Assembly: GCA_002840555.1 (NCBI GenBank)
Contig: PHBJ01000015.1
Coordinates: 145,623-209,622 of the forward strand
Direction of reading: 5' to 3'
DNA from: Deltaproteobacteria bacterium HGW-Deltaproteobacteria-13
GTDB taxonomy: Bacteria; Desulfobacterota; Syntrophia; Syntrophales; Smithellaceae
DNA: 64,000 bases
Within the stretch, counting starts at the first letter, position 1. Every line of letters begins with the position of its first letter. Of this stretch, positions 1-64,000 are shown in pieces. Made by a program: the position numbers and the translations under genes. The notes beneath the pieces are model-generated. The model did not search any database and was not told where the DNA came from. It saw only the letters and a list, made by a program, of their open reading frames with translations.

Positions 1-1
1 G

Positions 2-2554
2 ATGATTTCTTCCCTAACTATGAATGGAGCGCTGGCCATTTTTGCCGTGTCCGGTTTTTGTGCGATGGCCTATGAGGTCATATGGACAAAGCTGCTGGGC
101 TTGATTGCCGGTCCGACGACGTATTCCTTCACCATCGTCCTGGTTACTTTCATTCTGGGCCTGGGGTTGGGCAGCATCATCTTCGGCCGGCTTGCCGACA
201 AGGTCAAAGAACCCATCTGGCTTCTGATTGCCACCCAGGTCGCGGCAGCCTTATTTGCTTTGGCTGTAAGCCAGCTGCTCGGGAACAGCCAGTTCTTTTT
301 TGCCAAATTGATTTTCAACTTTCAAAACCATTTCACACTGCTGAATTTTACCAAGGCCGTGGTTCTTTTCTTTTTTATGATTCTGCCGACCCTCTGTCTG
401 GGCGCAACGTTTCCCCTGGTGGGGAAAATCTACACGCCATCGGTTTCGACGGTGGGAAGTTCGCTTGGTTTTGCATACATGGTTAATACCGTGGGAGCAG
501 TCCTGGGATCATTCTGCGCCGGCTTTCTGCTCATTCCCTTTATCGGCAAAGAAAACGGATTGAGTCTCGTGATCGGGTTGCAGCTTCTTATTCCTCTTGC
601 TGTCGCATCAATCATTCTTGTGAAAAACAGGGAAGGAATAGGGAAGAGATCTTTATTGATTGCGGCGGCGCTGGCCGGACTGGTTCTTTGTTTTTATCTG
701 CCCGTTTGGAATCGTCACGGCCTGGCACAAGGGAAGTATCATCGCTTTGAGAGTTACAAAACCATCATCCTGAGCCATGGCTGGTGGGAATCCCTTTTCA
801 GCGGTTCTGAAATAATGGATAAAATTTCTTCCGGCAAACTCGTATATTATGGCGACGGTATCGGCGGGTTCACCACCGTCATGAAATATACTGATGCGCT
901 GGGAAGAGAAGATTATACCCTGAGCAACAGCGGAAAAGCAGATGCCTCTTCCTTTGGGGATATGCCGACACAAACCCTCTCGGCGCATTTTCCCATGTTG
1001 CTTCATCCCAACCCCAAAACGGTCATGGTGTTAGGCCTGGCCAGCGGCATAACCGCCGGTGAAATCCTGTATTATCCTGTAGAGAAACTGGATATCCTGG
1101 AAATCAGCCGGGAGGTCGTCACCGCCAGCGATTTTTTCCGTCCCTGGAATAACAATGTCCTGTCCGATCCCCACACAAAGCTGATTGTTCAGGACGGACG
1201 GGCGCATCTGCAATTGACGAAGCAGAAATACGATGTGATCATCTCAGAGCCGTCCAATCCATGGATGGCCGGCCTTTCCACCCTGTTTACCTGCGACTTT
1301 TTTTCACTCGCGAAAAACAGGTTGAATGACAACGGTGTCTTTGCTCAATTCATTCATGGCTATCAGATGGATTGGCCGACATTTGCCCTTGTCGGCAGAA
1401 CCTTTGCGCAGGCCTTTCCCCACAATCTTCTCGTTACAACCAACCTGGGCACTGATTACTTGATGGTCGGGTTCAAAGACAAAAGTCATACACAGGATCT
1501 GGCGCGCGCGGACCATAAAATTGACCGGATCCGCAAATTTAAGAATGTCGACCTCCGTGATACTAAGCTGCTCTATATGTTCATCGTTTCCGAGGATATG
1601 CAAAAATTATTCGGCGGCGGAGAGATTAATTCGGATGGCTCACCCCGACTCGAATATATGGCGCCGAAAGTCATGTATGCCGATGACCCGATGATATACA
1701 AAAACATCCTGGCCAACGCGTGGGTCAGCCCTGAGACGGAAAAAATATTCGACCAGATCAGTAAAAGTATCGATCAGCAATTTAACTTTTTAGATTACGC
1801 AATTTCGGTCCATCTGGACATTCATAATATTGCCTGCCCCGCCGGAGCCACGCTTGCGCAGAAAGAACGTTTTTTAAGCCTTGTTGATAAATACTGCGCG
1901 GGGAATATTATTACCGAACCCTTTCGCAATGTTGAGGCAAACCAAAGATGCAGTTCTATCCAGATAGAAACGATTCAGAACAACATCGATCGCATACCGG
2001 ACAAGTCGCGTTCCTACACGCTTCTGGCAGACCTCTACCAGGGAAAAGGAAAATGGGACAACGCGGCAGCATATTATTCCAAAGCATTGCAAATCAACCA
2101 GGAGAATGCTTTTGCGCATGAGGGATCGGCAATCGTCTTTTACCAGCAGGGTATGATCGAGAAGAGCATCGCTGAGTATCGTGAAGCCTTACGCTTAAAT
2201 CCCGATTTAAACACATCACTGAATAATCTCAGCTGGGTGCTGGCAACAACCCGGGATCCAAAAAATAGAAACGGGGTTGAAGCCATAACGTTAGCCGAGC
2301 AGGCATGTAAAAAAACCGCTTATACCAACGCTCTTGCCCTGGATACTCTGGCGGCGGCATATGCGGCGGCAGGCAGATATTCCGACGCTGTAAGAACTTC
2401 TCAAAAAGCTCTTCTTTTATTACCTGAATCCTTACGCGGGAGTCATTTTGCAGGGGAAATGCAAAACAGACTGCTTTTATATCAATCGGGTAAGTTTTAC
2501 GTAGCGCCATCATTTCATGATCATCAACGGCCGGATTTTTCGCTTGCAAGGTAA
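2..2554 (+). CDS. Membrane / spermidine synthase-like / TPR fusion protein
   Basis: This 850-residue protein has three parts. Residues 1-235 hold about seven hydrophobic membrane segments. Residues about 330-480 form a spermidine-synthase-like Rossmann domain: a glycine-rich SAM-type loop (VLGLASGITAGE), an acidic strand end (LDILEIS), then QDGRAHL and SEPSNPWMAG as in polyamine aminopropyltransferases. Residues about 665-800 are TPR-like helical repeats. Family knowledge: such membrane-anchored spermidine-synthase homologs are common in bacteria and many have no proven aminopropyltransferase activity. The reading frame is open at the window edge, so the true start may lie upstream. It is followed by hflX behind its own promoter. 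The fold is fairly sure; the substrate is unknown. Confidence 0.75.
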   Translation: MISSLTMNGALAIFAVSGFCAMAYEVIWTKLLGLIAGPTTYSFTIVLVTFILGLGLGSIIFGRLADKVKEPIWLLIATQVAAALFALAVSQLLGNSQFFFAKLIFNFQNHFTLLNFTKAVVLFFFMILPTLCLGATFPLVGKIYTPSVSTVGSSLGFAYMVNTVGAVLGSFCAGFLLIPFIGKENGLSLVIGLQLLIPLAVASIILVKNREGIGKRSLLIAAALAGLVLCFYLPVWNRHGLAQGKYHRFESYKTIILSHGWWESLFSGSEIMDKISSGKLVYYGDGIGGFTTVMKYTDALGREDYTLSNSGKADASSFGDMPTQTLSAHFPMLLHPNPKTVMVLGLASGITAGEILYYPVEKLDILEISREVVTASDFFRPWNNNVLSDPHTKLIVQDGRAHLQLTKQKYDVIISEPSNPWMAGLSTLFTCDFFSLAKNRLNDNGVFAQFIHGYQMDWPTFALVGRTFAQAFPHNLLVTTNLGTDYLMVGFKDKSHTQDLARADHKIDRIRKFKNVDLRDTKLLYMFIVSEDMQKLFGGGEINSDGSPRLEYMAPKVMYADDPMIYKNILANAWVSPETEKIFDQISKSIDQQFNFLDYAISVHLDIHNIACPAGATLAQKERFLSLVDKYCAGNIITEPFRNVEANQRCSSIQIETIQNNIDRIPDKSRSYTLLADLYQGKGKWDNAAAYYSKALQINQENAFAHEGSAIVFYQQGMIEKSIAEYREALRLNPDLNTSLNNLSWVLATTRDPKNRNGVEAITLAEQACKKTAYTNALALDTLAAAYAAAGRYSDAVRTSQKALLLLPESLRGSHFAGEMQNRLLLYQSGKFYVAPSFHDHQRPDFSLAR

Positions 2555-2629
2555 TTTTATTTTGTTTAACCTTTAACCCCCAGGCAAGAGATAATGAAAC
2601 TCCAGTGACGAGAACGCCATCCGCATCTT

Positions 2630-2659
2630 TTGACTAATCCCCGCAAAATGTGCTAGATA
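2630..2659 (+). promoter_or_regulatory. Putative sigma-70 promoter of hflX
   Basis: TTGACT at 2630-2635 and TAGATA at 2654-2659 are separated by 18 bases. They lie about 70 bases upstream of the hflX ribosome-binding site. The match is good, but it is read by eye only. Confidence 0.45.
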
Positions 2660-2673
2660 AAATCTGTCAATGC

Positions 2674-2704
2674 TATCAGCGCGGACGGATGATCCGCGCT
2701 GATA
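2674..2704 (+). other. Perfect 12-bp hairpin in the hflX leader
   Basis: TATCAGCGCGGA (2674-2685) and TCCGCGCTGATA (2693-2704) are perfect complements around a 7-base loop. No U tract follows on either strand, so it does not look like a terminator. It would sit in the 5' leader, 16 bases before the GGAAG ribosome-binding site. Confidence 0.5.
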
Positions 2705-2762
2705 AAAATGCGTTAAAAAAGGAAGACCTCTCATCAATAAAATTTTTGGAAATACGACAGGC

Positions 2763-4376
2763 TTGCGCGCCGCGCAAATCAAGCAGATAGAGCGACTGGG
2801 CCACAGGGGCATCCCGCCGGAAAATATCATCAGCAATGATCTCGCAAGGCAATTATCCTTTCTCTCCCGGGAAATAAACCGGCAAATCGGTTTGCTGATC
2901 AACCGCAAAGGCGAGATCAGCATGATCATTATCGGAGATCATAAGGGCATTTTTATTCCCGGTCTCGACGCTTATCGCGCGGCATCCACCCGGTTTAAAG
3001 GTCTGAGGCTGATTCACACACATCTGGCCGGCGAAGAACTTTCTTCCGAAGACCTGACAGACTTATCCCATTTGCGGCTGGATATGATCGGCGCGCTCCA
3101 CGTGCGCGAAGACGGCTCTCCCGGCAAACTATTCTGGGCGCAGCTGATTCCGGAAAATCCGCAGGGCGATTTCTGGCTGATCCATGAGCCGCAGGAACCG
3201 CACAGGCTTGACCTGAATTTTTTGTCCTTCATCGCCGCACTGGAAGATGAATTCGCCAAAAAACAAAAATCGCGGAAGATAGACGCGGCGGAAAAAGCTA
3301 TTCTTTTGCGCGTGGAAAAAAATCCGCTGGCCGGAGCCGAAACATCCCTTGAGGAACTGGCGCAACTGGCGCACACCTGCGGCGTGGAGGTTTTTGATTC
3401 CATCGTGCAGTACCGCCCGCAGCCCGATCCCAAATTCATGGTCGGCAGGGGGAAATTATCCGCCATTGACCTGCGGGCCTCGCAAATCGGCGCCAATATG
3501 CTTATTTTCGACCACGAACTGACGCCGGCACAGGCGCGTTCCATTAGTGATTTCACCGGCCTGAAAATTATCGACCGCACACAGGTTATTCTGGATATTT
3601 TCGCGAAACGCGCCCACAGCCGCGAAGGGAAAATTCAGGTGGAATTGGCTCAACTCAAATACTTGCTGCCCAGGCTGACCCATCTGGACACTTCCTTTTC
3701 CCGTCTGGCCGGCGGAATCGGCACACTCGGTCCCGGTGAAACAAAGCTGGAAATTGACCGCCGCCGCACCCGCGAACGCATCCATCGCCTGGAGAAAGAT
3801 TTAAAAGCGATAAAAAAATCGCGGCTGCAGCGCTATGGCAGAAGAGAAAAAACGGGGCTGCCCATTATTTCCATCGTCGGCTACACGAATGCCGGCAAAT
3901 CCACGCTTCTCAACACCCTGACCCAAAGCTCTGTATTAGTTGAAGACAAACTGTTTGCCACGCTGGATACGAAAAGCGCGAGACTGCGCTTTCCTCAGGA
4001 CACGGAAGCTATTATTACCGACACCGTCGGCTTTATCCGCAACCTGCCGGAAGAATTATTCACCGCTTTCCGGGCAACACTCGACGAACTGCTCGATGCC
4101 GACATTCTTCTGCATGTGATTGACGCCAGCAGCCCGCAGTTCGAAGAACAGATTGCCGCGGTGGAAAAAATTCTGGAAGATCTGGAAATCAGCGACAAGC
4201 CGGCCATCAGGGTGTTAAACAAGTCCGACCGCGTCTCTGATAAGGAAATGCTTGCCAATCTGTGCCGCCGCCTGGATGCCGTTGCCGTTTCGGCGCTGGA
4301 TAAGCGGACGCTCTTCGGATTAATGGAAAAAATAGAATCTTTACTGGCCATGAAACACAACTTTTCACCGCGCTGA
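2763..4376 (+). CDS. hflX: GTPase HflX
   Basis: HflX is a ribosome-associated GTPase of the Obg/TRAFAC class that splits stalled ribosomes under stress. The G domain is complete: G1 GYTNAGKST, G3 DTVGF and G4 NKSD. It is preceded by the HflX N-terminal domain and the glycine-rich linker (LAGGIGTLGPGETKLE). The coordinates use the first canonical start, TTG at 2763. The family's conserved N-terminal motif (GNTTGL) is encoded in frame just upstream, from an ATC codon at 2733 that lies 7 bases after GGAAG, so the real protein probably begins at 2733. The N-terminal part is about 100 residues longer than in short HflX versions. It has its own promoter. Confidence 0.92.
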   Translation: MRAAQIKQIERLGHRGIPPENIISNDLARQLSFLSREINRQIGLLINRKGEISMIIIGDHKGIFIPGLDAYRAASTRFKGLRLIHTHLAGEELSSEDLTDLSHLRLDMIGALHVREDGSPGKLFWAQLIPENPQGDFWLIHEPQEPHRLDLNFLSFIAALEDEFAKKQKSRKIDAAEKAILLRVEKNPLAGAETSLEELAQLAHTCGVEVFDSIVQYRPQPDPKFMVGRGKLSAIDLRASQIGANMLIFDHELTPAQARSISDFTGLKIIDRTQVILDIFAKRAHSREGKIQVELAQLKYLLPRLTHLDTSFSRLAGGIGTLGPGETKLEIDRRRTRERIHRLEKDLKAIKKSRLQRYGRREKTGLPIISIVGYTNAGKSTLLNTLTQSSVLVEDKLFATLDTKSARLRFPQDTEAIITDTVGFIRNLPEELFTAFRATLDELLDADILLHVIDASSPQFEEQIAAVEKILEDLEISDKPAIRVLNKSDRVSDKEMLANLCRRLDAVAVSALDKRTLFGLMEKIESLLAMKHNFSPR

Positions 4377-4564
4377 TTTTGTGCTATTGAAAGTAGATGA
4401 AGATGTAATTCCGAAACCCGATGTGCCGGGAGGAGGATTTTTGAATAATTTAATTTTTTTATTTGAGTATAGTGTATGGATGAAATTATCTGGCATCGCA
4501 TAAAACGGCCAGAGCATGGTTGCAGCCTTCCAAATAATGCCCCAAATAGCTTATTTGCCAAGCG

Positions 4565-4593
4565 TTACAACAAGCGGGCAATTCCATTATAAA
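4565..4593 (+). promoter_or_regulatory. Weak candidate promoter of the por operon
   Basis: TTACAA at 4565-4570 and TATAAA at 4588-4593 are 17 bases apart, 26 bases before the porC start. The -10 element is good and the -35 is poor. The rest of the 242-base gap after hflX (4377-4618) shows nothing else clear. Confidence 0.3.
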
Positions 4594-4618
4594 CAGAAAT
4601 ACTCTCAAGGATGCGTGA

Positions 4619-5179
4619 ATGAATAAGGATTTTATTGAAATCCGCTGGCACGGAAGAGGCGGTCAGGGCGCGATCACGGCGGCAAAAATTGTTGCCGGAG
4701 CCGCCTTTATCTCCGGTTACGAGGGAGTCGTCATGGCGCCGACATTCGGCACCGAGCGCAGAGGCGCTCCGGTTATGACCTCGCTGAAGATATCAAAGAA
4801 AAAAATTTATGATTTATCGCCCATCGAAATCCCGGATATCGTTGTCGTCCTGGACCACCTGCTCCTCAAGGAGGCGGATGTAACCCACGGCCTCAAACCG
4901 GGCGGAATCATTGTTTTGAACACTCCCAAGCCTTATGAATCTTACCACTTTAAAGATTACAGGCTGGCCACTGCAGATATTACAGCCATCTCCGTCGAGG
5001 CAGGGCTTCCTCACGGTATGGTCAACACGGGGATCATCGGATCGCTGGAGCGAGCCACGAACCTTCTGGGAATCGATATCCTGATCAAAGGCATTGAGGA
5101 GGAATTCAGCACCAGAAAACCCGGGAAGAACTCATTGGCTGCAAAGATTGCCTTTGAACGAACTGTGGCGGGAGGTTGA
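4619..5179 (+). CDS. porC: 2-oxoacid:ferredoxin oxidoreductase, gamma subunit
   Basis: This is the gamma subunit of a four-subunit pyruvate/2-ketoisovalerate:ferredoxin oxidoreductase, which reversibly links 2-oxoacid decarboxylation to CoA acylation and ferredoxin reduction in the cytoplasm. The N-terminus has the family signature RWHGRGGQGAITAA, followed by TFGTERRGAPV. The length of 186 residues is normal. It is the first gene of a tight plus-strand operon, gamma-delta-alpha-beta, and overlaps the delta gene by an ATGA junction, which implies translational coupling. Whether the substrate is pyruvate or a branched-chain oxoacid cannot be read from the sequence. Confidence 0.9.
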   Translation: MNKDFIEIRWHGRGGQGAITAAKIVAGAAFISGYEGVVMAPTFGTERRGAPVMTSLKISKKKIYDLSPIEIPDIVVVLDHLLLKEADVTHGLKPGGIIVLNTPKPYESYHFKDYRLATADITAISVEAGLPHGMVNTGIIGSLERATNLLGIDILIKGIEEEFSTRKPGKNSLAAKIAFERTVAGG

Positions 5180-5493
5180 AAATGGGCACCAGAAATTACA
5201 GAAGGAAAACATCGCACAGTGAACATGGTCCGGGTGACGGCGGAAGGACCGGTTCATGGAGGGTGGAGCGGCCGGTCTTTGATCAAAGCCTCTGCATCCC
5301 CTGCAAAAGGAATAAAGAGACCTGCTTCATCTGCTGGCTGTTCTGCCCGGAAACAGTTATCTCCAGAACGATACCGCCGAAAGTAGATCTGGAATACTGC
5401 AAAGGATGCGGCATCTGCGCTGAAGAATGCCCCACCAAGGCCATCACCATGGTGGACGAAGCTAAATTTTCAGAAGAAGAGGACAAGGAGTAG
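5176..5493 (+). CDS. porD: 2-oxoacid:ferredoxin oxidoreductase, delta subunit (2[4Fe-4S])
   Basis: This ferredoxin-like delta subunit of 105 residues should carry electrons from the catalytic subunits to ferredoxin. The second cluster motif is classical (CKGCGICAEECP). The first is unusual: in CIPCKRNKETCFICWLFCP the expected CxxCxxCxxxCP spacing is interrupted, leaving five cysteines. It overlaps the gamma gene by 4 bases and lies 5 bases before the alpha gene, with AAGGAG just before the alpha start. The call is secure from context; the geometry of the first cluster is uncertain. Confidence 0.88.
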   Translation: MKMGTRNYRRKTSHSEHGPGDGGRTGSWRVERPVFDQSLCIPCKRNKETCFICWLFCPETVISRTIPPKVDLEYCKGCGICAEECPTKAITMVDEAKFSEEEDKE

Positions 5494-5498
5494 ACGCC

Positions 5499-6698
5499 AT
5501 GCATATCATAGAAAATGGAAACGTTGCCGCAGCTTTGGGCGTCAAGCTTTGCCGTGCAAATGTCATCGCGGCTTACCCTATCACCCCCCAGACCCCGCTT
5601 ACGGAAAGATTATCCGAGTATGTTGAATCCGGAGAAATGAAGGCCGAATACATTCCGGTCGAGAGCGAGCATTCCGCAATGGCCGTTTGCATCGCGGCTT
5701 CATCGGCAGGCGCGAGAGCGTTTACCGCCACCAGCGCCAACGGGCTTCTTTATATGCATGAACAGATCCAGTGGGCCTCAGGCGCGAGACTTCCGATCGT
5801 CATGTGCGTGGTCAACCGCGCGGTAGGCGCTCCATGGAATGTCTGGAATGACCAGCAGGATTCGATTTCACAGCGCGATATCGGCTGGATACAAATCTAT
5901 TGCTCCGACCACCAGCAGATTATTGATACGGTTATTAAAGCCTTCTGGATTGCGGAGAAGGTGAGCATCCCCATTATGGTCTGCTATGACGGATATATCC
6001 TCTCTCACACTTACATGCCGTTTGATCTGCCCGGACAGGAAGAGGTCGACGCGTTTCTGCCGCCATTTAAACCGGAGTATGCACTGAACCCTGAAACACC
6101 GGCCAACCTCAATACCGTAACCCTGCCTGACGTCAGGCTCGATGTCCAGGGCGAGCTGGCTCACGGATATATGGAAATCCGGTATCTGCTTCAGGAAGAG
6201 TTGCGGACGACGCTGAACGTGGCTGCGGAGGCGGAAAAAAGATTTGCCGAAATATTCGGCAGAGGCAGCGATCCTTATATCGAGCCTTATCGATGCGATG
6301 ATGCGGACTATGTTGCCGTAGGCCTGGGATCGATCACCTATCAACTGCGTGTCTGTGTTGATGCTTTAAGAAAAGAAGGCATCAAAGTGGGCGTCATGGG
6401 CGTTCGCTTTTACCGGCCTTTTCCGGACGCGGCTATCGCCAATGCATTAAAAGGGAAAAAAGGTGTTATCGTTTTTGAAAAGGCTCTAAGCTACGGTTAT
6501 GAAGGGGCGCTGGCATCGGATTTGAAGTCCGCACTCTATGAACATCTTGCGGGCTCCGGCGTCCTGCCGTTTGTTCAGAATTTTATTTTGGGAATCGGCG
6601 GCCGCGAAATTCGAACGGATGATTTGACACAAGCCCTCAGGACGGCGACACAAGGCAGAGTTTCCACGGAACCCACGTGGATCGGGCTTAAGCTTTAG
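5499..6698 (+). CDS. porA: 2-oxoacid:ferredoxin oxidoreductase, alpha subunit
   Basis: The alpha subunit of 399 residues has the N-terminal pyrimidine-binding fold with AAYPITPQTPLTE and VESEHSAMAV, typical of PorA/VorB. A C-terminal transketolase-C-like domain contains GVRFYRPFP. It pairs with the beta subunit to form the thiamine-diphosphate active site. It is the third gene of the operon, between the delta and beta genes. In a syntrophic or acetogenic anaerobe this enzyme usually makes or consumes acetyl-CoA; that role is inferred. Confidence 0.92.
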   Translation: MHIIENGNVAAALGVKLCRANVIAAYPITPQTPLTERLSEYVESGEMKAEYIPVESEHSAMAVCIAASSAGARAFTATSANGLLYMHEQIQWASGARLPIVMCVVNRAVGAPWNVWNDQQDSISQRDIGWIQIYCSDHQQIIDTVIKAFWIAEKVSIPIMVCYDGYILSHTYMPFDLPGQEEVDAFLPPFKPEYALNPETPANLNTVTLPDVRLDVQGELAHGYMEIRYLLQEELRTTLNVAAEAEKRFAEIFGRGSDPYIEPYRCDDADYVAVGLGSITYQLRVCVDALRKEGIKVGVMGVRFYRPFPDAAIANALKGKKGVIVFEKALSYGYEGALASDLKSALYEHLAGSGVLPFVQNFILGIGGREIRTDDLTQALRTATQGRVSTEPTWIGLKL

Positions 6699-6707
6699 GA
6701 GAATCAC

Positions 6708-7610
6708 ATGCAGGTTAAAACAAACATATTAAGTTTACCGACAGAAGAATTTGTCCATCCGGGAACAAGGGCATGCACCGGCTGCGGTCTGGCCATCGCC
6801 TACAGAGTCGGCCTCAAAGCCCTGGGGAAAGACACAATCCTTGTTGTGCCTCCCAGTTGCCTGACGGTGCTTCAGGGGCTTTTCCCGGTTGCTTCGACGA
6901 AACTTCCGTGTCTGAATGTGACATTCGCTTCAACGGCGGCCGCGGCCACCGGAATTCTGGCAACTCTCAAAACTCAAGGGAATGAGCATACCACTGTGGC
7001 CGCCTGGGCGGGCGACGGCGGAACAAGCGATATCGGATTGCAGGCTTTATCGGGCGCGGCGGAGCGCGGTGACAACTTCATCTATTTTTGCTACGACAAC
7101 GAAGGTTACATGAACACCGGTGTACAGCGCTCGGGCACGACCCCGATCGGCGCTATCACCGCCAATACGCCGTTCAAGGGAAAACTCCAGCAAAAAAAGG
7201 ATGTCCCGGCCATCATGGCGGCGCATAACTTAAGCTATGTTGCCGCGTGTTCGGCGGCATACCCGCTGGATCTCTACGACAAAATAAAAAATTGCATGAA
7301 CCTTCCGGGCACCAAATATTTTCATATCCATATTCCCTGCCCGCCGGGCTGGGGTTATGATCCGCGATATGGAATAAAGATCGGCAGGCTTGCCGTGGAA
7401 ACCGGATATTATGATCTCTACGAAATCGTCAAAGGCGAGTTCAGGCTGACAGCGGCATCCGAAAAGATTGTTGAAAAACGCAAGCTGATACCGGTGCGTG
7501 AATACTTCCGGGCGCAATCACGGTTCAAGATCCTGACCGACGCGCAAATAGCTGACATCCAGAATCAGATTGACGCGAAGTGGGCCAAATATTATAAAAA
7601 AGACGAGTAG
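6708..7610 (+). CDS. porB: 2-oxoacid:ferredoxin oxidoreductase, beta (TPP) subunit
   Basis: The beta subunit of 300 residues carries the thiamine-diphosphate/Mg site (GDGGTSDIG followed by NEGYMNTGVQRSG). Its N-terminal CTGCG starts the cysteine set that binds the proximal [4Fe-4S] cluster in the PorB family. A ribosome-binding site (AGGAG) precedes the ATG. It ends the operon. Downstream lies an inverted repeat at 7620-7675 rather than a clear terminator. Confidence 0.92.
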   Translation: MQVKTNILSLPTEEFVHPGTRACTGCGLAIAYRVGLKALGKDTILVVPPSCLTVLQGLFPVASTKLPCLNVTFASTAAAATGILATLKTQGNEHTTVAAWAGDGGTSDIGLQALSGAAERGDNFIYFCYDNEGYMNTGVQRSGTTPIGAITANTPFKGKLQQKKDVPAIMAAHNLSYVAACSAAYPLDLYDKIKNCMNLPGTKYFHIHIPCPPGWGYDPRYGIKIGRLAVETGYYDLYEIVKGEFRLTAASEKIVEKRKLIPVREYFRAQSRFKILTDAQIADIQNQIDAKWAKYYKKDE

Positions 7611-7619
7611 CGCCCCTCT

Positions 7620-7675
7620 GTCATGACCCGCGTGACCGGGTAATCCGGTCCAGACCCGATGCATCGTTTCATGAC
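7620..7675. other. Nested inverted repeat after porB
   Basis: GTCATGA (7620-7626) and TCATGAC (7669-7675) enclose a second stem, GACCGG/CCGGTC. There is no U tract. It may be a 3'-end structure of the por transcript. The rest of the 382-base gap up to 7992 holds only the promoter listed next. Confidence 0.3.
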
Positions 7676-7750
7676 GGCCCGGTATCAACACATTTAAGTT
7701 TGTCGGCAAACATCGACAGCCCCGTCTCAAATTTTACGGCTAATTTCCTC

Positions 7751-7779
7751 TTGACTTACCACATCATTATTCATAGTAT
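7751..7779 (+). promoter_or_regulatory. Putative promoter of the acyl-CoA synthetase gene
   Basis: TTGACT at 7751-7756 and TAGTAT at 7774-7779 are 17 bases apart in an AT-rich stretch. This would give a leader of roughly 200 bases before the start at 7993. Confidence 0.45.
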
Positions 7780-7992
7780 TTAGTTATCTAAAGGAAGTTT
7801 ATTATCAATAAACAGGAACCGTTCTTTTGGACGCTATTCTTTGAATGAAACAAAATTTCCAGAACCGCAGTTGTCCGAAGCAGTGCCACTAAACGTTTAC
7901 AATCGAAACTTAACCCATCACTCAGTAATTTTGTCGCAGCCGGTTTTTCAGTTAGTTTAATTCTACAGCTCTAGAAAAGTATGGAGGAGATT

Positions 7993-9819
7993 ATGGCGAT
8001 TTTTGAATATGGTGAGTACAGCAACGTATACGATCCCCCTGATAATTTGGTGGATATTTTTGAACACAGCGTCTCCAAATACCCCAATAATCAGTTAATC
8101 GGTGAAAAAGACGGCGATGGTGTTTATCAATGGGTGACTTACAGCCAAATCGGTGCTCGTGTAAATAATCTTCGGGCGGGATTATCCGCGATCGGGCTTA
8201 AAGCAGGAGACACCGTCGGTATTATAGCCAATAACCGGAAGGAATGGCTCATTGGAGAAATGGCCACACAGGGATTAGGCGCCGCCTACGTGCCGATGTA
8301 TGAAAAAGAATTAGTATCGATGTGGAAGTACATTGTAAAAGACGCCGAAATCAAGATTTTGTTTGTATCCAAACCGGAAGTGCTGGAAAAAGTAAAAATT
8401 TTTCCTGCCGAAATTCCCACGCTCAAACAGATCTTTCTGATTGAGGGCACAGGCGAAAACTCGATGGCGGCATTGGAGAAAAAAGGCGCGGGGAAACCGG
8501 TACCGTCCATTAAACCAAAACCCACCGATGTCGCGGTGCTGATCTATACGTCGGGAACTACGGGCGAACCCAAGGGTGTCCTTCTTTCTCACGGTAATCT
8601 GGCAGAGAATGTTAAAGCAGGTTTGGCCTGGTTTACGAACCTGACCGAAAAGAGCCGCTGCATTTCCATGCTTCCCTGGGCGCATTCTTTCGGAATTACC
8701 GCCGATTTACATGCCTTTACGATGAGAGGAGGTTCCATTGGCATCATGGGAGCCGTCGAAACTTTGATTGACGATTTACCCAAAATCCAACCCACCTTTA
8801 TGATCACCGTGCCCCGGATATTCAATAAAGTCTATAATGGGGTCTGGGCCAAAATGCGGGAAGAAGGCGGCTTAAAACTGAAACTCTTTGAAGCGGCGCT
8901 GGCGGCGGCAAAGCTCAAGCGGGAAACAGGCAAAGTGAGTTTGAAATATAAAATTCTGGATAAAATCGTCTTGAAAAAGATCAGAGCCCGCTTCGGAGGG
9001 TGCCTGGAAAACGCAGTCACGGGCAGTGCCCCCATGAACGTGGACATCGCCAAATTCTTTATCGATGTCGGAATCCCAACCTACGACGCCTATGGTTTGA
9101 GCGAAACGTCCCCGGCCATTACCATTAATTCTCCTTTAATGGGAAATCGCCTGGGTTCTGTAGGAAAACCCATCAATAAAACGAAGGTCGTGATTGATCG
9201 TTCGCGAACAGGTGAAGCGGGTGATGACGGGGAGATTATCTGCTTCGGCCCGCAATGCATGATCGGTTACCACAACAAACCTGAGAAAACAAAGGAAGTG
9301 ATTGTGGAGATGAATGGAATGCGCGGTGTGCGCACAGGTGATCGGGGACGCCTGGATGACGACGGCTTTTTATTCATCACCGGCCGTTTCAAGGAGGAAT
9401 ATAAACTTGCCAACGGCAAATATATCCATCCGGAAAGCCTGGAACTGGAAATGAAGGTATTGCCCTGGATTTTAAACGCGGTCGTTACCGGGGCGGGACA
9501 TGAATATAATGTGGCGTTAATTGTGCCTGACTTGAAATTATTGGAACACCTTGCCGCCGGGATGAAATTATCAGTTAACCCGAAGGATCTTTTCGGTTCT
9601 ACTAATCCCGAATCTCAGAAATTTAAGGAACTGCTGACCGCCGAGGTCCAAAACCATCTGAAGAAAACATTTGGTTCCTACGAAATTCCGCAAAAGTTTG
9701 AATTTATTCTGGAGGATTTCACCGTGGACAACGGCATGCTCACGCAAACCATGAAACTCAAACGCCAGGTGGTCATGGACAAATACGGAGAAAAGCTGGA
9801 AAAGCTTTACAGCAAATAA
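7993..9819 (+). CDS. AMP-forming long-chain acyl-CoA synthetase
   Basis: This ANL-superfamily enzyme activates a carboxylic acid, probably a fatty acid, to acyl-CoA via an acyl-AMP. The P-loop-like motif YTSGTTGEPKGV, the A5 motif YGLSETSP and the late TGDRG motif are all present in 608 residues, the usual length for FadD15-like long-chain synthetases. An ATG at 7981 is in frame, but GGAGGA at 7983-7988 is ideally placed for the ATG at 7993, so I start there. It is monocistronic, converging on the dehydratase gene. In a fatty-acid-oxidising anaerobe it would prime beta-oxidation; the substrate length is inferred. Confidence 0.88.
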   Translation: MAIFEYGEYSNVYDPPDNLVDIFEHSVSKYPNNQLIGEKDGDGVYQWVTYSQIGARVNNLRAGLSAIGLKAGDTVGIIANNRKEWLIGEMATQGLGAAYVPMYEKELVSMWKYIVKDAEIKILFVSKPEVLEKVKIFPAEIPTLKQIFLIEGTGENSMAALEKKGAGKPVPSIKPKPTDVAVLIYTSGTTGEPKGVLLSHGNLAENVKAGLAWFTNLTEKSRCISMLPWAHSFGITADLHAFTMRGGSIGIMGAVETLIDDLPKIQPTFMITVPRIFNKVYNGVWAKMREEGGLKLKLFEAALAAAKLKRETGKVSLKYKILDKIVLKKIRARFGGCLENAVTGSAPMNVDIAKFFIDVGIPTYDAYGLSETSPAITINSPLMGNRLGSVGKPINKTKVVIDRSRTGEAGDDGEIICFGPQCMIGYHNKPEKTKEVIVEMNGMRGVRTGDRGRLDDDGFLFITGRFKEEYKLANGKYIHPESLELEMKVLPWILNAVVTGAGHEYNVALIVPDLKLLEHLAAGMKLSVNPKDLFGSTNPESQKFKELLTAEVQNHLKKTFGSYEIPQKFEFILEDFTVDNGMLTQTMKLKRQVVMDKYGEKLEKLYSK

Positions 9820-9846
9820 TCCGTATGGTTTAATTTTTTACGATCA

Positions 9847-9890
9847 TGCCGACGGAATTCAGAAGTAATTGCCTCTGAATTCCGTCGGCA
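9847..9890. repeat. Perfect 17-bp inverted repeat between convergent genes
   Basis: TGCCGACGGAATTCAGA (9847-9863) and its exact complement (9874-9890) flank a 10-base loop. The T tract lies before the stem and the A tract after it on the plus strand, so neither strand shows the stem-then-U order of an intrinsic terminator. It may still end the two convergent transcripts or be a mobile palindromic repeat. Confidence 0.6.
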
Positions 9891-9909
9891 GAAAAAAGGC
9901 AAATTCGTA

Positions 9910-10893
9910 TCAGCATCCAAGCGCTGTTTTCAGAGACTCCATATTCAGGTTGCCGCCGGACATGATCATAACCACTTTCTTTCCTGCAAGACGGTCCTTT
10001 ATTTTATAGGCCGCCATCAAAGAAACGGCGCCTGCGCCCTCGGCCAGATTGTGTGTGGTGGTCAGCGCCATTCTAATACCTTCCAGTATCTCGTCTTCCG
10101 TCAGCAGCACCACATCATTGATGGTGTCTTTGAGAATGGCATAGGGCAGATGGAACACACTTCTGGAGGCCAAACCGTCCGCGACTGAATGGGCTTCATC
10201 GAGAATGACAATTTCTCCCTTTTTCCACGAATTATAAAATGACGGGACGTTTTGCGGCTCCACGCCGATAATTTCGATATCAGGCCTGAAGGCGCGCACG
10301 GTTTTCAAAAGCGACGCGCATCCTGCGCCGCCGCCGATAGGACAAATGATCGTATCGACCTGGGGCAGGTCTTCAAGGATCTCCAGTCCCATAGTGGCAA
10401 TGCCGTTTAAGATTTCCGGTTCGTTGCCCTGCTGAACATAGTAGTAACCCGCGCTGTCCACAAGTTCTTCGCAGTAGGACTGCGCGTCGTAGAAATCTTC
10501 TCCGTGGACAATAACTTCCGCGCCGTAACTTTCTATAGTTCTGTTGATTTCAGGATTATTATTTTCCGGCACGACAACCGTGCAGGGCACCTGGAACCAT
10601 TGTCCCGCCCAGGCCATCGCCAGGCCGTGGTTGCCTCGGGTCGCAACGAGGATGCCTGCGTCCAGTTCTTCCCGGGACATGTGATGAAAGAAATTAAGCG
10701 CTCCCCTGATCTTGAATGATCCTGTCGGATTGTGGTTTTCATGCTTGACGAAGGCTTCGCAGCCGATGAGCCTGGACAGTTCCGAATAGCAGATCAGGTT
10801 TGTCCTGTTCAGATATCTATCAATAACTGATTTTGCCATTAATGTTCTTGTCAGGTTGACCTGTTCGCTCAACACCTCATATTTTTTCAGCAT
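9910..10893 (-). CDS. Threonine/serine dehydratase-like PLP enzyme
   Basis: This fold-type II PLP enzyme of 327 residues most resembles catabolic threonine ammonia-lyases (threonine to 2-oxobutyrate plus ammonia). The PLP lysine lies in the family motif GSFKIRGA. The glycine-rich phosphate-binding loop is GGGAG, and a serine-containing SGGN motif is near the C-terminus. There is no C-terminal ACT domain, so no isoleucine feedback site is apparent. The start at 10893 (MLKK) follows GGGAGG by 7 bases; an upstream GTG in frame lacks such a site. Serine racemase or a related lyase is possible. Confidence 0.8.
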   Translation of the reverse strand: MLKKYEVLSEQVNLTRTLMAKSVIDRYLNRTNLICYSELSRLIGCEAFVKHENHNPTGSFKIRGALNFFHHMSREELDAGILVATRGNHGLAMAWAGQWFQVPCTVVVPENNNPEINRTIESYGAEVIVHGEDFYDAQSYCEELVDSAGYYYVQQGNEPEILNGIATMGLEILEDLPQVDTIICPIGGGAGCASLLKTVRAFRPDIEIIGVEPQNVPSFYNSWKKGEIVILDEAHSVADGLASRSVFHLPYAILKDTINDVVLLTEDEILEGIRMALTTTHNLAEGAGAVSLMAAYKIKDRLAGKKVVMIMSGGNLNMESLKTALGC

Positions 10894-10921
10894 AAAAATA
10901 CCTCCCACTGTAAAAAGTCTT

Positions 10922-12211
10922 CTAAATATATTTACTGATTAAATCGGCATATCTGGCGGAAGCGCCTATATTGGCCAGGACAACCGCTTTGCCCCTTTCA
11001 CCACGGCTTGCTAATTCTTCGGGAAGCGCAAGCATTTGAATAATTCCTCTCAGTAATTCATCTTCATTTTTTATGGTGATGCCGCAGCCCGCGTCTTCCA
11101 GAAGAGCTCTTTCCGCACTAAAATCTTCCATCGAAGGACCGTAGAAAATTACCTTGCCCCACGCCGCCGCTTCTAAAATATTCTGGCCTCCTTTCGGCAC
11201 CAGGGAACCTCCGCAATAAACAATCGTCGCCAGTGAATAAGCCTTGAACAATTCTCCTATCACATCAACAACAATGATTCTCTGATTTTTTCTTTGCTCT
11301 CCCTTATTGATATCCGAAAGCTTAATAAAATCGTTTAAATTTGCCTGCTGTAAAAGGCCTTCAACATCATGGGTTCTTTCAATGTGCCGCGGCACGATAA
11401 TCAATTTAAAATCGGAATAACGCTTTAAAAGTTCATTGTAAACATTAATGATAATTTTTTCCTCACCGTCATGCGTGCTGCCCGCGACAAAAAATCTTTC
11501 ATTTTCCCGCACATTAAAACGGCGGGCAATCTCTTCATGCAGGACCGGCGAAACCATTGCCGCCAGACCGTCATATTTGGCGTTTCCCATAATTTTAATT
11601 TTTGTTGAATCCATGCCGATGTCTTTAAGCCGATCCGCGTCAACTTGGGAAATCATTCCCGCGAAATCGAGATGGGCAAGAACTCTTTTCCATAAAAAAT
11701 TTGTCCGGTGGTACCGGCGATAGGAACGCGGTGAAATCCGGCCGTTAACCATCAATGTTTTTATCCGGTTCTCTTCGCAAGCCCTCAGAAAATTAGGCCA
11801 GAGTTCCGTCTCCACCAGCACAAAAACATCAGGGCCGGCCATTTTCAGGACCTTGCGCACAATCGGGGAAATATCCAGGGGGAAATATATGAACGCGTCG
11901 GCGTCCTTTATAAATCTTCGCGCCATTTCCTGACCAGTTTCCGTAGATGTGGAAAAAATAATTTGAACTTCCGGCCTTTTCGCTTTCAGGCAAGAGACAA
12001 TCGGAGCGGCGGCGGTTACTTCGCCGACAGAAACGGCGTGAATCCAGACGCGCGGCCCATCTTTTAAATCAGCCAGTATTTTCGCCTGTCTGCCGCCAAG
12101 CTTCCGGATAAAACTTTTGCGATATTTACCGGTAAAAATTATTTTAAACAAAAAATAGGGCACAATCACCAGGGCCGCGACAGATAAAATAATATTGTAC
12201 AAAATATACAT
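10922..12211 (-). CDS. waaA: 3-deoxy-D-manno-octulosonic acid (Kdo) transferase
   Basis: WaaA adds Kdo from CMP-Kdo to lipid A precursors at the cytoplasmic face of the inner membrane. The 429-residue GT-B protein has one N-terminal membrane anchor (residues about 2-25), the family motif HAVSVGE and the acceptor-region motif LVETELWPN. The C-terminal nucleotide-sugar half contains GSLVPKGGQN. It is separated from the other LPS genes of this window, which sit at 59.5-64 kb. The gap to the upstream rpe gene holds divergent leaders. Confidence 0.92.
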   Translation of the reverse strand: MYILYNIILSVAALVIVPYFLFKIIFTGKYRKSFIRKLGGRQAKILADLKDGPRVWIHAVSVGEVTAAAPIVSCLKAKRPEVQIIFSTSTETGQEMARRFIKDADAFIYFPLDISPIVRKVLKMAGPDVFVLVETELWPNFLRACEENRIKTLMVNGRISPRSYRRYHRTNFLWKRVLAHLDFAGMISQVDADRLKDIGMDSTKIKIMGNAKYDGLAAMVSPVLHEEIARRFNVRENERFFVAGSTHDGEEKIIINVYNELLKRYSDFKLIIVPRHIERTHDVEGLLQQANLNDFIKLSDINKGEQRKNQRIIVVDVIGELFKAYSLATIVYCGGSLVPKGGQNILEAAAWGKVIFYGPSMEDFSAERALLEDAGCGITIKNEDELLRGIIQMLALPEELASRGERGKAVVLANIGASARYADLISKYI

Positions 12212-12333
12212 GGGTATATCTTTAGATTTTTCTGCTTTAGTGTCAAGTGACTTTTAACGAGCCCTCTTTTTTAGAAGCTGCTAAAACATTTTTCCGGAAT
12301 GACCCGGCATGACGGAAATGTCAATACCGGTGA

Positions 12334-12362
12334 TTGACAATGGCGGTTCTTTAGTATATTTT
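12334..12362 (+). promoter_or_regulatory. Putative promoter of rpe
   Basis: A perfect TTGACA at 12334-12339 is followed after 17 bases by TATTTT at 12357-12362. Transcription would begin about 12369, shortly before the GGGGAG ribosome-binding site at 12382-12387. Confidence 0.6.
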
Positions 12363-12398
12363 ACGTCCATCTTTATACAAAGGGGAGAAAACAAAAAA

Positions 12399-13064
12399 AT
12401 GAAAATAATAGCCCCTTCCATTCTTTCCGCCGACGGCGGCAAACTGGGCGAGGAAATCCTTGCTGTGGAAAAAGCAGGCGCCGACTGGATTCACATTGAT
12501 GTCATGGATGGTAATTTCGTCCCCAACATCACTATGGGCCCTTCAATAATATCTAATTTAAGAAAAATAACAAAACTTCCCTTTGATGTACATTTGATGA
12601 TTCAAAATCCGGAAAGATATATTGAATCTTTTTTCCGGGCCGGAGCCGATGTTATTACCGTTCACGTGGAAGCCACCCATCATTTAAATCGAACGGTTGA
12701 CTTGATTAAAAGCTCAGGTCTGAAGGCCGGCGTTTCATTAAATCCGGCAACATCATTAACTCAAATTGAAGAAATTATCAGTTACATTGATGTTTTGCTG
12801 ATTATGAGTGTTAATCCCGGATTTGGCGGACAGCAGTTCATCGAAACATCTTTAACTAAAATCGCCAAGGCGAAAAAAATGCTGGAAGCCCTGCCGCAAA
12901 AACCGCTTCTGGAAGTTGACGGAGGGGTAAATCTGAAAAATATCGGAGGCATCTCCGGGGCTGGGGCCGATGTTTTGGTCGCCGGAGCAGCAGTTTTCGG
13001 CAGTGACGACTATCAAAAAACCATTGCATCATTGAAGCTTGCCGCCGACAGCCAGGCCGCGTAA
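12399..13064 (+). CDS. rpe: Ribulose-phosphate 3-epimerase
   Basis: Rpe interconverts ribulose 5-phosphate and xylulose 5-phosphate in the pentose phosphate pathway. The TIM-barrel signature is complete: IAPSILSAD, HIDVMDG, DVHLMI, SVNPGFGGQ and EVDGG. From the ATG at 12399 the protein is 221 residues, the usual length. The frame is open further upstream to 12309, but the ribosome-binding site GGGGAG and the predicted promoter both point to 12399. It is a single-gene plus-strand unit between waaA and the glycosyltransferase gene. Confidence 0.95.
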   Translation: MKIIAPSILSADGGKLGEEILAVEKAGADWIHIDVMDGNFVPNITMGPSIISNLRKITKLPFDVHLMIQNPERYIESFFRAGADVITVHVEATHHLNRTVDLIKSSGLKAGVSLNPATSLTQIEEIISYIDVLLIMSVNPGFGGQQFIETSLTKIAKAKKMLEALPQKPLLEVDGGVNLKNIGGISGAGADVLVAGAAVFGSDDYQKTIASLKLAADSQAA

Positions 13065-13081
13065 GGGCGATAAACAGAAAA

Positions 13082-13324
13082 AAGTTCTATGTTCTACGTT
13101 CTATGTTCAGGGCTGAATAAGACGGTGAAAAAATTGTTTGCTCAAACGCTATTTGGTAGGCTGTTCGGCTAAGATTCCCCGCATTTGAACCATGCCTTCT
13201 CACCCGAACATCAGGATTCGAACCGACAAAGGTGTTATAAATAAATTGTCTTTTTAACGTTGAACTTTGAACGTAGAACCTAGAACAATCTTCTCTTTTC
13301 ACTCTTCACTTTTCACTTCCTACT
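13082..13324. repeat. Simple-sequence and inverted repeats in an intergenic region
   Basis: Near 13082-13110 a GTTCTAYGTTC-type hexamer-like motif repeats three times. Near 13260-13290 its complement appears (GAACGTAGAACCTAGAAC). The two form an inverted pair about 170 bases apart. Beyond it comes a run of TTCACTTTTCACTT-type repeats. No convincing gene or RNA is visible between them. Confidence 0.5.
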
Positions 13325-13326
13325 AC

Positions 13327-14076
13327 TTACGTTTCCGGGAAAAGGTTGTTCTTGATCAATTTCATCTTCGCCAAGCGAAAGGTCAGCGCGGTGTTCAGGC
13401 AACCGAATCCATACTTAATACTCCGGCTGAAATTAATAGATGACGCTTCGGCAAAGTAACTTGTCGGACAACTTACTTCCGCGACGGTATAATCAAACCA
13501 TACAATTTGAGCCAGCATCTGATTGTCAAATACAAAATCATCGGAATTATTCGCAAGCGGCAGCTTCAGCAGAAGTTCACGGGAAAAGGCGCGGTATCCG
13601 GTATGATATTCAGAAAGTTTGGCTCCGATTAAAATATTTTCCGTTAAAGTCAGAAAACGGTTGGCAATATATTTCCATGGCGGCATGCCGCCTTTGAGGG
13701 CATGTCCGCCGAGAATGCGCGAACCCAGCACACAATGATAAAGACCATTGCCGATCATGGAAGTCATCGCCGGAATGAGTTTGGGCGTATACTGATAATC
13801 GGGATGCACCATGATCACAATATCCGCGCCTTCTTCCAATGCCAGCCGGTAGCAGGTTTTCTGATTACCGCCGTAACCGAGATTGCGTTTGTGCACGATA
13901 ACTTTCGTCAGAGGAAGTTTGGTTGCCACTTTCGCGGTATTGTCGGGACTGGCGTCATCGACAAGAATCACCTTGTCGACGACGCCTTGAGCCATGACTT
14001 CTTCATATGTTTTAAGCAGGGTTTTTTCGGCGTTATAAGCCGGCATCACCACTACTACTTTTTTATTCTGAAACAT
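13327..14076 (-). CDS. Family 2 glycosyltransferase (dolichyl-phosphate mannose synthase type)
   Basis: This GT-A glycosyltransferase of 249 residues has VVMPAYNAEKTL at its N-terminus, the nucleotide-binding DDASPDNT, and the DxD-like acidic pair in VHPDYQY. It has no C-terminal membrane segments. Such proteins transfer a sugar from an NDP or polyprenyl phosphate donor in polysaccharide or glycolipid synthesis; donor and acceptor are not predictable here. It lies 20 bases downstream of the nitronate-monooxygenase-like gene and may share its transcript. Confidence 0.85.
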   Translation of the reverse strand: MFQNKKVVVVMPAYNAEKTLLKTYEEVMAQGVVDKVILVDDASPDNTAKVATKLPLTKVIVHKRNLGYGGNQKTCYRLALEEGADIVIMVHPDYQYTPKLIPAMTSMIGNGLYHCVLGSRILGGHALKGGMPPWKYIANRFLTLTENILIGAKLSEYHTGYRAFSRELLLKLPLANNSDDFVFDNQMLAQIVWFDYTVAEVSCPTSYFAEASSINFSRSIKYGFGCLNTALTFRLAKMKLIKNNLFPET

Positions 14077-14096
14077 GCCTTATCCCGGCAGCCCAT

Positions 14097-15134
14097 TTAA
14101 GAAAAATGAGCGTCAAGTTTCTGCTGCTGTTTCTGGGCTTCCGCGACCATTCTTTCCATGAGTTCCGCAACTGTCGGCTCATCATGAAGCAGGCCCATGA
14201 CCTGTCCCACGGGAAGCACACCTTCTTTTGTATCACCGTCTTCCGTGGCGGTTTTTATCGCGTGGAAACCATTCGCCATGAAGGCCAGCTGTCGGGCGTT
14301 TTTCCAGCCCGATAACAGAACTCCCACGAACAGTTTAAAGAAAGGCATCTTTAACTGTTTGGCGATATCCTGCGCGTTGAAGAAAGCCGCCGGCAGATTC
14401 AAACCCTTCTTGATGGCTCTTTGGGCCGCGTCCGTCTTCATGATCCGGCAGAGCAGTCCGTCAAATCTATCCGAGTATAAAGTATCTTCCACGTCTTTTT
14501 CCATGGATAGTCTTTTATAAACATTATGCAGCGGGCTTTCCTTGGTCGTCATAAAACGCGTGCCCATCGCAATGCCTTCCGCTCCCAGCGCCAATGCCGC
14601 GGCAAGGCCGCGCCCGTCGCCGAAACCGCCGGTGGCAATCACGGGAACTTTCACAGCGTCCACCAGTGACGGAACCAGCACCAGCGACGTTACGTGTTCG
14701 CCGTGCGCCGCCGCTTCGTGTCCGGTGGCGATGACACCGTCGCAGCCGTAATCCTCCGCCCGCTTGGCGTGGCGCGCGTTGACTACCGTGGCGATGACCT
14801 TTCCGCCATAAGCGTGCGATTGCTTCACAATCCAGTCGCCCTTGCCCAAAGAGAAATTAATCACCGGTACTTTTTCTTCCAGAAGCACCTTGGCGTTTTC
14901 CGACGCGCCCGGGAACAAAAGCGTGGCGTTGGCGCCGAATGGTTTATCCGTGAGGGAGCGGATTTCTTTGATGGCTGCGCGCGTCTGTTCGGCATTGAAC
15001 GGTCCTGTCGCCAGAATGCCCAACCCCCCCGCGTTGGAAACAGCCGCGACCATTTTAGGAACGCTGATCCAGCTCATGCCGGATAAAATAATGGGATGCT
15101 TGATGCCGAAAAGTTCTGTAATCTTGGTTTTCAT
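14097..15134 (-). CDS. Nitronate monooxygenase / FabK-like flavoprotein
   Basis: This FMN-dependent TIM barrel of 345 residues belongs to the 2-nitropropane dioxygenase/FabK family. It opens with FGIKHPIILSGMSW and carries GHEAAAHG, with the His region typical of the active site, VIATGGFGDGRG and GTRFMTTKES, which bind FMN phosphate. It sits beside hbd, so an enoyl-reductase-like or acyl-CoA-related role is as plausible as true nitronate oxidation in an anaerobe. The family call is solid; the reaction is open. Confidence 0.82.
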   Translation of the reverse strand: MKTKITELFGIKHPIILSGMSWISVPKMVAAVSNAGGLGILATGPFNAEQTRAAIKEIRSLTDKPFGANATLLFPGASENAKVLLEEKVPVINFSLGKGDWIVKQSHAYGGKVIATVVNARHAKRAEDYGCDGVIATGHEAAAHGEHVTSLVLVPSLVDAVKVPVIATGGFGDGRGLAAALALGAEGIAMGTRFMTTKESPLHNVYKRLSMEKDVEDTLYSDRFDGLLCRIMKTDAAQRAIKKGLNLPAAFFNAQDIAKQLKMPFFKLFVGVLLSGWKNARQLAFMANGFHAIKTATEDGDTKEGVLPVGQVMGLLHDEPTVAELMERMVAEAQKQQQKLDAHFS

Positions 15135-15194
15135 AAATAAAAAATCTCCATAAAATTTGGTAATACTGATTATAAGCCGTAAACTCCACAGCTC

Positions 15195-16052
15195 TTACTT
15201 CTTGGTGTAATCGTAAACTCCCTTACCGGTCTTGCGCCCGAAACGGCCGGCGCGGACGAGTTTTCTCAACATAAGCGCGGGGCGGTACTTATCGCCCAGC
15301 TCTTTATATAAATCTTCCATGATGTGCAGCAGCGTATCCAGGCCGACCAGATCAGCCAGCGCCAGCGGCCCGATGGGATGATTGCATCCCAGCATCATGC
15401 CTTTATCGATATCTTCGGCGGATGCCAGACCTTCATCCAGCACATAGAAGGCTTCATTAAGCATCAGGCAGAGTATGCGGTTGACGACAAACGCCGGAGC
15501 TTCTTTTACCACGATGACTTCTTTGCCGATTTTTTTGCCCCACTCTTTCGCGACTTCCAGCGTTTCAGCAGAAGTCTGATAACAGCAGATTATTTCCAGA
15601 AGTCTCATCACGGGAACCGGATTAAAGAAATGCGTACCAATGACCTTGTCCGGTCTCTTGGTCACGGAAGCCATCTCCGTGATGCTCAGTCCTGAAGTGT
15701 TCGTAAAAAACAGGCAATGCGGAGGCACGATTCCCTCGAGTTCCTCATAGACCTTTTTCTTTACAGCCATAACTTCGATGACAACTTCGACCACCACATC
15801 CGCTCCGGTTGCCGCTTCTTTCATATCCAGCGTAGGCTTGATGCGTCCCAGGATCGCATCCATCTGTTCCTTGGTGATTTTGCCTTTTTCCGCGTCACGG
15901 CTGAGATTTTTCTTGATGGAGTTCATCCCGCCGTCAATAAAACGCTGTTCAATATCGCGCATGGATACTTCATATCCCGCCTGCGCGCAGACCTGAGCGA
16001 TTCCGCTGCCCATTAAACCGGCGCCCAATACACAAACTTTCTTAATTTCCAT
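15195..16052 (-). CDS. hbd: 3-hydroxybutyryl-CoA dehydrogenase
   Basis: This soluble NAD(P)-dependent 3-hydroxyacyl-CoA dehydrogenase of 285 residues interconverts 3-hydroxybutyryl-CoA and acetoacetyl-CoA. It has the Rossmann motif [11 protein letters not shown], the catalytic His/Glu region [12 protein letters not shown] with GTHFFNPVP, and the C-terminal dimer domain with NHPIGPL. It is a stand-alone enzyme, not fused to an enoyl-CoA hydratase. It fits butyrate or other short-chain beta-oxidation/synthesis, together with the acyl-CoA synthetase at 8-9.8 kb; that pathway link is inferred. Confidence 0.93.
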
Positions 16053-16252
16053 TTTAACTTCCCCTTTTGTAAATATTATTTTATTCGGATAAAGTCATCT
16101 TATCCCATTTTCAGCTTTCGTAAAGGTAGAAGCTAACAAACTATTTACGCTAAAGTCAAGATAAAACCCCGCGCGGGAAAAACCGCAGAATTTCATTGAA
16201 CAAGCGGCGCGGGTGTGTAATTATGAAACGTCGATTTTAAAGGTGCAAAAAA

Positions 16253-16304
16253 GTAGGGCGGGTCTTCAGGCCCGCCAAACAGACGAACCTGAAGGTTCGG
16301 ACTA
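16253..16304. repeat. REP-like double hairpin
   Basis: Two adjacent stems are present: GGCGGG/CCCGCC (16257-16276, loop TCTTCAGG) and CGAACC/GGTTCG (16284-16299, loop TGAA). They are framed by GTAG and CTAC. The layout is that of small dispersed palindromic (REP-type) elements. It lies 27 bases before the NYN gene and may affect its mRNA. The rest of 16053-16252 shows nothing clear. Confidence 0.5.
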
Positions 16305-16330
16305 CATTGTTTTCAAATGGTATCGCATTC

Positions 16331-16855
16331 ATGTTTATTTTAATTGACGGTTACAATCTGATCCGGCAATCCGACATCTTTCGGCGATATGAACGCAGAA
16401 GCCTGGAAGCGGGGCGCAATGCATTGATCAATAAGCTGATCGAATACCAAAAGAAGAGGGCGCACGACATTACTGTTGTTTTTGACGGTGTCCAGAACGG
16501 CTGGGCGGATGAAGGAAGAGATAAAGAAGGAAAGATTAATATTATTTATTCCCGCCACGGCGAAAGAGCCGACGACGTCATCAAACGGATTGCGGTCCAT
16601 ACCATGGAAGACACTATCGTGGTTTCCTCGGATCGCGAAATATCCTCCTACGTCAAACAATTGGGGAAAACGACCCTGACTTCACCGGAATTTGAAGCGA
16701 TCATGAATAAAGTCGTTTCGTCACCATCGACGGATCAGTTCGCGGCGGATAAGAAAAATGATGTTCGTGATGAGCGGCAATCAAAAAAGAAAGGTCCGGC
16801 AAAAAGATTGCCGCGATCCAAAAGAATCACGCAAACAAAAATAAAAAAACTTTGA
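16331..16855 (+). CDS. NYN-domain (YacP-like) putative RNase
   Basis: The protein is 174 residues from the ATG at 16331. It starts with FILIDGYNLI, the first acidic motif of the PIN-like NYN/YacP family, and retains later acidic positions in VVFDGVQ, RADDVIK and SSDREI. Relatives such as Bacillus Rae1 cleave RNA on ribosomes. The C-terminal 40 residues are Lys/Arg-rich, consistent with RNA binding. An earlier in-frame start (16307) has no ribosome-binding site. It is monocistronic. Confidence 0.75.
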   Translation: MFILIDGYNLIRQSDIFRRYERRSLEAGRNALINKLIEYQKKRAHDITVVFDGVQNGWADEGRDKEGKINIIYSRHGERADDVIKRIAVHTMEDTIVVSSDREISSYVKQLGKTTLTSPEFEAIMNKVVSSPSTDQFAADKKNDVRDERQSKKKGPAKRLPRSKRITQTKIKKL

Positions 16856-16991
16856 TCGGGAAACGGCAATCATCGCGTGGTAAAAAAATCAACGGAGCAA
16901 AAAAAGGTTGAAAAACACTGGCATTTCTGGTAAATCATCTAAAAGATAAATTGAATAAATATCATCTGTCCCTCATAAAAAGGAGATTAAA

Positions 16992-18998
16992 ATGATAGAA
17001 TCAACCAAGGCAAAATTCTCGCGGACATTATTACTGCTGATTTCTTTTGCCCTGTTTTGCTGCCTTACCGCCTGCGGCGGCAGCAAAGACGGAAATACAA
17101 GCACTGTTCCCGGGTCTAACACAACAACAACCGGTCAGGCCTCTCTTGTCTTAACCCTTTCTTCCAACACTGTATCGTTCGGAACCCCGGTTACAGCCGC
17201 TGCAACTCTCAGAGATGCCAGCGGGAATCTGGTATCAGGAGCGGTTGTAACGTTCGCGGCAACAAGTAATCTTGTGACGTTCGCCCCAGCATCCGCTTCA
17301 GCTATGACTACCGGGGGCGTTGCCACTATCAGTATAGATGCTGCAAGCATCGATTCCGCCGGTGCTACAAGCATTACCGCGTCAACAACGTTTACATCTG
17401 GTGGAACCACCACAACGGTAACAAGTTCACCGGTCGGAATATCAGTGGGCGCAGTGTCGTTAGCAATTCATTCACTTACTCTGGGGACGTCTTCGATATC
17501 CGCCTATGGTACCAGTACTGTAGCAGCGCAAATATATTTAGGTGGTTCTCTAGCCACAGTTCCCATCTCCGTGGCTTTCAGCTCTCCCTGTGTAAGCGCT
17601 GGTAAAGCAACGCTTGCCACACCAGTAACTACTATTGCGGGAACAGCAACATCCACGTACAAGGATAACGGATGTAGTTCCGGATCGGATATAATAACGG
17701 CAGTAGTAACGGGCGACAGCCAAGATGTGACGATAAATGTCGCTACTCCGGCTACCAATAACATACAATTTACATCGGCAACTCCGGCAATTATCGGGAC
17801 ATCGACCGCCAGCGCCGCGACATTACCCACGAGTTCTCTCGTGAAATTCAGGGTAGTAGATAACAATAATGCCGGCATATCGGGAATTGGCGTCACTTTC
17901 AGTATGCTGCCCATCAACTATGCATCTTTAGGGGTCTCGTTTAGCCCAGCCACGGCGACATCCGACTCCAGTGGATATGTTACCACTTCCGTTTCTTCTG
18001 GTACAGTACCGACGCCTGTCTGGGTTGTGGCAGCAGTAACCAGCAATCCTTCGCTTCGCAGTCAATCCAACACCCTGGTCATAACAACAGGGTTGCCCGC
18101 GCAGAATTCCTTCTCACTTAGCGCTCAATCTTACAATATCGAGGGGTGGGATTATGATGGTGTGACATCCGCTTTAACTATTATCGCATCGGATCGCATG
18201 GGTAATCCGGTGCCGGATGGAACAGCAATCAGCTTTACTTCCGAGGGAGCACAAATTGTTCCGGGAACCTGTGCAACTGCAAGTGGAACCTGCTCTGTTA
18301 ACTTCAGAAGCGCCGACGCCAGGCCAACTGACGGCCGGGTAACTATTCTGGCCTATGCCCTGGGCGAAGAAAGTTTTGTTGATTTAAACGGCAACAACGT
18401 TCATGACCCTGGAGAAACATATGTCGATCTGGGTATTCCATTTGTTGACAATAACTTCAACGGCATATGGGACTCCGGCGAGGATTTTCTTGCCATCACA
18501 TCCGGATCTGCGGCCTGTCCCGGTGGGTTCTGGAGTAAAACAAATACCTGCGACGGTGTTTGGGGTCAAAACTATGTGCGGCGCAGTACCGAAATAATTC
18601 TTTCCGGATCGTATGCTCAGATAGATGACGATGGAGACACATTCCCAGACGCAACGCCCACTGTCGGCATGGCTTCGACATGCACGCAATACTTTACCTT
18701 ATACTTAATGGATTTACATCGCAACCCCATGCCGGCGGGAACCACAGTAGCCCCAGGTGAGAGCGAAGTGTATTATATCCCTTTCGGTGCTACCGCGGCT
18801 TCGGCAGCAACGATAACTGTTCCCGGTGGTTCGCCGATTTTCAGCAGCAACGCTTTAGGAGGCACGCCGATTGTTCTAAAAGTGAAAGCGGATTGCTCGG
18901 CAGGAACGCCTGTTGCTTATCCTTCGGGAACGGCATCCATAGTTGTTACGACCCCTAAAGGAAATATTTCATTACTTGGCATTACGGTAACTCCGTAA
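16992..18998 (+). CDS. Large Ig-like (Big-1 type) lipoprotein with calcium-type motifs
   Basis: This 668-residue protein has a lipoprotein signal peptide with lipobox LTAC (Cys28), so it should be secreted and lipid-anchored. The mature part is rich in Ser, Thr, Ala and Gly and consists of several beta-sandwich repeats of about 90-100 residues, each with SVTFSxxP/ATATSDSSGYV-like patterns typical of bacterial Ig-like domains. Around residues 460-500 and 540-555, Asp/Asn/Gly loops (DLNGNNVHDPGE, DNNFNGIWDSGED, DDDGDTFPD) look like calcium-binding turns. AAGGAG lies before the start and a terminator follows. The ligand is unknown; adhesion or surface architecture is inferred. Confidence 0.75.
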   Translation: MIESTKAKFSRTLLLLISFALFCCLTACGGSKDGNTSTVPGSNTTTTGQASLVLTLSSNTVSFGTPVTAAATLRDASGNLVSGAVVTFAATSNLVTFAPASASAMTTGGVATISIDAASIDSAGATSITASTTFTSGGTTTTVTSSPVGISVGAVSLAIHSLTLGTSSISAYGTSTVAAQIYLGGSLATVPISVAFSSPCVSAGKATLATPVTTIAGTATSTYKDNGCSSGSDIITAVVTGDSQDVTINVATPATNNIQFTSATPAIIGTSTASAATLPTSSLVKFRVVDNNNAGISGIGVTFSMLPINYASLGVSFSPATATSDSSGYVTTSVSSGTVPTPVWVVAAVTSNPSLRSQSNTLVITTGLPAQNSFSLSAQSYNIEGWDYDGVTSALTIIASDRMGNPVPDGTAISFTSEGAQIVPGTCATASGTCSVNFRSADARPTDGRVTILAYALGEESFVDLNGNNVHDPGETYVDLGIPFVDNNFNGIWDSGEDFLAITSGSAACPGGFWSKTNTCDGVWGQNYVRRSTEIILSGSYAQIDDDGDTFPDATPTVGMASTCTQYFTLYLMDLHRNPMPAGTTVAPGESEVYYIPFGATAASAATITVPGGSPIFSSNALGGTPIVLKVKADCSAGTPVAYPSGTASIVVTTPKGNISLLGITVTP

Positions 18999-19034
18999 TT
19001 TCAACTACGGGAAAAACGGATAAGACAATTTTAG

Positions 19035-19062
19035 AAAAGCCGGTCCAGAGCCGGCTTTTCTT
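19035..19062 (+). terminator. Intrinsic terminator of the Ig-like lipoprotein gene
   Basis: A perfect 9-bp stem, AAAAGCCGG/CCGGCTTTT, with a 7-base loop is followed by a T-rich run, 36 bases after the stop codon. The stem is A-rich on its 5' side, so it could work in both directions. The remaining sequence to 19223 contains only a long-range CCCTATA/TATAGGG pair. Confidence 0.75.
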
Positions 19063-19223
19063 CTACCAGCCGAATCAAAAACAAAATTTCTTCCCTGCAT
19101 GCCTAAAAATCAATCACACGCCTAAGTAAATTACATTTATCCAGTTTTGTTTTTATGGAAACCCTATAGTGGAGTGAACCCGATGCATGTTTGGGGAAAA
19201 GGATAAGACGTATAGGGGCTCTT

Positions 19224-20570
19224 TTATTTCGAACAGGATTTAATCAGAAAAATTTCCAGCAGTAATTGCGGGTTGGAGGCGGACGATTTAAAGGAGCGCT
19301 CAAGCTCCAGCAGCTCATCGAGAAAACCGATTAAGCGTGGTTTGGTAAAACGGACGCAATTGCGCAAAGCGTTATAAATAACAAAAGGATGCTGGCTGAA
19401 AATCAGGCCTTCACGTTTTACCGCGGATGCATTCAATTCACTTAAAGCGGGATAGAGATTTTTTTGGAAGAAGCCATATTCCATACTTTGATTGAATTTC
19501 GGCAGTTTTCCTGAATCCACCAGAACCCTGGCCTGCAAAAGAAGCCTGATTTCCCGGACAATCATGGTCAGGATGATCAGATGATGTGTTCCCTGATCCA
19601 GAATGTTTTTCAAGGCATCAAGTGCCGCCAGTTGATTTTTCTCGCTCAAAGCATTCGTCAAAGCAAAAATATCATCTTCTTTTGTTCTGCCGACGGCTTC
19701 TTCAACATCCTCTTTTTCCACTGTTGTTCGATCGCCGATATAAGAAATTAGCTTTTCGATTTCCGACATGGAGCGTCTTAAATCAAATCCCGTTTTTTTC
19801 CCTAAAGCAATCCAAGCCGCGGGCGACAATTTCTTTTCATAACGATCAAGTAATTTTTGGGCTTCCTTCTGGAGCATTCCTTTTTGGGCGGCCTCGCCCT
19901 TGACCTCGCCGAAATAAATGACGACACCCATCCCTTCAATAATCTTGAATAGTTTTTTCCTCTTATCCACGGCCTCAGCCGTAAAAATCAGGCAATTCCC
20001 CGCGGGCAGACCGTTTTTTAATATTTCTTCCAAACGCCCGGTTCCATCAGCGCCGGATGCGTCCGTCAGTCCGGAGGCGGAACAAATTTCCAGAATACGG
20101 GGCAGCCATTTCTGGCGGTCTTCTCCCGCGTCTCCTCTTACAATTTTGCTCCACTCATCATCGGTTATCTTCTGCCAGCCGGCGTTCAGCAAATCCTCCA
20201 GAGAAAAACCGGCGATTTTCAAGAAAGTCAGAAAGTATTTTGCCGCTCTGGCCGGATTGTCATCAATGCTGCCGCGTATCTTACCAATGAGTTTGGCTAA
20301 ATCGTCACGAGAAGTGAAAATCGTAGTGTTCTTCACCACGATTGCTTTTTTATCGCCGAAAAGGGACGGGGTCAGGATATTTTCAATCAGGCTGTCCATA
20401 TCCGTGTTCTCGCCGTCAAGATAAAACAGGCCGAAATCCCGGTCGGAGGACGGCATCATGATATCTAAAATTTTATCGAGGTTTTCATTGACGAGATATT
20501 CTTCTTCCCCGTAAAGAAGGTAGCAAGGCGCAATAATACCTTTTTTTAAATTGGCGAAGGTTTTTTCCAT
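19224..20570 (-). CDS. holA: DNA polymerase III subunit delta
   Basis: HolA is the clamp-loader subunit that opens the beta clamp. The N-terminus (CYLLYGEEEYLVNENLDKI) and the C-terminal domain (SEIEKLISYIGD, then DIFALTNALSEKNQ) match the delta family. At 448 residues it is about 100 longer than typical delta subunits. The excess is roughly residues 95-195, between the first strands of the domain and the conserved VDKRKKLFK segment. The frame is uninterrupted and the flanks align, so this is an insertion, not a frameshift. Next gene: a LOG protein. Confidence 0.85.
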   Translation of the reverse strand: MEKTFANLKKGIIAPCYLLYGEEEYLVNENLDKILDIMMPSSDRDFGLFYLDGENTDMDSLIENILTPSLFGDKKAIVVKNTTIFTSRDDLAKLIGKIRGSIDDNPARAAKYFLTFLKIAGFSLEDLLNAGWQKITDDEWSKIVRGDAGEDRQKWLPRILEICSASGLTDASGADGTGRLEEILKNGLPAGNCLIFTAEAVDKRKKLFKIIEGMGVVIYFGEVKGEAAQKGMLQKEAQKLLDRYEKKLSPAAWIALGKKTGFDLRRSMSEIEKLISYIGDRTTVEKEDVEEAVGRTKEDDIFALTNALSEKNQLAALDALKNILDQGTHHLIILTMIVREIRLLLQARVLVDSGKLPKFNQSMEYGFFQKNLYPALSELNASAVKREGLIFSQHPFVIYNALRNCVRFTKPRLIGFLDELLELERSFKSSASNPQLLLEIFLIKSCSK

Positions 20571-20598
20571 GGCTTATAAAAAAACTACTTTTGGAGGA

Positions 20599-21252
20599 TT
20601 AAACGATAACGTATTTTTTAATGAGCTTGACAACTTCTTCCGGCTCATCAACGATTTGAATCAATTCCAAATCGGAAGGATTAATTTTTCCTTCCTGCAT
20701 CATGGTATTTTTCAACCAGTCTATCAAGCCGCTCCAGTATTCGCGCCCCATCAGAATCAAGGGGAAAGACTTGATTTTTCTGGTCTGAATTAAAGTAAGC
20801 GCTTCAAAAAGTTCATCCATCGTGCCAAAACCGCCCGGCAATATGACATACGCAACGGCATATTTGACAAACATTACCTTACGGACAAAGAAGTATTTGT
20901 AATCAATATGAATATTCGCGTAGGGATTAGGCTTTTGTTCAAAAGGCAGGCGAATGTTCAGTCCTACTGATTTTCCGCCGGCTTCACTGGCGCCTTTATT
21001 GGCCGCCTCCATAATTCCCGGGCCGCCGCCGGTAATCACATTAAATCCGTCTTTAACCAGAAGCCGGGCCAGATTTTCTGTTTTCTGATAATAAATGTCA
21101 TCGGGTTTAACTCTGGCGGAACCGAAAATAGTGACCGCATTCTGGACTTGAGAGAGAGTTTCAATGCCCTCGACAAATTCAGCCATAATACGAAACACGC
21201 GCCACGATTCGTTAATGGATAGTGCATCAACTACGTATTGCTTTTCATCCAT
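20599..21252 (-). CDS. LOG family protein (putative cytokinin riboside 5'-monophosphate phosphoribohydrolase)
   Basis: The protein has 217 residues and the LOG signatures GGGPGIMEAANKGA and PGGFGTMDELFEA, the nucleotide-binding and catalytic loops of this Rossmann family. Members were once labelled lysine decarboxylases and are now known to cleave nucleoside 5'-monophosphates to base plus ribose 5-phosphate. It lies 28 bases upstream of holA on the same strand, so the two may be cotranscribed. The bacterial role is usually nucleotide salvage; that is inferred. Confidence 0.87.
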   Translation of the reverse strand: MDEKQYVVDALSINESWRVFRIMAEFVEGIETLSQVQNAVTIFGSARVKPDDIYYQKTENLARLLVKDGFNVITGGGPGIMEAANKGASEAGGKSVGLNIRLPFEQKPNPYANIHIDYKYFFVRKVMFVKYAVAYVILPGGFGTMDELFEALTLIQTRKIKSFPLILMGREYWSGLIDWLKNTMMQEGKINPSDLELIQIVDEPEEVVKLIKKYVIV

Positions 21253-21314
21253 AAGGCGATACTCTCCCCCCTTAAGCGGCTATAAAAAATTACGGCGACA
21301 GACAGACGGTTCAA

Positions 21315-21506
21315 TTAAAACTTGCGGCGTCTTTGAACTTTCGCCAGACGGCGCTGCGCTTCAATTGTCTTTCTTTTCTGCTTCACTGAAGGTTTTTCAT
21401 AAGCGCGGCGGACCTTCAATTCCTTAAATAAACCGCTTTTCGAAAGCTTGTTCTTCAGGATTTTCAGAGCTTTTTCCACATCATTGTCAAATACCTTTAC
21501 TTCCAA
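21315..21506 (-). CDS. rpsU: 30S ribosomal protein S21
   Basis: This is a small basic protein of 63 residues with the S21 pattern EVKVFDNDVEKALKILK, then RRAYEKPSVKQKRK and an Arg/Lys-rich tail. S21 sits near the anti-Shine-Dalgarno region of the 30S subunit. I start it at a TTG at 21506 because an excellent AAGGAGG lies 7 bases upstream and the product then begins exactly at the conserved N-terminus. The frame is open further upstream, but that extension is hydrophobic and unlike S21. Confidence 0.92.
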   Translation of the reverse strand: MEVKVFDNDVEKALKILKNKLSKSGLFKELKVRRAYEKPSVKQKRKTIEAQRRLAKVQRRRKF

Positions 21507-21657
21507 GTTAATTCCTCCTTCTTTTCTTTTTATTAATATAACTGTTCGTTTTATTCTGGAAAATTTTAAAAACAAAAACAGGGCAGTACGGCAAAGCAAA
21601 ATAACTTTTCTGCCGTAAACTACCCCGCGATGTTCAATTAATTTTAAATCACGCTCC

Positions 21658-22722
21658 TTACTTTGGAGTAACGCTTTTTAATGCCTTCAGGAAGGTTTCG
21701 TTTTCTTTTTTATTTCCAACGGTGACCCTCATGCAATTAGGCATCAGCGGCGGACTATTCAAATTTTTTACAACAATACCTTCCGCAACAAGTTTGTTGT
21801 ATATGCGATTGGAATCAAAAGCGCAACTAAAAAAAATGAAATTCGCCCGGGAGGGGTATGCCTTGATCCATTTTATTTCCTTTAACCCCCTGTAAAGTTC
21901 ATCGCGCCTATTTGCTATCTCTATGATTTGTTTAGAGAATTCGTCTTCATGATCCAGAAAGAAATTGGCGGCTATTTGTGACAACGAATTGATATTATAA
22001 GGCAATCTAACCTTGTCCAATTGGGCGACTACGTCTTTATTGCCGATTAAGAACCCCAGGCGAATGGAAGCCATCCCCAATTTGGACAGCGTGTTTAAAA
22101 AAATTAAATTATCGTATCTTTTTAATAAGGAAAGCAGACTTCGGCCGGAAAAACTCGCATAAGCTTCATCCAGAACGACGATTCCGGGAGCTTTATTGAT
22201 GATGGCTTCTATTTTTTTCCGGCTGAAAAGATTGCCCGTTGGACTGTTGGGAGAACTTAAAAAAATAATCGCGGGAAATTTATCTTTTATCCTGCCGGTC
22301 ATCGCATCAACATCGAGATCAAAATTTTTATCCAACGGAACCTCGACAACCTTATTGCCGGTATTCACCGCGATAATTTTATACATGGAGAAGGTGGGAA
22401 CGGGAATCAGCACACCATTTATTTTGCCCTTAAGGGTCAGGCAAAGGGTTTGAATCAGTTCATCGGAACCGTTACCCAGCATGATCATGTTTTTATTGAC
22501 ACCGTAATATTTGGCAAATCTCTCCCGTAATTGAGGAATGCCAGCCACGGGATAACGGTTCAAATCAACCCGGCCTATTTCTTCCAGCAGTTTTTTTCGT
22601 AAAGGTTCCTGAATGCTGTAGGGATTCTCGTTTGCATCCATTTTTATCGCGCCATTTGGCTCGGGCGCGATGTAGCCGCTTTGCTCAAAAATGCTTTTTG
22701 CCACCAAATCACGAATAACCAT
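21658..22722 (-). CDS. hisC: Histidinol-phosphate aminotransferase
   Basis: HisC is a class I/II PLP aminotransferase that converts imidazole-acetol phosphate to histidinol phosphate. The 354-residue protein has KMDANENPY at its N-terminus, SSPNSPTGN, VLDEAYASF and the PLP lysine in NTLSKLGMAS. It sits 8 bases downstream of the lipoate ligase gene, so cotranscription with lplA-gcvH is likely. The other histidine gene in view, hisD, is 30 kb away, so the pathway is scattered. A broader aromatic aminotransferase activity is possible. Confidence 0.9.
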   Translation of the reverse strand: MVIRDLVAKSIFEQSGYIAPEPNGAIKMDANENPYSIQEPLRKKLLEEIGRVDLNRYPVAGIPQLRERFAKYYGVNKNMIMLGNGSDELIQTLCLTLKGKINGVLIPVPTFSMYKIIAVNTGNKVVEVPLDKNFDLDVDAMTGRIKDKFPAIIFLSSPNSPTGNLFSRKKIEAIINKAPGIVVLDEAYASFSGRSLLSLLKRYDNLIFLNTLSKLGMASIRLGFLIGNKDVVAQLDKVRLPYNINSLSQIAANFFLDHEDEFSKQIIEIANRRDELYRGLKEIKWIKAYPSRANFIFFSCAFDSNRIYNKLVAEGIVVKNLNSPPLMPNCMRVTVGNKKENETFLKALKSVTPK

Positions 22723-22730
22723 TTTAATAT

Positions 22731-23555
22731 TTAACCTGTCTTAAAATATTTTTTCCGTTCTATATTCCAATTCACGTCCGTGTATTTTTTCATCAACTCT
22801 TTCTTCAGGGTTTCTTCCGCGGGCGTTAAAGTTCCGGAAACCAGTTCGATGCCCAGTTCTTCCATAAAACCCTTTTTCAATTTTGAGCAAATTTCCTGCT
22901 CATCAACCGCAGAGGGGAGCTGCTCGTTTATCGCCGTAATTGATTTCCTGAGGTCATCCACCTGTTCCGGTGTGCGTCCCGGCAGCAGGGAACCGGCCGT
23001 CTTTTCCGGATTAAAAGTTAAAAGCAATAATCCGTGTTGTAAAAATCCTCCCCGTCTCCTCACTTGAGCACTGCCGCAAATTTTGCGCCCGCCGACCAAA
23101 AGCTCATTTTTCGACGGAACCGCGAAGCAGCAGGAATTCATCTCTTCTTTGGTTTGAACGCGGATTCCTTCAGCCAGATCAGCCTTTATTCCCAATTCGC
23201 TTAAGCCCCGGGCAATACATTTGCTGATCACACTATATGTTCCTGAAATATCAGCAGGAAATATTTTTTCCTGCTCACCCGCCGCGACACAATAAGTAAT
23301 TTCGTTACAGTGGAGAACCGCCCGCCCGCCTGTTATCCTTCTGGCGATATCAATCCCTTCCCTGCGGCATTTTTCAATATTTATTTCCTTCTTGGCGTCC
23401 TGAAAATAACCGATGGAAACTGCCGCCGGATTTGAGACGTAAAACCTGATCGTAGGATGTTTTTTGCTTTTTATGGTCTCGTGAAAAATCGCCTCATCGA
23501 CGGCCATGTTTTCAAAAATATTACAATATTGAAAATCCAGTAATCTCCAGGCCAT
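22731..23555 (-). CDS. lplA: Lipoate-protein ligase family protein
   Basis: This biotin/lipoate protein-ligase-fold protein of 274 residues attaches lipoate or an octanoyl group to lipoyl-domain lysines. Conserved features are SIGYFQDAKKEIN, RRITGGRAVLH (the RRxxGGGAVxH signature with the first G-G-R variant) and the lysine of GGRKICGSAQ. It lies 8 bases after gcvH, an obvious lipoylation target. Whether it is an LplA ligase or a LipM-like octanoyltransferase cannot be told; the short length and lack of an LplA C-terminal domain favour the latter. Confidence 0.85.
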   Translation of the reverse strand: MAWRLLDFQYCNIFENMAVDEAIFHETIKSKKHPTIRFYVSNPAAVSIGYFQDAKKEINIEKCRREGIDIARRITGGRAVLHCNEITYCVAAGEQEKIFPADISGTYSVISKCIARGLSELGIKADLAEGIRVQTKEEMNSCCFAVPSKNELLVGGRKICGSAQVRRRGGFLQHGLLLLTFNPEKTAGSLLPGRTPEQVDDLRKSITAINEQLPSAVDEQEICSKLKKGFMEELGIELVSGTLTPAEETLKKELMKKYTDVNWNIERKKYFKTG

Positions 23556-23563
23556 AAAACGGC

Positions 23564-23959
23564 TCAGTCGCTTTCTTCCTGCGTGACAAAATCATGATAA
23601 TTGGACGCGGCAAGAAGATCTTCGAGCTGTTCCAGATTATCCATTTCAATGACAACCAGCCAGCCGGTATCATAAGGATCTCTATTGATGATGCTGACGT
23701 CTTCTATGATATCTTCGTTGATGACAACAACTGTGCCGCTGACAGGTGAAATCAAATCCACCACTTCTTTGACGGATTCGAGGGAGCCGAATGTTTCATC
23801 CCGTTCCACATAAGTATCGGTTTCGATAAACTCGACGGAAAGAATATCACCCAATCTTTCCTGAGCATAATCCGTAATGCCTATTGTGGCCATATATCCG
23901 TCAACCCGTAACCATATATGCTCGCAACTATAAATTATATCTTCCGGAAATACTTTCAT
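23564..23959 (-). CDS. gcvH: Glycine cleavage H-like lipoyl carrier protein
   Basis: The protein of 131 residues has the lipoyl-domain fold of GcvH. The lipoyl lysine is K64 in FGSLESVKEVVDL, followed by SPVSGTVV. It carries aminomethyl groups between glycine cleavage proteins in classical systems. No gcvT or gcvP gene lies in the window. Its immediate partner is the lipoate ligase downstream, so GcvH may serve as a lipoate relay or belong to a cleavage system encoded elsewhere. The C-terminus (QEESD) is acidic. Confidence 0.88.
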   Translation of the reverse strand: MKVFPEDIIYSCEHIWLRVDGYMATIGITDYAQERLGDILSVEFIETDTYVERDETFGSLESVKEVVDLISPVSGTVVVINEDIIEDVSIINRDPYDTGWLVVIEMDNLEQLEDLLAASNYHDFVTQEESD

Positions 23960-23978
23960 AATAGAATAACCTCTTCTT

Positions 23979-25064
23979 TCATTCTATAATGGTCAGTTCT
24001 TTATTCATTTTTGTAAGCTTTTCGCAACTATTATTTTTAACCACTACCGTATCTTCTATTCTTATGCCCCAAAGCCCCGGAATGTATAATCCGGGCTCGA
24101 CGGTAACCACCATCCAGGGTTTCAAAATATCATGGGAAAGCGAGGACAGACGCGGAGCCTCATGAACCTCCAAACCCACGCCGTGTCCCGTGCCATGCAC
24201 AAAATACCGGCCATATTTTCTCCCAAAAACGCTCCTGGCACACCGGTCAATATCGGCGGCGGACATCCCGGCTTTAATCCCGGCTATGGCCCGGTCATGA
24301 GCATCTTGAACTATTTGATAAGCATTTTTTTGCCTGTCTGTCAATTTCCCAAAAGCAATCGTACAGGTTTCATCCGAACAATAGCCCTGGTACTTTACAC
24401 CAAAATCAATGACGATAAAATCTCCCTTTTTTATTTTTCTCTCAGTAGGCCGGGCATGGGGAAGGCATGAATTTTCTCCTGCGGCGACAATCGTTTCAAA
24501 AGCAAGTCCATCGGCGCCGTATTCCCTCGCGTTAATCTCCAATCGCCAGGCCAATGCTTTTTCCGTGCTGCCGGGTTCGATTTGATTGATAAGCGACGCC
24601 ATGGCGGAAGAAGAAATCTCCGCGGCCTTTTTCATAAGCTTGATTTCGCCTTCATCCTTGCACGCCCTGATTAATCTGAGTTCGTCAGTTAAATCAACAA
24701 ACATCTCCCGGGGAACCCGGCTCGTTAATTTACTATACATCTCCAGCGTGATGGAATCCGCTTCCAAACCAATACGCTTTAATTTAAATTTTTTTATCGC
24801 CCCGACGATCTCTTCAATCTTATCCTTATATTCTATGATCTGAACATCGGTTGTCTCCAGGCCTGCCTGAGAGGTGTAGCGGCCGTCAACAAGCAAATTT
24901 GTCTGGCCGGGTCTCATGAAAAGAACGCCGTCGCTGCCGGTAAAACCGGTAAGGTAACGGAGGTTACTCATGTTAAAAAAAATCAAACCGTCAATTTTAC
25001 AGGCGGAAAATATTTTTTGCAGGCGGGATCTCCTGACAGATATATTGTTATTTTTGCGCTGCAT
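23979..25064 (-). CDS. pepP: Xaa-Pro aminopeptidase (M24B)
   Basis: This metallo-aminopeptidase of 361 residues removes N-terminal residues ahead of proline. The creatinase-type N-terminal domain contains LRYLTGFTGSDG. The pita-bread domain shows the dinuclear metal ligands: Asp in VIDFGV, Asp in SDETCT, His in HGTGHGVGLEVHE, and Glu in TVEPGLY and RIEDTVV. The start overlaps the end of the upstream TPR gene by 17 bases, so translation is probably coupled. It lies upstream of gcvH. Confidence 0.92.
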   Translation of the reverse strand: MQRKNNNISVRRSRLQKIFSACKIDGLIFFNMSNLRYLTGFTGSDGVLFMRPGQTNLLVDGRYTSQAGLETTDVQIIEYKDKIEEIVGAIKKFKLKRIGLEADSITLEMYSKLTSRVPREMFVDLTDELRLIRACKDEGEIKLMKKAAEISSSAMASLINQIEPGSTEKALAWRLEINAREYGADGLAFETIVAAGENSCLPHARPTERKIKKGDFIVIDFGVKYQGYCSDETCTIAFGKLTDRQKNAYQIVQDAHDRAIAGIKAGMSAADIDRCARSVFGRKYGRYFVHGTGHGVGLEVHEAPRLSSLSHDILKPWMVVTVEPGLYIPGLWGIRIEDTVVVKNNSCEKLTKMNKELTIIE

Positions 25065-25746
25065 TTATTTTCAACCTTTCGATATTTTTCAGCCAGGAAG
25101 AAAGCGTTCTGATCAGATCATCGGTTTTGAGAACTTTCCCGTTTGCCGGCGGCGGTGAAACCATTGAAGCCCTAAGCCCATCGAGCATGGCCAAAGCCTG
25201 AACATTTTGGGGTTCTTTTTTTACTATTTCTTCAAGAATTATTTCCGCGTCCGGCAAATGTCCCTGTTCAATATAAAGCTGGGCTAATGTAATTGTAAAG
25301 AATTCCTGTTCGGGGATATTTTCATTGTGAATAATATCCGGCGGGGCCGCGGTTACAGGATTGTCCTCCTGTTCCAGTAGAAACATTTTCCCGATAACTT
25401 CTCTGGCTTTTTCGGCGCCGGGATGCAGGGAAATAACTTTTTCGTAACAGGCCGCCGCATCCTGATGAAAACCTTTTTCACGATAAGCATCTCCGACGCG
25501 TTCATAAACATGTGTCAACTCCGAAATAATTTCCTCCACTTCCTTCAAGGTTTCACGCACATCTTCAAGCCTTCCCATGCCAATCAGAGCTCTACACCTT
25601 ACGGTATAGGCATCGGGATCCGCACAGAAAGCATGCAGCCTGTCCTCGGCAAGATGGAATGCTTTGAGCATATTATTTTGCCGTAAAAGCTCTTCCGCTT
25701 CGCAAAGAAAGTCGTTACGGTCTCCCTCAAAAGTATTATTTTTCAT
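25048..25746 (-). CDS. TPR-repeat protein
   Basis: This soluble protein of 232 residues consists mostly of tetratricopeptide-like helices. Two repeats are visible around residues 75-110 (VYERVGDAYREKGFHQDAAACYEKVISLHP, quoted here only as the consensus pattern YxxxGxxxDAxxCYEKVI) and 155-190 (LAQLYIEQGHLPDAEIILEEI). No signal peptide or membrane segment is seen. It overlaps pepP by 17 bases and lies 100 bases from the pilus-linked TPR lipoprotein. TPR proteins are scaffolds; the partner is unknown. Confidence 0.7.
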   Translation of the reverse strand: MKNNTFEGDRNDFLCEAEELLRQNNMLKAFHLAEDRLHAFCADPDAYTVRCRALIGMGRLEDVRETLKEVEEIISELTHVYERVGDAYREKGFHQDAAACYEKVISLHPGAEKAREVIGKMFLLEQEDNPVTAAPPDIIHNENIPEQEFFTITLAQLYIEQGHLPDAEIILEEIVKKEPQNVQALAMLDGLRASMVSPPPANGKVLKTDDLIRTLSSWLKNIERLKINAAQK

Positions 25747-25849
25747 ATTTTAAGGCTAACCCGTTCAATCAAAAGGAGTTGATTTTGCGCTAAGTAACAC
25801 AGCCGGTATAGCGTGTCAAGGATGGAAAGAATTAAATAATACTGACAGA

Positions 25850-26617
25850 TTATTTTATGGATTGCAGATCATTCCTGGCCCTTTGGCCGAAAGAAGAGTC
25901 CGGTGATAATTTAATAACCGCTTGAAATGCTTTCTTTGCGTTTACATTATCTTTAATTTTTAAATAACTCTGGCCCAGCAAAAAATATGCGTCAAAAAGT
26001 GATGAATCCAATTCAACGGATTTCTTAAAATGCCGTATGGCTTCCATGTTGTTGTCCTGATCAGAGTAAATCAGGCCCACGTTTTTCTCGATTTGCGGCC
26101 TTAACCTGGTTTGGGGATCACTATTGAGCGCTTCCTGATATTTGATCAGCGCTGTTTTATATTCCTTCTTAGAATAATAAGCCCATGCCGAATTATAAAG
26201 AGCAAGTGACGGCGTATCATATATGGGATTACTGAGAGCCTTGTCAAATTCCTCAATCGCCTGATCCCAGAGCTCCCGATCTGAATACAATGTTCCTAAA
26301 TAATTATGCGCTTCGGAATAATCTTTATTCAAAGATATCGCCGCTTTAAATTCATCGATGGCTTTATCTTTCATGCCCTTACCATGATAAGACATCCCTA
26401 AATAATAATGAACTTTAGGATTATCGGGATAGTACTTTTCAGCTTCCAGCAAATCCTTTAAAGCATTGTTATATTGTCCCATTTCTATGTAAGAAATGCC
26501 TTTATTCAGAAAAAGTTCTGATTGCTTTCTGTGCCACGGAGTATAGGTACAGGAGGAACAAATAAATATTAACAAAAAGATAAATAGAAAAGCCGCTTTG
26601 CTTGTAATAAGTTTCAT
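25850..26617 (-). CDS. pilF: TPR lipoprotein, PilF/PilW-like pilotin
   Basis: The protein of 255 residues has a lipoprotein-type signal peptide ending in FICSSC. Five or six TPR repeats follow (for example SYIEMGQYNNALKDLLEAEK and LGTLYSDRELWDQAIEEFDK). PilF/PilW proteins are outer-membrane lipoproteins that help the PilQ secretin assemble. It lies 67 bases downstream of pilQ on the same strand, which supports that role. It is the last gene of the pil cluster. The specific symbol is inferred from context and architecture. Confidence 0.75.
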   Translation of the reverse strand: MKLITSKAAFLFIFLLIFICSSCTYTPWHRKQSELFLNKGISYIEMGQYNNALKDLLEAEKYYPDNPKVHYYLGMSYHGKGMKDKAIDEFKAAISLNKDYSEAHNYLGTLYSDRELWDQAIEEFDKALSNPIYDTPSLALYNSAWAYYSKKEYKTALIKYQEALNSDPQTRLRPQIEKNVGLIYSDQDNNMEAIRHFKKSVELDSSLFDAYFLLGQSYLKIKDNVNAKKAFQAVIKLSPDSSFGQRARNDLQSIK

Positions 26618-26684
26618 TTATTCAAAACCATTCTTCAACTGAAAAAAACCGGTCACTGATAAAAGTTTGCGTGCACAGATAAAA

Positions 26685-28454
26685 TTATGGATTTATTGTT
26701 TTTTCCGAACTTTCAGTAAAATTAGAGCTTTTTAGTATTTTCGGTGTCACAAAAATCAATAACTGTTTCTTGTGAGTATCTAAGTTCTGTGTCTTAAATA
26801 ACCATCCCAGGACTGGAATCTTCTGAAGAAAGGGCCAGCCGCTTTCACTTTTATCTTCCTGTGTAGACATAACTCCGCCAATAACGACCGTGTCTCCATC
26901 GCTAATAACAACCTTTGATGAAACTTCGCTTTTCTTGATGGGAGGATTGCCTTGCACTTCATTTTGATAATCGGGACTATCATTACTTGCGCTGATTTCC
27001 ATGGAAATTTTTCCTTCATCGGTTATTTTCGGCGTTACTTCCAATTTCAACAAGGCTTCTTTAAAAGAAACAGTTGCCGGCGATGTGCCTGATGCCGGAG
27101 TTGTATACGGGACTTCAGCGCCCTGCTTAATAACAGCTTTGATGCCCTCCATCGTTACGACTTTGGGCGAAGAAATTAATTTCCCGGTACCATTCGTCTC
27201 CAAAGCGGCCAGTTGGGTTTCGAGAAAACCGGTTGCGCCGCCAAAGACCAGACCAATGGCCGGTGATGCGATAACCGCGGGGAAATTTACCGCAGCCATA
27301 CTTAAGGCTTTCCCCGCACTGTCGGTAATGCCAATTTCAGAAGGATAAGCTTGTGTATGTGGATTTGTTGAAACCGAATTGCTGCCACCCGTAATGCCTA
27401 AACCATAAGTACCACCGCTGACCTTCTGCTGATTTCCAAAACCCCACTGTACTCCGATTTGTCTGACAAAGTCTTCGCTTGCCTCTACAATCTTTGCTTC
27501 AATTAATACCTGCTTTAATAAACCTTTTTCAGCCATTAACTTTTGTTGTCTGGCTTTCCGCTCATCGTCCGCTTTATTCTGATCATCGGTGGCTTTAACT
27601 CTGTCAGCCTCGTCTTTTTTCTTTCTCTCTAAAGTAGTTACGATAATAACATTGCCTTCTTGCTTTTTAGACAAACTATTGATGTCGAGTATCGTGTCCA
27701 AAGCTCTTGTCCAGGGAACATTTTTCATCGATAAAGTTATATTGCCTTTTACCTCATCACTCCAAACGATGCTGATATTGCCGTATTCAGCCATCAGGCG
27801 CAAAACGCTCTTTATATCCGCGTCCTGAAAATCAAGAGAAATTATTCGATCGGTATCTTTTTTGACTGCTTCTCTCTTAGCTGATACATCTCCTGCTTCA
27901 TGCCTTCCGTCTTCCGCGCTGACCCTGGTGACCACTTTTTTCGTTGCAGCCGTTTTCGAAGCATCAACGGCTTTCTTTTCACCCAAACCGGAAACATTAA
28001 AATCAATAAACACATTGGCCCCTTCTTGCCTTATTGAATAAGGGACAACCTTATTAACAACGATATTCAAATAAACCCATTGCTTGCCGTTTATGAATTG
28101 CTGCGATGGAATGACACTAACAATATTATTTAACTCACCCTCTCCCAGAGGACGGCGAAGATTTTCCGGCACCAGCATATCTTCCAGCTTAATCAAATAA
28201 CTGCCGTTAACTTTACTCTTGACATCAACTAACGGTTGCTTGGAAACAACAAGATTAACCCTTTCTTTACCGGGTAACTTTGCCAATAAAACATTTTCCA
28301 GATTACCGGTATTGGCAGTAACGGCCCCTGTCTTATTTTCCGGAGCTTTCGTGTTATCCGCCGCCCAGACAGCAAAAGAATCTCCCGAAACATATGTAAA
28401 AATCCATGCAATAATTACAAAGACCATAAATATTCTGGATAAATATTTTTTCAT
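26685..28454 (-). CDS. pilQ: Type IV pilus secretin PilQ
   Basis: PilQ forms the outer-membrane channel for the pilus fibre. The 589-residue protein has a signal peptide (residues 1-32), one AMIN domain (about 55-155), a charged linker, a secretin/TonB short N-terminal domain (IISLDFQDADIKSVLRLMAE, about 205), an N1-type region, and a C-terminal secretin domain ending in PVLGWLF and LLIFVTPKIL. Only one AMIN domain is visible, making it shorter than many deltaproteobacterial PilQ proteins. It follows pilP by 14 bases. Confidence 0.93.
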   Translation of the reverse strand: MKKYLSRIFMVFVIIAWIFTYVSGDSFAVWAADNTKAPENKTGAVTANTGNLENVLLAKLPGKERVNLVVSKQPLVDVKSKVNGSYLIKLEDMLVPENLRRPLGEGELNNIVSVIPSQQFINGKQWVYLNIVVNKVVPYSIRQEGANVFIDFNVSGLGEKKAVDASKTAATKKVVTRVSAEDGRHEAGDVSAKREAVKKDTDRIISLDFQDADIKSVLRLMAEYGNISIVWSDEVKGNITLSMKNVPWTRALDTILDINSLSKKQEGNVIIVTTLERKKKDEADRVKATDDQNKADDERKARQQKLMAEKGLLKQVLIEAKIVEASEDFVRQIGVQWGFGNQQKVSGGTYGLGITGGSNSVSTNPHTQAYPSEIGITDSAGKALSMAAVNFPAVIASPAIGLVFGGATGFLETQLAALETNGTGKLISSPKVVTMEGIKAVIKQGAEVPYTTPASGTSPATVSFKEALLKLEVTPKITDEGKISMEISASNDSPDYQNEVQGNPPIKKSEVSSKVVISDGDTVVIGGVMSTQEDKSESGWPFLQKIPVLGWLFKTQNLDTHKKQLLIFVTPKILKSSNFTESSEKTINP

Positions 28455-28468
28455 GATTTTACCTCATT

Positions 28469-29101
28469 CTAATTTTTGCGCAGTTTTAAAATTATCCTTT
28501 TTGCTTTGTTATTTTCATATTCTTCCACGATGACGCGATCAGCCATAATCTCAACCACCTTACCATTATTTAACCCGATTCTTGTTCCATTTAATAAAGG
28601 ATAAAACTTTTTTGCGGCATCTTCAGCAATGGCAACTCGATGATCCTTATCGCCGGCAATTCCCACCACTCTGTATTTTTCAGTTTCGGCTCTCTGCAGG
28701 GGGAAGATGGACGTCGCTGCTTTTTTTACAATTTGTTTTTTCAAAGCAGCCGTATCTACAACGACAATATAAGGCTTGAAAGGATCAGGCTTCCCTGACG
28801 GGTTATAGCTATAATTATCCACCGGAGCCGGAGCCGGAACTGGAGCGGCCGCCGGTTGGGTTGGATTTTGAATTGGAGCCGGTTTCACAGCAGGCGCCAC
28901 TTTTGAGGATGGCGCAGGTGAAGCCGGAGGTGGAACTGGAGCCGGTTTAACGGCAGGCGCCGGCTTAATAGCAGGAACTGCTTTTGCAGAAGCAGGAACA
29001 ATTGCGGTCGAAGTATTTTTTACTTCAGCAGCAAAAGCAAGACCTGCCGCAATAAAAATAATTATAATGGTGTTCAAAAAAACGAATTTAATTTTTTTCA
29101 T
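28469..29101 (-). CDS. pilP: Type IV pilus assembly protein PilP
   Basis: PilP links the inner-membrane PilNO complex to the PilQ secretin in the periplasm. The 210-residue protein has an N-terminal hydrophobic export segment (residues 5-25), a Pro/Ala/Lys-rich flexible linker (about 30-105, with repeats of KPAP), then the compact beta domain with KPDPFKPYI and YRVVGIAGDKDHRVA. No lipobox cysteine is present, unlike classical lipoprotein PilP. It overlaps pilO by 4 bases. Confidence 0.88.
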   Translation of the reverse strand: MKKIKFVFLNTIIIIFIAAGLAFAAEVKNTSTAIVPASAKAVPAIKPAPAVKPAPVPPPASPAPSSKVAPAVKPAPIQNPTQPAAAPVPAPAPVDNYSYNPSGKPDPFKPYIVVVDTAALKKQIVKKAATSIFPLQRAETEKYRVVGIAGDKDHRVAIAEDAAKKFYPLLNGTRIGLNNGKVVEIMADRVIVEEYENNKAKRIILKLRKN

Positions 29102-29856
29102 TTTGTTTTTTCACTTACTTTTTCATTTACTTTATCTTTTTTATCTATAAACATGTACGTCTTGATCGTGCAAGAGGCTGTAATAACTTGTCCCCTTCCT
29201 TTTACATCCTTCCTCTCTCCTATGGAAATATCAGAAACGTTGACAATTCGGGATAGTTTAGCCACCTTGTCAAAGAAGTAAAGAATGTTCTGGTAAGAGC
29301 CAACGACCGATACTCCCACCGGTATTTCTTCGTAAAAAGGCTCCGGAACCGGTTCGGGTGGAGCTTTCTTGCCGTCAGCAGCCTTATTAGCCGCCTTCGC
29401 GACAGGGGCCGCTTTCTGGTCACGTTGCTCAGAAGGTTTTAATAATGCCGTTGCCTTTGTTTCTCCCGTGGACTGTTTTTCCATCGTTTTAGGAACGGAA
29501 GGTTTGGGTTCAAACAATAAAAAATCAACCCCGGCATCTTTGCCCGCCAAAGCCACGGAATGAAAAAGATTGGGGATTTCCCGCTGGTCGGGAAGTTTTT
29601 GTAAAGCTATTTTATAACTTTCCTGCAAAGCAGCAACGTCTGCCATGTATTTGTTAATTTGATCGGCAATTTTTGTTTTTTCTTTAATTTTCCCCTGCAT
29701 CTCTGTAAGTTTTACGCTAAGAGCGCTTTTCTTTTCCATCCCCGCAGACAAAAAGTAAAACCAATACATATAACCAATCAGGAAAAAAGCCAGAAAGACA
29801 ACCAGCACCTTGACTTTAGCAGGCATCTTTTTAATGGTGTTTAAATCTATGGCCAT
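29098..29856 (-). CDS. pilO: Type IV pilus assembly protein PilO
   Basis: PilO is a bitopic inner-membrane protein. It has one membrane segment (residues about 17-37), a coiled coil (about 45-90) and a periplasmic ferredoxin-like domain beginning near GVDFLLFEPKP. A Lys/Pro/Ala-rich insert occupies about residues 130-175. The C-terminal strand region (VGVSVVGSYQNILYFFDKVA) is typical. It heterodimerises with PilN. It overlaps pilP by 4 bases and lies 3 bases from pilN. Confidence 0.9.
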   Translation of the reverse strand: MAIDLNTIKKMPAKVKVLVVFLAFFLIGYMYWFYFLSAGMEKKSALSVKLTEMQGKIKEKTKIADQINKYMADVAALQESYKIALQKLPDQREIPNLFHSVALAGKDAGVDFLLFEPKPSVPKTMEKQSTGETKATALLKPSEQRDQKAAPVAKAANKAADGKKAPPEPVPEPFYEEIPVGVSVVGSYQNILYFFDKVAKLSRIVNVSDISIGERKDVKGRGQVITASCTIKTYMFIDKKDKVNEKVSEKTK

Positions 29857-29859
29857 ATA

Positions 29860-30408
29860 TTAGAATCCTTTTTTCAGAACACAGGAAAAATTAAACTGCT
29901 GTAAAGTAATACCGGAGAACTCCGTCTTTTTTGAAGATATCAGATCGACTGATTTTATCGGATCAAAACCTTCAATACGCTTCATAAAATCGGCCACAAC
30001 TATATTATCTCTGCCCATCCCTTCAATATTAAGACTGCTTCCTTTCTGGTTTATCTTGACAAGCCAGATATCTTTTACGGGAACAAGCATGGCCAGATTG
30101 TCTAAAGTTTTTACCGGAGCCAGACGGTTTTCTTCCAAGGTTGTAATCACCCCTAATTTCTGTTCCAATTCTTGTTTTTGACTTTTATATTTATCGAGGT
30201 TACCTATTTTTTTATCTAAAGCAGCCAGTGAAGTTTCCGCTTCTTTTATCTGATTTTCCAGTTTACTGATTGAAGAAGTTATCCAAATTTGCAGCCAGGC
30301 AAGAACAAGAACAAACACAATAAATGAACCCGCAATAATAAATATTTGCTGAGCAAAATTTTCTTTTTTTTCTTTTTCGCGATAGGGTAAAAGATTAATT
30401 TTAATCAT
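29860..30408 (-). CDS. pilN: Type IV pilus assembly protein PilN
   Basis: The 182-residue protein starts with MIKINLLPYREKEKK, the conserved cytoplasmic motif (INLLPYR) that binds PilM. A membrane segment (about 24-45), a coiled coil (about 48-80) and a periplasmic domain follow. It overlaps pilM by 4 bases and pilO follows after 3 bases, so this is a coupled operon. It passes cytoplasmic PilM signals to the periplasmic PilO/PilP complex. Confidence 0.92.
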   Translation of the reverse strand: MIKINLLPYREKEKKENFAQQIFIIAGSFIVFVLVLAWLQIWITSSISKLENQIKEAETSLAALDKKIGNLDKYKSQKQELEQKLGVITTLEENRLAPVKTLDNLAMLVPVKDIWLVKINQKGSSLNIEGMGRDNIVVADFMKRIEGFDPIKSVDLISSKKTEFSGITLQQFNFSCVLKKGF

Positions 30409-31487
30409 TTGTCGCCTATTTTCCTTAAGCCCAAACCTATAGCCGTCGCGGCAACCGGTTTAATGCTTTCTAAATTTTTTACATCAATGCTTCTCTTGTT
30501 ATAACCGATTTTCAAAAACGGATTGATCAATTCAGTTTTCACATTGAGCGTTTCCGATAAATGTTTTGCCAAATTGTAGACTTTAGCCGAACCACCGGCA
30601 AGCAATATCTGCTTAATATCCTCGCCGCCGAAAGTTGAACGGAAATAATCAATGGATCGCTCAATTTCCAGGCAAATCGGCTGGGCAAATTCCAGAATGC
30701 TGTTTCTTAAATCCATGTTATCCCCTTCACTGCCATTAGGGATTCCTTCTATTTTGTTTTTTTCTGCTTCGTCAAAAGTTGTCTTATATTTCTCCTGTAA
30801 GCTTTCAGTGATTGAATTGCCGCCCAGGGCAAAATCTCTTGTAAAAATCGACATGCCGCCTTTAATGACATTGATGCCGGTGGTGCTCGCACCGATGTTT
30901 ATAATGACGACAATTTCTTCATTATCAAATTCATAATTCGCTTCATACAAAGTTTCCAGAACAAAAGGAGCCACATCCATAATCACGACATTCTGACCGG
31001 CCGCGGAAACCGCTTCAAGATAACTATTAACAACTTCTTTCTTGGCCGCTACAATAATAATATCCATCTGATTGGGATTATAGCTGTTCTCACCCAAAAT
31101 CTGAAAATCATAATTAACATCATCCATATTATCAAAGGGCAAATACTTACCGGCTTCATCATGGATTAATTCGCGAAATTCCGTTTCATTCATTTGCTGC
31201 AAGGTTACTTTTTTTATAATAACTGAATTGCCCGCAATAGAAGTCACGATTCCTTTTTTGCCCCAACCGGAACGCCGGAAAATTTCTTTGATTTTTAAAG
31301 ATAAGGCGCTGGGATCCGCTAAAACACCGTCAACAATGATGCCTTTGGGCAGAGGAATCTCCGAGAAACGCTGAAGATAATGTCCTTTAGAACTGCTTAT
31401 TATTTCAGCTAACTTTAAAGAACTTGAACCGATATCCAAACCAACAAGTTTCTTTTTCCCCGAAAACATTTCTTTAAAATTTAGCAT
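30405..31487 (-). CDS. pilM: Type IV pilus assembly protein PilM
   Basis: PilM is an actin/FtsA-like cytoplasmic ATP-binding protein that forms rings beneath the pilus basal body. The 360-residue protein has phosphate-1 LVGLDIGSSSLKLAEI, phosphate-2 VVIINIGASTTGINVI and the adenosine motif ILLAGGSAKV. It is the first pilus gene in the run. The short ftsB-like gene lies 43 bases upstream. Confidence 0.93.
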   Translation of the reverse strand: MLNFKEMFSGKKKLVGLDIGSSSLKLAEIISSSKGHYLQRFSEIPLPKGIIVDGVLADPSALSLKIKEIFRRSGWGKKGIVTSIAGNSVIIKKVTLQQMNETEFRELIHDEAGKYLPFDNMDDVNYDFQILGENSYNPNQMDIIIVAAKKEVVNSYLEAVSAAGQNVVIMDVAPFVLETLYEANYEFDNEEIVVIINIGASTTGINVIKGGMSIFTRDFALGGNSITESLQEKYKTTFDEAEKNKIEGIPNGSEGDNMDLRNSILEFAQPICLEIERSIDYFRSTFGGEDIKQILLAGGSAKVYNLAKHLSETLNVKTELINPFLKIGYNKRSIDVKNLESIKPVAATAIGLGLRKIGDK

Positions 31488-31530
31488 TAAAGCACCATCA
31501 TATTATTGCTGACTAAAAATAATTTTTTCA

Positions 31531-31797
31531 TCATTTTGCCCATCGATAAACAATATCTCCTTTTTTAACCATGCCTAACTCGTTCCGGGCTATCATCTCA
31601 ATATAGTTTATGTCACTGCGCAATAAAATTATTTTCTTTTTCAATTCGTTGTTTTCCGTTGTTATCTCCGCGGTCTGCGATTTTAACCGAGCCAGCCGTT
31701 TACTCATTAAGTAATTGTCAACAACCCCTCTGTTGCCAAAAGTTATTAACAGAGCCATTAACAGCAGAAAAAAAACCAAATATCTGCCTATCTTCAT
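31531..31797 (-). CDS. ftsB: FtsB/DivIC-like septum protein
   Basis: This small bitopic membrane protein of 88 residues has an N-terminal membrane segment (residues 5-23) and then a coiled coil (about 28-65). The septum-formation initiator pattern is IEMIARNELGMVKKGDIVYR. It stabilises FtsL/FtsQ at the division site in its family. Unusually, here it sits between a small regulator gene and pilM. The gap of 61 bases to the XRE gene suggests one transcript. Confidence 0.85.
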   Translation of the reverse strand: MKIGRYLVFFLLLMALLITFGNRGVVDNYLMSKRLARLKSQTAEITTENNELKKKIILLRSDINYIEMIARNELGMVKKGDIVYRWAK

Positions 31798-31858
31798 TTA
31801 GAGTCAATCCCTTAATGTTTAAAATATTGAATCGTTTAAAAATAATTCCGCTGCCTTT

Positions 31859-32056
31859 TCAAGGGAATACTTCTTCGTACGGTTTCTGTAATGCTTTAGC
31901 CACTTTCAATTCTGAATTTTTTCTTGTGGACAAGCCTTTCTCCATTTTGGAAAGTGTTTGCGGAGTTAATCCCGCCTTCCTCGCCAATTCAGATATGCTT
32001 AAAGGAATCGTTTCCCGAAATTTTTTTACGTGATTTTTCTTGGTATTATCTAACAT
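31859..32056 (-). CDS. XRE-family helix-turn-helix regulator
   Basis: The protein of 65 residues is essentially one HTH_3 domain: ISELARKAGLTPQTLSKMEKG is the helix-turn-helix core (positions about 20-40, quoted as ISELARKAGLTPQTLSKMEK). It ends in KPYEEVFP, as in small Cro/CI regulators. It is the first gene after a promoter and a perfect 20-bp palindrome, ahead of ftsB and pilMNOPQ, so it may autoregulate and control this operon. That link is inferred. Confidence 0.8.
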   Translation of the reverse strand: MLDNTKKNHVKKFRETIPLSISELARKAGLTPQTLSKMEKGLSTRKNSELKVAKALQKPYEEVFP

Positions 32057-32085
32057 AAACTAAAGCGATACCTCACATGATGGCT

Positions 32086-32114
32086 ATAAAACACTAATTT
32101 TTTGAAAAAGTCAA
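32086..32114 (-). promoter_or_regulatory. Putative promoter of the XRE-ftsB-pil operon
   Basis: On the minus strand, TTGACT (32114-32109) and TTTTAT (32091-32086) are 17 bases apart. It lies 30 bases upstream of the XRE start. No other promoter is obvious before pilM. Confidence 0.5.
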
Positions 32115-32145
32115 GAGTATATTGTTTAAACTTCATTAATATTGC

Positions 32146-32165
32146 TTAATATTAATTAATATTAA
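32146..32165. promoter_or_regulatory. Perfect 20-bp AT palindrome, candidate operator
   Basis: TTAATATTAATTAATATTAA is its own exact reverse complement. A partial copy, ATTAATATT, lies at 32135-32143. The palindrome is 32 bases upstream of the -35 box at 32109-32114, where an activator, repressor or UP-type element could act. Confidence 0.5.
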
Positions 32166-32237
32166 AAAAATTTAATAATAATTTCAATAAAAATGAGACT
32201 TGCATCAATTGGAAGAAAAAAGAGAATAGAAGACAAA

Positions 32238-32262
32238 ATAAAAAGTGATTTTAGCAAATCAC
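32238..32262 (-). terminator. Intrinsic terminator closing the COG1900 transcript
   Basis: On the minus strand GTGATTT and AAATCAC form a 7-bp stem with a 4-base loop, followed by TTTTTATTTT. It is 40 bases after the stop of the COG1900 gene and separates that operon from the pil operon. Confidence 0.68.
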
Positions 32263-32301
32263 CGGCAATAATTGCTCAAAAGCACTTAATGAAAAACTTA
32301 C

Positions 32302-33471
32302 TCACACGGAAGGTAAAATTTGCTGCGGCTCTCCGAGTATAAACCGGCCGCCTTCAATCCATTCTTTTAGTGTATTGGCAATTTGCCTGGCCTTATAATA
32401 ACTGGAGAGAGGCGCCGTGATAACTTTTTTCCCATCAACCGTAATTGTTCCGCTGCGTAAATCTTTATAACTGACCTCTGCCAGAGGTTTGGGACTGCCT
32501 TTGGGATAATCCATACTGTAATCGTAAATCTGGGTATAAATATTTTCATCTTTGACCGCTGTAAAAAGCGACATCTCTTCATCCAAAACAGGAATGGGAA
32601 TGCCTATACCGACGAACAGAGAAACACCATAACCCAAAATGCTTGCTCCCGTGAGCCATTCGGGCGTCATTTCTTTTAGATTCCCCACAACGGCAATCGT
32701 ACCGGCTCCCTGCTTGGGAACCCCGTTTGCTCCACGGGGCACATCAGGATTATGTTGAGTGCCCGGCCAGGCGACAAAACCCTGCGCTCCGCCTAAAAAT
32801 ATACGTGTGCCGATCCCTATTGTCCGGTAATAAGGATCATTAAACAAAGGACTCAATTGTCCGGACGTCGCGTATGCCGCGTTAGCCATTTGCGGACGAA
32901 GCATTCCCATGTAGGTATAGATTGTCCGATCAGACAAATTAACGGCACAATTATAATTCTGATAAGCATTGCGCGGATTAAACAGCATCGCGTTTTTTAA
33001 ATCTTTTATGGTGATGTTTCTTTCATATTTGCGCGCTGGATAACAGTCCGTCCCATAACCCTCGGCGCGCAGTCTGACAACATTGCCGGCGACTAAATCT
33101 TCGATGACATGACCGCCGCCATAGTTAAATTCTCCCGGATAAACACTGTTGAGCGGATCGTTTTCGACTACTTCCGTCGCGCCGATGTAACAATCCACGG
33201 CGGCAATGCCGCCGTAAGCCGGCACATCATTTAACCAGACTTTCGACGCCCGGATTTTGGGCGAAGTATGACCAAAATTAAGAAAGGCTCCCGAAGAACA
33301 CATCGCGCCGAAAGTTCCGGTAGTAACAACATCTATTTTACGAGCGGCTTCCACAGCGCCATGCCTTTCCACAACATCAATCATCTCTTCTGCTGTGACA
33401 ACTACGGCCCGTCCTTCTTTTATCTTATCGTTGATTTCTTTAAATGTTTTTTTAACTTTTAATTTTTTCAT
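32302..33471 (-). CDS. COG1900 homocysteine biosynthesis protein (DUF39)
   Basis: This DUF39/COG1900 protein has 389 residues. In methanogens and sulfate reducers the family helps convert aspartate semialdehyde and sulfide to homocysteine. The conserved cysteine region is GTFGAMCSSGAF, and FLGGAQGFVAWPGTQHN is also family-like. Archaeal members often carry C-terminal CBS domains and work with a NIL-ferredoxin partner; this protein ends after the core domain, and no partner gene is adjacent. It lies downstream of dut and ends with a clear terminator. Its presence supports an anaerobic lifestyle. Confidence 0.85.
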   Translation of the reverse strand: MKKLKVKKTFKEINDKIKEGRAVVVTAEEMIDVVERHGAVEAARKIDVVTTGTFGAMCSSGAFLNFGHTSPKIRASKVWLNDVPAYGGIAAVDCYIGATEVVENDPLNSVYPGEFNYGGGHVIEDLVAGNVVRLRAEGYGTDCYPARKYERNITIKDLKNAMLFNPRNAYQNYNCAVNLSDRTIYTYMGMLRPQMANAAYATSGQLSPLFNDPYYRTIGIGTRIFLGGAQGFVAWPGTQHNPDVPRGANGVPKQGAGTIAVVGNLKEMTPEWLTGASILGYGVSLFVGIGIPIPVLDEEMSLFTAVKDENIYTQIYDYSMDYPKGSPKPLAEVSYKDLRSGTITVDGKKVITAPLSSYYKARQIANTLKEWIEGGRFILGEPQQILPSV

Positions 33472-33553
33472 ATTTTAATTTCGGAGAGCGATATAATTTT
33501 ATGTGTTTTTCATATCATTGTTTGATGCCAATTGCAAAAGCTAAGAAGCGGCA

Positions 33554-33997
33554 TCAGGTGTGGCCGAATCCGCCGCTCCCCCTGGAAGTGTTGTTCAACT
33601 CTGACGTTTCTATCCAATCCGCCCGAAAAACTTTCTGTATTACCATTTGCGCCAAACGCATGCCTCTCTTAACAATAAAGGGCTCCTCGCCATGGTTAAT
33701 AACAATTAAACCGATTTCTCCGCGATAATCGGCATCGATTGTGCCCGGCGAATTGAGCAGCGTTATTCCATTTTTCAGGGCCAGTCCGCTGCGCGGTCTT
33801 ATCTGCGCCTCATAGCCTTCAGGCAAGGCTATCGCGATGCCGGTTGCAACCTTTTTTCTTTGGCCCGGTAATATAATCTCATCTTCAACCACTGCGGCAA
33901 ATATATCCATTCCGGCAGCCTGATCAGTCATATATTGAGGCAGCGGGATATCTTCATTGCCCTGCATTTTTTGGATACAAACTTTTATTTTTTCCAT
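33554..33997 (-). CDS. dut: dUTP diphosphatase
   Basis: Dut hydrolyses dUTP to dUMP. The 147-residue protein has all five trimeric dUTPase motifs: [37 protein letters not shown] and the C-terminal GSGGFGHT. I start it at 33997 (MEKIKV), where the conserved domain begins; an upstream in-frame start adds 19 residues not found in the family. It follows pnp on the same strand with a hairpin between. Confidence 0.93.
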
Positions 33998-34039
33998 TTT
34001 CCCAGAGAGGATAACATATGAATATATATTCTTACGATG

Positions 34040-34088
34040 AGAGCCGTTCTGCATTCACTTAATCCATGAATACGGAACGGCTCTTTTT
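34040..34088. terminator. Terminator-like hairpin between pnp and dut
   Basis: AGAGCCGTTC (34040-34049) pairs perfectly with GAACGGCTCT (34075-34084), with an inner ATTCA/TGAAT stem. The T run follows on the plus strand, which carries no gene here. On the minus (coding) strand the stem is preceded by A and not followed by U. It may therefore be an mRNA 3'-end or processing structure rather than a terminator for pnp. Confidence 0.45.
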
Positions 34089-34111
34089 AAATCATTATCG
34101 CTAATAAAAAT

Positions 34112-35287
34112 TTATTTAACTTCCGCGTCCAGAGCCTCTTTCCGGCTAAGTCTGATCTTGCCCGACTTGTCCATTTCCAGAACCTTCACGACAACTTCAT
34201 CGCCTTCCTGCAGAACGTCGGTAACTTTATTAATTCTTTCTTTGGCGATTTGCGATATATGAAGAAGGCCTTCCGTTCCCGGCAAAATTTCGACAAATGC
34301 GCCAAAATCGACAATCTTCTTGACTGTGCCGCGATAGATTTTTCCTACTTCAGCTTCCTCGGTAAGCCATTTGACCATATTCACGGCGCGTATCGCCGCT
34401 TCCGCATCGCTCGAGGCGATGGTTACGGTACCGTCATCTTCGACATCAATGGTAACGCCTGTTTCACTGATAATCTGACGAATATTTTTGCCGCCCGACC
34501 CGATAACATTTCTCACCTGGTCTACTTTTACCTTTACCGTTGTTATACGCGGAGCGTATAGTGATATATCCGCCCGCGGCGCCGCGATGGTTTCGCGCAG
34601 CTTGCCGATGATAAAAATGCGGCCCTCACGAGCCTGATCGAGAGCTTTCCTCAAAATATCTTCCGTCAGACCGTCAATTTTAATATCCATCTGCATGGCT
34701 GTAATTCCTTTTTCCGTGCCGCAGACTTTGAAATCCATATCACCGGCATGATCTTCATCGCCCAGGATATCGGTCAGAACGACAACATCATCCCCTTCTT
34801 TTAAAAGTCCCATCGCAATTCCGGCAACAAAGTCTTTCATCGGCACACCGGCATCCATCATGGATAAGGTTCCACCGCAAACGGTGGCCATGGACGATGA
34901 GCCGTTGGACGAAAGAATCTCGGAAACAATCCTGATGGTGTAGGGAAATGTTTCCGGTGACGGCAACACGGGCACTAAAGCTTTGCGTGCTAACGCGCCA
35001 TGGCCGATTTCTCTTCTACCGGGACTGCGCTGACCTTTTGCTTCGCCCACGCTGTATGGCGGGAAATTGTAATGAAGCATGAAAGATCTCATCTCTTCAC
35101 CGCCGATAAAATCGATCCGCTGTTCATCCGCTGAAGTCCCCAGAGTAACAACGGCCAGGGCCTGCGTCTCACCGCGGTTAAATAAAGCCGAACCATGCGT
35201 GCGGGGTAAAACACCGACTTCGGCGCTGATGGGCCGGATTTCCGTTGATGTTCTTCCGTCAATACGCTTTTTCTCATTGATAATCAT
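34112..35287 (-). CDS. pnp: Polynucleotide phosphorylase, C-terminal part (split gene)
   Basis: This part carries the second RNase PH domain ([17 protein letters not shown], then [16 protein letters not shown] with the catalytic acidic residues), the KH domain ([17 protein letters not shown]) and the S1 domain ([18 protein letters not shown]). PNPase phosphorolytically degrades RNA and normally is one chain of about 700 residues. Here the coding sequence is broken. The in-frame ATG at 35287 overlaps the stop of the N-terminal part (ATGA) but has no clear ribosome-binding site. A -1 shift at 35332-35338 would join both parts into 701 residues. Confidence 0.9.
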
Positions 35288-36216
35288 GCCGCGTATAATT
35301 TTGCTTTCCAGTTCTTCGATAATTGCAGCAACTTTTTTACAAAGTGCGCCATCGTCCCCACGCTTTCACGCACTTCACCAAGTTTACTGTAGCGTTCCAG
35401 CTTGCGCGGCATGCTGTATCCTTCTTTAAGACCGGCTAATGCTTCACCGCTGACACGGGCTGTCAGTTCTTCATCCTTAACCACCTCGGCAACCGGCCTT
35501 TTGGCTTTGCCAATGGCCTCGCGCATTTTATCCTGGAGATCAATCAAAGGACGAATTGCTTCCAGGCCGAATTGAATAGCATCGACAATTACATTTTCGG
35601 CGACTTCTTTGGCATCGCCTTCCATCATGACCAGTTCAACGTCGTAGGCCTTTCCTGTTTTACCGGGCATTACTTTCCGCCCGACCATGAAAATGTTAAT
35701 CTCACATTCCTGGATTTTTTCCGAAGACGGATTACAAATAAACTGGCCGTCAATCCGGCCTACGCGTACGCCGGCAATCGGTCCCTTAAAGGGGATATTG
35801 GATATTTCCAAAGCGGCCGAAGCTCCCAGCATTGCCGCAACAACTGAATCGTTTTCTTTATCCACGGAAAGAACCGTGGCGATCAACTGCGTTTCCGAAT
35901 AATACCCCTTGGGGAACAAGGGTCGTATTGACCGGTCAATGATACGGGACGTTAAAATTTCCCGCTCGTTGGGACGGCCTTCGCGTTTAAAAAATCCGCC
36001 GGGAATTTTCCCCGCGGCAAAAGTCATTTCCTGATAATCCACCGTTAAAGGCAGAAAATCCACTCCTTCACGAATGCTTTTTAATGAAACCGCCGTAACT
36101 AAAACAACTGTATCACCGTAGTAAACCAGCATCGCCCCATCAGCCTGCGCGGCGACATAATCCGCTTTCAGGGTGATATTTCGCCCGGCAAAATCCGCAC
36201 TGAATATCGTACTCAT
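35284..36216 (-). CDS. pnp: Polynucleotide phosphorylase, N-terminal part (split gene)
   Basis: This part has the first RNase PH domain ([61 protein letters not shown]; key pattern [14 protein letters not shown]) and the helical linker domain. The 310-residue frame ends abnormally: after MAHFVKK the family-like continuation [15 protein letters not shown] is found only in the -1 frame. As read, the product would lack the catalytic second PH domain, KH and S1. It follows rpsO by 139 bases, the classical order, with a large inverted repeat between. Confidence 0.9.
35332..35338 (-). other. A AAA AAG heptamer at the pnp frame break
   Basis: In the zero frame the codons are GTA AAA AAG, which gives the heptamer A AAA AAG, the same slippery sequence as E. 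coli dnaX. Re-reading the last G by a -1 slip gives GTT GCT GCA ATT ATC GAA and runs directly into the C-terminal part. A GGGGA lies about 15 bases upstream. No strong stem-loop is visible downstream. A lost A in an A7 run would look identical. Confidence 0.8.
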
Positions 36217-36260
36217 AATCTTTCCTCCATTTTATTTTTTAGGTGCTGTCATAGGAAATC

Positions 36261-36345
36261 CAAGGGCGAAACGCATAAAACAACAACCTTGAGACGTGCT
36301 TTGCGTCTCAATTACGGTCAAGTTACCTTATGCCTTCCGCCCTTG
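36261..36345 (-). promoter_or_regulatory. Nested stem structure in the rpsO-pnp leader
   Basis: Three concentric or adjacent complementary pairs span the gap: CAAGGGCG/CGCCCTTG (36261-36268 with 36338-36345), GCATAA/TTATGC (36273-36278 with 36328-36333) and TTGAGACG/CGTCTCAA (36289-36296 with 36304-36311). In E. coli the pnp leader forms a long duplex cut by RNase III and PNPase for autocontrol. This may be the equivalent, or a rpsO 3'-end structure. Confidence 0.55.
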
Positions 36346-36355
36346 AATAATTTCT

Positions 36356-36622
36356 TTATTTTCTTAGGCCTAGACGCTTAATAACATTTCTGTATCTTTC
36401 TACATCATTACCTTTAATGTAATTGAGAAGCCTTCTTCTCTGACCAACCAGCTTGAGCAGGCCGCGGCGTGAATGATGATCTTTTTTATGCTCTTTAAAA
36501 TGCTCCGTCAAATACTCTATTCTGGCGCTCAAAAGAGCAATCTGGACTTCGGGAGACCCCGTATCCTTTTCATTAAGCCGATAATCTGCAATGACTGCTT
36601 TCCTCTTTTCCAAAGTTAACAC
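36356..36622 (-). CDS. rpsO: 30S ribosomal protein S15
   Basis: S15 is a primary 16S rRNA-binding protein of the 30S platform. The 88-residue sequence has [22 protein letters not shown], with the S15 signature [25 protein letters not shown] (key pattern DHHSRRGL...RRRLLNYL). Its length is normal. It lies between truB and pnp, as in most proteobacteria, with AAGGAGGG before the start. Autogenous translational control is known for the family but not read here. Confidence 0.97.
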
Positions 36623-36679
36623 GCTTTTCCCTCCTTATAACCTAATTAAATTTTTATTGTAATTTTTCTCATTCACTAA

Positions 36680-37612
36680 CTAATTGTTAAACACCCTGAC
36701 AATTTTGGCTGCCTGCATCTTCCCATCGAATTCAGAAAACTTATTCACCGGCGCCAGCATTTCCGCAACCGCCAGAAGATATCCTTTGTTGATGAATTTT
36801 ACCATATCTCCGGCTTTAAGCAAGGGGAGATCATGCTCTTTCATCATTTCCACTGAAGGCTGCCAACCATTGCGCAACTTCGCCGCGGAACGATCTTCCA
36901 GTTCAATTGAGCAAAGCAATGGTAATAATTCCGTCATCGGTAATATCTTCTTTGCAAGTTCTTCTTTTTTATTGCTGCAATCATAATCACTCAAACAAAC
37001 AGCCATCTCCTCTGAAAAAATCCCGCTCTTCAAACGGCGAAGACTGTACAAACACGCTCCCGTTCCCAGCACATCTCCGATATCGGAACAAAGCGTTCTG
37101 ATATAAGTGCCTTTGGAACAAACCACCCGGAAAGTGACACGGGGGAAAGAAATGTCCTCAATCACAAGACTATAAATCGTAACCTCCCGCGGCTCCATAT
37201 CCAGAAAGACACCGCTTCTCGCATATTTATATAAAGGCTTGCCGCAGTATTTAACCGCAGAATATGCGGGGGGAATCTGTTTAATTTCTCCCACCATTTG
37301 CGACATGACCGCTCTTATTTCTTCTGTGGAGACAAAATTACCGGATTGGCTGATAATTTTACCTTCCATATCCAAAGTGTCCGTTTTCACGCCAAGCAGC
37401 ATGGTCGCCAGGTATTCTTTGTTTTCGCCCATCAGAAGATTGGCTAACTTTGTCGCTTCATTCAAACATATCGGGAGCACTCCCGTAACCATAGGGTCAA
37501 GCGTCCCGGTGTGGCCCGCCTTTTTTACTCCCAGAATTTTTTTCACTTCACTGACAACATCGTGCGACGTTTTGCCCGCCGGCTTGTCAATGACGATAAC
37601 GCCATCCATCAT
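36680..37612 (-). CDS. truB: tRNA pseudouridine-55 synthase TruB
   Basis: TruB makes pseudouridine 55 in the tRNA T loop. The 310-residue protein has VIDKPAGKTSHDVV, the catalytic aspartate in HTGTLDPMVTGVL and the later CSKGTYIRTLCSDIG. The C-terminal PUA-like domain begins near ELEDRSAAKLRNGW. It lies 5 bases after nrnA and 57 before rpsO on the same strand. Confidence 0.96.
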   Translation of the reverse strand: MMDGVIVIDKPAGKTSHDVVSEVKKILGVKKAGHTGTLDPMVTGVLPICLNEATKLANLLMGENKEYLATMLLGVKTDTLDMEGKIISQSGNFVSTEEIRAVMSQMVGEIKQIPPAYSAVKYCGKPLYKYARSGVFLDMEPREVTIYSLVIEDISFPRVTFRVVCSKGTYIRTLCSDIGDVLGTGACLYSLRRLKSGIFSEEMAVCLSDYDCSNKKEELAKKILPMTELLPLLCSIELEDRSAAKLRNGWQPSVEMMKEHDLPLLKAGDMVKFINKGYLLAVAEMLAPVNKFSEFDGKMQAAKIVRVFNN

Positions 37613-37617
37613 AACGA

Positions 37618-38568
37618 CTAAAGTTCCCTTACCGCCTGAATAATCTGCGATTTGATTGAATCAATATCACCTTTCATCCAACAGGACGAGGCGTGGATAT
37701 GACCTCCGCCGCCAAATTTTTTCGCCACCTTCTCCACATTAACCTGGGCTTTGGAACGCAGGCTCAGTTTGAAATTATCCTCTCCTCTTTGCGTGTAAAG
37801 CACGGACACCTCAATGCCGCTTACCGTGCGCGGAATATCAACAAACCCTTCCGTGTGTTCCCAGGCCGCGCCTGTATCCCGTAAATCTTTTTGCGTAACC
37901 ACCATGGACCCGACCTTGCTTTCCAGATCCAGGGACAATGTTTCCAGCGCCTTAGCCAGCAATTTTAATCTTGCCGGAGAATCATTTTCATAAACATTTT
38001 CCGCTATCCATTGCGGATTGGCGCCGTTTTCCACCAAGTGCCCTGCCGCCAGAAATGTTTCCTCCGTCGTACTCGAGTAACGGAAACTGCCGGTATCCGT
38101 TATGATCGCCGCGTACAAATTGGTGCTGATATCTTTGGACATTTTAAAGCGCATTTCCCGCATCAAACGAAACAGCAATTCGCCGGTGGAGCTGGCCTTG
38201 GCATCCAGTATTTTCAAAGCACTAAAACCGTTATTGGAAACATGGTGATCAATATTAATGAGTCTTTTAATCTTTTTGATATTTTCCGCTTCATCCCCGA
38301 CTCTTGTCAAATCACTGCAATCAAGAATCATGCCGGTATCGTACTGCTCCACATCACTCAGATTATGAATTATATTCTGCGCCGCCGGCAAAAACCGGTA
38401 ACGTTCGGGCGTACGATCCTGATTATAAATAACCGCCTTCTTCCCCAATTCTTTTAACATCAGATAAAGAGCCAGTTCCGAACCCAGAGCGTCTCCATCG
38501 AGCCTTACGTGAGCGGTGATTAAAAAGTTTTGCCCTTCATTGATCGCTTTAATAACTTTACTGATCAT
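37618..38568 (-). CDS. nrnA: DHH-family oligoribonuclease / pAp phosphatase
   Basis: NrnA-type proteins degrade short RNA oligonucleotides and dephosphorylate 3'-phosphoadenosine 5'-phosphate. The 316-residue protein carries the DHH metal motifs: HVRLDGDALGSE, DCSDLTR and NIDHHVSN. The DHHA1 domain has GGGGHIHASSCW. It starts 11 bases inside the rbfA gene, a coupled junction. In this operon, between rbfA and truB, its role in RNA turnover matches its neighbours. Confidence 0.93.
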   Translation of the reverse strand: MISKVIKAINEGQNFLITAHVRLDGDALGSELALYLMLKELGKKAVIYNQDRTPERYRFLPAAQNIIHNLSDVEQYDTGMILDCSDLTRVGDEAENIKKIKRLINIDHHVSNNGFSALKILDAKASSTGELLFRLMREMRFKMSKDISTNLYAAIITDTGSFRYSSTTEETFLAAGHLVENGANPQWIAENVYENDSPARLKLLAKALETLSLDLESKVGSMVVTQKDLRDTGAAWEHTEGFVDIPRTVSGIEVSVLYTQRGEDNFKLSLRSKAQVNVEKVAKKFGGGGHIHASSCWMKGDIDSIKSQIIQAVREL

Positions 38569-38920
38569 TCTTATTTTCCTGCCCGGCTATCTGGGCCAAT
38601 AATTTTTCAATGCGGTTGCCGTATGCAAAAGATTGATCATGAACAAAAGTAAGTTCCGGCACGCAGCGCAACTGTATGCGTTTACCCAGTTCCCTGCGGA
38701 TAAAACCGGCAGCCTGAGTCAAACCGGCTTTTATTTCGGGGGAACATTCATCTTTTCCCATTTCCACAAAATAAATTTTGGCGTTACGCAGATCGTCGGT
38801 CACTTTGACCGATGTGATCGTCACTGAATGCAACCGCGGATCTTTCACTTCTTTCATTATAATATCGAACATATCCGCCCTGATCAATTCGGCGACTCTG
38901 TCCGCTCTTTTAAAGTTCAT
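38558..38920 (-). CDS. rbfA: Ribosome-binding factor A
   Basis: RbfA is a KH-like 30S maturation factor. From the ATG at 38920 the product is 120 residues starting MNFKRADRVAELIR, exactly where the family begins, with ITSVKVTDDLRNAKIYF and LRCVPELTFVHDQS. An open frame extends 46 residues upstream inside the DUF503 gene but is unlike RbfA. It overlaps nrnA downstream by 11 bases and the DUF503 gene upstream by 11, so the run is tightly coupled. Confidence 0.93.
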   Translation of the reverse strand: MNFKRADRVAELIRADMFDIIMKEVKDPRLHSVTITSVKVTDDLRNAKIYFVEMGKDECSPEIKAGLTQAAGFIRRELGKRIQLRCVPELTFVHDQSFAYGNRIEKLLAQIAGQENKNDQ

Positions 38921-39197
38921 CGTACTTACTTGTTTTCCAGTCAGCCGCTTCCAGAAAACTGGAAACAACCATAATCTCTGTTTTGCTGTCCAATATTTCC
39001 GCCACCTGCAAATTTTCAATAAACCGAAGCAAATGATCAAGAGCGCCTGTTTCCGCAATCGTTACATTAAATTCGTTTTGCGCGCGTTTCAAAATTTTGT
39101 TCAAAACGCTTCTTTTTTCTTTTAAAGAGCCGCTTTCCGGGATTCGTAAATTTATGATTCCATACCCGATAACCATAAAGTTTTTCTCCGAATCCAA
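38910..39197 (-). CDS. DUF503 (YlxP-like) protein
   Basis: This small protein of 95 residues has the DUF503 pattern LRIPESGSLKEKRSVLNKIL and the C-terminal SSFLEAAD. Family members lie between infB and rbfA in many bacteria and are thought to assist 30S assembly; B. subtilis calls it YlxP. The exact start could be the later MVIGYG at about residue 8. It overlaps rbfA by 11 bases. Confidence 0.88.
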   Translation of the reverse strand: MDSEKNFMVIGYGIINLRIPESGSLKEKRSVLNKILKRAQNEFNVTIAETGALDHLLRFIENLQVAEILDSKTEIMVVSSFLEAADWKTSKYDEL

Positions 39198-39234
39198 ACC
39201 ATCATGGAGAATCAGAAATCATCAGCCGGGAACG

Positions 39235-41898
39235 CTAAGACTTTTCAACATTCTGTTCCAGTTTCTTTTCCATTTCCTCTACCACATAAGCTTCTATGAC
39301 ATCGCCCGAATGAATATCATTAAATCCGTCAATGCTGATGCCGCATTCGAAACCGGCCGCCACTTCCCTGGCATCATCTTTAAACCGTTTGAGTGATAGA
39401 ATTTTTCCATCAAAAACCACCACGCTGTCGCGGACCAGTTTCACATTGTTACTGCGCATGATCTTCCCGTCGGTTACATAGCAACCGGCAATGGTCCCGA
39501 CTTTGGGCACCTTGAAAAGTTCGCGGACTTCCGCGCGGCCCTGAACAACTTCCTTGTATTCCGGCTCCAGAAGTCCTTCCATGGCCGCCCGCACATCTGT
39601 AATAACATTATAAATAATGTCATAAAGCTTGATCTCCACGCCTTCCTGCTGAGCAATATCTACTACCCGCGCGTCAGGCCTTACGTTAAATCCGATAATA
39701 ATTGCCTGTGAAGCGGAAGCAAGCATAACATCTGTCTCGGTGATGGCGCCGGTGGAACTATGAATAATCCTGAGTTTTATGTCATCGTTGGAGAGCTTGT
39801 TTAAAGCGTCGGAAATCGCCTCTATCGAGCCCTGTACATCGGCTTTGATAATGACATTACACTCCTTCACACCTTCTTTTATTCTCTGATAGAGCTGTTC
39901 CAGTGTAACTTTGGAGAAAGAAGAAAGCTCTTTTTCTCTCGCTTTTCTGGTCCAGTAATCGGCAATGCCGCGCGCTTTCTTTTCGTCTTCCACGCAGAAA
40001 AATTCCGCTCCGGTTTGAGGCACGCTGGAAAAACCGATAACCTCCACCGGCATTGAAGGCCCGGCTTCTTTAATGCGCCTGCCCTGATCATTAATCATAG
40101 CCCGTACACGGCCGAATTCAGTTTTGGAAACAAAGGAATCGCCTTCTTTCAGAGTGCCTTCCTGAATTAAAACCGTCGCAACAGGGCCACGGCCGCGATC
40201 CAACTTAGCCTCAATAATAATACCGCGGGCAGGGAGATCAGGATTGGCTTTCAGCTCCATAACATCCGCCTGCAGCAGAATCATTTCCAGCAATTCTTCA
40301 ATATTGAGTTTCTTTTTAGCGGACACCTCGCAGAAAATCGTTTCACCGCCCCACTGTTCGGATAAAAGACCGTGTTCGGTAAGAGACTGTTTGATTTTTT
40401 CGGGATCAGCGCCGGGTTTATCAATTTTATTGATCGCCACGATAATAGGCACTCCGGCAACCTTGGAGTGATTGATGGCCTCTACGGTTTGATTCATCAC
40501 GCCGTCGTCGGCGGCCACAACCAAAACAACTATATCGGTTACCTGCGCTCCACGCGCCCGCATCGCCGTAAATGCTTCGTGCCCGGGAGTATCTAGAAAA
40601 ACTATGTCCCGGTCGTTGATGTGAACATGATAAGCGCCGATGGCCTGGGTAATTCCACCAGCTTCGCCATCAATAACATTGGACTGCCTTATTACATCTA
40701 AAAGTGAGGTTTTACCATGATCAACGTGCCCCATAATAGTTACAACCGGCGCCCGCGGTTTGAGATTTTCAGGAGTTGACGGAGTTTTCAATGCGGATTC
40801 TTCAAATTCCATTTCCGCCGGTTCCACCTGGAAACTGAATTCTGCGGCAACAAGGGTGGCCGTATCGTAATCTATGGCTTGATTGATGGTAGCCATAACA
40901 TCCATGGACATCAATTTGTTGATTATTTCACTTGCCTTTACACCCATTCTTTTGGCGAAGTCGCCTACTGTAATTGTTTCTCCAACTTTGATGCGCCTCT
41001 TAATCGCCTTGGGAACGGTAATTTCCGTTTTCTTCATTTTGGCCGGAGTAGCTTTTTTGCCATCCCGCCACTTGGCAAAAATTATCTCCTGATCTTCCTG
41101 CTTTTTCAGTCTCTTTTCGATTTTTTTCTCTAAAATCTTGCGCTGCGGTATTTTCTTTTCTTCTTCTATAAATACCTCAACCTGGGGCTTGCCCTTCTTT
41201 TTCGGCTTTTCCGGCAGGGGAGTGGATATTCTTTCGCCCGGTTTCAGAGGCGCTTTGTGAGGAGCCGTTTTTTCAGTTTCCGGCCTGGTAATTCTATGTT
41301 TAACAATGATAGCCGGTTTTACGGAAGCGGGCGGAGGCTGTTTTGTTTTTTCCCCCACAGTTGCTTCTGCGGCAGGTACAGCACCGGATTCCTCTTTTGT
41401 TTCCGTTTTCGTCTCAGCTTTTATTTCAGCTTTTGTCTCTATCTTCGGTATTTTTTCTTTGGGCTGCTCAGGAACCGCTTCCTCTTTCCCGGGAACAGGA
41501 GCTTCAGAAGGCTTTTCTTTTTTGATGATATCAACTTTTGCCGCAGGTTGTGTTGGAGATACTTTCTGGGGCTTTTCTTCCGCCAAATCTTTTCCCGGAT
41601 GCTCCACTTTCTTCGCCGGAATTTCTTCAACAGGAGCAGGAGCTTCTTCAACCGGTATCTCCACAGCGGTAACGACAGTTCTACGCCTGATTACCGTTGT
41701 TTTTATTCTTTGCTCCACAACTTCGCGAAGTTCACCGGCCGTCACTTCTTTTTTCGCTCTTTCCACCTCATCTTCATCCAGAGATGCGGAAGCTGACTTA
41801 ACCGGAATGCCAATTTTTTCCAAACGAGCGATCAGGACCTTACTTTCCAGACCCAGCTCTTTGGCTAATTCATAAACTCGCTTTTTCGGCATGCGCAA
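39235..41898 (-). CDS. infB: Translation initiation factor IF-2
   Basis: IF-2 is the GTPase that places initiator tRNA on the ribosome. The 887-residue protein has an N-terminal IF2N domain ([14 protein letters not shown]), a long Glu/Lys/Pro/Ala-rich linker (about 60-290), a second IF2N domain ([19 protein letters not shown]), the G domain (G1 [10 protein letters not shown]3 DTPGHEAF, G4 NKID) and C-terminal beta barrels. The linker explains the extra length. It follows nusA by 32 bases. Confidence 0.97.
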
Positions 41899-41930
41899 AT
41901 ATCTCCATATTAAATTTCTTGGTTTTCAGG

Positions 41931-43205
41931 TTATGAATCCTTTTTATCTCCAGCGATTTCGTCGTTTAAAATTTTACCAGCGGTTTCAATCAATTGCTGG
42001 GCTGTCTTCTCACCTATTCCGGGAATTGCAGATAACATTTCGGGCTCGGTTGCGGCCATCATGGCAAGGCTTTTAATGCCTTTACTGAAGAGTTTCTCCG
42101 CCATAGCCGGACCCACTCCTGTAATCTTCGTCAGATCGTTTTGTCCTGGTTGTCCTTCTTCCTGAGCGGCAACCATTGTTTCGCTCTTCATATCAATATT
42201 CCATCCCGTGAGCTTAACCGCCAACCGGACATTTTGTCCGTTCTTGCCGATAGCCAGAGAAAGCTGATCATCGGGAACGATTACCGTCATGGTATGGTTT
42301 TCATCATCAACAAATACCCGGTTAACCTTGGCCGGAGACAGGGAGCTGCTCACATACTTGGCCGCATCATCGCTGTACGGAATAATGTCTATCTTTTCGC
42401 CGCGCAATTCCTGCACCACACTTTGAACCCGCGAGCCTCTCATCCCCACGCAGGCGCCCACGGGATCAATATCCTTATCCTTGGACCTGACGGCAATTTT
42501 CCCCCGCTTGCCCGGCTCCCGGGCCACATTGATAATATCGATAAGCCCTTCGGAAATTTCCGGAACTTCCACTTCAAAAAGCGCTTTTAAAAATGAAGGA
42601 TGCGTGCGGGACAGGATGATCTGCAATCCTTTGGTATTCTTTTTTACTTCCACAATATAGGCGCGGATTCTTTCGCCGCGTTTATAAGTTTCGCGATGAA
42701 TTTGTTCCGTCGGGGGCACGATGCCTTCCGCGCGTCCGAGATTGACGATAATGCTGCCGCCCTCAAACCTTTGAGCAAAGCCGTTTACCAATTCGCCTTT
42801 GCGGTCTTTGTACTCATCATAGATATTATCGCATTCCGCGTCTTTAACTCTTTGAATAATTATTTGTTTGGCCATTTGCACGGCAATCCGGCCGAATGCG
42901 CTTGTTTCAATCTTCATGCCCAGAGAGTCACCGGGCTCCGCGCCTTCATCAAGAGTTTTTCTCGCTTCTTCCTTGGAGATTTGTGTTTCATGATCCAGAA
43001 CTTTATCAACAACAGTTTTGAACTGAAAAACTTCAACTTCTCCGGTCTCATCATTGTAATGGGCTTCGATCTCTACGTTTTGTCCGAATTTTTTACTTGC
43101 AGCCGTAAGCATTGCCGCTTCAAGGGCTTCGACAATAATTTCTTTATTAATACCTCTGTCCTTACCCATCTGTTCGATCAGACGTTTAAGTTCTGGCAAC
43201 AACAT
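41931..43205 (-). CDS. nusA: Transcription factor NusA
   Basis: NusA modulates RNA polymerase pausing, termination and antitermination. The 424-residue protein has the N-terminal polymerase-binding domain (KDRGINKEIIVEALEAA), an S1 domain (about 130-200), two KH domains (VGACVGMRGSRVQSVVQEL and LAIGKNGQNVRLA) and a C-terminal helix-hairpin-helix tail (ITGVGPAMAEKLF, IPGIGEKTAQQL). It lies between rimP (56 bases upstream) and infB. NusA itself may act at the terminator ahead of rimP. Confidence 0.97.
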   Translation of the reverse strand: MLLPELKRLIEQMGKDRGINKEIIVEALEAAMLTAASKKFGQNVEIEAHYNDETGEVEVFQFKTVVDKVLDHETQISKEEARKTLDEGAEPGDSLGMKIETSAFGRIAVQMAKQIIIQRVKDAECDNIYDEYKDRKGELVNGFAQRFEGGSIIVNLGRAEGIVPPTEQIHRETYKRGERIRAYIVEVKKNTKGLQIILSRTHPSFLKALFEVEVPEISEGLIDIINVAREPGKRGKIAVRSKDKDIDPVGACVGMRGSRVQSVVQELRGEKIDIIPYSDDAAKYVSSSLSPAKVNRVFVDDENHTMTVIVPDDQLSLAIGKNGQNVRLAVKLTGWNIDMKSETMVAAQEEGQPGQNDLTKITGVGPAMAEKLFSKGIKSLAMMAATEPEMLSAIPGIGEKTAQQLIETAGKILNDEIAGDKKDS

Positions 43206-43261
43206 TTATAAAGTCCTCCCTTTTCTTAGCTGATATATTACAGAATTTCAGCCTCCCGGCA

Positions 43262-43756
43262 TTAATTCTCTTTTGAATACTTGCCATCCCCGTCATCGAC
43301 AAGATTAGCTTTCACAACCTCCTGCCTGGGAATCCGGTAAATTTTTCCGGCTATTTCTATCAAAACCATTTTTCGGCCGGCTTCTTCAATAAAATCTGTG
43401 AGAATACCGCGAAAATTCTTAATTCCATCAATTTTTTCGTTTGTTTTTACGATTACATTGGAATTCTTATATTTTACAAAATCCTGATCGCGCGATATCG
43501 GCCTGTCCAGACCGGGCGAAGAGACCTCCAGCGTGTAAGCGCTGTTGATTACCTCACGAATATCAAAAATATCACCTAACTGGTTGCTTATATTGGCACA
43601 ATCATCAAGCGTGATTCCACATTCCTTATCCAGAAACAACCGGATTATCCAGCGTGAATGCATTTTTATGCATTCCACATGAATCAATTCCATTCCTTCC
43701 GAAGCAACGACAGGCTCAGCCAGCTGCCTGATTTTTTCTTTTATCTCATTATCCAT
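43262..43756 (-). CDS. rimP: Ribosome maturation factor RimP
   Basis: RimP helps early 30S assembly. The 164-residue protein has the two-domain layout: an N-terminal alpha/beta part (GMELIHVECIKMHSRWIIRLFLD, with CGITLDDCANIS) and a C-terminal SH3-like barrel starting after LEVSSPGLDRPI. It heads the nusA operon. An intrinsic terminator ends only 15 bases before its ATG, so expression must come from readthrough of the tRNA-Gly transcript or a promoter overlapping that hairpin. Confidence 0.94.
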   Translation of the reverse strand: MDNEIKEKIRQLAEPVVASEGMELIHVECIKMHSRWIIRLFLDKECGITLDDCANISNQLGDIFDIREVINSAYTLEVSSPGLDRPISRDQDFVKYKNSNVIVKTNEKIDGIKNFRGILTDFIEEAGRKMVLIEIAGKIYRIPRQEVVKANLVDDGDGKYSKEN

Positions 43757-43766
43757 ATTAGTCCAG

Positions 43767-43794
43767 AAAACAAAAAAGTGGGCATGAGCCCACT
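43767..43794 (-). terminator. Intrinsic terminator between tRNA-Gly and rimP
   Basis: On the minus strand AGTGGGC and GCCCACT form a 7-bp stem (43777-43794) with a 4-base loop, followed by TTTTTTGTTTT. It would end the tRNA-Gly transcript. Its closeness to the rimP start makes it a likely attenuator for the whole nusA operon. Confidence 0.75.
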
Positions 43795-43896
43795 CATCAA
43801 TACAACGTTATCGATGGTTTGATAATTTGCTAACACATCACAAAGGACAAAGCAAGCAAAAAGATTACGGCAAATAGCCGCCTGATGAGCGGAAAA

Positions 43897-43971
43897 TGGA
43901 GCGGGCGACCGGGCTCGAACCGGCGACGTCCAGCTTGGGAAGCTGACATTCTACCACTGAATTACGCCCGC
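43897..43971 (-). tRNA. tRNA-Gly (anticodon CCC)
   Basis: The minus strand folds as a full cloverleaf. The acceptor stem is GCGGGCG/CGCCCGC, with discriminator U and encoded CCA (43897-43899). The D arm is AATTCAGTGGTAGAAT. The anticodon stem TCAGC/GCTGG encloses loop TTCCCAA, giving anticodon CCC, which reads GGG. The T arm is GCCGG-TTCGAGC-CCGGT. It sits upstream of rimP-nusA-infB, the place where E. coli carries metY. Confidence 0.95.
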
Positions 43972-43992
43972 CGCCCGCTCATAAGGGCGCTA

Positions 43993-44020
43993 ATGTTATT
44001 GAACAGAAGTGTTTTGTCAA
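43993..44020 (-). promoter_or_regulatory. Strong promoter of tRNA-Gly
   Basis: On the minus strand a perfect TTGACA (44020-44015) and TAACAT (43998-43993) are 16 bases apart. Initiation would fall near 43986, about 15 bases before the mature tRNA 5' end. It is the only strong promoter seen ahead of the nusA operon. Confidence 0.65.
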
Positions 44021-44087
44021 GGTATTTTTACTTGTTGGGGTGACGACAAGCGGACGGGAAAAGACATTTTCAGGCGATAAAAACAGC

Positions 44088-44117
44088 TTGACCATGTTTG
44101 CCATGTTGATGTAATGT
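44088..44117 (+). promoter_or_regulatory. Putative promoter of the small membrane protein gene
   Basis: TTGACC at 44088-44093 and TAATGT at 44112-44117 are 18 bases apart, divergent from the tRNA-Gly promoter. AAAGGAGG follows just before the ATG at 44164. Confidence 0.4.
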
Positions 44118-44163
44118 TTAATCATTCTGCTGTTATCCACATCCTTTTCAAAAGGAGGAACAG

Positions 44164-44580
44164 ATGTTTATCGCACTGCTTGGTGTAACTTTTTTAGTTT
44201 CTCTTATCGTGTCGTTTATCGTAATCAAGTCCTTTTCCACCCCGCTGGACAATATTCTCAAACGAATCATCGCGGACGAAATAAGCGGCGCCTGGCTGAA
44301 ATATCTTAAATTCGCCATTATTGTCGTCGGTGTTTCGTCCGGTGTGCGCATCCACCAGTTGGAGAAATATATCACGCCCTGGATCGGAGACGAAAAACAA
44401 CGCGTGGTGGAACTTACCGGCAACCGCTGGATATTGGAACTTTACCGGACAGTAATCGAAACGCTTCAGGGTATCGCCTGGCTGCTGCTGGTTTTCTTTG
44501 TAATTGCCTTAATTGCTTACGTTATCGTTAGACTGGCTGAGACAAGGCGCACAAGCGACGCTGATAGCAAAAAATCTTAA
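44164..44580 (+). CDS. Small membrane protein of unknown function
   Basis: I do not recognise this 138-residue protein. It has an N-terminal membrane segment (about 2-22), a weaker hydrophobic stretch (about 45-62) and a strong C-terminal membrane segment (about 102-125), ending in a charged tail (RTSDADSKKS). A good ribosome-binding site (AAAGGAGG) precedes the ATG. It is followed by aqpZ after 94 bases that include a GGACC/GGTCC hairpin. No function is assigned. Confidence 0.7.
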   Translation: MFIALLGVTFLVSLIVSFIVIKSFSTPLDNILKRIIADEISGAWLKYLKFAIIVVGVSSGVRIHQLEKYITPWIGDEKQRVVELTGNRWILELYRTVIETLQGIAWLLLVFFVIALIAYVIVRLAETRRTSDADSKKS

Positions 44581-44674
44581 TAAATATTTTCATAAACAGG
44601 TGCTGGACCAGATTGAAAATGGTCCGGTGTAAACTGGCGTCAGGAATAACTATCATATTCATAAGGAGGCAAAT

Positions 44675-45364
44675 ATGAAAAAGTATTCCGCGGAATTCGT
44701 TGGAACATTTTGGCTGGTGCTGGGTGGATGCGGCAGTGCTGTACTGGCAGCCGCGTTCCCGAATGTGGGGATTGGCCTGCTCGGCGTCGCGCTGGCTTTT
44801 GGTTTGACCGTACTGACAATGGCCTATGCGATAGGACACATATCCGGTTGTCACCTTAATCCTGCTGTTTCCGTCGGCTTATGGGCCGGAGGCCGTTTCC
44901 CGGCCAATCAACTATTGCCTTATATCGTAGCACAGGTATTAGGCGCTATTGTCGCGGGCGGCGTTCTGTATTTTATTGCCAGTGGACAGGCCGGATTTAA
45001 TGTCTCCGCCGGATTTGCATCCAACGGTTACGGCGCGCATTCACCAGGCGGTTATTCACTTCCGGCCGCTCTGATCTGTGAAATAGTCATGACCATGATG
45101 TTTATATTGGTCATTCTCGGCGCGACGGACGAACGAGCGCCAAAGGGCATGGCGCCTGTCGCTATCGGCCTTTGTCTTACCCTGATTCACCTGATCAGCA
45201 TTCCGGTAACCAACACGTCCGTGAATCCGGCCCGCTCTACAGGTGTTGCCCTGTTTGCCGGCGGCTGGGCGTTGGCGCAACTGTGGCTATTCTGGCTGGC
45301 GCCGATTGTCGGCGGTGTTCTGGGGGCGGCAATTTACAGGTTCATTGGCAGTGAAGATAAATAA
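44675..45364 (+). CDS. aqpZ: Aquaporin Z
   Basis: This MIP-family water channel of 229 residues has six membrane segments and both pore motifs: NPA in [13 protein letters not shown] and the second in [14 protein letters not shown]. An Arg after the second NPA forms the selectivity filter, and the His/Thr-type residues fit water-selective AqpZ rather than the glycerol facilitator. AAGGAGG lies before the ATG. An attC-like inverted repeat begins 11 bases after the stop codon, so it may be the last gene before, or the first within, the cassette array. Confidence 0.94.
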
Positions 45365-45374
45365 GATTCTTCAC

Positions 45375-45433
45375 GCCTGACAATTACATCAAAGCAGACT
45401 GACGCGATAAGAACGTCTCAGTCTGCGTTAAGC
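45375..45433 (+). repeat. attC-like site 0 after aqpZ
   Basis: The left box GCCTGAC and the right box GTTAAGC enclose a perfect 9-bp arm pair, GCAGACTGA/TCAGTCTGC. It could instead be an aqpZ terminator, but no U tract follows. From 45434 to 45702 (about 270 bases) I see no convincing gene. Confidence 0.45.
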
Positions 45434-45702
45434 TGGAGCATCCGGCCTATTGCCCAAATATCATTTTCGCTAGCCGGAAAGTGTTTTGAATAAATCTAAG
45501 GCTTGTGAAAAGCAATGGCAAAACTCGCCTTCGGCTCAAACAGTTGTCATTGCTGATCTTTCACTTCGCCAAGATTTATATGTCAAAACGCTTTTAACGG
45601 CCGCTCAAATAAATATGATTTGGGCAACAGTCCGATGTTGGTTGCTCCAAAATATTTCGGTTCAAGCTGCAAGCATGAAACAGCATCAAGTGGAGGGGAT
45701 AT

Positions 45703-47289
45703 CTATCCCCGTGACTCATCCGGCGCTATGGAGATTTCCAGAATCCGGTCCACGTTAAAGACCCGTTTTTGATTGCGCTCGAGGCAATAGGCGCTAAGCC
45801 CGACAAACGGATGACCGCTGTATTCCATTGCTCCGACAGAAAGCGGCCGGATGGTCCGGCGCGATTTTTCATCTTTTGCTTTCAAATACAGAATATCTAA
45901 ATTTTTCTTTTCCCGGATGGCGGAATGAATCAATTCGATCTTATCCTCGTGCGAGCATTTTAGATTCGCCTTATCATATTGAATGCGCGTAAGAAATTTA
46001 ACAACCTGCCAATCCATCAAAACATGGCTCTTCTTCAAGGGCTGTCTCAACACCATGCCTTCGAGCGTTGTACAGCGGGAAAGCGCCACATACATTTGCC
46101 CGTGGGCAAAAGTGCCGCGCCCCACATCAATCACAGCCTTTTCAAAAGTTTTGCCCTGACTTTTGTGGATGGTCACGGCAAAGGCCAGCCGCACCGGGTA
46201 CTGAGTAAAAGAGCCGACGCTTTCCGACGCCAACTCGTCGTCTTTTAAAAAGAAGTGATAAATCTCCCAGGTATAGGGACTGATTTCCACGGTTTCGCCG
46301 TTATCCAGTTTGGCACAAATCAGCACTTCGCCTTCTTCATCTTTTTCGAATCCCAACACCTTGCCGATGGTGCCGTTTATCCAACGCCCGTAGGAATCGT
46401 TATTCAACAGCATGATCTGGGCGCCTTTTTTCAGCTTCAACTCTTCGGCTGTCGGCATCGACTCCTTGCCGAAATCTCCTTCAATTACGCCTTGCGCTTT
46501 CCAAAGTTTACCGGGCAGTTCAGCCAGCCGTTTCTCGTTGATGCTGTCGGCCATGTCGTTGGTGCTGGTGAGCGATATATAAAATTCATCGGTCGAAACG
46601 TCACAAGACGGATTACAGCGTTTGTTGAACAGCGCGATGTCGTCATCCGTGATGGAGTTGTTGCGGATAGCGTTGAGCAGGCGGACAAATTCGTCATCCT
46701 TCTGCCGGTAAACTTTTTCCAACTCGACAAATTCCATATCCAGTTCTTCCATGACTTTGGCGCTGAAAAAATAAGGACTGCTATAGAGAGATTTGAAAAT
46801 TTCGCGTTCCGTGCCCGAGACAACAGGCGGCAATTGATAAAGATCGCCGATGAAGATCATCTGCACGCCGCCGAAGGGGCGTTTGGAATCGGGACCGTTC
46901 AGACGCAAAAACTTATCCACGCAATCCAGCAGATCAGCGCGCACCATGGAAACTTCATCAATAACGATGGTGGTCAGCTTTTTATAGATGGATTTTTTTT
47001 CTTTGCCGGAAGCCCTTTTTTTCTTGATGGCGGCAAGCGTGACCCCCGGTTTGAAATGAAAAAAGGAATGAATCGTCTGCCCGCCGACATTCACGGCGGC
47101 CACACCGGTCGGCGCCAGAATCACGACGTTCTTTTTCGTATGGTGATGAAAATAATTCAGCAGCGTTGATTTACCGGTGCCGGCCCGCCCCGTGATAAAG
47201 ATATGCTTATCCGTATTCTCGATGAGAGACAGGGCGCCCTGGAATTCGGGATTGAAATCTATTTCGACCGGATTGGATTTTTTTGTCAT
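45703..47289 (-). CDS. Pif1-like helicase with C-terminal WYL-like domain
   Basis: This 528-residue superfamily 1B helicase has Walker A GRAGTGKSTLLNYF, Walker B IDEVSMVRADLLD, the GGVQMIFIGDLYQLPP motif III region, and the C-terminal UvrD-like VTIHKSQGKTFEKAVID and YVALSRC motifs, as in Pif1/RecD2/TraA. Residues about 455-528 (LIHSAIREKKNLDILYLKA, then RPLSVGAMEYSGHPFVGLSAYC) match a WYL-type domain known to bind nucleic acid or nucleotide ligands. It is encoded against the direction of the surrounding cassettes. The cellular role is unknown; DNA repair or phage defence is possible. Confidence 0.85.
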   Translation of the reverse strand: MTKKSNPVEIDFNPEFQGALSLIENTDKHIFITGRAGTGKSTLLNYFHHHTKKNVVILAPTGVAAVNVGGQTIHSFFHFKPGVTLAAIKKKRASGKEKKSIYKKLTTIVIDEVSMVRADLLDCVDKFLRLNGPDSKRPFGGVQMIFIGDLYQLPPVVSGTEREIFKSLYSSPYFFSAKVMEELDMEFVELEKVYRQKDDEFVRLLNAIRNNSITDDDIALFNKRCNPSCDVSTDEFYISLTSTNDMADSINEKRLAELPGKLWKAQGVIEGDFGKESMPTAEELKLKKGAQIMLLNNDSYGRWINGTIGKVLGFEKDEEGEVLICAKLDNGETVEISPYTWEIYHFFLKDDELASESVGSFTQYPVRLAFAVTIHKSQGKTFEKAVIDVGRGTFAHGQMYVALSRCTTLEGMVLRQPLKKSHVLMDWQVVKFLTRIQYDKANLKCSHEDKIELIHSAIREKKNLDILYLKAKDEKSRRTIRPLSVGAMEYSGHPFVGLSAYCLERNQKRVFNVDRILEISIAPDESRG

Positions 47290-47470
47290 TACTTTTCCCG
47301 CAATTTATTGTGCCAGACAGTAAACACTTATTACGTAATACTTCAATAATAATTCTTTGATTTTAAATAAATATTCGTGTAGAAATACACCATCCCCAAA
47401 GAACAGATTTTGTTTCAAACCGGTATATAAAGTATTACGTATATTAATTGTCCGGATAAGGATCACTACG

Positions 47471-48040
47471 ATGAGTTCATTATATCATGAAGGGATTGAA
47501 TTTATATTTCCAGGCATATGCAAGGCGTATCCTCGTGAGTGGGCCGAGAATTTTCTGCATACAGGCGAAATATATTTTACTAATTTAGAGACATTCAAAA
47601 AAGATGAGGATCAGCAGCGCGGCGATTCTTTGGAAGGCACAAGCATCGCAATACGCCAAGGAGTCAGGTGTACTGGCGGTTACGCATGTCCGATCTTTGT
47701 GTGGTGTAGTACGATGGAGACAGACCCCGCAGTGATATTGGACACGTGGAAGGACAGAAATGCTGTGGTTCAGATTACTGATACGCTTGGATTTGCTAGA
47801 CGTATTCGCGATGTTGCTACTGGCTTAAAATTGTTATTGCAGGTCGGCCCTATAACATACGACAAAGACGAGGGTAATCATCGAGAATATGATTGGGCTG
47901 AGGGCATTTTCCAAAAGAACATTCGTTTTAATCCCCAAAAGGAATATCGATTCGCATTGGTTGGCGACGCTAATACAAAGAAGAGCGAGAAAATAATCTT
48001 AAAACTTGGAGATTGCAACGACCTTGCTCGTATATTGTAA
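47471..48040 (+). CDS. Cassette-borne protein resembling DUF2971
   Basis: The protein is 189 residues from the ATG at 47471; the frame is open upstream to 47357, but AAGGAT nine bases before 47471 supports this start. I recognise no family with certainty. The segment FLHTGEIYFTNLETFKKDED followed by RGDSLEGT, and the late YRFAL, resemble the layout of DUF2971 proteins (uncharacterised, often phage- or island-linked). There are no membrane segments. An attC-like site follows its stop codon by 10 bases. Confidence 0.6.
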   Translation: MSSLYHEGIEFIFPGICKAYPREWAENFLHTGEIYFTNLETFKKDEDQQRGDSLEGTSIAIRQGVRCTGGYACPIFVWCSTMETDPAVILDTWKDRNAVVQITDTLGFARRIRDVATGLKLLLQVGPITYDKDEGNHREYDWAEGIFQKNIRFNPQKEYRFALVGDANTKKSEKIILKLGDCNDLARIL

Positions 48041-48049
48041 AATAATTCA

Positions 48050-48104
48050 TCCGAACCAGGCAATATACCCGATCGCTACGCTCCGGGTGATTTTTTCGTT
48101 ATGC
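48050..48104 (+). repeat. attC-like site 1
   Basis: The left box TCCGAAC is followed by AGGCAATATACCCGATCGC, then TACG, then CTCCGGGTGATTTTTTC and the right box GTTATGC. The ACCCG/CGGGT arms pair. Its core is identical to that of attC-like site 3. Confidence 0.6.
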
Positions 48105-48116
48105 ATGAGATGAATA

Positions 48117-48656
48117 ATGAAAACTAAAATATATTTTATCTTACTTTTTCTTTTTCTATGTTCTTATAAGGCATTCGCTCAAGTAAATAATTTTGATGTA
48201 TTTCCCAAAAATAATGGGACCAGCGTTAATGATTTTGCGTCACTTATAAATGCTCAAGATACGAAGAAAATAAAGGTGCTATGCGAAGAGATAAAAAAAG
48301 ATGAGTTGGCTAACATTTTGATAGTCACCATATATTCAATACCAAATGTTAAAAAAGAATACGAAAAGCCAATCTTTTACGGAACAGATTTATTTAATCA
48401 TTGGAAGATTGGGTGGGATGGAATCATTTTTTTAATAACCAAGAATGATAGAAAAACTGCAATTTGTACTGGCTATCTAACAGAACATTTTTTACCAGAT
48501 TCAGAAGCAAAAAAGGTTATATATAAATATATGATCCCAAACTTTAAAAAGGGTGATTACGGAACAGGTATTATCACTGGTATCATCGAAGCAAGAAAGG
48601 TCATGGAAAAGAACAGAAGGTTAATGTATCCCGAAAAATATGGAAGAACAAAATAA
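48117..48656 (+). CDS. Secreted TPM-domain protein
   Basis: The protein has 179 residues and an N-terminal signal peptide (about 1-21, ending FAQ). A TPM_phosphatase/YgcG domain follows: VNDFASLINAQDTKKIKVL, VTIYSIPNV, GWDGIIFLITKNDRKTAI and GYLTEHFLPDSEAKKVI. TPM domains act in the periplasm or at the membrane; plant homologs help photosystem II repair and bacterial roles are unclear. It lacks the C-terminal membrane anchor and low-complexity tail common in YgcG. Only a weak ribosome-binding site is visible, as is common for cassette genes. Confidence 0.72.
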   Translation: MKTKIYFILLFLFLCSYKAFAQVNNFDVFPKNNGTSVNDFASLINAQDTKKIKVLCEEIKKDELANILIVTIYSIPNVKKEYEKPIFYGTDLFNHWKIGWDGIIFLITKNDRKTAICTGYLTEHFLPDSEAKKVIYKYMIPNFKKGDYGTGIITGIIEARKVMEKNRRLMYPEKYGRTK

Positions 48657-48683
48657 GATTTGGGAATCTTGTTTCACAAAGTT

Positions 48684-48749
48684 ACATAACAAGATCAATC
48701 CACCCGATCGCAGCCCTCTGGGCTGCTCCGGCTCAGCTTTTCGTCAAAT
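48684..48749 (+). repeat. Degenerate attC-like site 2
   Basis: The left box ACATAAC is followed by AAGATCAATCCACCCGATCG. The central CAGCCC/GGGCTG stem and the right side GGCTCAGCTTTTC end in GTCAAAT. The right box is diverged from GTTRRRY. Confidence 0.5.
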
Positions 48750-48757
48750 GTGAATAA

Positions 48758-49072
48758 ATGAAAACGATACTATTAAAAATCATTCAATGGATATTAATTA
48801 TATTTGTAATAAATGTGATTATGTCTGCGTTATGGGCTTCCGTTAAAGGATTTATCTTAGTAGATGCTTCAACCGCAATTATACTTGGCATACTAGTGGG
48901 GTGTATCTTGAACGCTACAATATTCGTTCTAAATAAACATAAAAATACATTTAACATTTTATTAGTTCTTATTATGCTTGGAATGTCCTTCTGTTTACAT
49001 TATTTATTAACAATGAAAATAATGAGTACTACAATTAAGAATGCAAATAATTTGTGGTGGTATGTATTTTAA
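48758..49072 (+). CDS. Small hydrophobic membrane protein in a cassette
   Basis: The protein of 104 residues has three clear membrane segments (about 5-29, 35-57 and 66-85). I do not recognise the family. The ATG lies 8 bases after the previous attC-like site, with no evident ribosome-binding site. AT content is much higher than in the core genes. Another attC-like site follows after 28 bases. This is the usual appearance of an integron cassette of unknown function. Confidence 0.6.
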   Translation: MKTILLKIIQWILIIFVINVIMSALWASVKGFILVDASTAIILGILVGCILNATIFVLNKHKNTFNILLVLIMLGMSFCLHYLLTMKIMSTTIKNANNLWWYVF

Positions 49073-49100
49073 CCTTACCATAAGCATTAGTAAAAAATGC

Positions 49101-49154
49101 ATTTAACCAGGCGCTGCACCCGATCGCTACGCTCCGGGTGGTTTTTCGTTAACG
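49101..49154 (+). repeat. attC-like site 3
   Basis: The left box ATTTAAC is followed by CAGGCGCTGCACCCGATCGC, then TACG and CTCCGGGTGGTTTTTC, and the right box is GTTAACG. The CACCCG/CGGGTG arms are perfect. The core equals that of site 1. Confidence 0.62.
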
Positions 49155-49170
49155 TGCAAAGGAGAAAAGT

Positions 49171-49560
49171 ATGGAAACTAAAGATCGCTATCAAAGAGGA
49201 TGGGATAAACTCAAAGAAATTGACGGAAAGGCTGGCGAGCGTGTCATAGAAAGCCTTAAGGATATTGCTCCGGATTTTGCGCGATTGTTGATTGAGTTTC
49301 CTTTCGGTGACATTTATTCTCGGCCAGGATTGGATCTGAAATCCAGAGAAATAGCTGTGGTTGCGGCTCTTACCGCATTAGGAAATGCTACCCCTCAATT
49401 AAAAGTTCATATTCACGGCGCTTTAAATGTTGGATGCACTGAGCAGGAAGTTGTGGAGGTAATAATGCAAATGGCTGTTTATGCCGGTTTTCCTGCGGCG
49501 CTTAATGGATTGTTTGCGGCCAAAGAAGTATTTGCTGAAAGAGACAAAGAAAAAAGCTAA
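49171..49560 (+). CDS. Carboxymuconolactone decarboxylase/AhpD-family protein
   Basis: This helical protein of 129 residues has the CMD domain: [20 protein letters not shown] and [19 protein letters not shown], with an [13 protein letters not shown] end. The CxxC pair of AhpD peroxidases is absent, so it is closer to small CMD proteins of the 4-carboxymuconolactone decarboxylase type; the true substrate is unknown. AAAGGAG precedes the start. Its stop codon TAA lies inside the left box of the next attC-like site, typical of compact cassettes. Confidence 0.83.
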
Positions 49561-49609
49561 CAAAATAAATAAGCCGGTCGCTACGCTCCGGGTGACTTCG
49601 CCGTTGAGC
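49555..49609 (+). repeat. attC-like site 4
   Basis: The left box AGCTAAC overlaps the preceding stop codon. The core GCCGGTCGCTACGCTCCGGG is followed by TGACTTCGCC and the right box GTTGAGC, an exact GTTRRRY match. Confidence 0.62.
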
Positions 49610-49619
49610 ATCAATATAA

Positions 49620-49670
49620 TTGACAAAACCATATCGATCATGATATCGTAGCACAAAATATATCGATAGA
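49620..49670 (+). promoter_or_regulatory. Promoter and operator of the toxin-antitoxin pair
   Basis: A perfect TTGACA at 49620-49625 is followed after 16 bases by GATATC (49642-49647). Overlapping it are ATATCGAT-type repeats (49631-49638, with a related copy near 49659-49667), likely bound by the AbrB-type antitoxin. This is a cassette with its own promoter. Confidence 0.45.
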
Positions 49671-49679
49671 GGTATCATC

Positions 49680-49886
49680 ATGCAATCAGTAATTGTGTCA
49701 CCCAAATATCAAGTCGTTATACCTAAAACCGTCAGGGAGACATTGAAGCTTCATCCGGGCCAAAGAATGCAAATTGTTGAATATGCCGGTCGGATTGAAC
49801 TTATACCGGAACGCGACATCAAAGAACTTCGTGGATTCCTCAAAGGCATCAACACCGAATTCAAACGGGAGAAAGACAGGATATGA
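49680..49886 (+). CDS. AbrB/MazE-family antitoxin
   Basis: The protein of 68 residues has the SpoVT/AbrB swapped-hairpin DNA-binding pattern: VSPKYQVVIPKTVRETLKLHPGQ, with the key core YQVVIPKTVRE, then IELIPERDI. Its C-terminal part (LRGFLKGINTEFKREKDRI) would wrap the toxin. It overlaps the PIN toxin gene by ATGA. A GAGG ribosome-binding site precedes it. Together they form a VapBC-type module. Confidence 0.85.
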   Translation: MQSVIVSPKYQVVIPKTVRETLKLHPGQRMQIVEYAGRIELIPERDIKELRGFLKGINTEFKREKDRI

Positions 49887-50257
49887 ATATTGTAGATTCT
49901 TCCGGCTGGCTTGCATATTTTGCCGATGAGCCTAACGCGAAGCATTTCCTGGCCCCGCTGAGTGATTCGACTTTGCTTATTGTTCCAACGGTAACGATAT
50001 ACGAAGTTTTCAAGGTCATTGTGCGAGAGTCCAGTGAGAATGAAGCATTACAGGCGGTTGTTGCAATGCAAAAAGGCAGAGTTGTTGAGTTGAGTGCACC
50101 GTTGGCAATAGCAGCTTCAAGGCTGAGTCTGGAACACCAACTTCCAATGGCGGACAGCATCATTCTTGCAACAGCGCAAGAATTTAAGGCCATTATATGG
50201 ACGCAGGATTCAGATTTTAAAAATATAAACAAGGTAAAATACTTTCCCAAAAAATAA
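49883..50257 (+). CDS. VapC-like PIN-domain toxin
   Basis: This PIN ribonuclease of 124 residues has the acidic site intact: D5 in VDSSGW, E41 in IYEVFK, D91 in MADSIIL, and D109/D111 in TQDSDF. VapC toxins cut tRNA or rRNA when the antitoxin decays. It is coupled to the AbrB antitoxin. An attC-like site begins right at its stop codon. Such pairs are known to stabilise cassette arrays; that role here is inferred. Confidence 0.88.
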   Translation: MNIVDSSGWLAYFADEPNAKHFLAPLSDSTLLIVPTVTIYEVFKVIVRESSENEALQAVVAMQKGRVVELSAPLAIAASRLSLEHQLPMADSIILATAQEFKAIIWTQDSDFKNINKVKYFPKK

Positions 50258-50313
50258 AGCCAACAAGATCAACACAGACAATCACTACGCTCCGGCTGAT
50301 TTTTTCGTTAGGC
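50258..50313 (+). repeat. attC-like site 5
   Basis: The left box AGCCAAC is followed by AAGATCAACACAGACAATCA, then CTACGCTCCGGCTGATTTTTTC, and the right box is GTTAGGC. The right box is the canonical sequence for cassette junctions. Confidence 0.6.
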
Positions 50314-50339
50314 GAAAGAGAATATAAGGAGGTGCTTGC

Positions 50340-50882
50340 ATGCGTATGTTGAATATCAGTAAAGCTTTTACGTTGATAGAGTCGGGGCCTGTCGTCCTTA
50401 TCACAACAAATGATGGAAAGAAAAATAACATCATGACCATCTCATGGACAATGGTGGTGGACTTCACCCCGCAATTTGCCATCACTACCGGAGAGTGGAA
50501 TTATTCCTTCGCTGCCCTTAGGAAAACAAAGGAGTGTGTTATTGCAATTCCCACGGTTGACATGCTTGATAAAGTCGTTGGCGTGGGAACATGTTCCGGT
50601 GCCGATACGGACAAATTTGAAAAGTTCATGCTGACCCCTGTGAAGGGAAAGCATGTCAAAGCGCCCCTGATAAAAGAATGTCTGGCGAATATCGAGTGCA
50701 AAGTTGTCGACATCGTCAAGGAACACAATATCGTCGTGCTCGAAGGCGTTGCGGCGTACTTTGATAATTCACGAAAGGAGAAGCGAACGGTTCACGCAGT
50801 CGGCGATGGAACTTTCATCGTGGATGGGCGCAAGCTGGACCGGAAGAAGATGATGGCCTCCAAACTCCCATCGGGCGCTTAG
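50340..50882 (+). CDS. Flavin-reductase-like / FMN-binding split-barrel protein
   Basis: The protein of 180 residues has the flavin reductase domain pattern: GPVVLITTNDGKKNNIMTIS, then TTGEWNYSFAALRKTKECVIAIP and GTCSGADTDKFE. It should bind FMN. Relatives reduce flavins or act as redox sensors. AAGGAGG precedes the start by 8 bases. It is the last plus-strand gene of the array. A GTTAAAC at 50928 might be the remnant of a final recombination site, but the left side does not match well. Confidence 0.82.
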   Translation: MRMLNISKAFTLIESGPVVLITTNDGKKNNIMTISWTMVVDFTPQFAITTGEWNYSFAALRKTKECVIAIPTVDMLDKVVGVGTCSGADTDKFEKFMLTPVKGKHVKAPLIKECLANIECKVVDIVKEHNIVVLEGVAAYFDNSRKEKRTVHAVGDGTFIVDGRKLDRKKMMASKLPSGA

Positions 50883-50933
50883 CGTTCATTGGCCAGCCGC
50901 GAGAGAGTCCCGGGATAACTTCGTGGTGTTAAA

Positions 50934-51695
50934 CTAAATCCGTTCTTCCAACTTTTTCCCGACATACAGACAGGCAATGCCGAAAGTGCGGGGATATATC
51001 TTCACCCCGGAGATACCGGTTTCCTGCATGAAGGCGGCAAATTGTTCCGGCGACGGAAAGTTCATGATGGAGTCGGCCAGATAATAATAAGCCGCTGCGT
51101 TCCTGGAAAATATTTTCGCCAGCAAGGGGAGCAAAAAGTTTAAATAAATATAATAGGCCAGTTTGAAAAAACGGTTTTGAATAAACGTCATTTCCAGAAT
51201 CATGATCTGCCCCCCCGGCGCCGTAACCCGCAGCATTTCCCGCAGCGCGTCCGCCCTTTTGGGAATATTTCTGATTCCGAAAGCCATTGCGGTAACATCA
51301 AAAGCATTATCGCTAAAAGGAAGATTCAAGGCATTCCCCTGAATAAAATTTATCCTGCCTAATAGGCCTTTTTTCTTTGCCTTTTGTTTTCCCGCCTGCA
51401 CCATCGGTAAAACAAAATCAGCGGAGGTGACCGATATATTGGAGTGCTCAAGGCAGGCGCTGATTGATAAATCTCCCGTGCCGCAGGCAATATCCAGAAA
51501 TCGGCCGGTTTTGAAATAAACCATTTTTTTAACCGCGAAACGACGCCAGGCAACATCGCGCCGCAGACTCAAAAAGTGATTTAAAAAATCATACCGGCCG
51601 GTAATGGTCGAAAATATTTCTTTCACCATGCCGACACGTTGTTCTTCACTGATTTTTTTTACGGAAGGATATTTATTGTTTTTTGTTTTTTGCAT
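50934..51695 (-). CDS. ubiE: Ubiquinone/menaquinone C-methyltransferase (UbiE/MenG)
   Basis: This SAM-dependent methyltransferase of 253 residues methylates demethylmenaquinone in a strict anaerobe. Motif I is LDIACGTGDLS. The UbiE signatures YDFLNHFLSLRRDVAWRR and MAFGIRNIPKR are present. The length is normal. It is the downstream end of the minus-strand block after hisD, separated by a repeat-rich gap. Its stop abuts the end of the cassette array at 50934. Confidence 0.92.
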   Translation of the reverse strand: MQKTKNNKYPSVKKISEEQRVGMVKEIFSTITGRYDFLNHFLSLRRDVAWRRFAVKKMVYFKTGRFLDIACGTGDLSISACLEHSNISVTSADFVLPMVQAGKQKAKKKGLLGRINFIQGNALNLPFSDNAFDVTAMAFGIRNIPKRADALREMLRVTAPGGQIMILEMTFIQNRFFKLAYYIYLNFLLPLLAKIFSRNAAAYYYLADSIMNFPSPEQFAAFMQETGISGVKIYPRTFGIACLYVGKKLEERI

Positions 51696-51768
51696 TTACA
51701 AGATTTTCCCTAAATGAGATCCCTTCTTGAAGATGAGACGCTTATCCTAAAAAACTTGAATAAGCGAT

Positions 51769-51863
51769 CCCCCTCTTTCTTAAAGAGGGGCGAGGGGAGA
51801 TTTTAAGGAATTTTCTCTCTTGAAAAATCCCCCTCAATTCCCCCTTTAAAAAAGGGGGAAGCA
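51769..51863. repeat. Pair of inverted CCCCCTTT-type palindromic repeats
   Basis: Two related repeat units face each other. One has CCCCTCTTTCTTAAAGAGGGG then CGAGGGGAGATTTT. The other reads AAAATCCCCCTCAATTCCCCC then TTTAAAAAAGGGGG. Each has its own stem, and together they form a larger palindrome, like a small MITE or REP doublet. It fills the gap between hisD and ubiE. Confidence 0.55.
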
Positions 51864-51909
51864 AAGAACCGGCACATACCATCGGATAAAATATTCAATG
51901 ATATTTTTA

Positions 51910-53199
51910 TTATTTTTTGCCGCGGATAAGAACCGAATTGGCATGAGCATCAAGTCCTTCCCTTTGAGCAAAGTGAGCCGTCTGTTTGCTCACTTTTTTA
52001 AATGCGGACAACGAAAAGGAAAGAACGCTCATGCGTTTATAGAAATCATAAACACCCAGCGGAGATGAAAAACGAGCTGTGCCTGCCGTGGGTAAAATAT
52101 GGTTTGTGCCGGCCAGATAATCACCCAGGGCCTCCGGTGTAAATGAACCCAGAAAAACCGACCCGGCATTTCTGACCTTCCCTAAAATCTTCGTGGGATT
52201 TTTTACCATTAATTCTAAATGTTCGGGCGCGAAGAGATTGGCGATATCCAGAGCTTCATCAATGCTTTCCGTAATAATAATCGCGCCGTATTTGGCAAGC
52301 GATTGTTCTATGATTGTTTTACGGGATAAAGTTTTTATTTGCTGATCAATTTCCCGCGATACCTCGTTGGCAAAACTTTCAGACGTCGTCAAAAGAACGG
52401 CCGCCGCCATTTCATCGTGTTCAAGTTGAGCCAAAAGATCTGCCGCCGCAAAAGAAGCCTTTGCCGTTTTATCGGCAATGACGACGACTTCACTGGGTCC
52501 AGCAATCATATCTATATCCACTTGGCCGAAAACCAATTTCTTCGCCGCGGCGACATAAGCATTTCCCGGTCCCACTATTTTATCCACCTGGGGTATCGTT
52601 TGCGTTCCGTAAGCCAGCGCCGCTATCGCCTGCGCCCCGCCAATTTTGAATATGCGTTTCACACCGCTGACCTCGGCCGCCGCCGCCATAAGAGGATTCA
52701 GAAGACCTTCCCTGACCGGACTGACTAAAACAATTTCTTTTACTCCGGCAATGCGCGCCGGAATTGCCGCCATCAGCAATGTTGAAGGATAGGTGGCCTT
52801 GCCTCCGGGAGCATAAATGCCGACGCGCTGCAAGGGTAAAATACGCTGACCCAATTCCACGCCGCTTTCCTTTTTCACCATATAGCCCTTCGCGACCTGA
52901 TGACGGTGATAATCTTCGATCCGCCGCGCCGCCAGTTTTATGACTTTGAGATCCTCCGGTTTTACCTGTGCGAGCGCTTTTTTCTTTTCCGCTAACGATA
53001 CTTCGACGGTTTCCGCGGTTAAGGCATGGCCGTCAAATTTGGACGTATAGGCAAACAGCGCCTCATCACCTTTGGCGGCAACGTCGCTTACAATTTTAGC
53101 CACGGAGGATAAAAGCCCGGGCGAATGGGCGCCGCCCCTAAGACGCAAGTCACGGAAAAAATCTTTAAACTCAGCAGCGTTGGATTTAATGATTTTCAT
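51910..53199 (-). CDS. hisD: Histidinol dehydrogenase
   Basis: HisD performs the last two oxidations of histidine synthesis. The 429-residue protein has GIYAPGGKATYPST, the zinc/catalytic region IAGPSEVVVIADKTA, QLEHDEMAAAVL, and the Glu/His pair in FAPEHLEL. The C-terminus ends HANSVLIRGK, as usual. It lies 4 bases after murA in the same direction, so it is probably cotranscribed with murA and prmC. Confidence 0.96.
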   Translation of the reverse strand: MKIIKSNAAEFKDFFRDLRLRGGAHSPGLLSSVAKIVSDVAAKGDEALFAYTSKFDGHALTAETVEVSLAEKKKALAQVKPEDLKVIKLAARRIEDYHRHQVAKGYMVKKESGVELGQRILPLQRVGIYAPGGKATYPSTLLMAAIPARIAGVKEIVLVSPVREGLLNPLMAAAAEVSGVKRIFKIGGAQAIAALAYGTQTIPQVDKIVGPGNAYVAAAKKLVFGQVDIDMIAGPSEVVVIADKTAKASFAAADLLAQLEHDEMAAAVLLTTSESFANEVSREIDQQIKTLSRKTIIEQSLAKYGAIIITESIDEALDIANLFAPEHLELMVKNPTKILGKVRNAGSVFLGSFTPEALGDYLAGTNHILPTAGTARFSSPLGVYDFYKRMSVLSFSLSAFKKVSKQTAHFAQREGLDAHANSVLIRGKK

Positions 53200-53203
53200 T
53201 ATA

Positions 53204-54451
53204 TTATTTCACCCTTTTTATATCCGCTCCGAGGGCGGAAAATTTCTTTTCTATGGTCTCATAACCGCGATCAATATGATAGACACGGGAAATTTCCGTT
53301 GTGCCTTCGGCCACCAGCGCCGCCAGAACAAGGGAGGCTGAAGCCCGTAAATCCGTCGCCATTGTTTGCGCGCCATGCAGTTTGGGCACACCCCGGACAA
53401 TCGCATTGCCGCCCTGAATAACAATATCGGCGCCCATACGCAGCAATTCACTGACGTGCATAAAACGGTTTTCAAAAACCGTTTCGGAAATTACGCTCAA
53501 CCCGCCGCCGATGGCCATATAGGCCATGATCTGCGCCTGCAAATCCGTCGGGAATCCCGGATAGGGAAGCGTCTTGACATCAACACTGGTAATTTTTTTT
53601 CCGGCGGATACTTTCAGGCCGTTTTTTATCGGCGTTATCTTCATGCCCGTATCCCGCAATTTGTTGATCAATGATTCCAGATGTTGGGGATTGCAGCCGA
53701 TGATATTTATTTCACCGCGCGTCATACCGGCGGCGATCATGAAGGTTCCTGCTTCGATCCGGTCAGGAATAATTGAAGCTTCCGCAGGTTTGAGAGATGT
53801 GACACCGGTAATCGTGATGACATCCGTTCCCGCGCCGCTGATTTTAGCTCCCATACCTTTTAAAACTTCCGCCAGGTTGACCACTTCGGGCTCACGCGCG
53901 GCATTGTTCAGAACCGTGGTGCCGTGGGCAAGAGTCGCCGCCATCATGATATTTTCAGTGCCGGTGACCGTCTGCAGATCAAAATAAATATCCGCGCCTT
54001 TTAATTTTTTGGCCCTGGCTTCAATGTATCCGCTGTTGAGTTCGACATGAGCGCCCATATCTTCCAACGCTTTGAGGTGAAGATTAACCGGCCGCGCGCC
54101 GATAGCGCAACCGCCGGGAAGGGAAACCCGGGCCACGCCCATCCGGGCCACAAGCGGCCCCAGGACCAGGATGGAAGCACGCATGGTTTTGACTAAATCA
54201 TAGGGCGCATCGCAATGGGTGATTTTATCGGCATTGATCCGACAGGTTTCATCGCCGTCAATTTGCACGCCCATATTTATCAAAAGTTTTTTTATCGTCT
54301 TAATATCAACGAGATCGGGAATATTATGGAATGTATTTGTCCCCTCAGTTAAGAGCGCCGATGCCATCACCGGCAGAGCGGCATTTTTTGCCCCGCTGAT
54401 CCGAACATCCCCGTAAAGCGGTTTCCCGCCTTCAATAACTATTTTATCCAC
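53204..54451 (-). CDS. murA: UDP-N-acetylglucosamine 1-carboxyvinyltransferase
   Basis: MurA makes the first committed step of peptidoglycan synthesis. The 415-residue protein starts [20 protein letters not shown]. It carries the catalytic cysteine, the fosfomycin target, in [16 protein letters not shown], and ends with [20 protein letters not shown]. It overlaps prmC by 8 bases and is followed by hisD after 4. Confidence 0.96.
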
Positions 54452-55379
54452 TTACTTTTCTCCTTGCTCTGATGACACGCGGCAGGCCTGCGTAATCACG
54501 CCGCATTTCAATATGATCATAAAAGCCGGAAGCTTCCATGATCCGGCAAACGTCCTTTTCCTGTCTAGCGCCAATTTCCAACAAAAGCCAACCATTTTTT
54601 TCTAAATGGCATTGTGCCTGATATATCAATTTTTCGTAAAATTCCAGGCCGCTTTCACCGGCAAACAGCGCTTCGCGCGGCTCAAATGATCTTACGCCAT
54701 CCGACAGTTCTTGATATTCCTGTGCCCCTATATAGGGCGGATTGGAAGCTATGATATCAAAAACACCTTCCACCGGTTCAAATAAATCTCCCTGCCTAAA
54801 ATCAATTTGATTTTGCAGCCCGAGACTTTCAGCATTCCGGCGGGCAACATTCAGCGCGGCGAAGGATATATCGGTAGCCGTTATGGAGGCGTGAGGTATT
54901 TCACTGGCGACGGCAATGGCTATCGCGCCGCTTCCCGTGCCTATTTCTAAAATTTTAATCCGGGCGGCGTCGGATTTTTTCGCAATTTGAAGCATCTCTT
55001 CGACAATGACTTCCGTATCCGGACGCGGGATCAAAACATCGTTGCTTACCTCCAGTGTAAAGGTCCAGAATGCCTTGCGCCCTGTAATATAGGCGACCGG
55101 CTCCCATCGCAATCTTCTACTGATGAGTTTATCAAACGCGGCCCGTTGCGCCGGGTCTAATCGCCTCTCCGGATTTTTAAGAAATTCGAGGCGGTCACAC
55201 CCAAGACAAAAAGCCAGAAGAACTTCCGCGTCCAGCCGGGCGGATGGAATCTGCGCCGCTTCGAGGGCTTTTGTTGACTCATTGAGAATGTCGCGAACAA
55301 TCATGGCGTAGCTTCCTGCAGGAATTAATGGAACGATATAAAGATGCTTGAAAATAAAATGTTGCAAAAAAAATGTCAA
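54444..55379 (-). CDS. prmC: Release factor glutamine methyltransferase
   Basis: PrmC methylates the glutamine of the GGQ motif in release factors. The 311-residue protein has the N-terminal helical domain ([18 protein letters not shown]), motif [17 protein letters not shown] and the substrate motif SNPPYI. A short hydrophobic N-terminus (residues 1-20) may be non-native; a later ATG ([10 protein letters not shown]) could be the true start. Its target gene prfA lies about 700 bases upstream, split from it by a plus-strand orphan gene. Confidence 0.93.
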
Positions 55380-55472
55380 GTGTTTATAAATTTAAACCAT
55401 TAATATTTTAAAAGAATTGACGTGAAGGCCCAGCGGGAAGTTTTAGAACAAGTTTTGGTGGAGGATATCATT

Positions 55473-55985
55473 ATGAGACCAGGCGCAAGTCTCATGGAAC
55501 GATTTAATGGCTGGTTTGTTGAGCCCATTGAAAAGCTGAAAGAACTGCCGGAAGGCGATGGCGGTTTTTTGGCTCTGTCCGCCGCGCTTTTTCTCTGCGA
55601 AAGGTATTACCGAGCCGCGACAGATACCCTTCACATGGGAAGAGACAATGAAAAATTTAAGATTGAAGCGGCGAAAGATTTCGGGCTTAGCCTGGATGAT
55701 TTTAAGTGCTTCTGGATGGTCTATCGAAACGGGACTCAGCATCAGGGAATACCCCAAAAATACGTTGATCGACACAAAATGAAATACACCTGGCAAATTT
55801 GTGAAGACTTTGATGCGATTCCCGAAATTTACAAAATTAACGCTTACAGGCGGGAAATCAGATTAAACGTCTGGAAATTCGCCGATTTTATCATCGAGAA
55901 ATTCAGGACGAATCCGGAAGTCTTTCAAAAAGCTATCTCACACACCTTCCCCGAGGTGAAGGACATAGGCAGTGATGAATCATGA
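55473..55985 (+). CDS. Unrecognised soluble protein inserted between prmC and prfA
   Basis: I do not recognise this 170-residue protein. It starts at 55473, where GGAGG lies 8 bases upstream (an upstream GTG in frame has no such site). It is helical in appearance, with FLALSAALFLCERYYRAATD in the first half and FWMVYRNGTQHQGIPQKY in the middle. There is no signal peptide or membrane segment. It is encoded opposite to the conserved prfA-prmC-murA cluster, which suggests a later insertion. Confidence 0.6.
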   Translation: MRPGASLMERFNGWFVEPIEKLKELPEGDGGFLALSAALFLCERYYRAATDTLHMGRDNEKFKIEAAKDFGLSLDDFKCFWMVYRNGTQHQGIPQKYVDRHKMKYTWQICEDFDAIPEIYKINAYRREIRLNVWKFADFIIEKFRTNPEVFQKAISHTFPEVKDIGSDES

Positions 55986-56093
55986 TTTTCATTCCTGACG
56001 GCAGGGCCTCAAAATAATTTCGGCAACATCGTCACGACCGGATTTCTTCACCGTATTCCGCACAAAAATCTTTTCTTCGCGTCATTATCCGGC

Positions 56094-57161
56094 CTATTTC
56101 AATAATTCGGCCTGGTGGTGCGATGATAACGCGTCCAGCATTGCGCTGATGTTGCCGTTGATGAAACTATCGAGGTCGTAGCGGGTCAGATTGATGCGAT
56201 GATCGGTGATGCGACCCTGCGGAAAGTTGTAGGTGCGGATGCGCTCGGAGCGGTCGCCGGTGCCGACCTGATTTTTGCGGGACTGCGCCTGCTCGGCATT
56301 CTGCCTCTGCACCTCGGCATCCAAGAGCCTCGCCCGCAGTACCTTCATGGCCTTGTTCTTGTTTTTGAGCTGGGATTTTTCATCCTGACAGGTCACAACA
56401 AGTCCTGTGGGCAAGTGAGTAATGCGCACAGCGGAATCTGTTGTGTTGACGCTCTGTCCGCCGTGGCCGGTGGAACGATAAACGTCAACGCGTAATTCGT
56501 TGGGGTCAATCGTGATTTCCACATCTTCCGCCTCCGGCATAATGGCCACCGTCACGGCCGAGGTGTGAATACGTCCCTGCGCTTCGGTCACAGGAACACG
56601 CTGGACGCGATGAACACCGCTTTCATATTTCAGGCGGCTGTAAGCCCCTTTTCCATCGATTTGCGCGATAATTTCTTTAAAGCCGCCGACACCGCCGGAG
56701 GGCGAACTGCTGACCACTTCCACCCGCCATCCCTGGGATTCCGCGTAGCGGGCATACATCCGGAATAAATCGCCGGCAAAAAGCCCGGCTTCATCGCCGC
56801 CGGTACCGGCACGGATTTCCAGAAAAACGTTTTTGTCGTCGTTCGGATCTTTGGGCAGCAGTAAAACCCTGATTTTTTCTTCCAGGTCAATCTTTTCCTG
56901 CTGCAATTGCGGCATTTCTTCCTTGACCATTGCCTGCAATTCTTCGTCATTTTCCTGCAGCAATCCTGAATATTCATCAAGACGGGCTTTGATTTTCTCA
57001 TACTGGCGGATGGTTTCCACCAATGGCGTCAGATCCGCATGTTCTTTGGCGAATTTCTGATACATGCCCTGTTTGGAAACCACCTGTGGATCGCTCAGCT
57101 GTCCTTCCAGTTCCCTGTACCGTATTTCAATGTCGCGAAGTTTATCGAGTATAATATCCAT
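56094..57161 (-). CDS. prfA: Peptide chain release factor 1
   Basis: RF1 releases peptides at UAA and UAG. The 355-residue protein has the PxT-type codon recognition region in VPVTEAQGR and the peptidyl-hydrolysis GGQ in [18 protein letters not shown]. The domain order is normal. It lies downstream of rpmE with a 280-base gap that contains a weak hairpin-T run. PrmC, its methylase, is the next minus-strand gene. Confidence 0.96.
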
Positions 57162-57368
57162 GTCATCTCTTTAAATTAAAAGTTGAAGTTTTTAAGGTAG
57201 TTTAAAAAAGACACTTTTATAAGTTCCTTCAAGTTGTGAAGGGCACCTACAAATAGTCATGCCGAGCGGCATTAAAAAAATTGTCTGGACGGCAAAAGGA
57301 AAGACTGTTGGCGATGTATATTTTTGATTTTAAACAACAAAGATAAATAAATAAAATCCGCTTAGCAT

Positions 57369-57391
57369 AAAAAAGATGAATTTTTTTCATC
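57369..57391 (-). terminator. Weak AT-rich terminator after rpmE
   Basis: On the minus strand GATGAA and TTCATC form a 6-bp stem with a 5-base loop, followed by TTTTTT. It lies 50 bases after the rpmE stop. The stem is AT-rich, so termination may be partial. The remainder of 57162-57368 shows only a short ATGCCG/CGGCAT hairpin. Confidence 0.45.
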
Positions 57392-57441
57392 ATAAGGACA
57401 TATTCCGATATCTTGTTTTCCCTATAAGGATATTAATTTAA

Positions 57442-57681
57442 TTATTTTTTCGTTGCTTTCTTTTTGGCCTGCGGCGCTTCCGCTTTGGCTTCATATTTCT
57501 TCTTGAATTTCTCAACACGGCCCGCGGTATCTAAAACCCTTTGCTTACCCGTGATAAAAGGGTGGCAGTTGGAACAAATTTCCGTCTTGATATCTTTCTT
57601 TGTCGATCTTGTGTTAATCACATTACCGCAAACACAAGTAATGGTTGTTTCCTTATATTCCGGATGAATTCCTTCTTTCAT
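57442..57681 (-). CDS. rpmE: 50S ribosomal protein L31 (zinc-binding type)
   Basis: L31 of 79 residues, C+ type: the four metal ligands are in TCVCGN and EICSNCHPF, followed by [16 protein letters not shown]. The C-terminal tail is Lys/Ala-rich and slightly longer than usual ([13 protein letters not shown]). It lies between rho and prfA, a common order. The zinc-binding form implies that zinc supply may matter for its alternation with a zinc-free paralog, which is not seen here. Confidence 0.96.
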
Positions 57682-57818
57682 GTCTTTTTATCTTCCTCCC
57701 TTGCATTTATCTGCAATTAATTATTAATGATTTTTGTTTTTTTCTCAAAGTGTTTGAGTGCCTTATAATATATGCGGCAAAAATTCAAGAAAAAACTAGA
57801 AAACCGGTTTTTATGTGG

Positions 57819-59066
57819 TTAGGCGTTCATTGAATCCAAAAATTCCTGATTCGTTTCAGTTTTCTTGATTTTGTTGATGATAAATTCCATGGCATCAACC
57901 GGATTCATTTCCTGGAGTAATCTGCGCAATATCCAGACGCGATTCAGATTTGCTTTAGGAATGAGCAATTCCTCTTTCCTGGTTCCTGAACGGATCAAGT
58001 CGAAAGCGGGGAATATTCTGCGATCGGCAATGCGGCGATCCAGATGCAATTCCATATTGCCTGTTCCCTTGAATTCTTCAAAAATAACTTCATCCATCCG
58101 ACTTCCGGTATCAATCAGGGCCGTGGAAATGATCGTTAAACTGCCGCCATTTTCGATATTTCTGGCCGCGCCGAAGAAACGCTTGGGCTTGTGTAAAGCA
58201 TTGGAATCAACGCCGCCGGAAAGAACTTTTCCGCTGGGCGGAACAACCGTGTTATACGCCCGCGCCAGACGGGTGATGCTGTCCAGTAAAATAACGACAT
58301 CCTTTTTATGTTCGACAAGACGTTTTGCTTTTTCAATCACCATCTCCGCTACCTGAACGTGGCAGGAAGCCGGTTCGTCAAATGTGGAAGCGATAACTTC
58401 GCCGGAAACACTACGCTGCATATCGGTTACTTCTTCCGGTCGTTCGTCAATTAAAAGCACCATTAAAACCACTTCCGGGTGATTGGCGGAAATACTATGG
58501 GCAATGTCCTGCAACAAGACTGTTTTACCGGCGCGCGGCGGAGAAACAATCAATCCTCGTTGTCCCTTGCCGATTGGCGCGAACAAATCCAGAGTTCTGG
58601 TGGAATAATTTTTAGGATCATGTTCCAGATTTAATTTTTCCAGGGGATAAAGAGGCGTCAGATTGTCAAAAAGGATTTTATCACGGGCTTGTTCGGGACT
58701 TTCAAAGTTTACGGTATCAACTTTTAAAAGGGCAAAGTATTTTTCCCCTTCTTTCGGAGGACGAACTTCGCCGGAAATGGTGTCTCCTGTTTTTAAATTA
58801 AATCTTCTGATCTGCGAGGGCGAAATGTAAATGTCATCAGGACTGGGCAGATAGTTGTAATCAACGGCACGCAAAAAACCAAAACCGTCGGGTAAAATTT
58901 CCAGAACTCCCGAGCCGGAAATCACGCCGTTTTGTTCCGCCTGCGTCTGCAAAATAGCAAAAATCAACTCCTGACGCCGCATGGCGTTGGCTCCGGGAAC
59001 TTTTAACTTTTTGCCCAGATCGTTGAGTTCGCTGATCGGCAATCGCTTAATATCTTCAATGTTCAT
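57819..59066 (-). CDS. rho: Transcription termination factor Rho
   Basis: Rho is the hexameric RNA helicase of factor-dependent termination. The 415-residue protein has the N-terminal RNA-binding fold ([20 protein letters not shown]), Walker [13 protein letters not shown], Walker [17 protein letters not shown], the Q-loop and the [16 protein letters not shown]-loop. There is no long N-terminal insertion. AAGGAAG lies 6 bases before the ATG. A strong promoter about 210 bases upstream leaves a long leader that could autoregulate. Confidence 0.97.
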
Positions 59067-59275
59067 AAATACTTCCTTACTTTAAATTATAATCGGATAA
59101 CCTAAGAGTTATTCGGAAATTACATTTTGCCTTCGTTTTGACTGCATTATTTTAAAAGAAACACTATAAAGATAAATAAGATTTTAGCAGTTACGGATTA
59201 AATATCGGCTTGTTATTTGAATACTTGAAACGCTCCAAAGGGTAGGGCTTAAATAGCCTCTATTAAGTGCAAAAA

Positions 59276-59304
59276 ACTGTATATTAATCTGGAGTAGCTG
59301 TCAA
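59276..59304 (-). promoter_or_regulatory. Putative promoter of rho
   Basis: On the minus strand a perfect TTGACA (59304-59299) and TACAGT (59281-59276) are 17 bases apart. Initiation near 59269 gives a leader of about 200 bases with no convincing peptide; 59067-59275 holds nothing else obvious. Confidence 0.6.
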
Positions 59305-59382
59305 GATATTTTATTTTCCCCGTTAAAACACTTCACCTGCCGGATTTTTCCGTCATGACGGGCGGAGATTCATCTGTGCGCA

Positions 59383-59553
59383 TCACGAAATCTTCTTGGC
59401 CTCTTCCACCAGCATGATGGGAATGTCGTCCTTTATTTCGTAGAGCAATTTACACTGATCGCAAATGATTCCGTTTAGCTTTTCATCAAAGCGAATCTTC
59501 CCATGGCATTGAGGACAGATTAAAATTTCTAAAAGTTGTTTATTTATCGGCAT
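59383..59553 (-). CDS. Trm112-like zinc-ribbon peptide
   Basis: This short gene encodes 56 residues: LLEILICPQCHGKIRFDEKL, then GIICDQCKLLYEIKDDIPIML. The two CxxC pairs (C13/C16 and C31/C34) form a zinc ribbon as in the Trm112/YcaR family, which supports methyltransferases or LPS-linked functions. In enterobacteria ycaR lies next to lpxK, and here it directly follows the waaC gene, overlapping it by 14 bases. The frame, motif and context make it real despite its size. Confidence 0.88.
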   Translation of the reverse strand: MPINKQLLEILICPQCHGKIRFDEKLNGIICDQCKLLYEIKDDIPIMLVEEAKKIS

Positions 59554-60583
59554 TCCTTCCTCCCTTGATCATTTTTTCCACTGTGGCAAACACCTGCCCG
59601 GCGGAAATATCTTCCATGCATTTTTTTGTCGGACATTTTTTCAAAAAACAGGGACTGCAGGGCAGTTGCGTCCTGATCACCCTATGGCCCGGACCATAGG
59701 GTCCTGTTCTTGCGGGATCGGTCGGTCCGAAAAGAGCGATAACCGGCGTTCCCACCGCAGCGGCCAGATGCATGGGGCCGGAATCGGTTGATATCACCAG
59801 TTGCGTTTTTTTGTACAGGCAGGCCAGCTCGGGCAATGACGTTTCTCCGCCTAAATTAATTTTTTCAGTCGTCATGAATGAAGTGATGTCCTCGATGGAT
59901 TTTTTCTCGTTTCCGGTAAAGACCACTTTCATCTGTAATTGATCATGGATCAAATCGGCCAGGCGGGCAAACTTTTCATTATTCCAAAGTTTTGTCTCCC
60001 ATAAGGCTACAGGGTTAATGGCGATAAATTTCTTATCTTCAAGATTATATTTGCGCAACAGATTTTGCACTTTTACTTCGGCTTCTTCATGGGAAGGCAG
60101 AACAAACTGCGCGTTATCTATTTTGGCGCCCAGATAACGCGGAAAATCCAGATAGCGGTCAACCGCGTGCTTGTTCATGTCTTCGGGAATTTTTTCATTA
60201 AGGAATAAGCCGCTTAATTCCTGCATCGAATCATAACCCAGTTTTCTCTTTCCGCGACTGAGCAACACGATTATTGAACTTTTAAACAGACCATGAAAAT
60301 CAATCACCAGATCATAAGGCCGCTGCCGCAGAGTTTTCAAAAATGACCGGAACTCTCTCAGGGGACGTCTTAATTGGCCGCCGCGGAAGTCTTTGTTCCA
60401 CCTTTTACGCCCGGATACTAAAACCTCATCAAGATGAGGATGATTTTTGATTAAGTCTGCCGCGGCTTCCTCTATAACCCAGGTTATATGCGCGTCCGGA
60501 TAAAGCCGGCGCAATGCGGCAAGAGAGGGCAGCGTGTGAATCACATCGCCTATGGCGCTGAGTTTTACAATCAGTATGTTCAC
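59540..60583 (-). CDS. waaC: Lipopolysaccharide heptosyltransferase I (GT9)
   Basis: WaaC adds the first heptose to Kdo2-lipid A. This GT-B family 9 protein of 347 residues begins MNILIVKLSAIGDVIHTLPS, with the acceptor-side WVIEEAAADLIKNHP. The donor-side motif TDSGPMHLAAAVGTPVIALFGPTDPARTGPY has the key pattern DSGPMHLAAA. The C-terminus has a Cys cluster (CSPCFLKKC). It follows waaF by 37 bases. The numbering I versus II relies on the N-terminal motif. Confidence 0.88.
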   Translation of the reverse strand: MNILIVKLSAIGDVIHTLPSLAALRRLYPDAHITWVIEEAAADLIKNHPHLDEVLVSGRKRWNKDFRGGQLRRPLREFRSFLKTLRQRPYDLVIDFHGLFKSSIIVLLSRGKRKLGYDSMQELSGLFLNEKIPEDMNKHAVDRYLDFPRYLGAKIDNAQFVLPSHEEAEVKVQNLLRKYNLEDKKFIAINPVALWETKLWNNEKFARLADLIHDQLQMKVVFTGNEKKSIEDITSFMTTEKINLGGETSLPELACLYKKTQLVISTDSGPMHLAAAVGTPVIALFGPTDPARTGPYGPGHRVIRTQLPCSPCFLKKCPTKKCMEDISAGQVFATVEKMIKGGRNADK

Positions 60584-60620
60584 TTAATGCCTCTGTCCGG
60601 AAAAACAGCCGTATTTTTCT

Positions 60621-61688
60621 TCATGGATTTTTATCCTGGTTATTTTGAAATAAATCGCAAGCAACCCGCAAAACATCTTCCACAGAAATCAGCCTCATGC
60701 AACGAAAATCTGTCGGGCATGTTTTTTTCAAACAGGGGCTGCAGGATACTTCCTTACGAACGATGACGGATTGGTTGCCCACGGGGGCAGTGGTGACCGG
60801 GTTGGTGGAGCCAAAAACGGCAATCGTGGGAATGTTCAACGCGCCCGCGATATGCATTAATCCGGAATCATTGCTGAGAAACAAACGGCATTGGGAAATT
60901 AAATAAATGGCCTCCAGCAGATTTGTTTTGCCGGCAAGACTGATTAATTTCGTGCGCGCCGCTTTCTGGACTTCCTGCGCCGTCTCCGCATCGGCCCGCC
61001 CTCCCATGAGCATCACCTGCGCGGAAAACTTTTCACTTAACTGATCCGCCACTTCGGCAAACCGGTCGGGAAACCATTTTTTAGCAGGACCATAAGTGGC
61101 TCCGGGAGCAATGCCGATGAGAGGATCCTTTGTTTCGGGTATAAATTTTCGCAAAATATCCTGGGCGTCCAAAAGACTGATTTTTGTTTCCAGGTGCATT
61201 TCCCGATCAACGGAAACGCAGCCCAGCGCCTTGACCATTTCCAGATAATAATCAATCTGGTGAACCTTTTTTATTTCTTCCGTTCGCCGGACGCGATGAG
61301 TCAGCAGAAGGCCGCGGGCATCGGAGTCGTAACCGGCGCGCAGGGGGATCCTCGCGGCCACAGCAATAATGGCTGCTTCTATCGCGTTCTGTAAGAGTAT
61401 CGCTGCGTCAAATTTCTTCGCTTTGAGCGTTTGAGCAAGCCGGAAAACGCCTGCCGGATTATCAAATTTACTTTCATAGATGATGATTTCATCAAGGCCG
61501 GAAAAAAGCTTATAAATATCGGCCACCCAGGGTTTTACCAACATGGCAATATGCGCCTTCGGATAAGTGGCGCGGATAGAAGCGACCGCCGGCAATGTCA
61601 TAATTGCATCGCCGATCCAGTTGGTACCGCGAATCAAAATTTTATCGATACCCTTCCGCGGCAGTTTTTTTATTTCTTTAGAATTCAA
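60621..61688 (-). CDS. waaF: Lipopolysaccharide heptosyltransferase II (GT9)
   Basis: WaaF adds the second heptose of the inner core. The 355-residue GT-B protein starts KILIRGTNWIGDAIMTLPAV. It has GIAPGATYGPAKKWF for donor binding, SNDSGLMHIAGALNIPTIAV, and a C-terminal cysteine motif CSPCLKKTCP like its neighbour WaaC. It lies between the acyltransferase gene (4 bases upstream) and waaC, in one LPS operon. Confidence 0.92.
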   Translation of the reverse strand: MNSKEIKKLPRKGIDKILIRGTNWIGDAIMTLPAVASIRATYPKAHIAMLVKPWVADIYKLFSGLDEIIIYESKFDNPAGVFRLAQTLKAKKFDAAILLQNAIEAAIIAVAARIPLRAGYDSDARGLLLTHRVRRTEEIKKVHQIDYYLEMVKALGCVSVDREMHLETKISLLDAQDILRKFIPETKDPLIGIAPGATYGPAKKWFPDRFAEVADQLSEKFSAQVMLMGGRADAETAQEVQKAARTKLISLAGKTNLLEAIYLISQCRLFLSNDSGLMHIAGALNIPTIAVFGSTNPVTTAPVGNQSVIVRKEVSCSPCLKKTCPTDFRCMRLISVEDVLRVACDLFQNNQDKNP

Positions 61689-61692
61689 TTTA

Positions 61693-62568
61693 TTATCCTT
61701 TTTGCTTTACCTGAGATAGTTTTGTTTTCCAGCGCTGATGCACCCAAAACCATTGCTCCGGATATTTACGAATATGATCTTCAATAATTTTAGCAAAATG
61801 CTGCGTATTGATTAACACATCCGCATCACGATTCCCGGATCTGACTATATCAACCTTCCTGCCAATTTCCAGTAAATATCTGCCATCGGATAAACGGCGG
61901 GTAAAAACAGGCAGTACCGGAGCTTTTGTATGTGAAGCCAATAAGGCCAGGCCGGGCGTCGAACAGGATTTTCGGCCAAAGAAGTCAACAAAAACACCTT
62001 CGTAAGAAGCGACGTTCTGATCAATGAGGAGATTAATCGTGGAACCTTTTTTCAACAGGCGAATCATCGGCCGCATGGCATTCTCCTTAGAAAGTGAAAC
62101 GTTGCCGTAAGAAGCGCGGACACCGGTAATGGCCCGTTCTAAAAGAGGACTGTCGAAAAAGCGGTAAACGAAAACAAAGGGATGCGTCATGATCGCTAAA
62201 GCGGCATTGCCGATTTCCCAGTTGCCGAAATGAGCGCCAAAAAGCAGCACCCCCTTCCCTTCCTTCCGGGCCTCTTTGTAATTGTCCAGCCCTTCAATGC
62301 TGATCCATTGGTGTAAATTATCCTTGTTCAGGTAAGGAATATCGAAAAAATCGGCAACAACAAGAGCTGCGCTGACATAGGACTCTCTCGCCAGTCTCGT
62401 AATTTCTTTCAGCGGCTTATCGGGAAAGGCGCGTGTTAAATTATGAAGGGTGATCAACCGGTGTTTGACAGAAATGTAGAAAAAAATTTTGACTATACCA
62501 ACAATGAAAATCCTTCTTAAGCGCAAAGGAATGTGTCTTATTAAATTTATGATTAATCTTTCGTTCAC
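61693..62568 (-). CDS. lpxL: Lipid A late acyltransferase (LpxL/HtrB type)
   Basis: This membrane-associated lysophospholipid-type acyltransferase of 291 residues adds a secondary acyl chain to Kdo-lipid A. The N-terminal hydrophobic region (about 15-35) anchors it. The catalytic HxxxxD equivalent is GAHFGNWEIGN, and LIDQNVASYEGVFVDFFGR is the family motif. The 291-residue length is close to LpxL. It is cotranscribed with lpxK and waaF. Confidence 0.9.
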   Translation of the reverse strand: MNERLIINLIRHIPLRLRRIFIVGIVKIFFYISVKHRLITLHNLTRAFPDKPLKEITRLARESYVSAALVVADFFDIPYLNKDNLHQWISIEGLDNYKEARKEGKGVLLFGAHFGNWEIGNAALAIMTHPFVFVYRFFDSPLLERAITGVRASYGNVSLSKENAMRPMIRLLKKGSTINLLIDQNVASYEGVFVDFFGRKSCSTPGLALLASHTKAPVLPVFTRRLSDGRYLLEIGRKVDIVRSGNRDADVLINTQHFAKIIEDHIRKYPEQWFWVHQRWKTKLSQVKQKG

Positions 62569-62589
62569 GCAGATATCCTTGTAATCGGC

Positions 62590-63687
62590 TTATTGATTGG
62601 CCGCCGCGAGCCGATCCAGTATAAATTTTTTGAAGGGTTCAGGGGTGGGAACAATCTCCAGTTCGATGCTCAACATGTAAATCATGGTTAAAAACTCGGG
62701 GAATTTTTGCAGGCGCACACCGTCTTTTTGAGTGGAAACAAGAAGATCGGCGCGGCAATCAATAAATCCGGATTTGATTTTTTCCAATTCGCTTTTACTG
62801 TAGCGGTGGTGATCCGGGAAAACATCAAATGATAAAACCTGCGCATCGGCTGCCAGTAAAGCCTTCTTAAACGAATCCGGATTAGCGATTCCGCAAAAGG
62901 CACAAACTTTTTTCCCCTGAAGTCCGGAAACAGGTTTTTGTGTACCGTCATTTCCGCTGATGATATTTTTCGGCTGATGAATACTCTTGAAAACGGGAAT
63001 ATGTTCAGACTGAATTAATGCGCCGATCTTGCTGTTCGCGGGTTGCGCTTCATTGGTGCGCGTAAAAACAATGGCGCTGGCCCGGCTGATTTCCTTTATC
63101 GGCTCCCGCAGCCTTCCCCTCGGAAGGATATGATGGCTTTCCTCTGAATTATGGCTATCTAATAAAACCAGGTTAATATCTCTGAATAGCTTCCGGTGCT
63201 GCATCGCATCGTCGCAAATGAGCACATTGACCCCGAACTGATCTATGGCCGCTTGTCCGGCAGCTACTCTTTGGGCTCCGGTAATCACCGGAATACCTTT
63301 CAGAACATGAGCCATCAGGGATGGCTCGTCTCCCGCCGTTTCATGGTCGAGTAAAATTTTATGACCATCCGATACGATATTAACGGGACTGGCTTTCTTG
63401 CCGCCGTAACCGCGGCTGATCACCGCCGGCTTAAAACCGTTTTCCTGAAGCATTCGAGTCAGCATGATGACGCAGGGGGTTTTCCCCGTGCCGCCGACAG
63501 TGATGTTGCCCACACTGATCACCGGACAGGGAAGGGCGGCCTCTTTAAGTATCTTGTGATCGTAAAGCCAATTGCGAAAATTGATAATCAAGAGATAGAA
63601 AAAAGACAGGATCGATGCGATTATTCGGACAGGGCGGTAACAGCACGTATTTCCGTCATCATCCCATATCCTCTGCCAATTGATCAT
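62590..63687 (-). CDS. lpxK: Tetraacyldisaccharide 4'-kinase
   Basis: LpxK phosphorylates the 4' position of the lipid A disaccharide. The protein has an N-terminal membrane segment (residues about 15-35), the P-loop [14 protein letters not shown] and the Walker-B-like LICDDAMQH, and ends near [10 protein letters not shown] start at the ATG at 63687 (MINWQRIW), where the family begins; another ATG three codons earlier (63696) is possible, and the longer open frame to 63822 overlaps the transporter gene. It overlaps the end of the msbA gene by 29 bases, a coupled arrangement. Confidence 0.92.
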
Positions 63688-64000
63688 TTTTTTCATCACT
63701 TCCTTCGTCTTTGAACTGCAAATTATACAGACGGAAATATTCGCCTTTTTTCTTAAGCAGCGTCTCGTGGTCTCCTTCTTCAATAATGACCCCGTTAACC
63801 AACGCAATAATCCTGTTGGCATTTCTGATGGTAGAGAGCCTGTGCGCTATGACTAAAGTCGTGCGGCCTTTCATGAGATTATCCAAAGCGTCCTGCACTT
63901 CAATTTCCGCTTCCGTGTCCAGCGATGAAGTGGCCTCGTCAAGAATTAAAATAGGAGCGTTTTTCAATAGCGCCCGCGCGATCGAAATGCGTTGTTTCTC
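63659..64000 (-). CDS. msbA: MsbA-type lipid A ABC exporter, C-terminal fragment (cut by the window edge)
   Basis: Only the end of the ATP-binding domain is in the window: [16 protein letters not shown] is the tail of the signature motif, followed by Walker [13 protein letters not shown], the D-loop and the H-loop [12 protein letters not shown]. Permease segments lie beyond the right edge. The fused exporter type and the position directly before lpxK indicate MsbA, which flips lipid A-core across the inner membrane. Confidence 0.85.

Follow-up and report, generated by a model that had tools for sequence, protein, structure and literature searches.

How is an operon expressed when an intrinsic terminator stands directly in front of its first gene? 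This question is raised by a locus in a 64-kb stretch of DNA (hereafter the window, meaning the whole stretch analyzed), in which four minus-strand parts follow one another in series: a tRNA promoter, a tRNA-Gly(CCC) gene, an intrinsic terminator and the ATG of rimP. The features are as follows.

43993 to 44020, minus strand: P1, the predicted promoter of tRNA-Gly (TTGACA-16-TAACAT; 10 of 12 consensus matches)
43897 to 43971, minus strand: tRNA-Gly(CCC) (ARAGORN; Rfam tRNA model, 62.8 bits)
43776 to 43795, minus strand: rimP-leader terminator hairpin, GAGTGGGC-TCAT-GCCCACTT, with the core AGTGGGC at 43794-43788 and GCCCACT at 43783-43777
43767 to 43777, minus strand: U-tract of the terminator, TTTTTT G TTTT in the window sequence
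43262 to 43756, minus strand: rimP (PF02576, 84.7 bits; cut-off 22.7)
41931 to 43205, minus strand: nusA (TIGR01953, 400.8 bits; cut-off 253.4)
39235 to 41898, minus strand: infB (TIGR00487, 856.4 bits; cut-off 424.4)
38558 to 39058, minus strand: rbfA, ORF as listed (TIGR00082, 99.6 bits; cut-off 51.15; match from residue 47)

The tRNA-Gly(CCC) gene is the sole tRNA that ARAGORN finds within the window, and about 100 nt separate its 3' end from the terminator hairpin. On the same strand, rimP is followed in the 3' direction by nusA, infB, a small ORF, rbfA and an nrnA-like gene, and by this one-strand gene order rimP is the first gene of a predicted operon with nusA and infB. The rimP ORF scored 121.6 bits against the best NCBIfam RimP model, which is under that model's own cut-off of 210. 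The nrnA-like gene also scored below the cut-off of its NCBIfam model, and the small ORF between infB and rbfA gave no NCBIfam match. The true start of rbfA is probably internal to the listed ORF.

Promoter-like and terminator-like sites were sought at 42.5-45.5 kb. P1 was the best of 10 promoter-like sites (4.9 expected from shuffles) and is conserved in part, with at least 10 of 12 matches in 23 of 48 distinct tRNA-upstream stretches of relatives and lower counts in the other 25. A loose terminator scan of the same region gave nine sites including the rimP-leader hairpin, with 3.8 expected. When the full 64 kb were scanned strictly (at least as stable as -10 kcal/mol, with 6 T in 8), four sites were found, among which the rimP-leader terminator was the strongest (-13.7 kcal/mol) and the only one lying 60 nt or less before an ORF start, in a set of 79 ORFs of at least 120 aa. 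This terminator (43795-43767) consists of the eight-pair hairpin followed by TTTTTGTTTT; its AGTGGGC-TCAT-GCCCACT sequence, with TTTTTTGTTTT, precedes the rimP ATG at 43756, which begins 15 nt past the T6 run. The first-pass annotation, which had described a promoter before tRNA-Gly, a terminator after it and this 15-nt distance to rimP, was accurate on all three points.

Comparison with described rimP leaders

Naville and Gautheret reported in 2010 that the rimP-leader is the most ubiquitous attenuator, found in the majority of their surveyed species with examples from Gammaproteobacteria and Firmicutes (PMC2965389). In the account given there, it has a conserved GGGc...gCCC stem that occurs in no other terminator and has no visible antiterminator. 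NusA was proposed as the regulator and RimP was mentioned as a possible feedback regulator, so that the factor reading the GGGC/GCCC stem was left open. The element in the window shares the sequence features given for the general rimP-leader: an intrinsic terminator in the rimP 5' region, directly before the rimP of rimP-nusA-infB, and a GGGC...GCCC stem and then a T-run. No antiterminator stands out in the window, although a five-pair alternative helix can be drawn (see below). As in that description, the motif is not common to other terminators and is nearly confined to the rimP leader. It differs from the general form in its longer Syntrophales stem (AGTGGGC/GCCC[AG]CT) and in the predicted extended -10 promoter found 14-40 nt before the stem in Syntrophales. 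Our literature search found no paper on the rimP-leader in Syntrophales or Deltaproteobacteria, although the species lists of the 2010 paper may include relatives.

We also compared the locus with the gammaproteobacterial form of the rimP leader (Rfam RF01770), which shares the gene, the operon and a terminator before rimP. This model gave no match to the window at the gathering score and none in 43600-44100 with E up to 10, whereas the E. coli leader, used as a control, scored 102 bits. Reading of the sequence also showed that the window has no counterpart of the CCCg...cGGG hairpin that lies upstream in the gammaproteobacterial form. The first-pass annotation had likened the locus to E. coli, in which metY occupies the place of tRNA-Gly. 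The comparison is right and goes further, since the E. coli operon has the promoters P-1 and P0 before metY, P2 after it, and the terminators t1 and t2 before rimP (PMC6511841). Both heads combine a tRNA gene, promoters before and after it (predicted ones in the window) and terminators before rimP. In E. coli, however, the tRNA is the initiator tRNA instead of tRNA-Gly(CCC), the leader is longer and there are two terminators; the last of these before rimP (CTGGGCTTTAGGCCC-T7) has the same core as that of the window.

Conservation of the hairpin before rimP

The RimP family (PF02576) was sought in 60 genomes, comprising the window's own and relatives, and was found in 56. In 55 of these 56, the 500 nt preceding rimP contain a terminator hairpin, mostly 60 nt or less and at most 359 nt from the gene; the sole exception is a contig ending 96 nt upstream of rimP. 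A search with the pattern GTGGGC, 3-6 nt, GCCCAC, T5 returned exactly one copy per genome in 54 of the 60 genomes, and the reversed pattern, which served as the control, returned none (0/60). The occurrence of the hairpin thus exceeds chance. Its single copy per genome, where found, rules out a common genomic terminator of the lineage. In a wider set of 69 related loci (68 genomes, one of them counted twice; 65 distinct leaders remain), the hairpin precedes rimP in 66, and the remaining three are cut, gapped or partial. Our tally of 166 loci is redundant, with several loci representing the same place. The comparison in relatives, which had been proposed on first reading of the locus, came out in favor of the hairpin.

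TTTTTT is present in all 65 distinct leaders, all of which were selected for at least 5 T in 8. In the terminator stem, 100% of cells are paired and six of seven pairs are invariant, partly by construction, given that the leaders were selected with a pattern (GTGGGC, GCCC[AG]C, at least 5 T in 8). This invariance is meaningful because only the three cut, gapped or partial loci among the 69 failed the pattern. At the level of the class, a single copy was found in 129 of 155 genomes. No RimP was found in 12 of the 26 misses; the other 14 comprise 11 with a variant hairpin, in which the 3' side reads GCCCGC or the loop is longer, and three cut, gapped or partial loci.

A longer motif with GATGAG before the stem was run on one genome per species, covering 84,980 species. 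It returned 67 loci, 66 of which are directly before rimP on the same strand, with the last at a contig end. By name, 57 of the 67 belong to Smithella, Syntrophus, Syntrophaceae, Syntrophales, Syntrophobacterales, Deltaproteobacteria or Pseudomonadota, and the other 10 to Acidobacteria, Acidobacteriota, Terriglobia, Acidoferrales or, in one case, Acidimicrobiia. These names suggest Syntrophales, perhaps Smithella, as the origin of the window. The same GATGAGTGGGC...GCCCACTTTTTT element also occurs before rimP in another phylum (L107, L108, L110, L119, L121, L125, L126, L128 and L157, Acidobacteria by name, and L144), its GATGAG being common to the Acidobacteria loci by construction because the search pattern required it. 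In several of these loci a TTGCTT- or TTGCAT-17-TATACT promoter can be seen by eye shortly upstream.

In the phylum, the strict form (GTGGGC...GCCC[AG]C-T5) was present in 130 of 297 evenly drawn genomes. In seven of the 130, one palindromic site is matched on both strands. The reversed control was present in nine genomes. Thirty loci were returned, and in 26 of them the hairpin precedes rimP; in the other four, one at a contig end and three with no rimP detected in the 1.5-kb flanks, no rimP was found next to the hairpin. The strict hairpin is therefore less universal outside the order than within it. We also drew a RimP-first sample of 98 phylum genomes, found RimP in 94 and analyzed 89 loci, leaving out three already in the order set and two with only a partial RimP match. 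A terminator with a GGG/CCC core lies within 450 nt before rimP in 66 of the 89 loci, 15 to 213 nt before its start, compared with 0.2% of shuffled stretches. In the 450 nt upstream of the other 23 no such terminator was found; on reading, some of these contain further stem variants. The same pattern matched the opposite strand in 11 of 89 loci, the stem being nearly its own reverse complement. The outer stem shows paired variation among the phylum loci, in which GGG and CCC were fixed by the search pattern: GTGGGC/GCCCAC in 29, GTGGGC/GCCCGC in 11, GCGGGC/GCCCGC in eight, ACGGGC/GCCCGT in three, GTGGGT/ACCCAC in two and GCGGGT/ACCCGC in two, besides others, some of which are not fully paired.

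A predicted second promoter, proposed attenuation and its alternatives

The first-pass annotation had stated that no other promoter is visible before rimP. This was wrong, as comparison of the leaders revealed a conserved sequence, which we designate P2, between tRNA-Gly and the hairpin. The additional features of this interval are as follows.

43827 to 43855, minus strand: P2, predicted conserved extended -10 promoter (TTGCTT 43855-43850, TGTGT 43837-43833, TAGCAA 43832-43827)
43795 to 43816, minus strand: hairpin A, CATCGATA-ACGTTG-TATTGATG, found by folding directly 5' of the terminator

The P2 motif (TTG[AC][AT][AT]-N12-T[AG]TG-N-TA, that is, a -35 and an extended -10 spaced 17 nt apart) was found in the 110 nt preceding the hairpin in 58 of 65 distinct leaders. 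The window's own family accounts for 32 of these (of 34 leaders) and other families for 26 (of 31); seven leaders are without the pattern. None of 64 control stretches just upstream, each of up to 310 nt, contains it. Its rate in dinucleotide shuffles, 0.05%, overstates the surprise because the motif was derived from these same leaders. The plain consensus promoter scan of 42.5-45.5 kb missed P2, and the window's copy is weak as a plain promoter, above all in its -10. Transcription from P2 is expected to start near 43820, a position that is predicted, like the use and activity of the promoter, from sequence.

P2, measured from the end of its TA, keeps a tight distance of 14-40 nt to the stem (quartiles 33 and 37), and in the window the hairpin begins about 27 nt downstream of the expected start. 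In two genera of another family (9 of the 65 leaders: L037, L089, L091, L092 and L094-L098), the -10 of P2 ends about 10 nt before the stem, which would leave only about 4 nt of RNA in front of the hairpin. From these two distances, termination would fall at about +26 to +54. Given P2, rimP need not depend on the tRNA promoter, and P2 too would feed through the terminator. Of the earlier proposal that rimP-nusA-infB depends on readthrough, the readthrough itself is thus supported by the conservation described above and agrees with what is reported for other bacteria (PMC2965389, PMC12288461), whereas dependence on the tRNA promoter alone is not supported, given P2.

Based on these observations, we consider it likely that the hairpin is a rimP-leader attenuator of the rimP-nusA-infB operon, with NusA as the most likely effector. 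Polymerases from P2, and some from the tRNA-Gly promoter, would reach the intrinsic terminator just before rimP, and the fraction reading through would set the levels of RimP, NusA, IF2 and probably the products of the genes behind. NusA most likely raises termination at the hairpin, a role assigned here from the work of others. With ample NusA, transcription would yield a short RNA, some 50 nt long when started at P2, and only small amounts of operon mRNA; with scarce NusA, polymerase would read through. No antiterminator structure would be required. A 2025 review describes, from experiment, that B. subtilis NusA stimulates termination in its own leader (PMC12288461), a mode of action that we propose here from the anatomy of the locus. 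In E. coli, mutants in which NusA termination is reduced have higher levels of the operon transcripts (PMC6511841). The rimP-leader is a very widespread switch by which bacteria probably limit their own NusA, and we regard the present locus as a conserved, well-placed predicted attenuator of this already described kind with an extra promoter arrangement.

Several points speak against this explanation. Regulatory terminators were reported to be less stable than regular ones (PMC2965389), and the terminator here looks strong (-13.7 kcal/mol, T6); for this reason, NusA dependence, like the degree of termination, is something that we infer. The strict hairpin is less universal outside the order, the core terminator was not found in 23 of 89 phylum loci, and the P2 pattern is missing from 7 of 65 leaders. 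In addition, a Term-seq study of B. subtilis published in 2021, which dealt with NusA and NusG, gave no match in its main text to terms on nusA autoregulation (PMC8060035). As a speculation to which we give little credence, the terminator may be placed where sigma gives way to NusA, so that the leader measures the speed of sigma-to-NusA replacement on young polymerases and reads free NusA, with the fixed stem as the NusA contact. Free NusA would then be read directly, without relying on a weak terminator.

Is NusA the factor that reads the stem? The sequence conservation of GGGC/GCCC suggests direct recognition, and the 2010 paper names RimP beside NusA (PMC2965389), so that the reader of the stem might instead be a different product, from the operon or from ribosome assembly, such as RimP or a ribosomal protein. 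However, NusA regulates its own operon in E. coli (PMC6511841) and does so by attenuation in B. subtilis (PMC12288461), and our literature search found no comparable report for RimP. We therefore consider another reader unlikely.

It is less likely still that the hairpin is a plain 3' terminator of the tRNA-Gly unit, with rimP expressed without regulation through readthrough or an undetected promoter. In favor of this reading, tRNA-Gly precedes the hairpin on the same strand, and five loci of other orders have only 14-33 nt between the two. This gap leaves no room for a promoter, unless inside the tRNA gene, and therefore the first-pass model of a tRNA promoter as the only source may hold exactly there. 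Among the 56 relatives, however, ARAGORN finds tRNA-Gly(CCC) within about 1.5 kb in 38; the other 18 comprise five with too little sequence, five that show the 3' end of this tRNA although ARAGORN missed it, and eight with no sign of it, whole or in part, in the approximately 1.46 kb examined upstream, where contigs and masking may hide some. The hairpin sequence is kept in these eight, and P2 in seven of them. Furthermore, the gap from tRNA to P2 varies from 8 to 330 nt (42 loci) and that from hairpin to rimP from 17 to 342 nt, yet the distance from P2 to the hairpin stays at 14-40 nt. A plain terminator also has no need of a fixed stem sequence.

We considered whether hairpin A (43816-43795) could be a sensor or antiterminator controlling the terminator. 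Between the expected start and the stem, the leader of the window reads AAACCATCGATAACGTTGTATTGATGA and folds into hairpin A. The 140-nt region folds better than all of 200 shuffles, folding beats its own shuffle mean in 41 of 49 leaders, and the named leader structure has 82% of cells paired versus 34-59% when slid. However, hairpin A adjoins the terminator stem without overlapping it, and its covariation was not above shuffles (double changes at four pairs versus a mean of 4.0; covariation 0.061 versus 0.068) in an alignment with some rows out of register by two columns. Within the window's own family, two genera show only a weak fold of hairpin A, and it is missing in two genera of another family, whose nine leaders, with about 4 nt before the stem, have no room for it. 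Because of this lack of covariation, the weak folding and the short leaders, hairpin A is treated as optional; a role as an antiterminator is not favored given the missing overlap and covariation, and control by hairpin A seems highly improbable.

An alternative helix of five pairs, AUGAG/CUCAU, may form in the window; most of its 3' side lies in the loop, which varies between relatives. Two other candidates were discarded. A leader peptide from the ATGAG before the hairpin was dropped, as several relatives lack that ATG; and pairing of the tRNA-Gly acceptor stem with the 5' arm of the terminator, complementary by eye, was rejected, as the stem is kept in the eight relatives with no tRNA-Gly seen upstream and E. 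coli, with metY, also has GGGC...GCCC.

The rimP-leader is now traced through Syntrophales and part of the phylum, together with a closely spaced conserved promoter sequence. Such short leaders, in which the promoter almost touches the terminator, offer a small and clean object for testing the factor that reads the stem.

The tRNA-Gly gene and the interval behind it

In 44 of the 89 loci of the phylum sample, a same-strand tRNA-Gly(CCC) lies at most 450 nt upstream of rimP. The arrangement of tRNA-Gly, then terminator, then rimP is therefore probably ancient in the phylum. In L236 and L239, tRNA-Gly(CCC) ends 25 nt before rimP and no terminator was found between them; perhaps the attenuator has been lost there and the tRNA kept.

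We also noted one further feature behind the tRNA gene of the window.

43867 to 43881, minus strand: weak hairpin of five pairs only, with a T-rich tail to 43858

The T-rich stretch runs into the -35 of P2, and this weak hairpin may end the tRNA transcript. By eye, a few congeneric relatives (L010, L020 and L044) have similar sequence here. Stretches that are alike by eye, around TTATCCCGC ... TATAAATT ... ATACCCGTGATTA, also lie between tRNA-Gly and P2 in L004, L009, L016, L026, L040 and others, and are perhaps a small repeated element.
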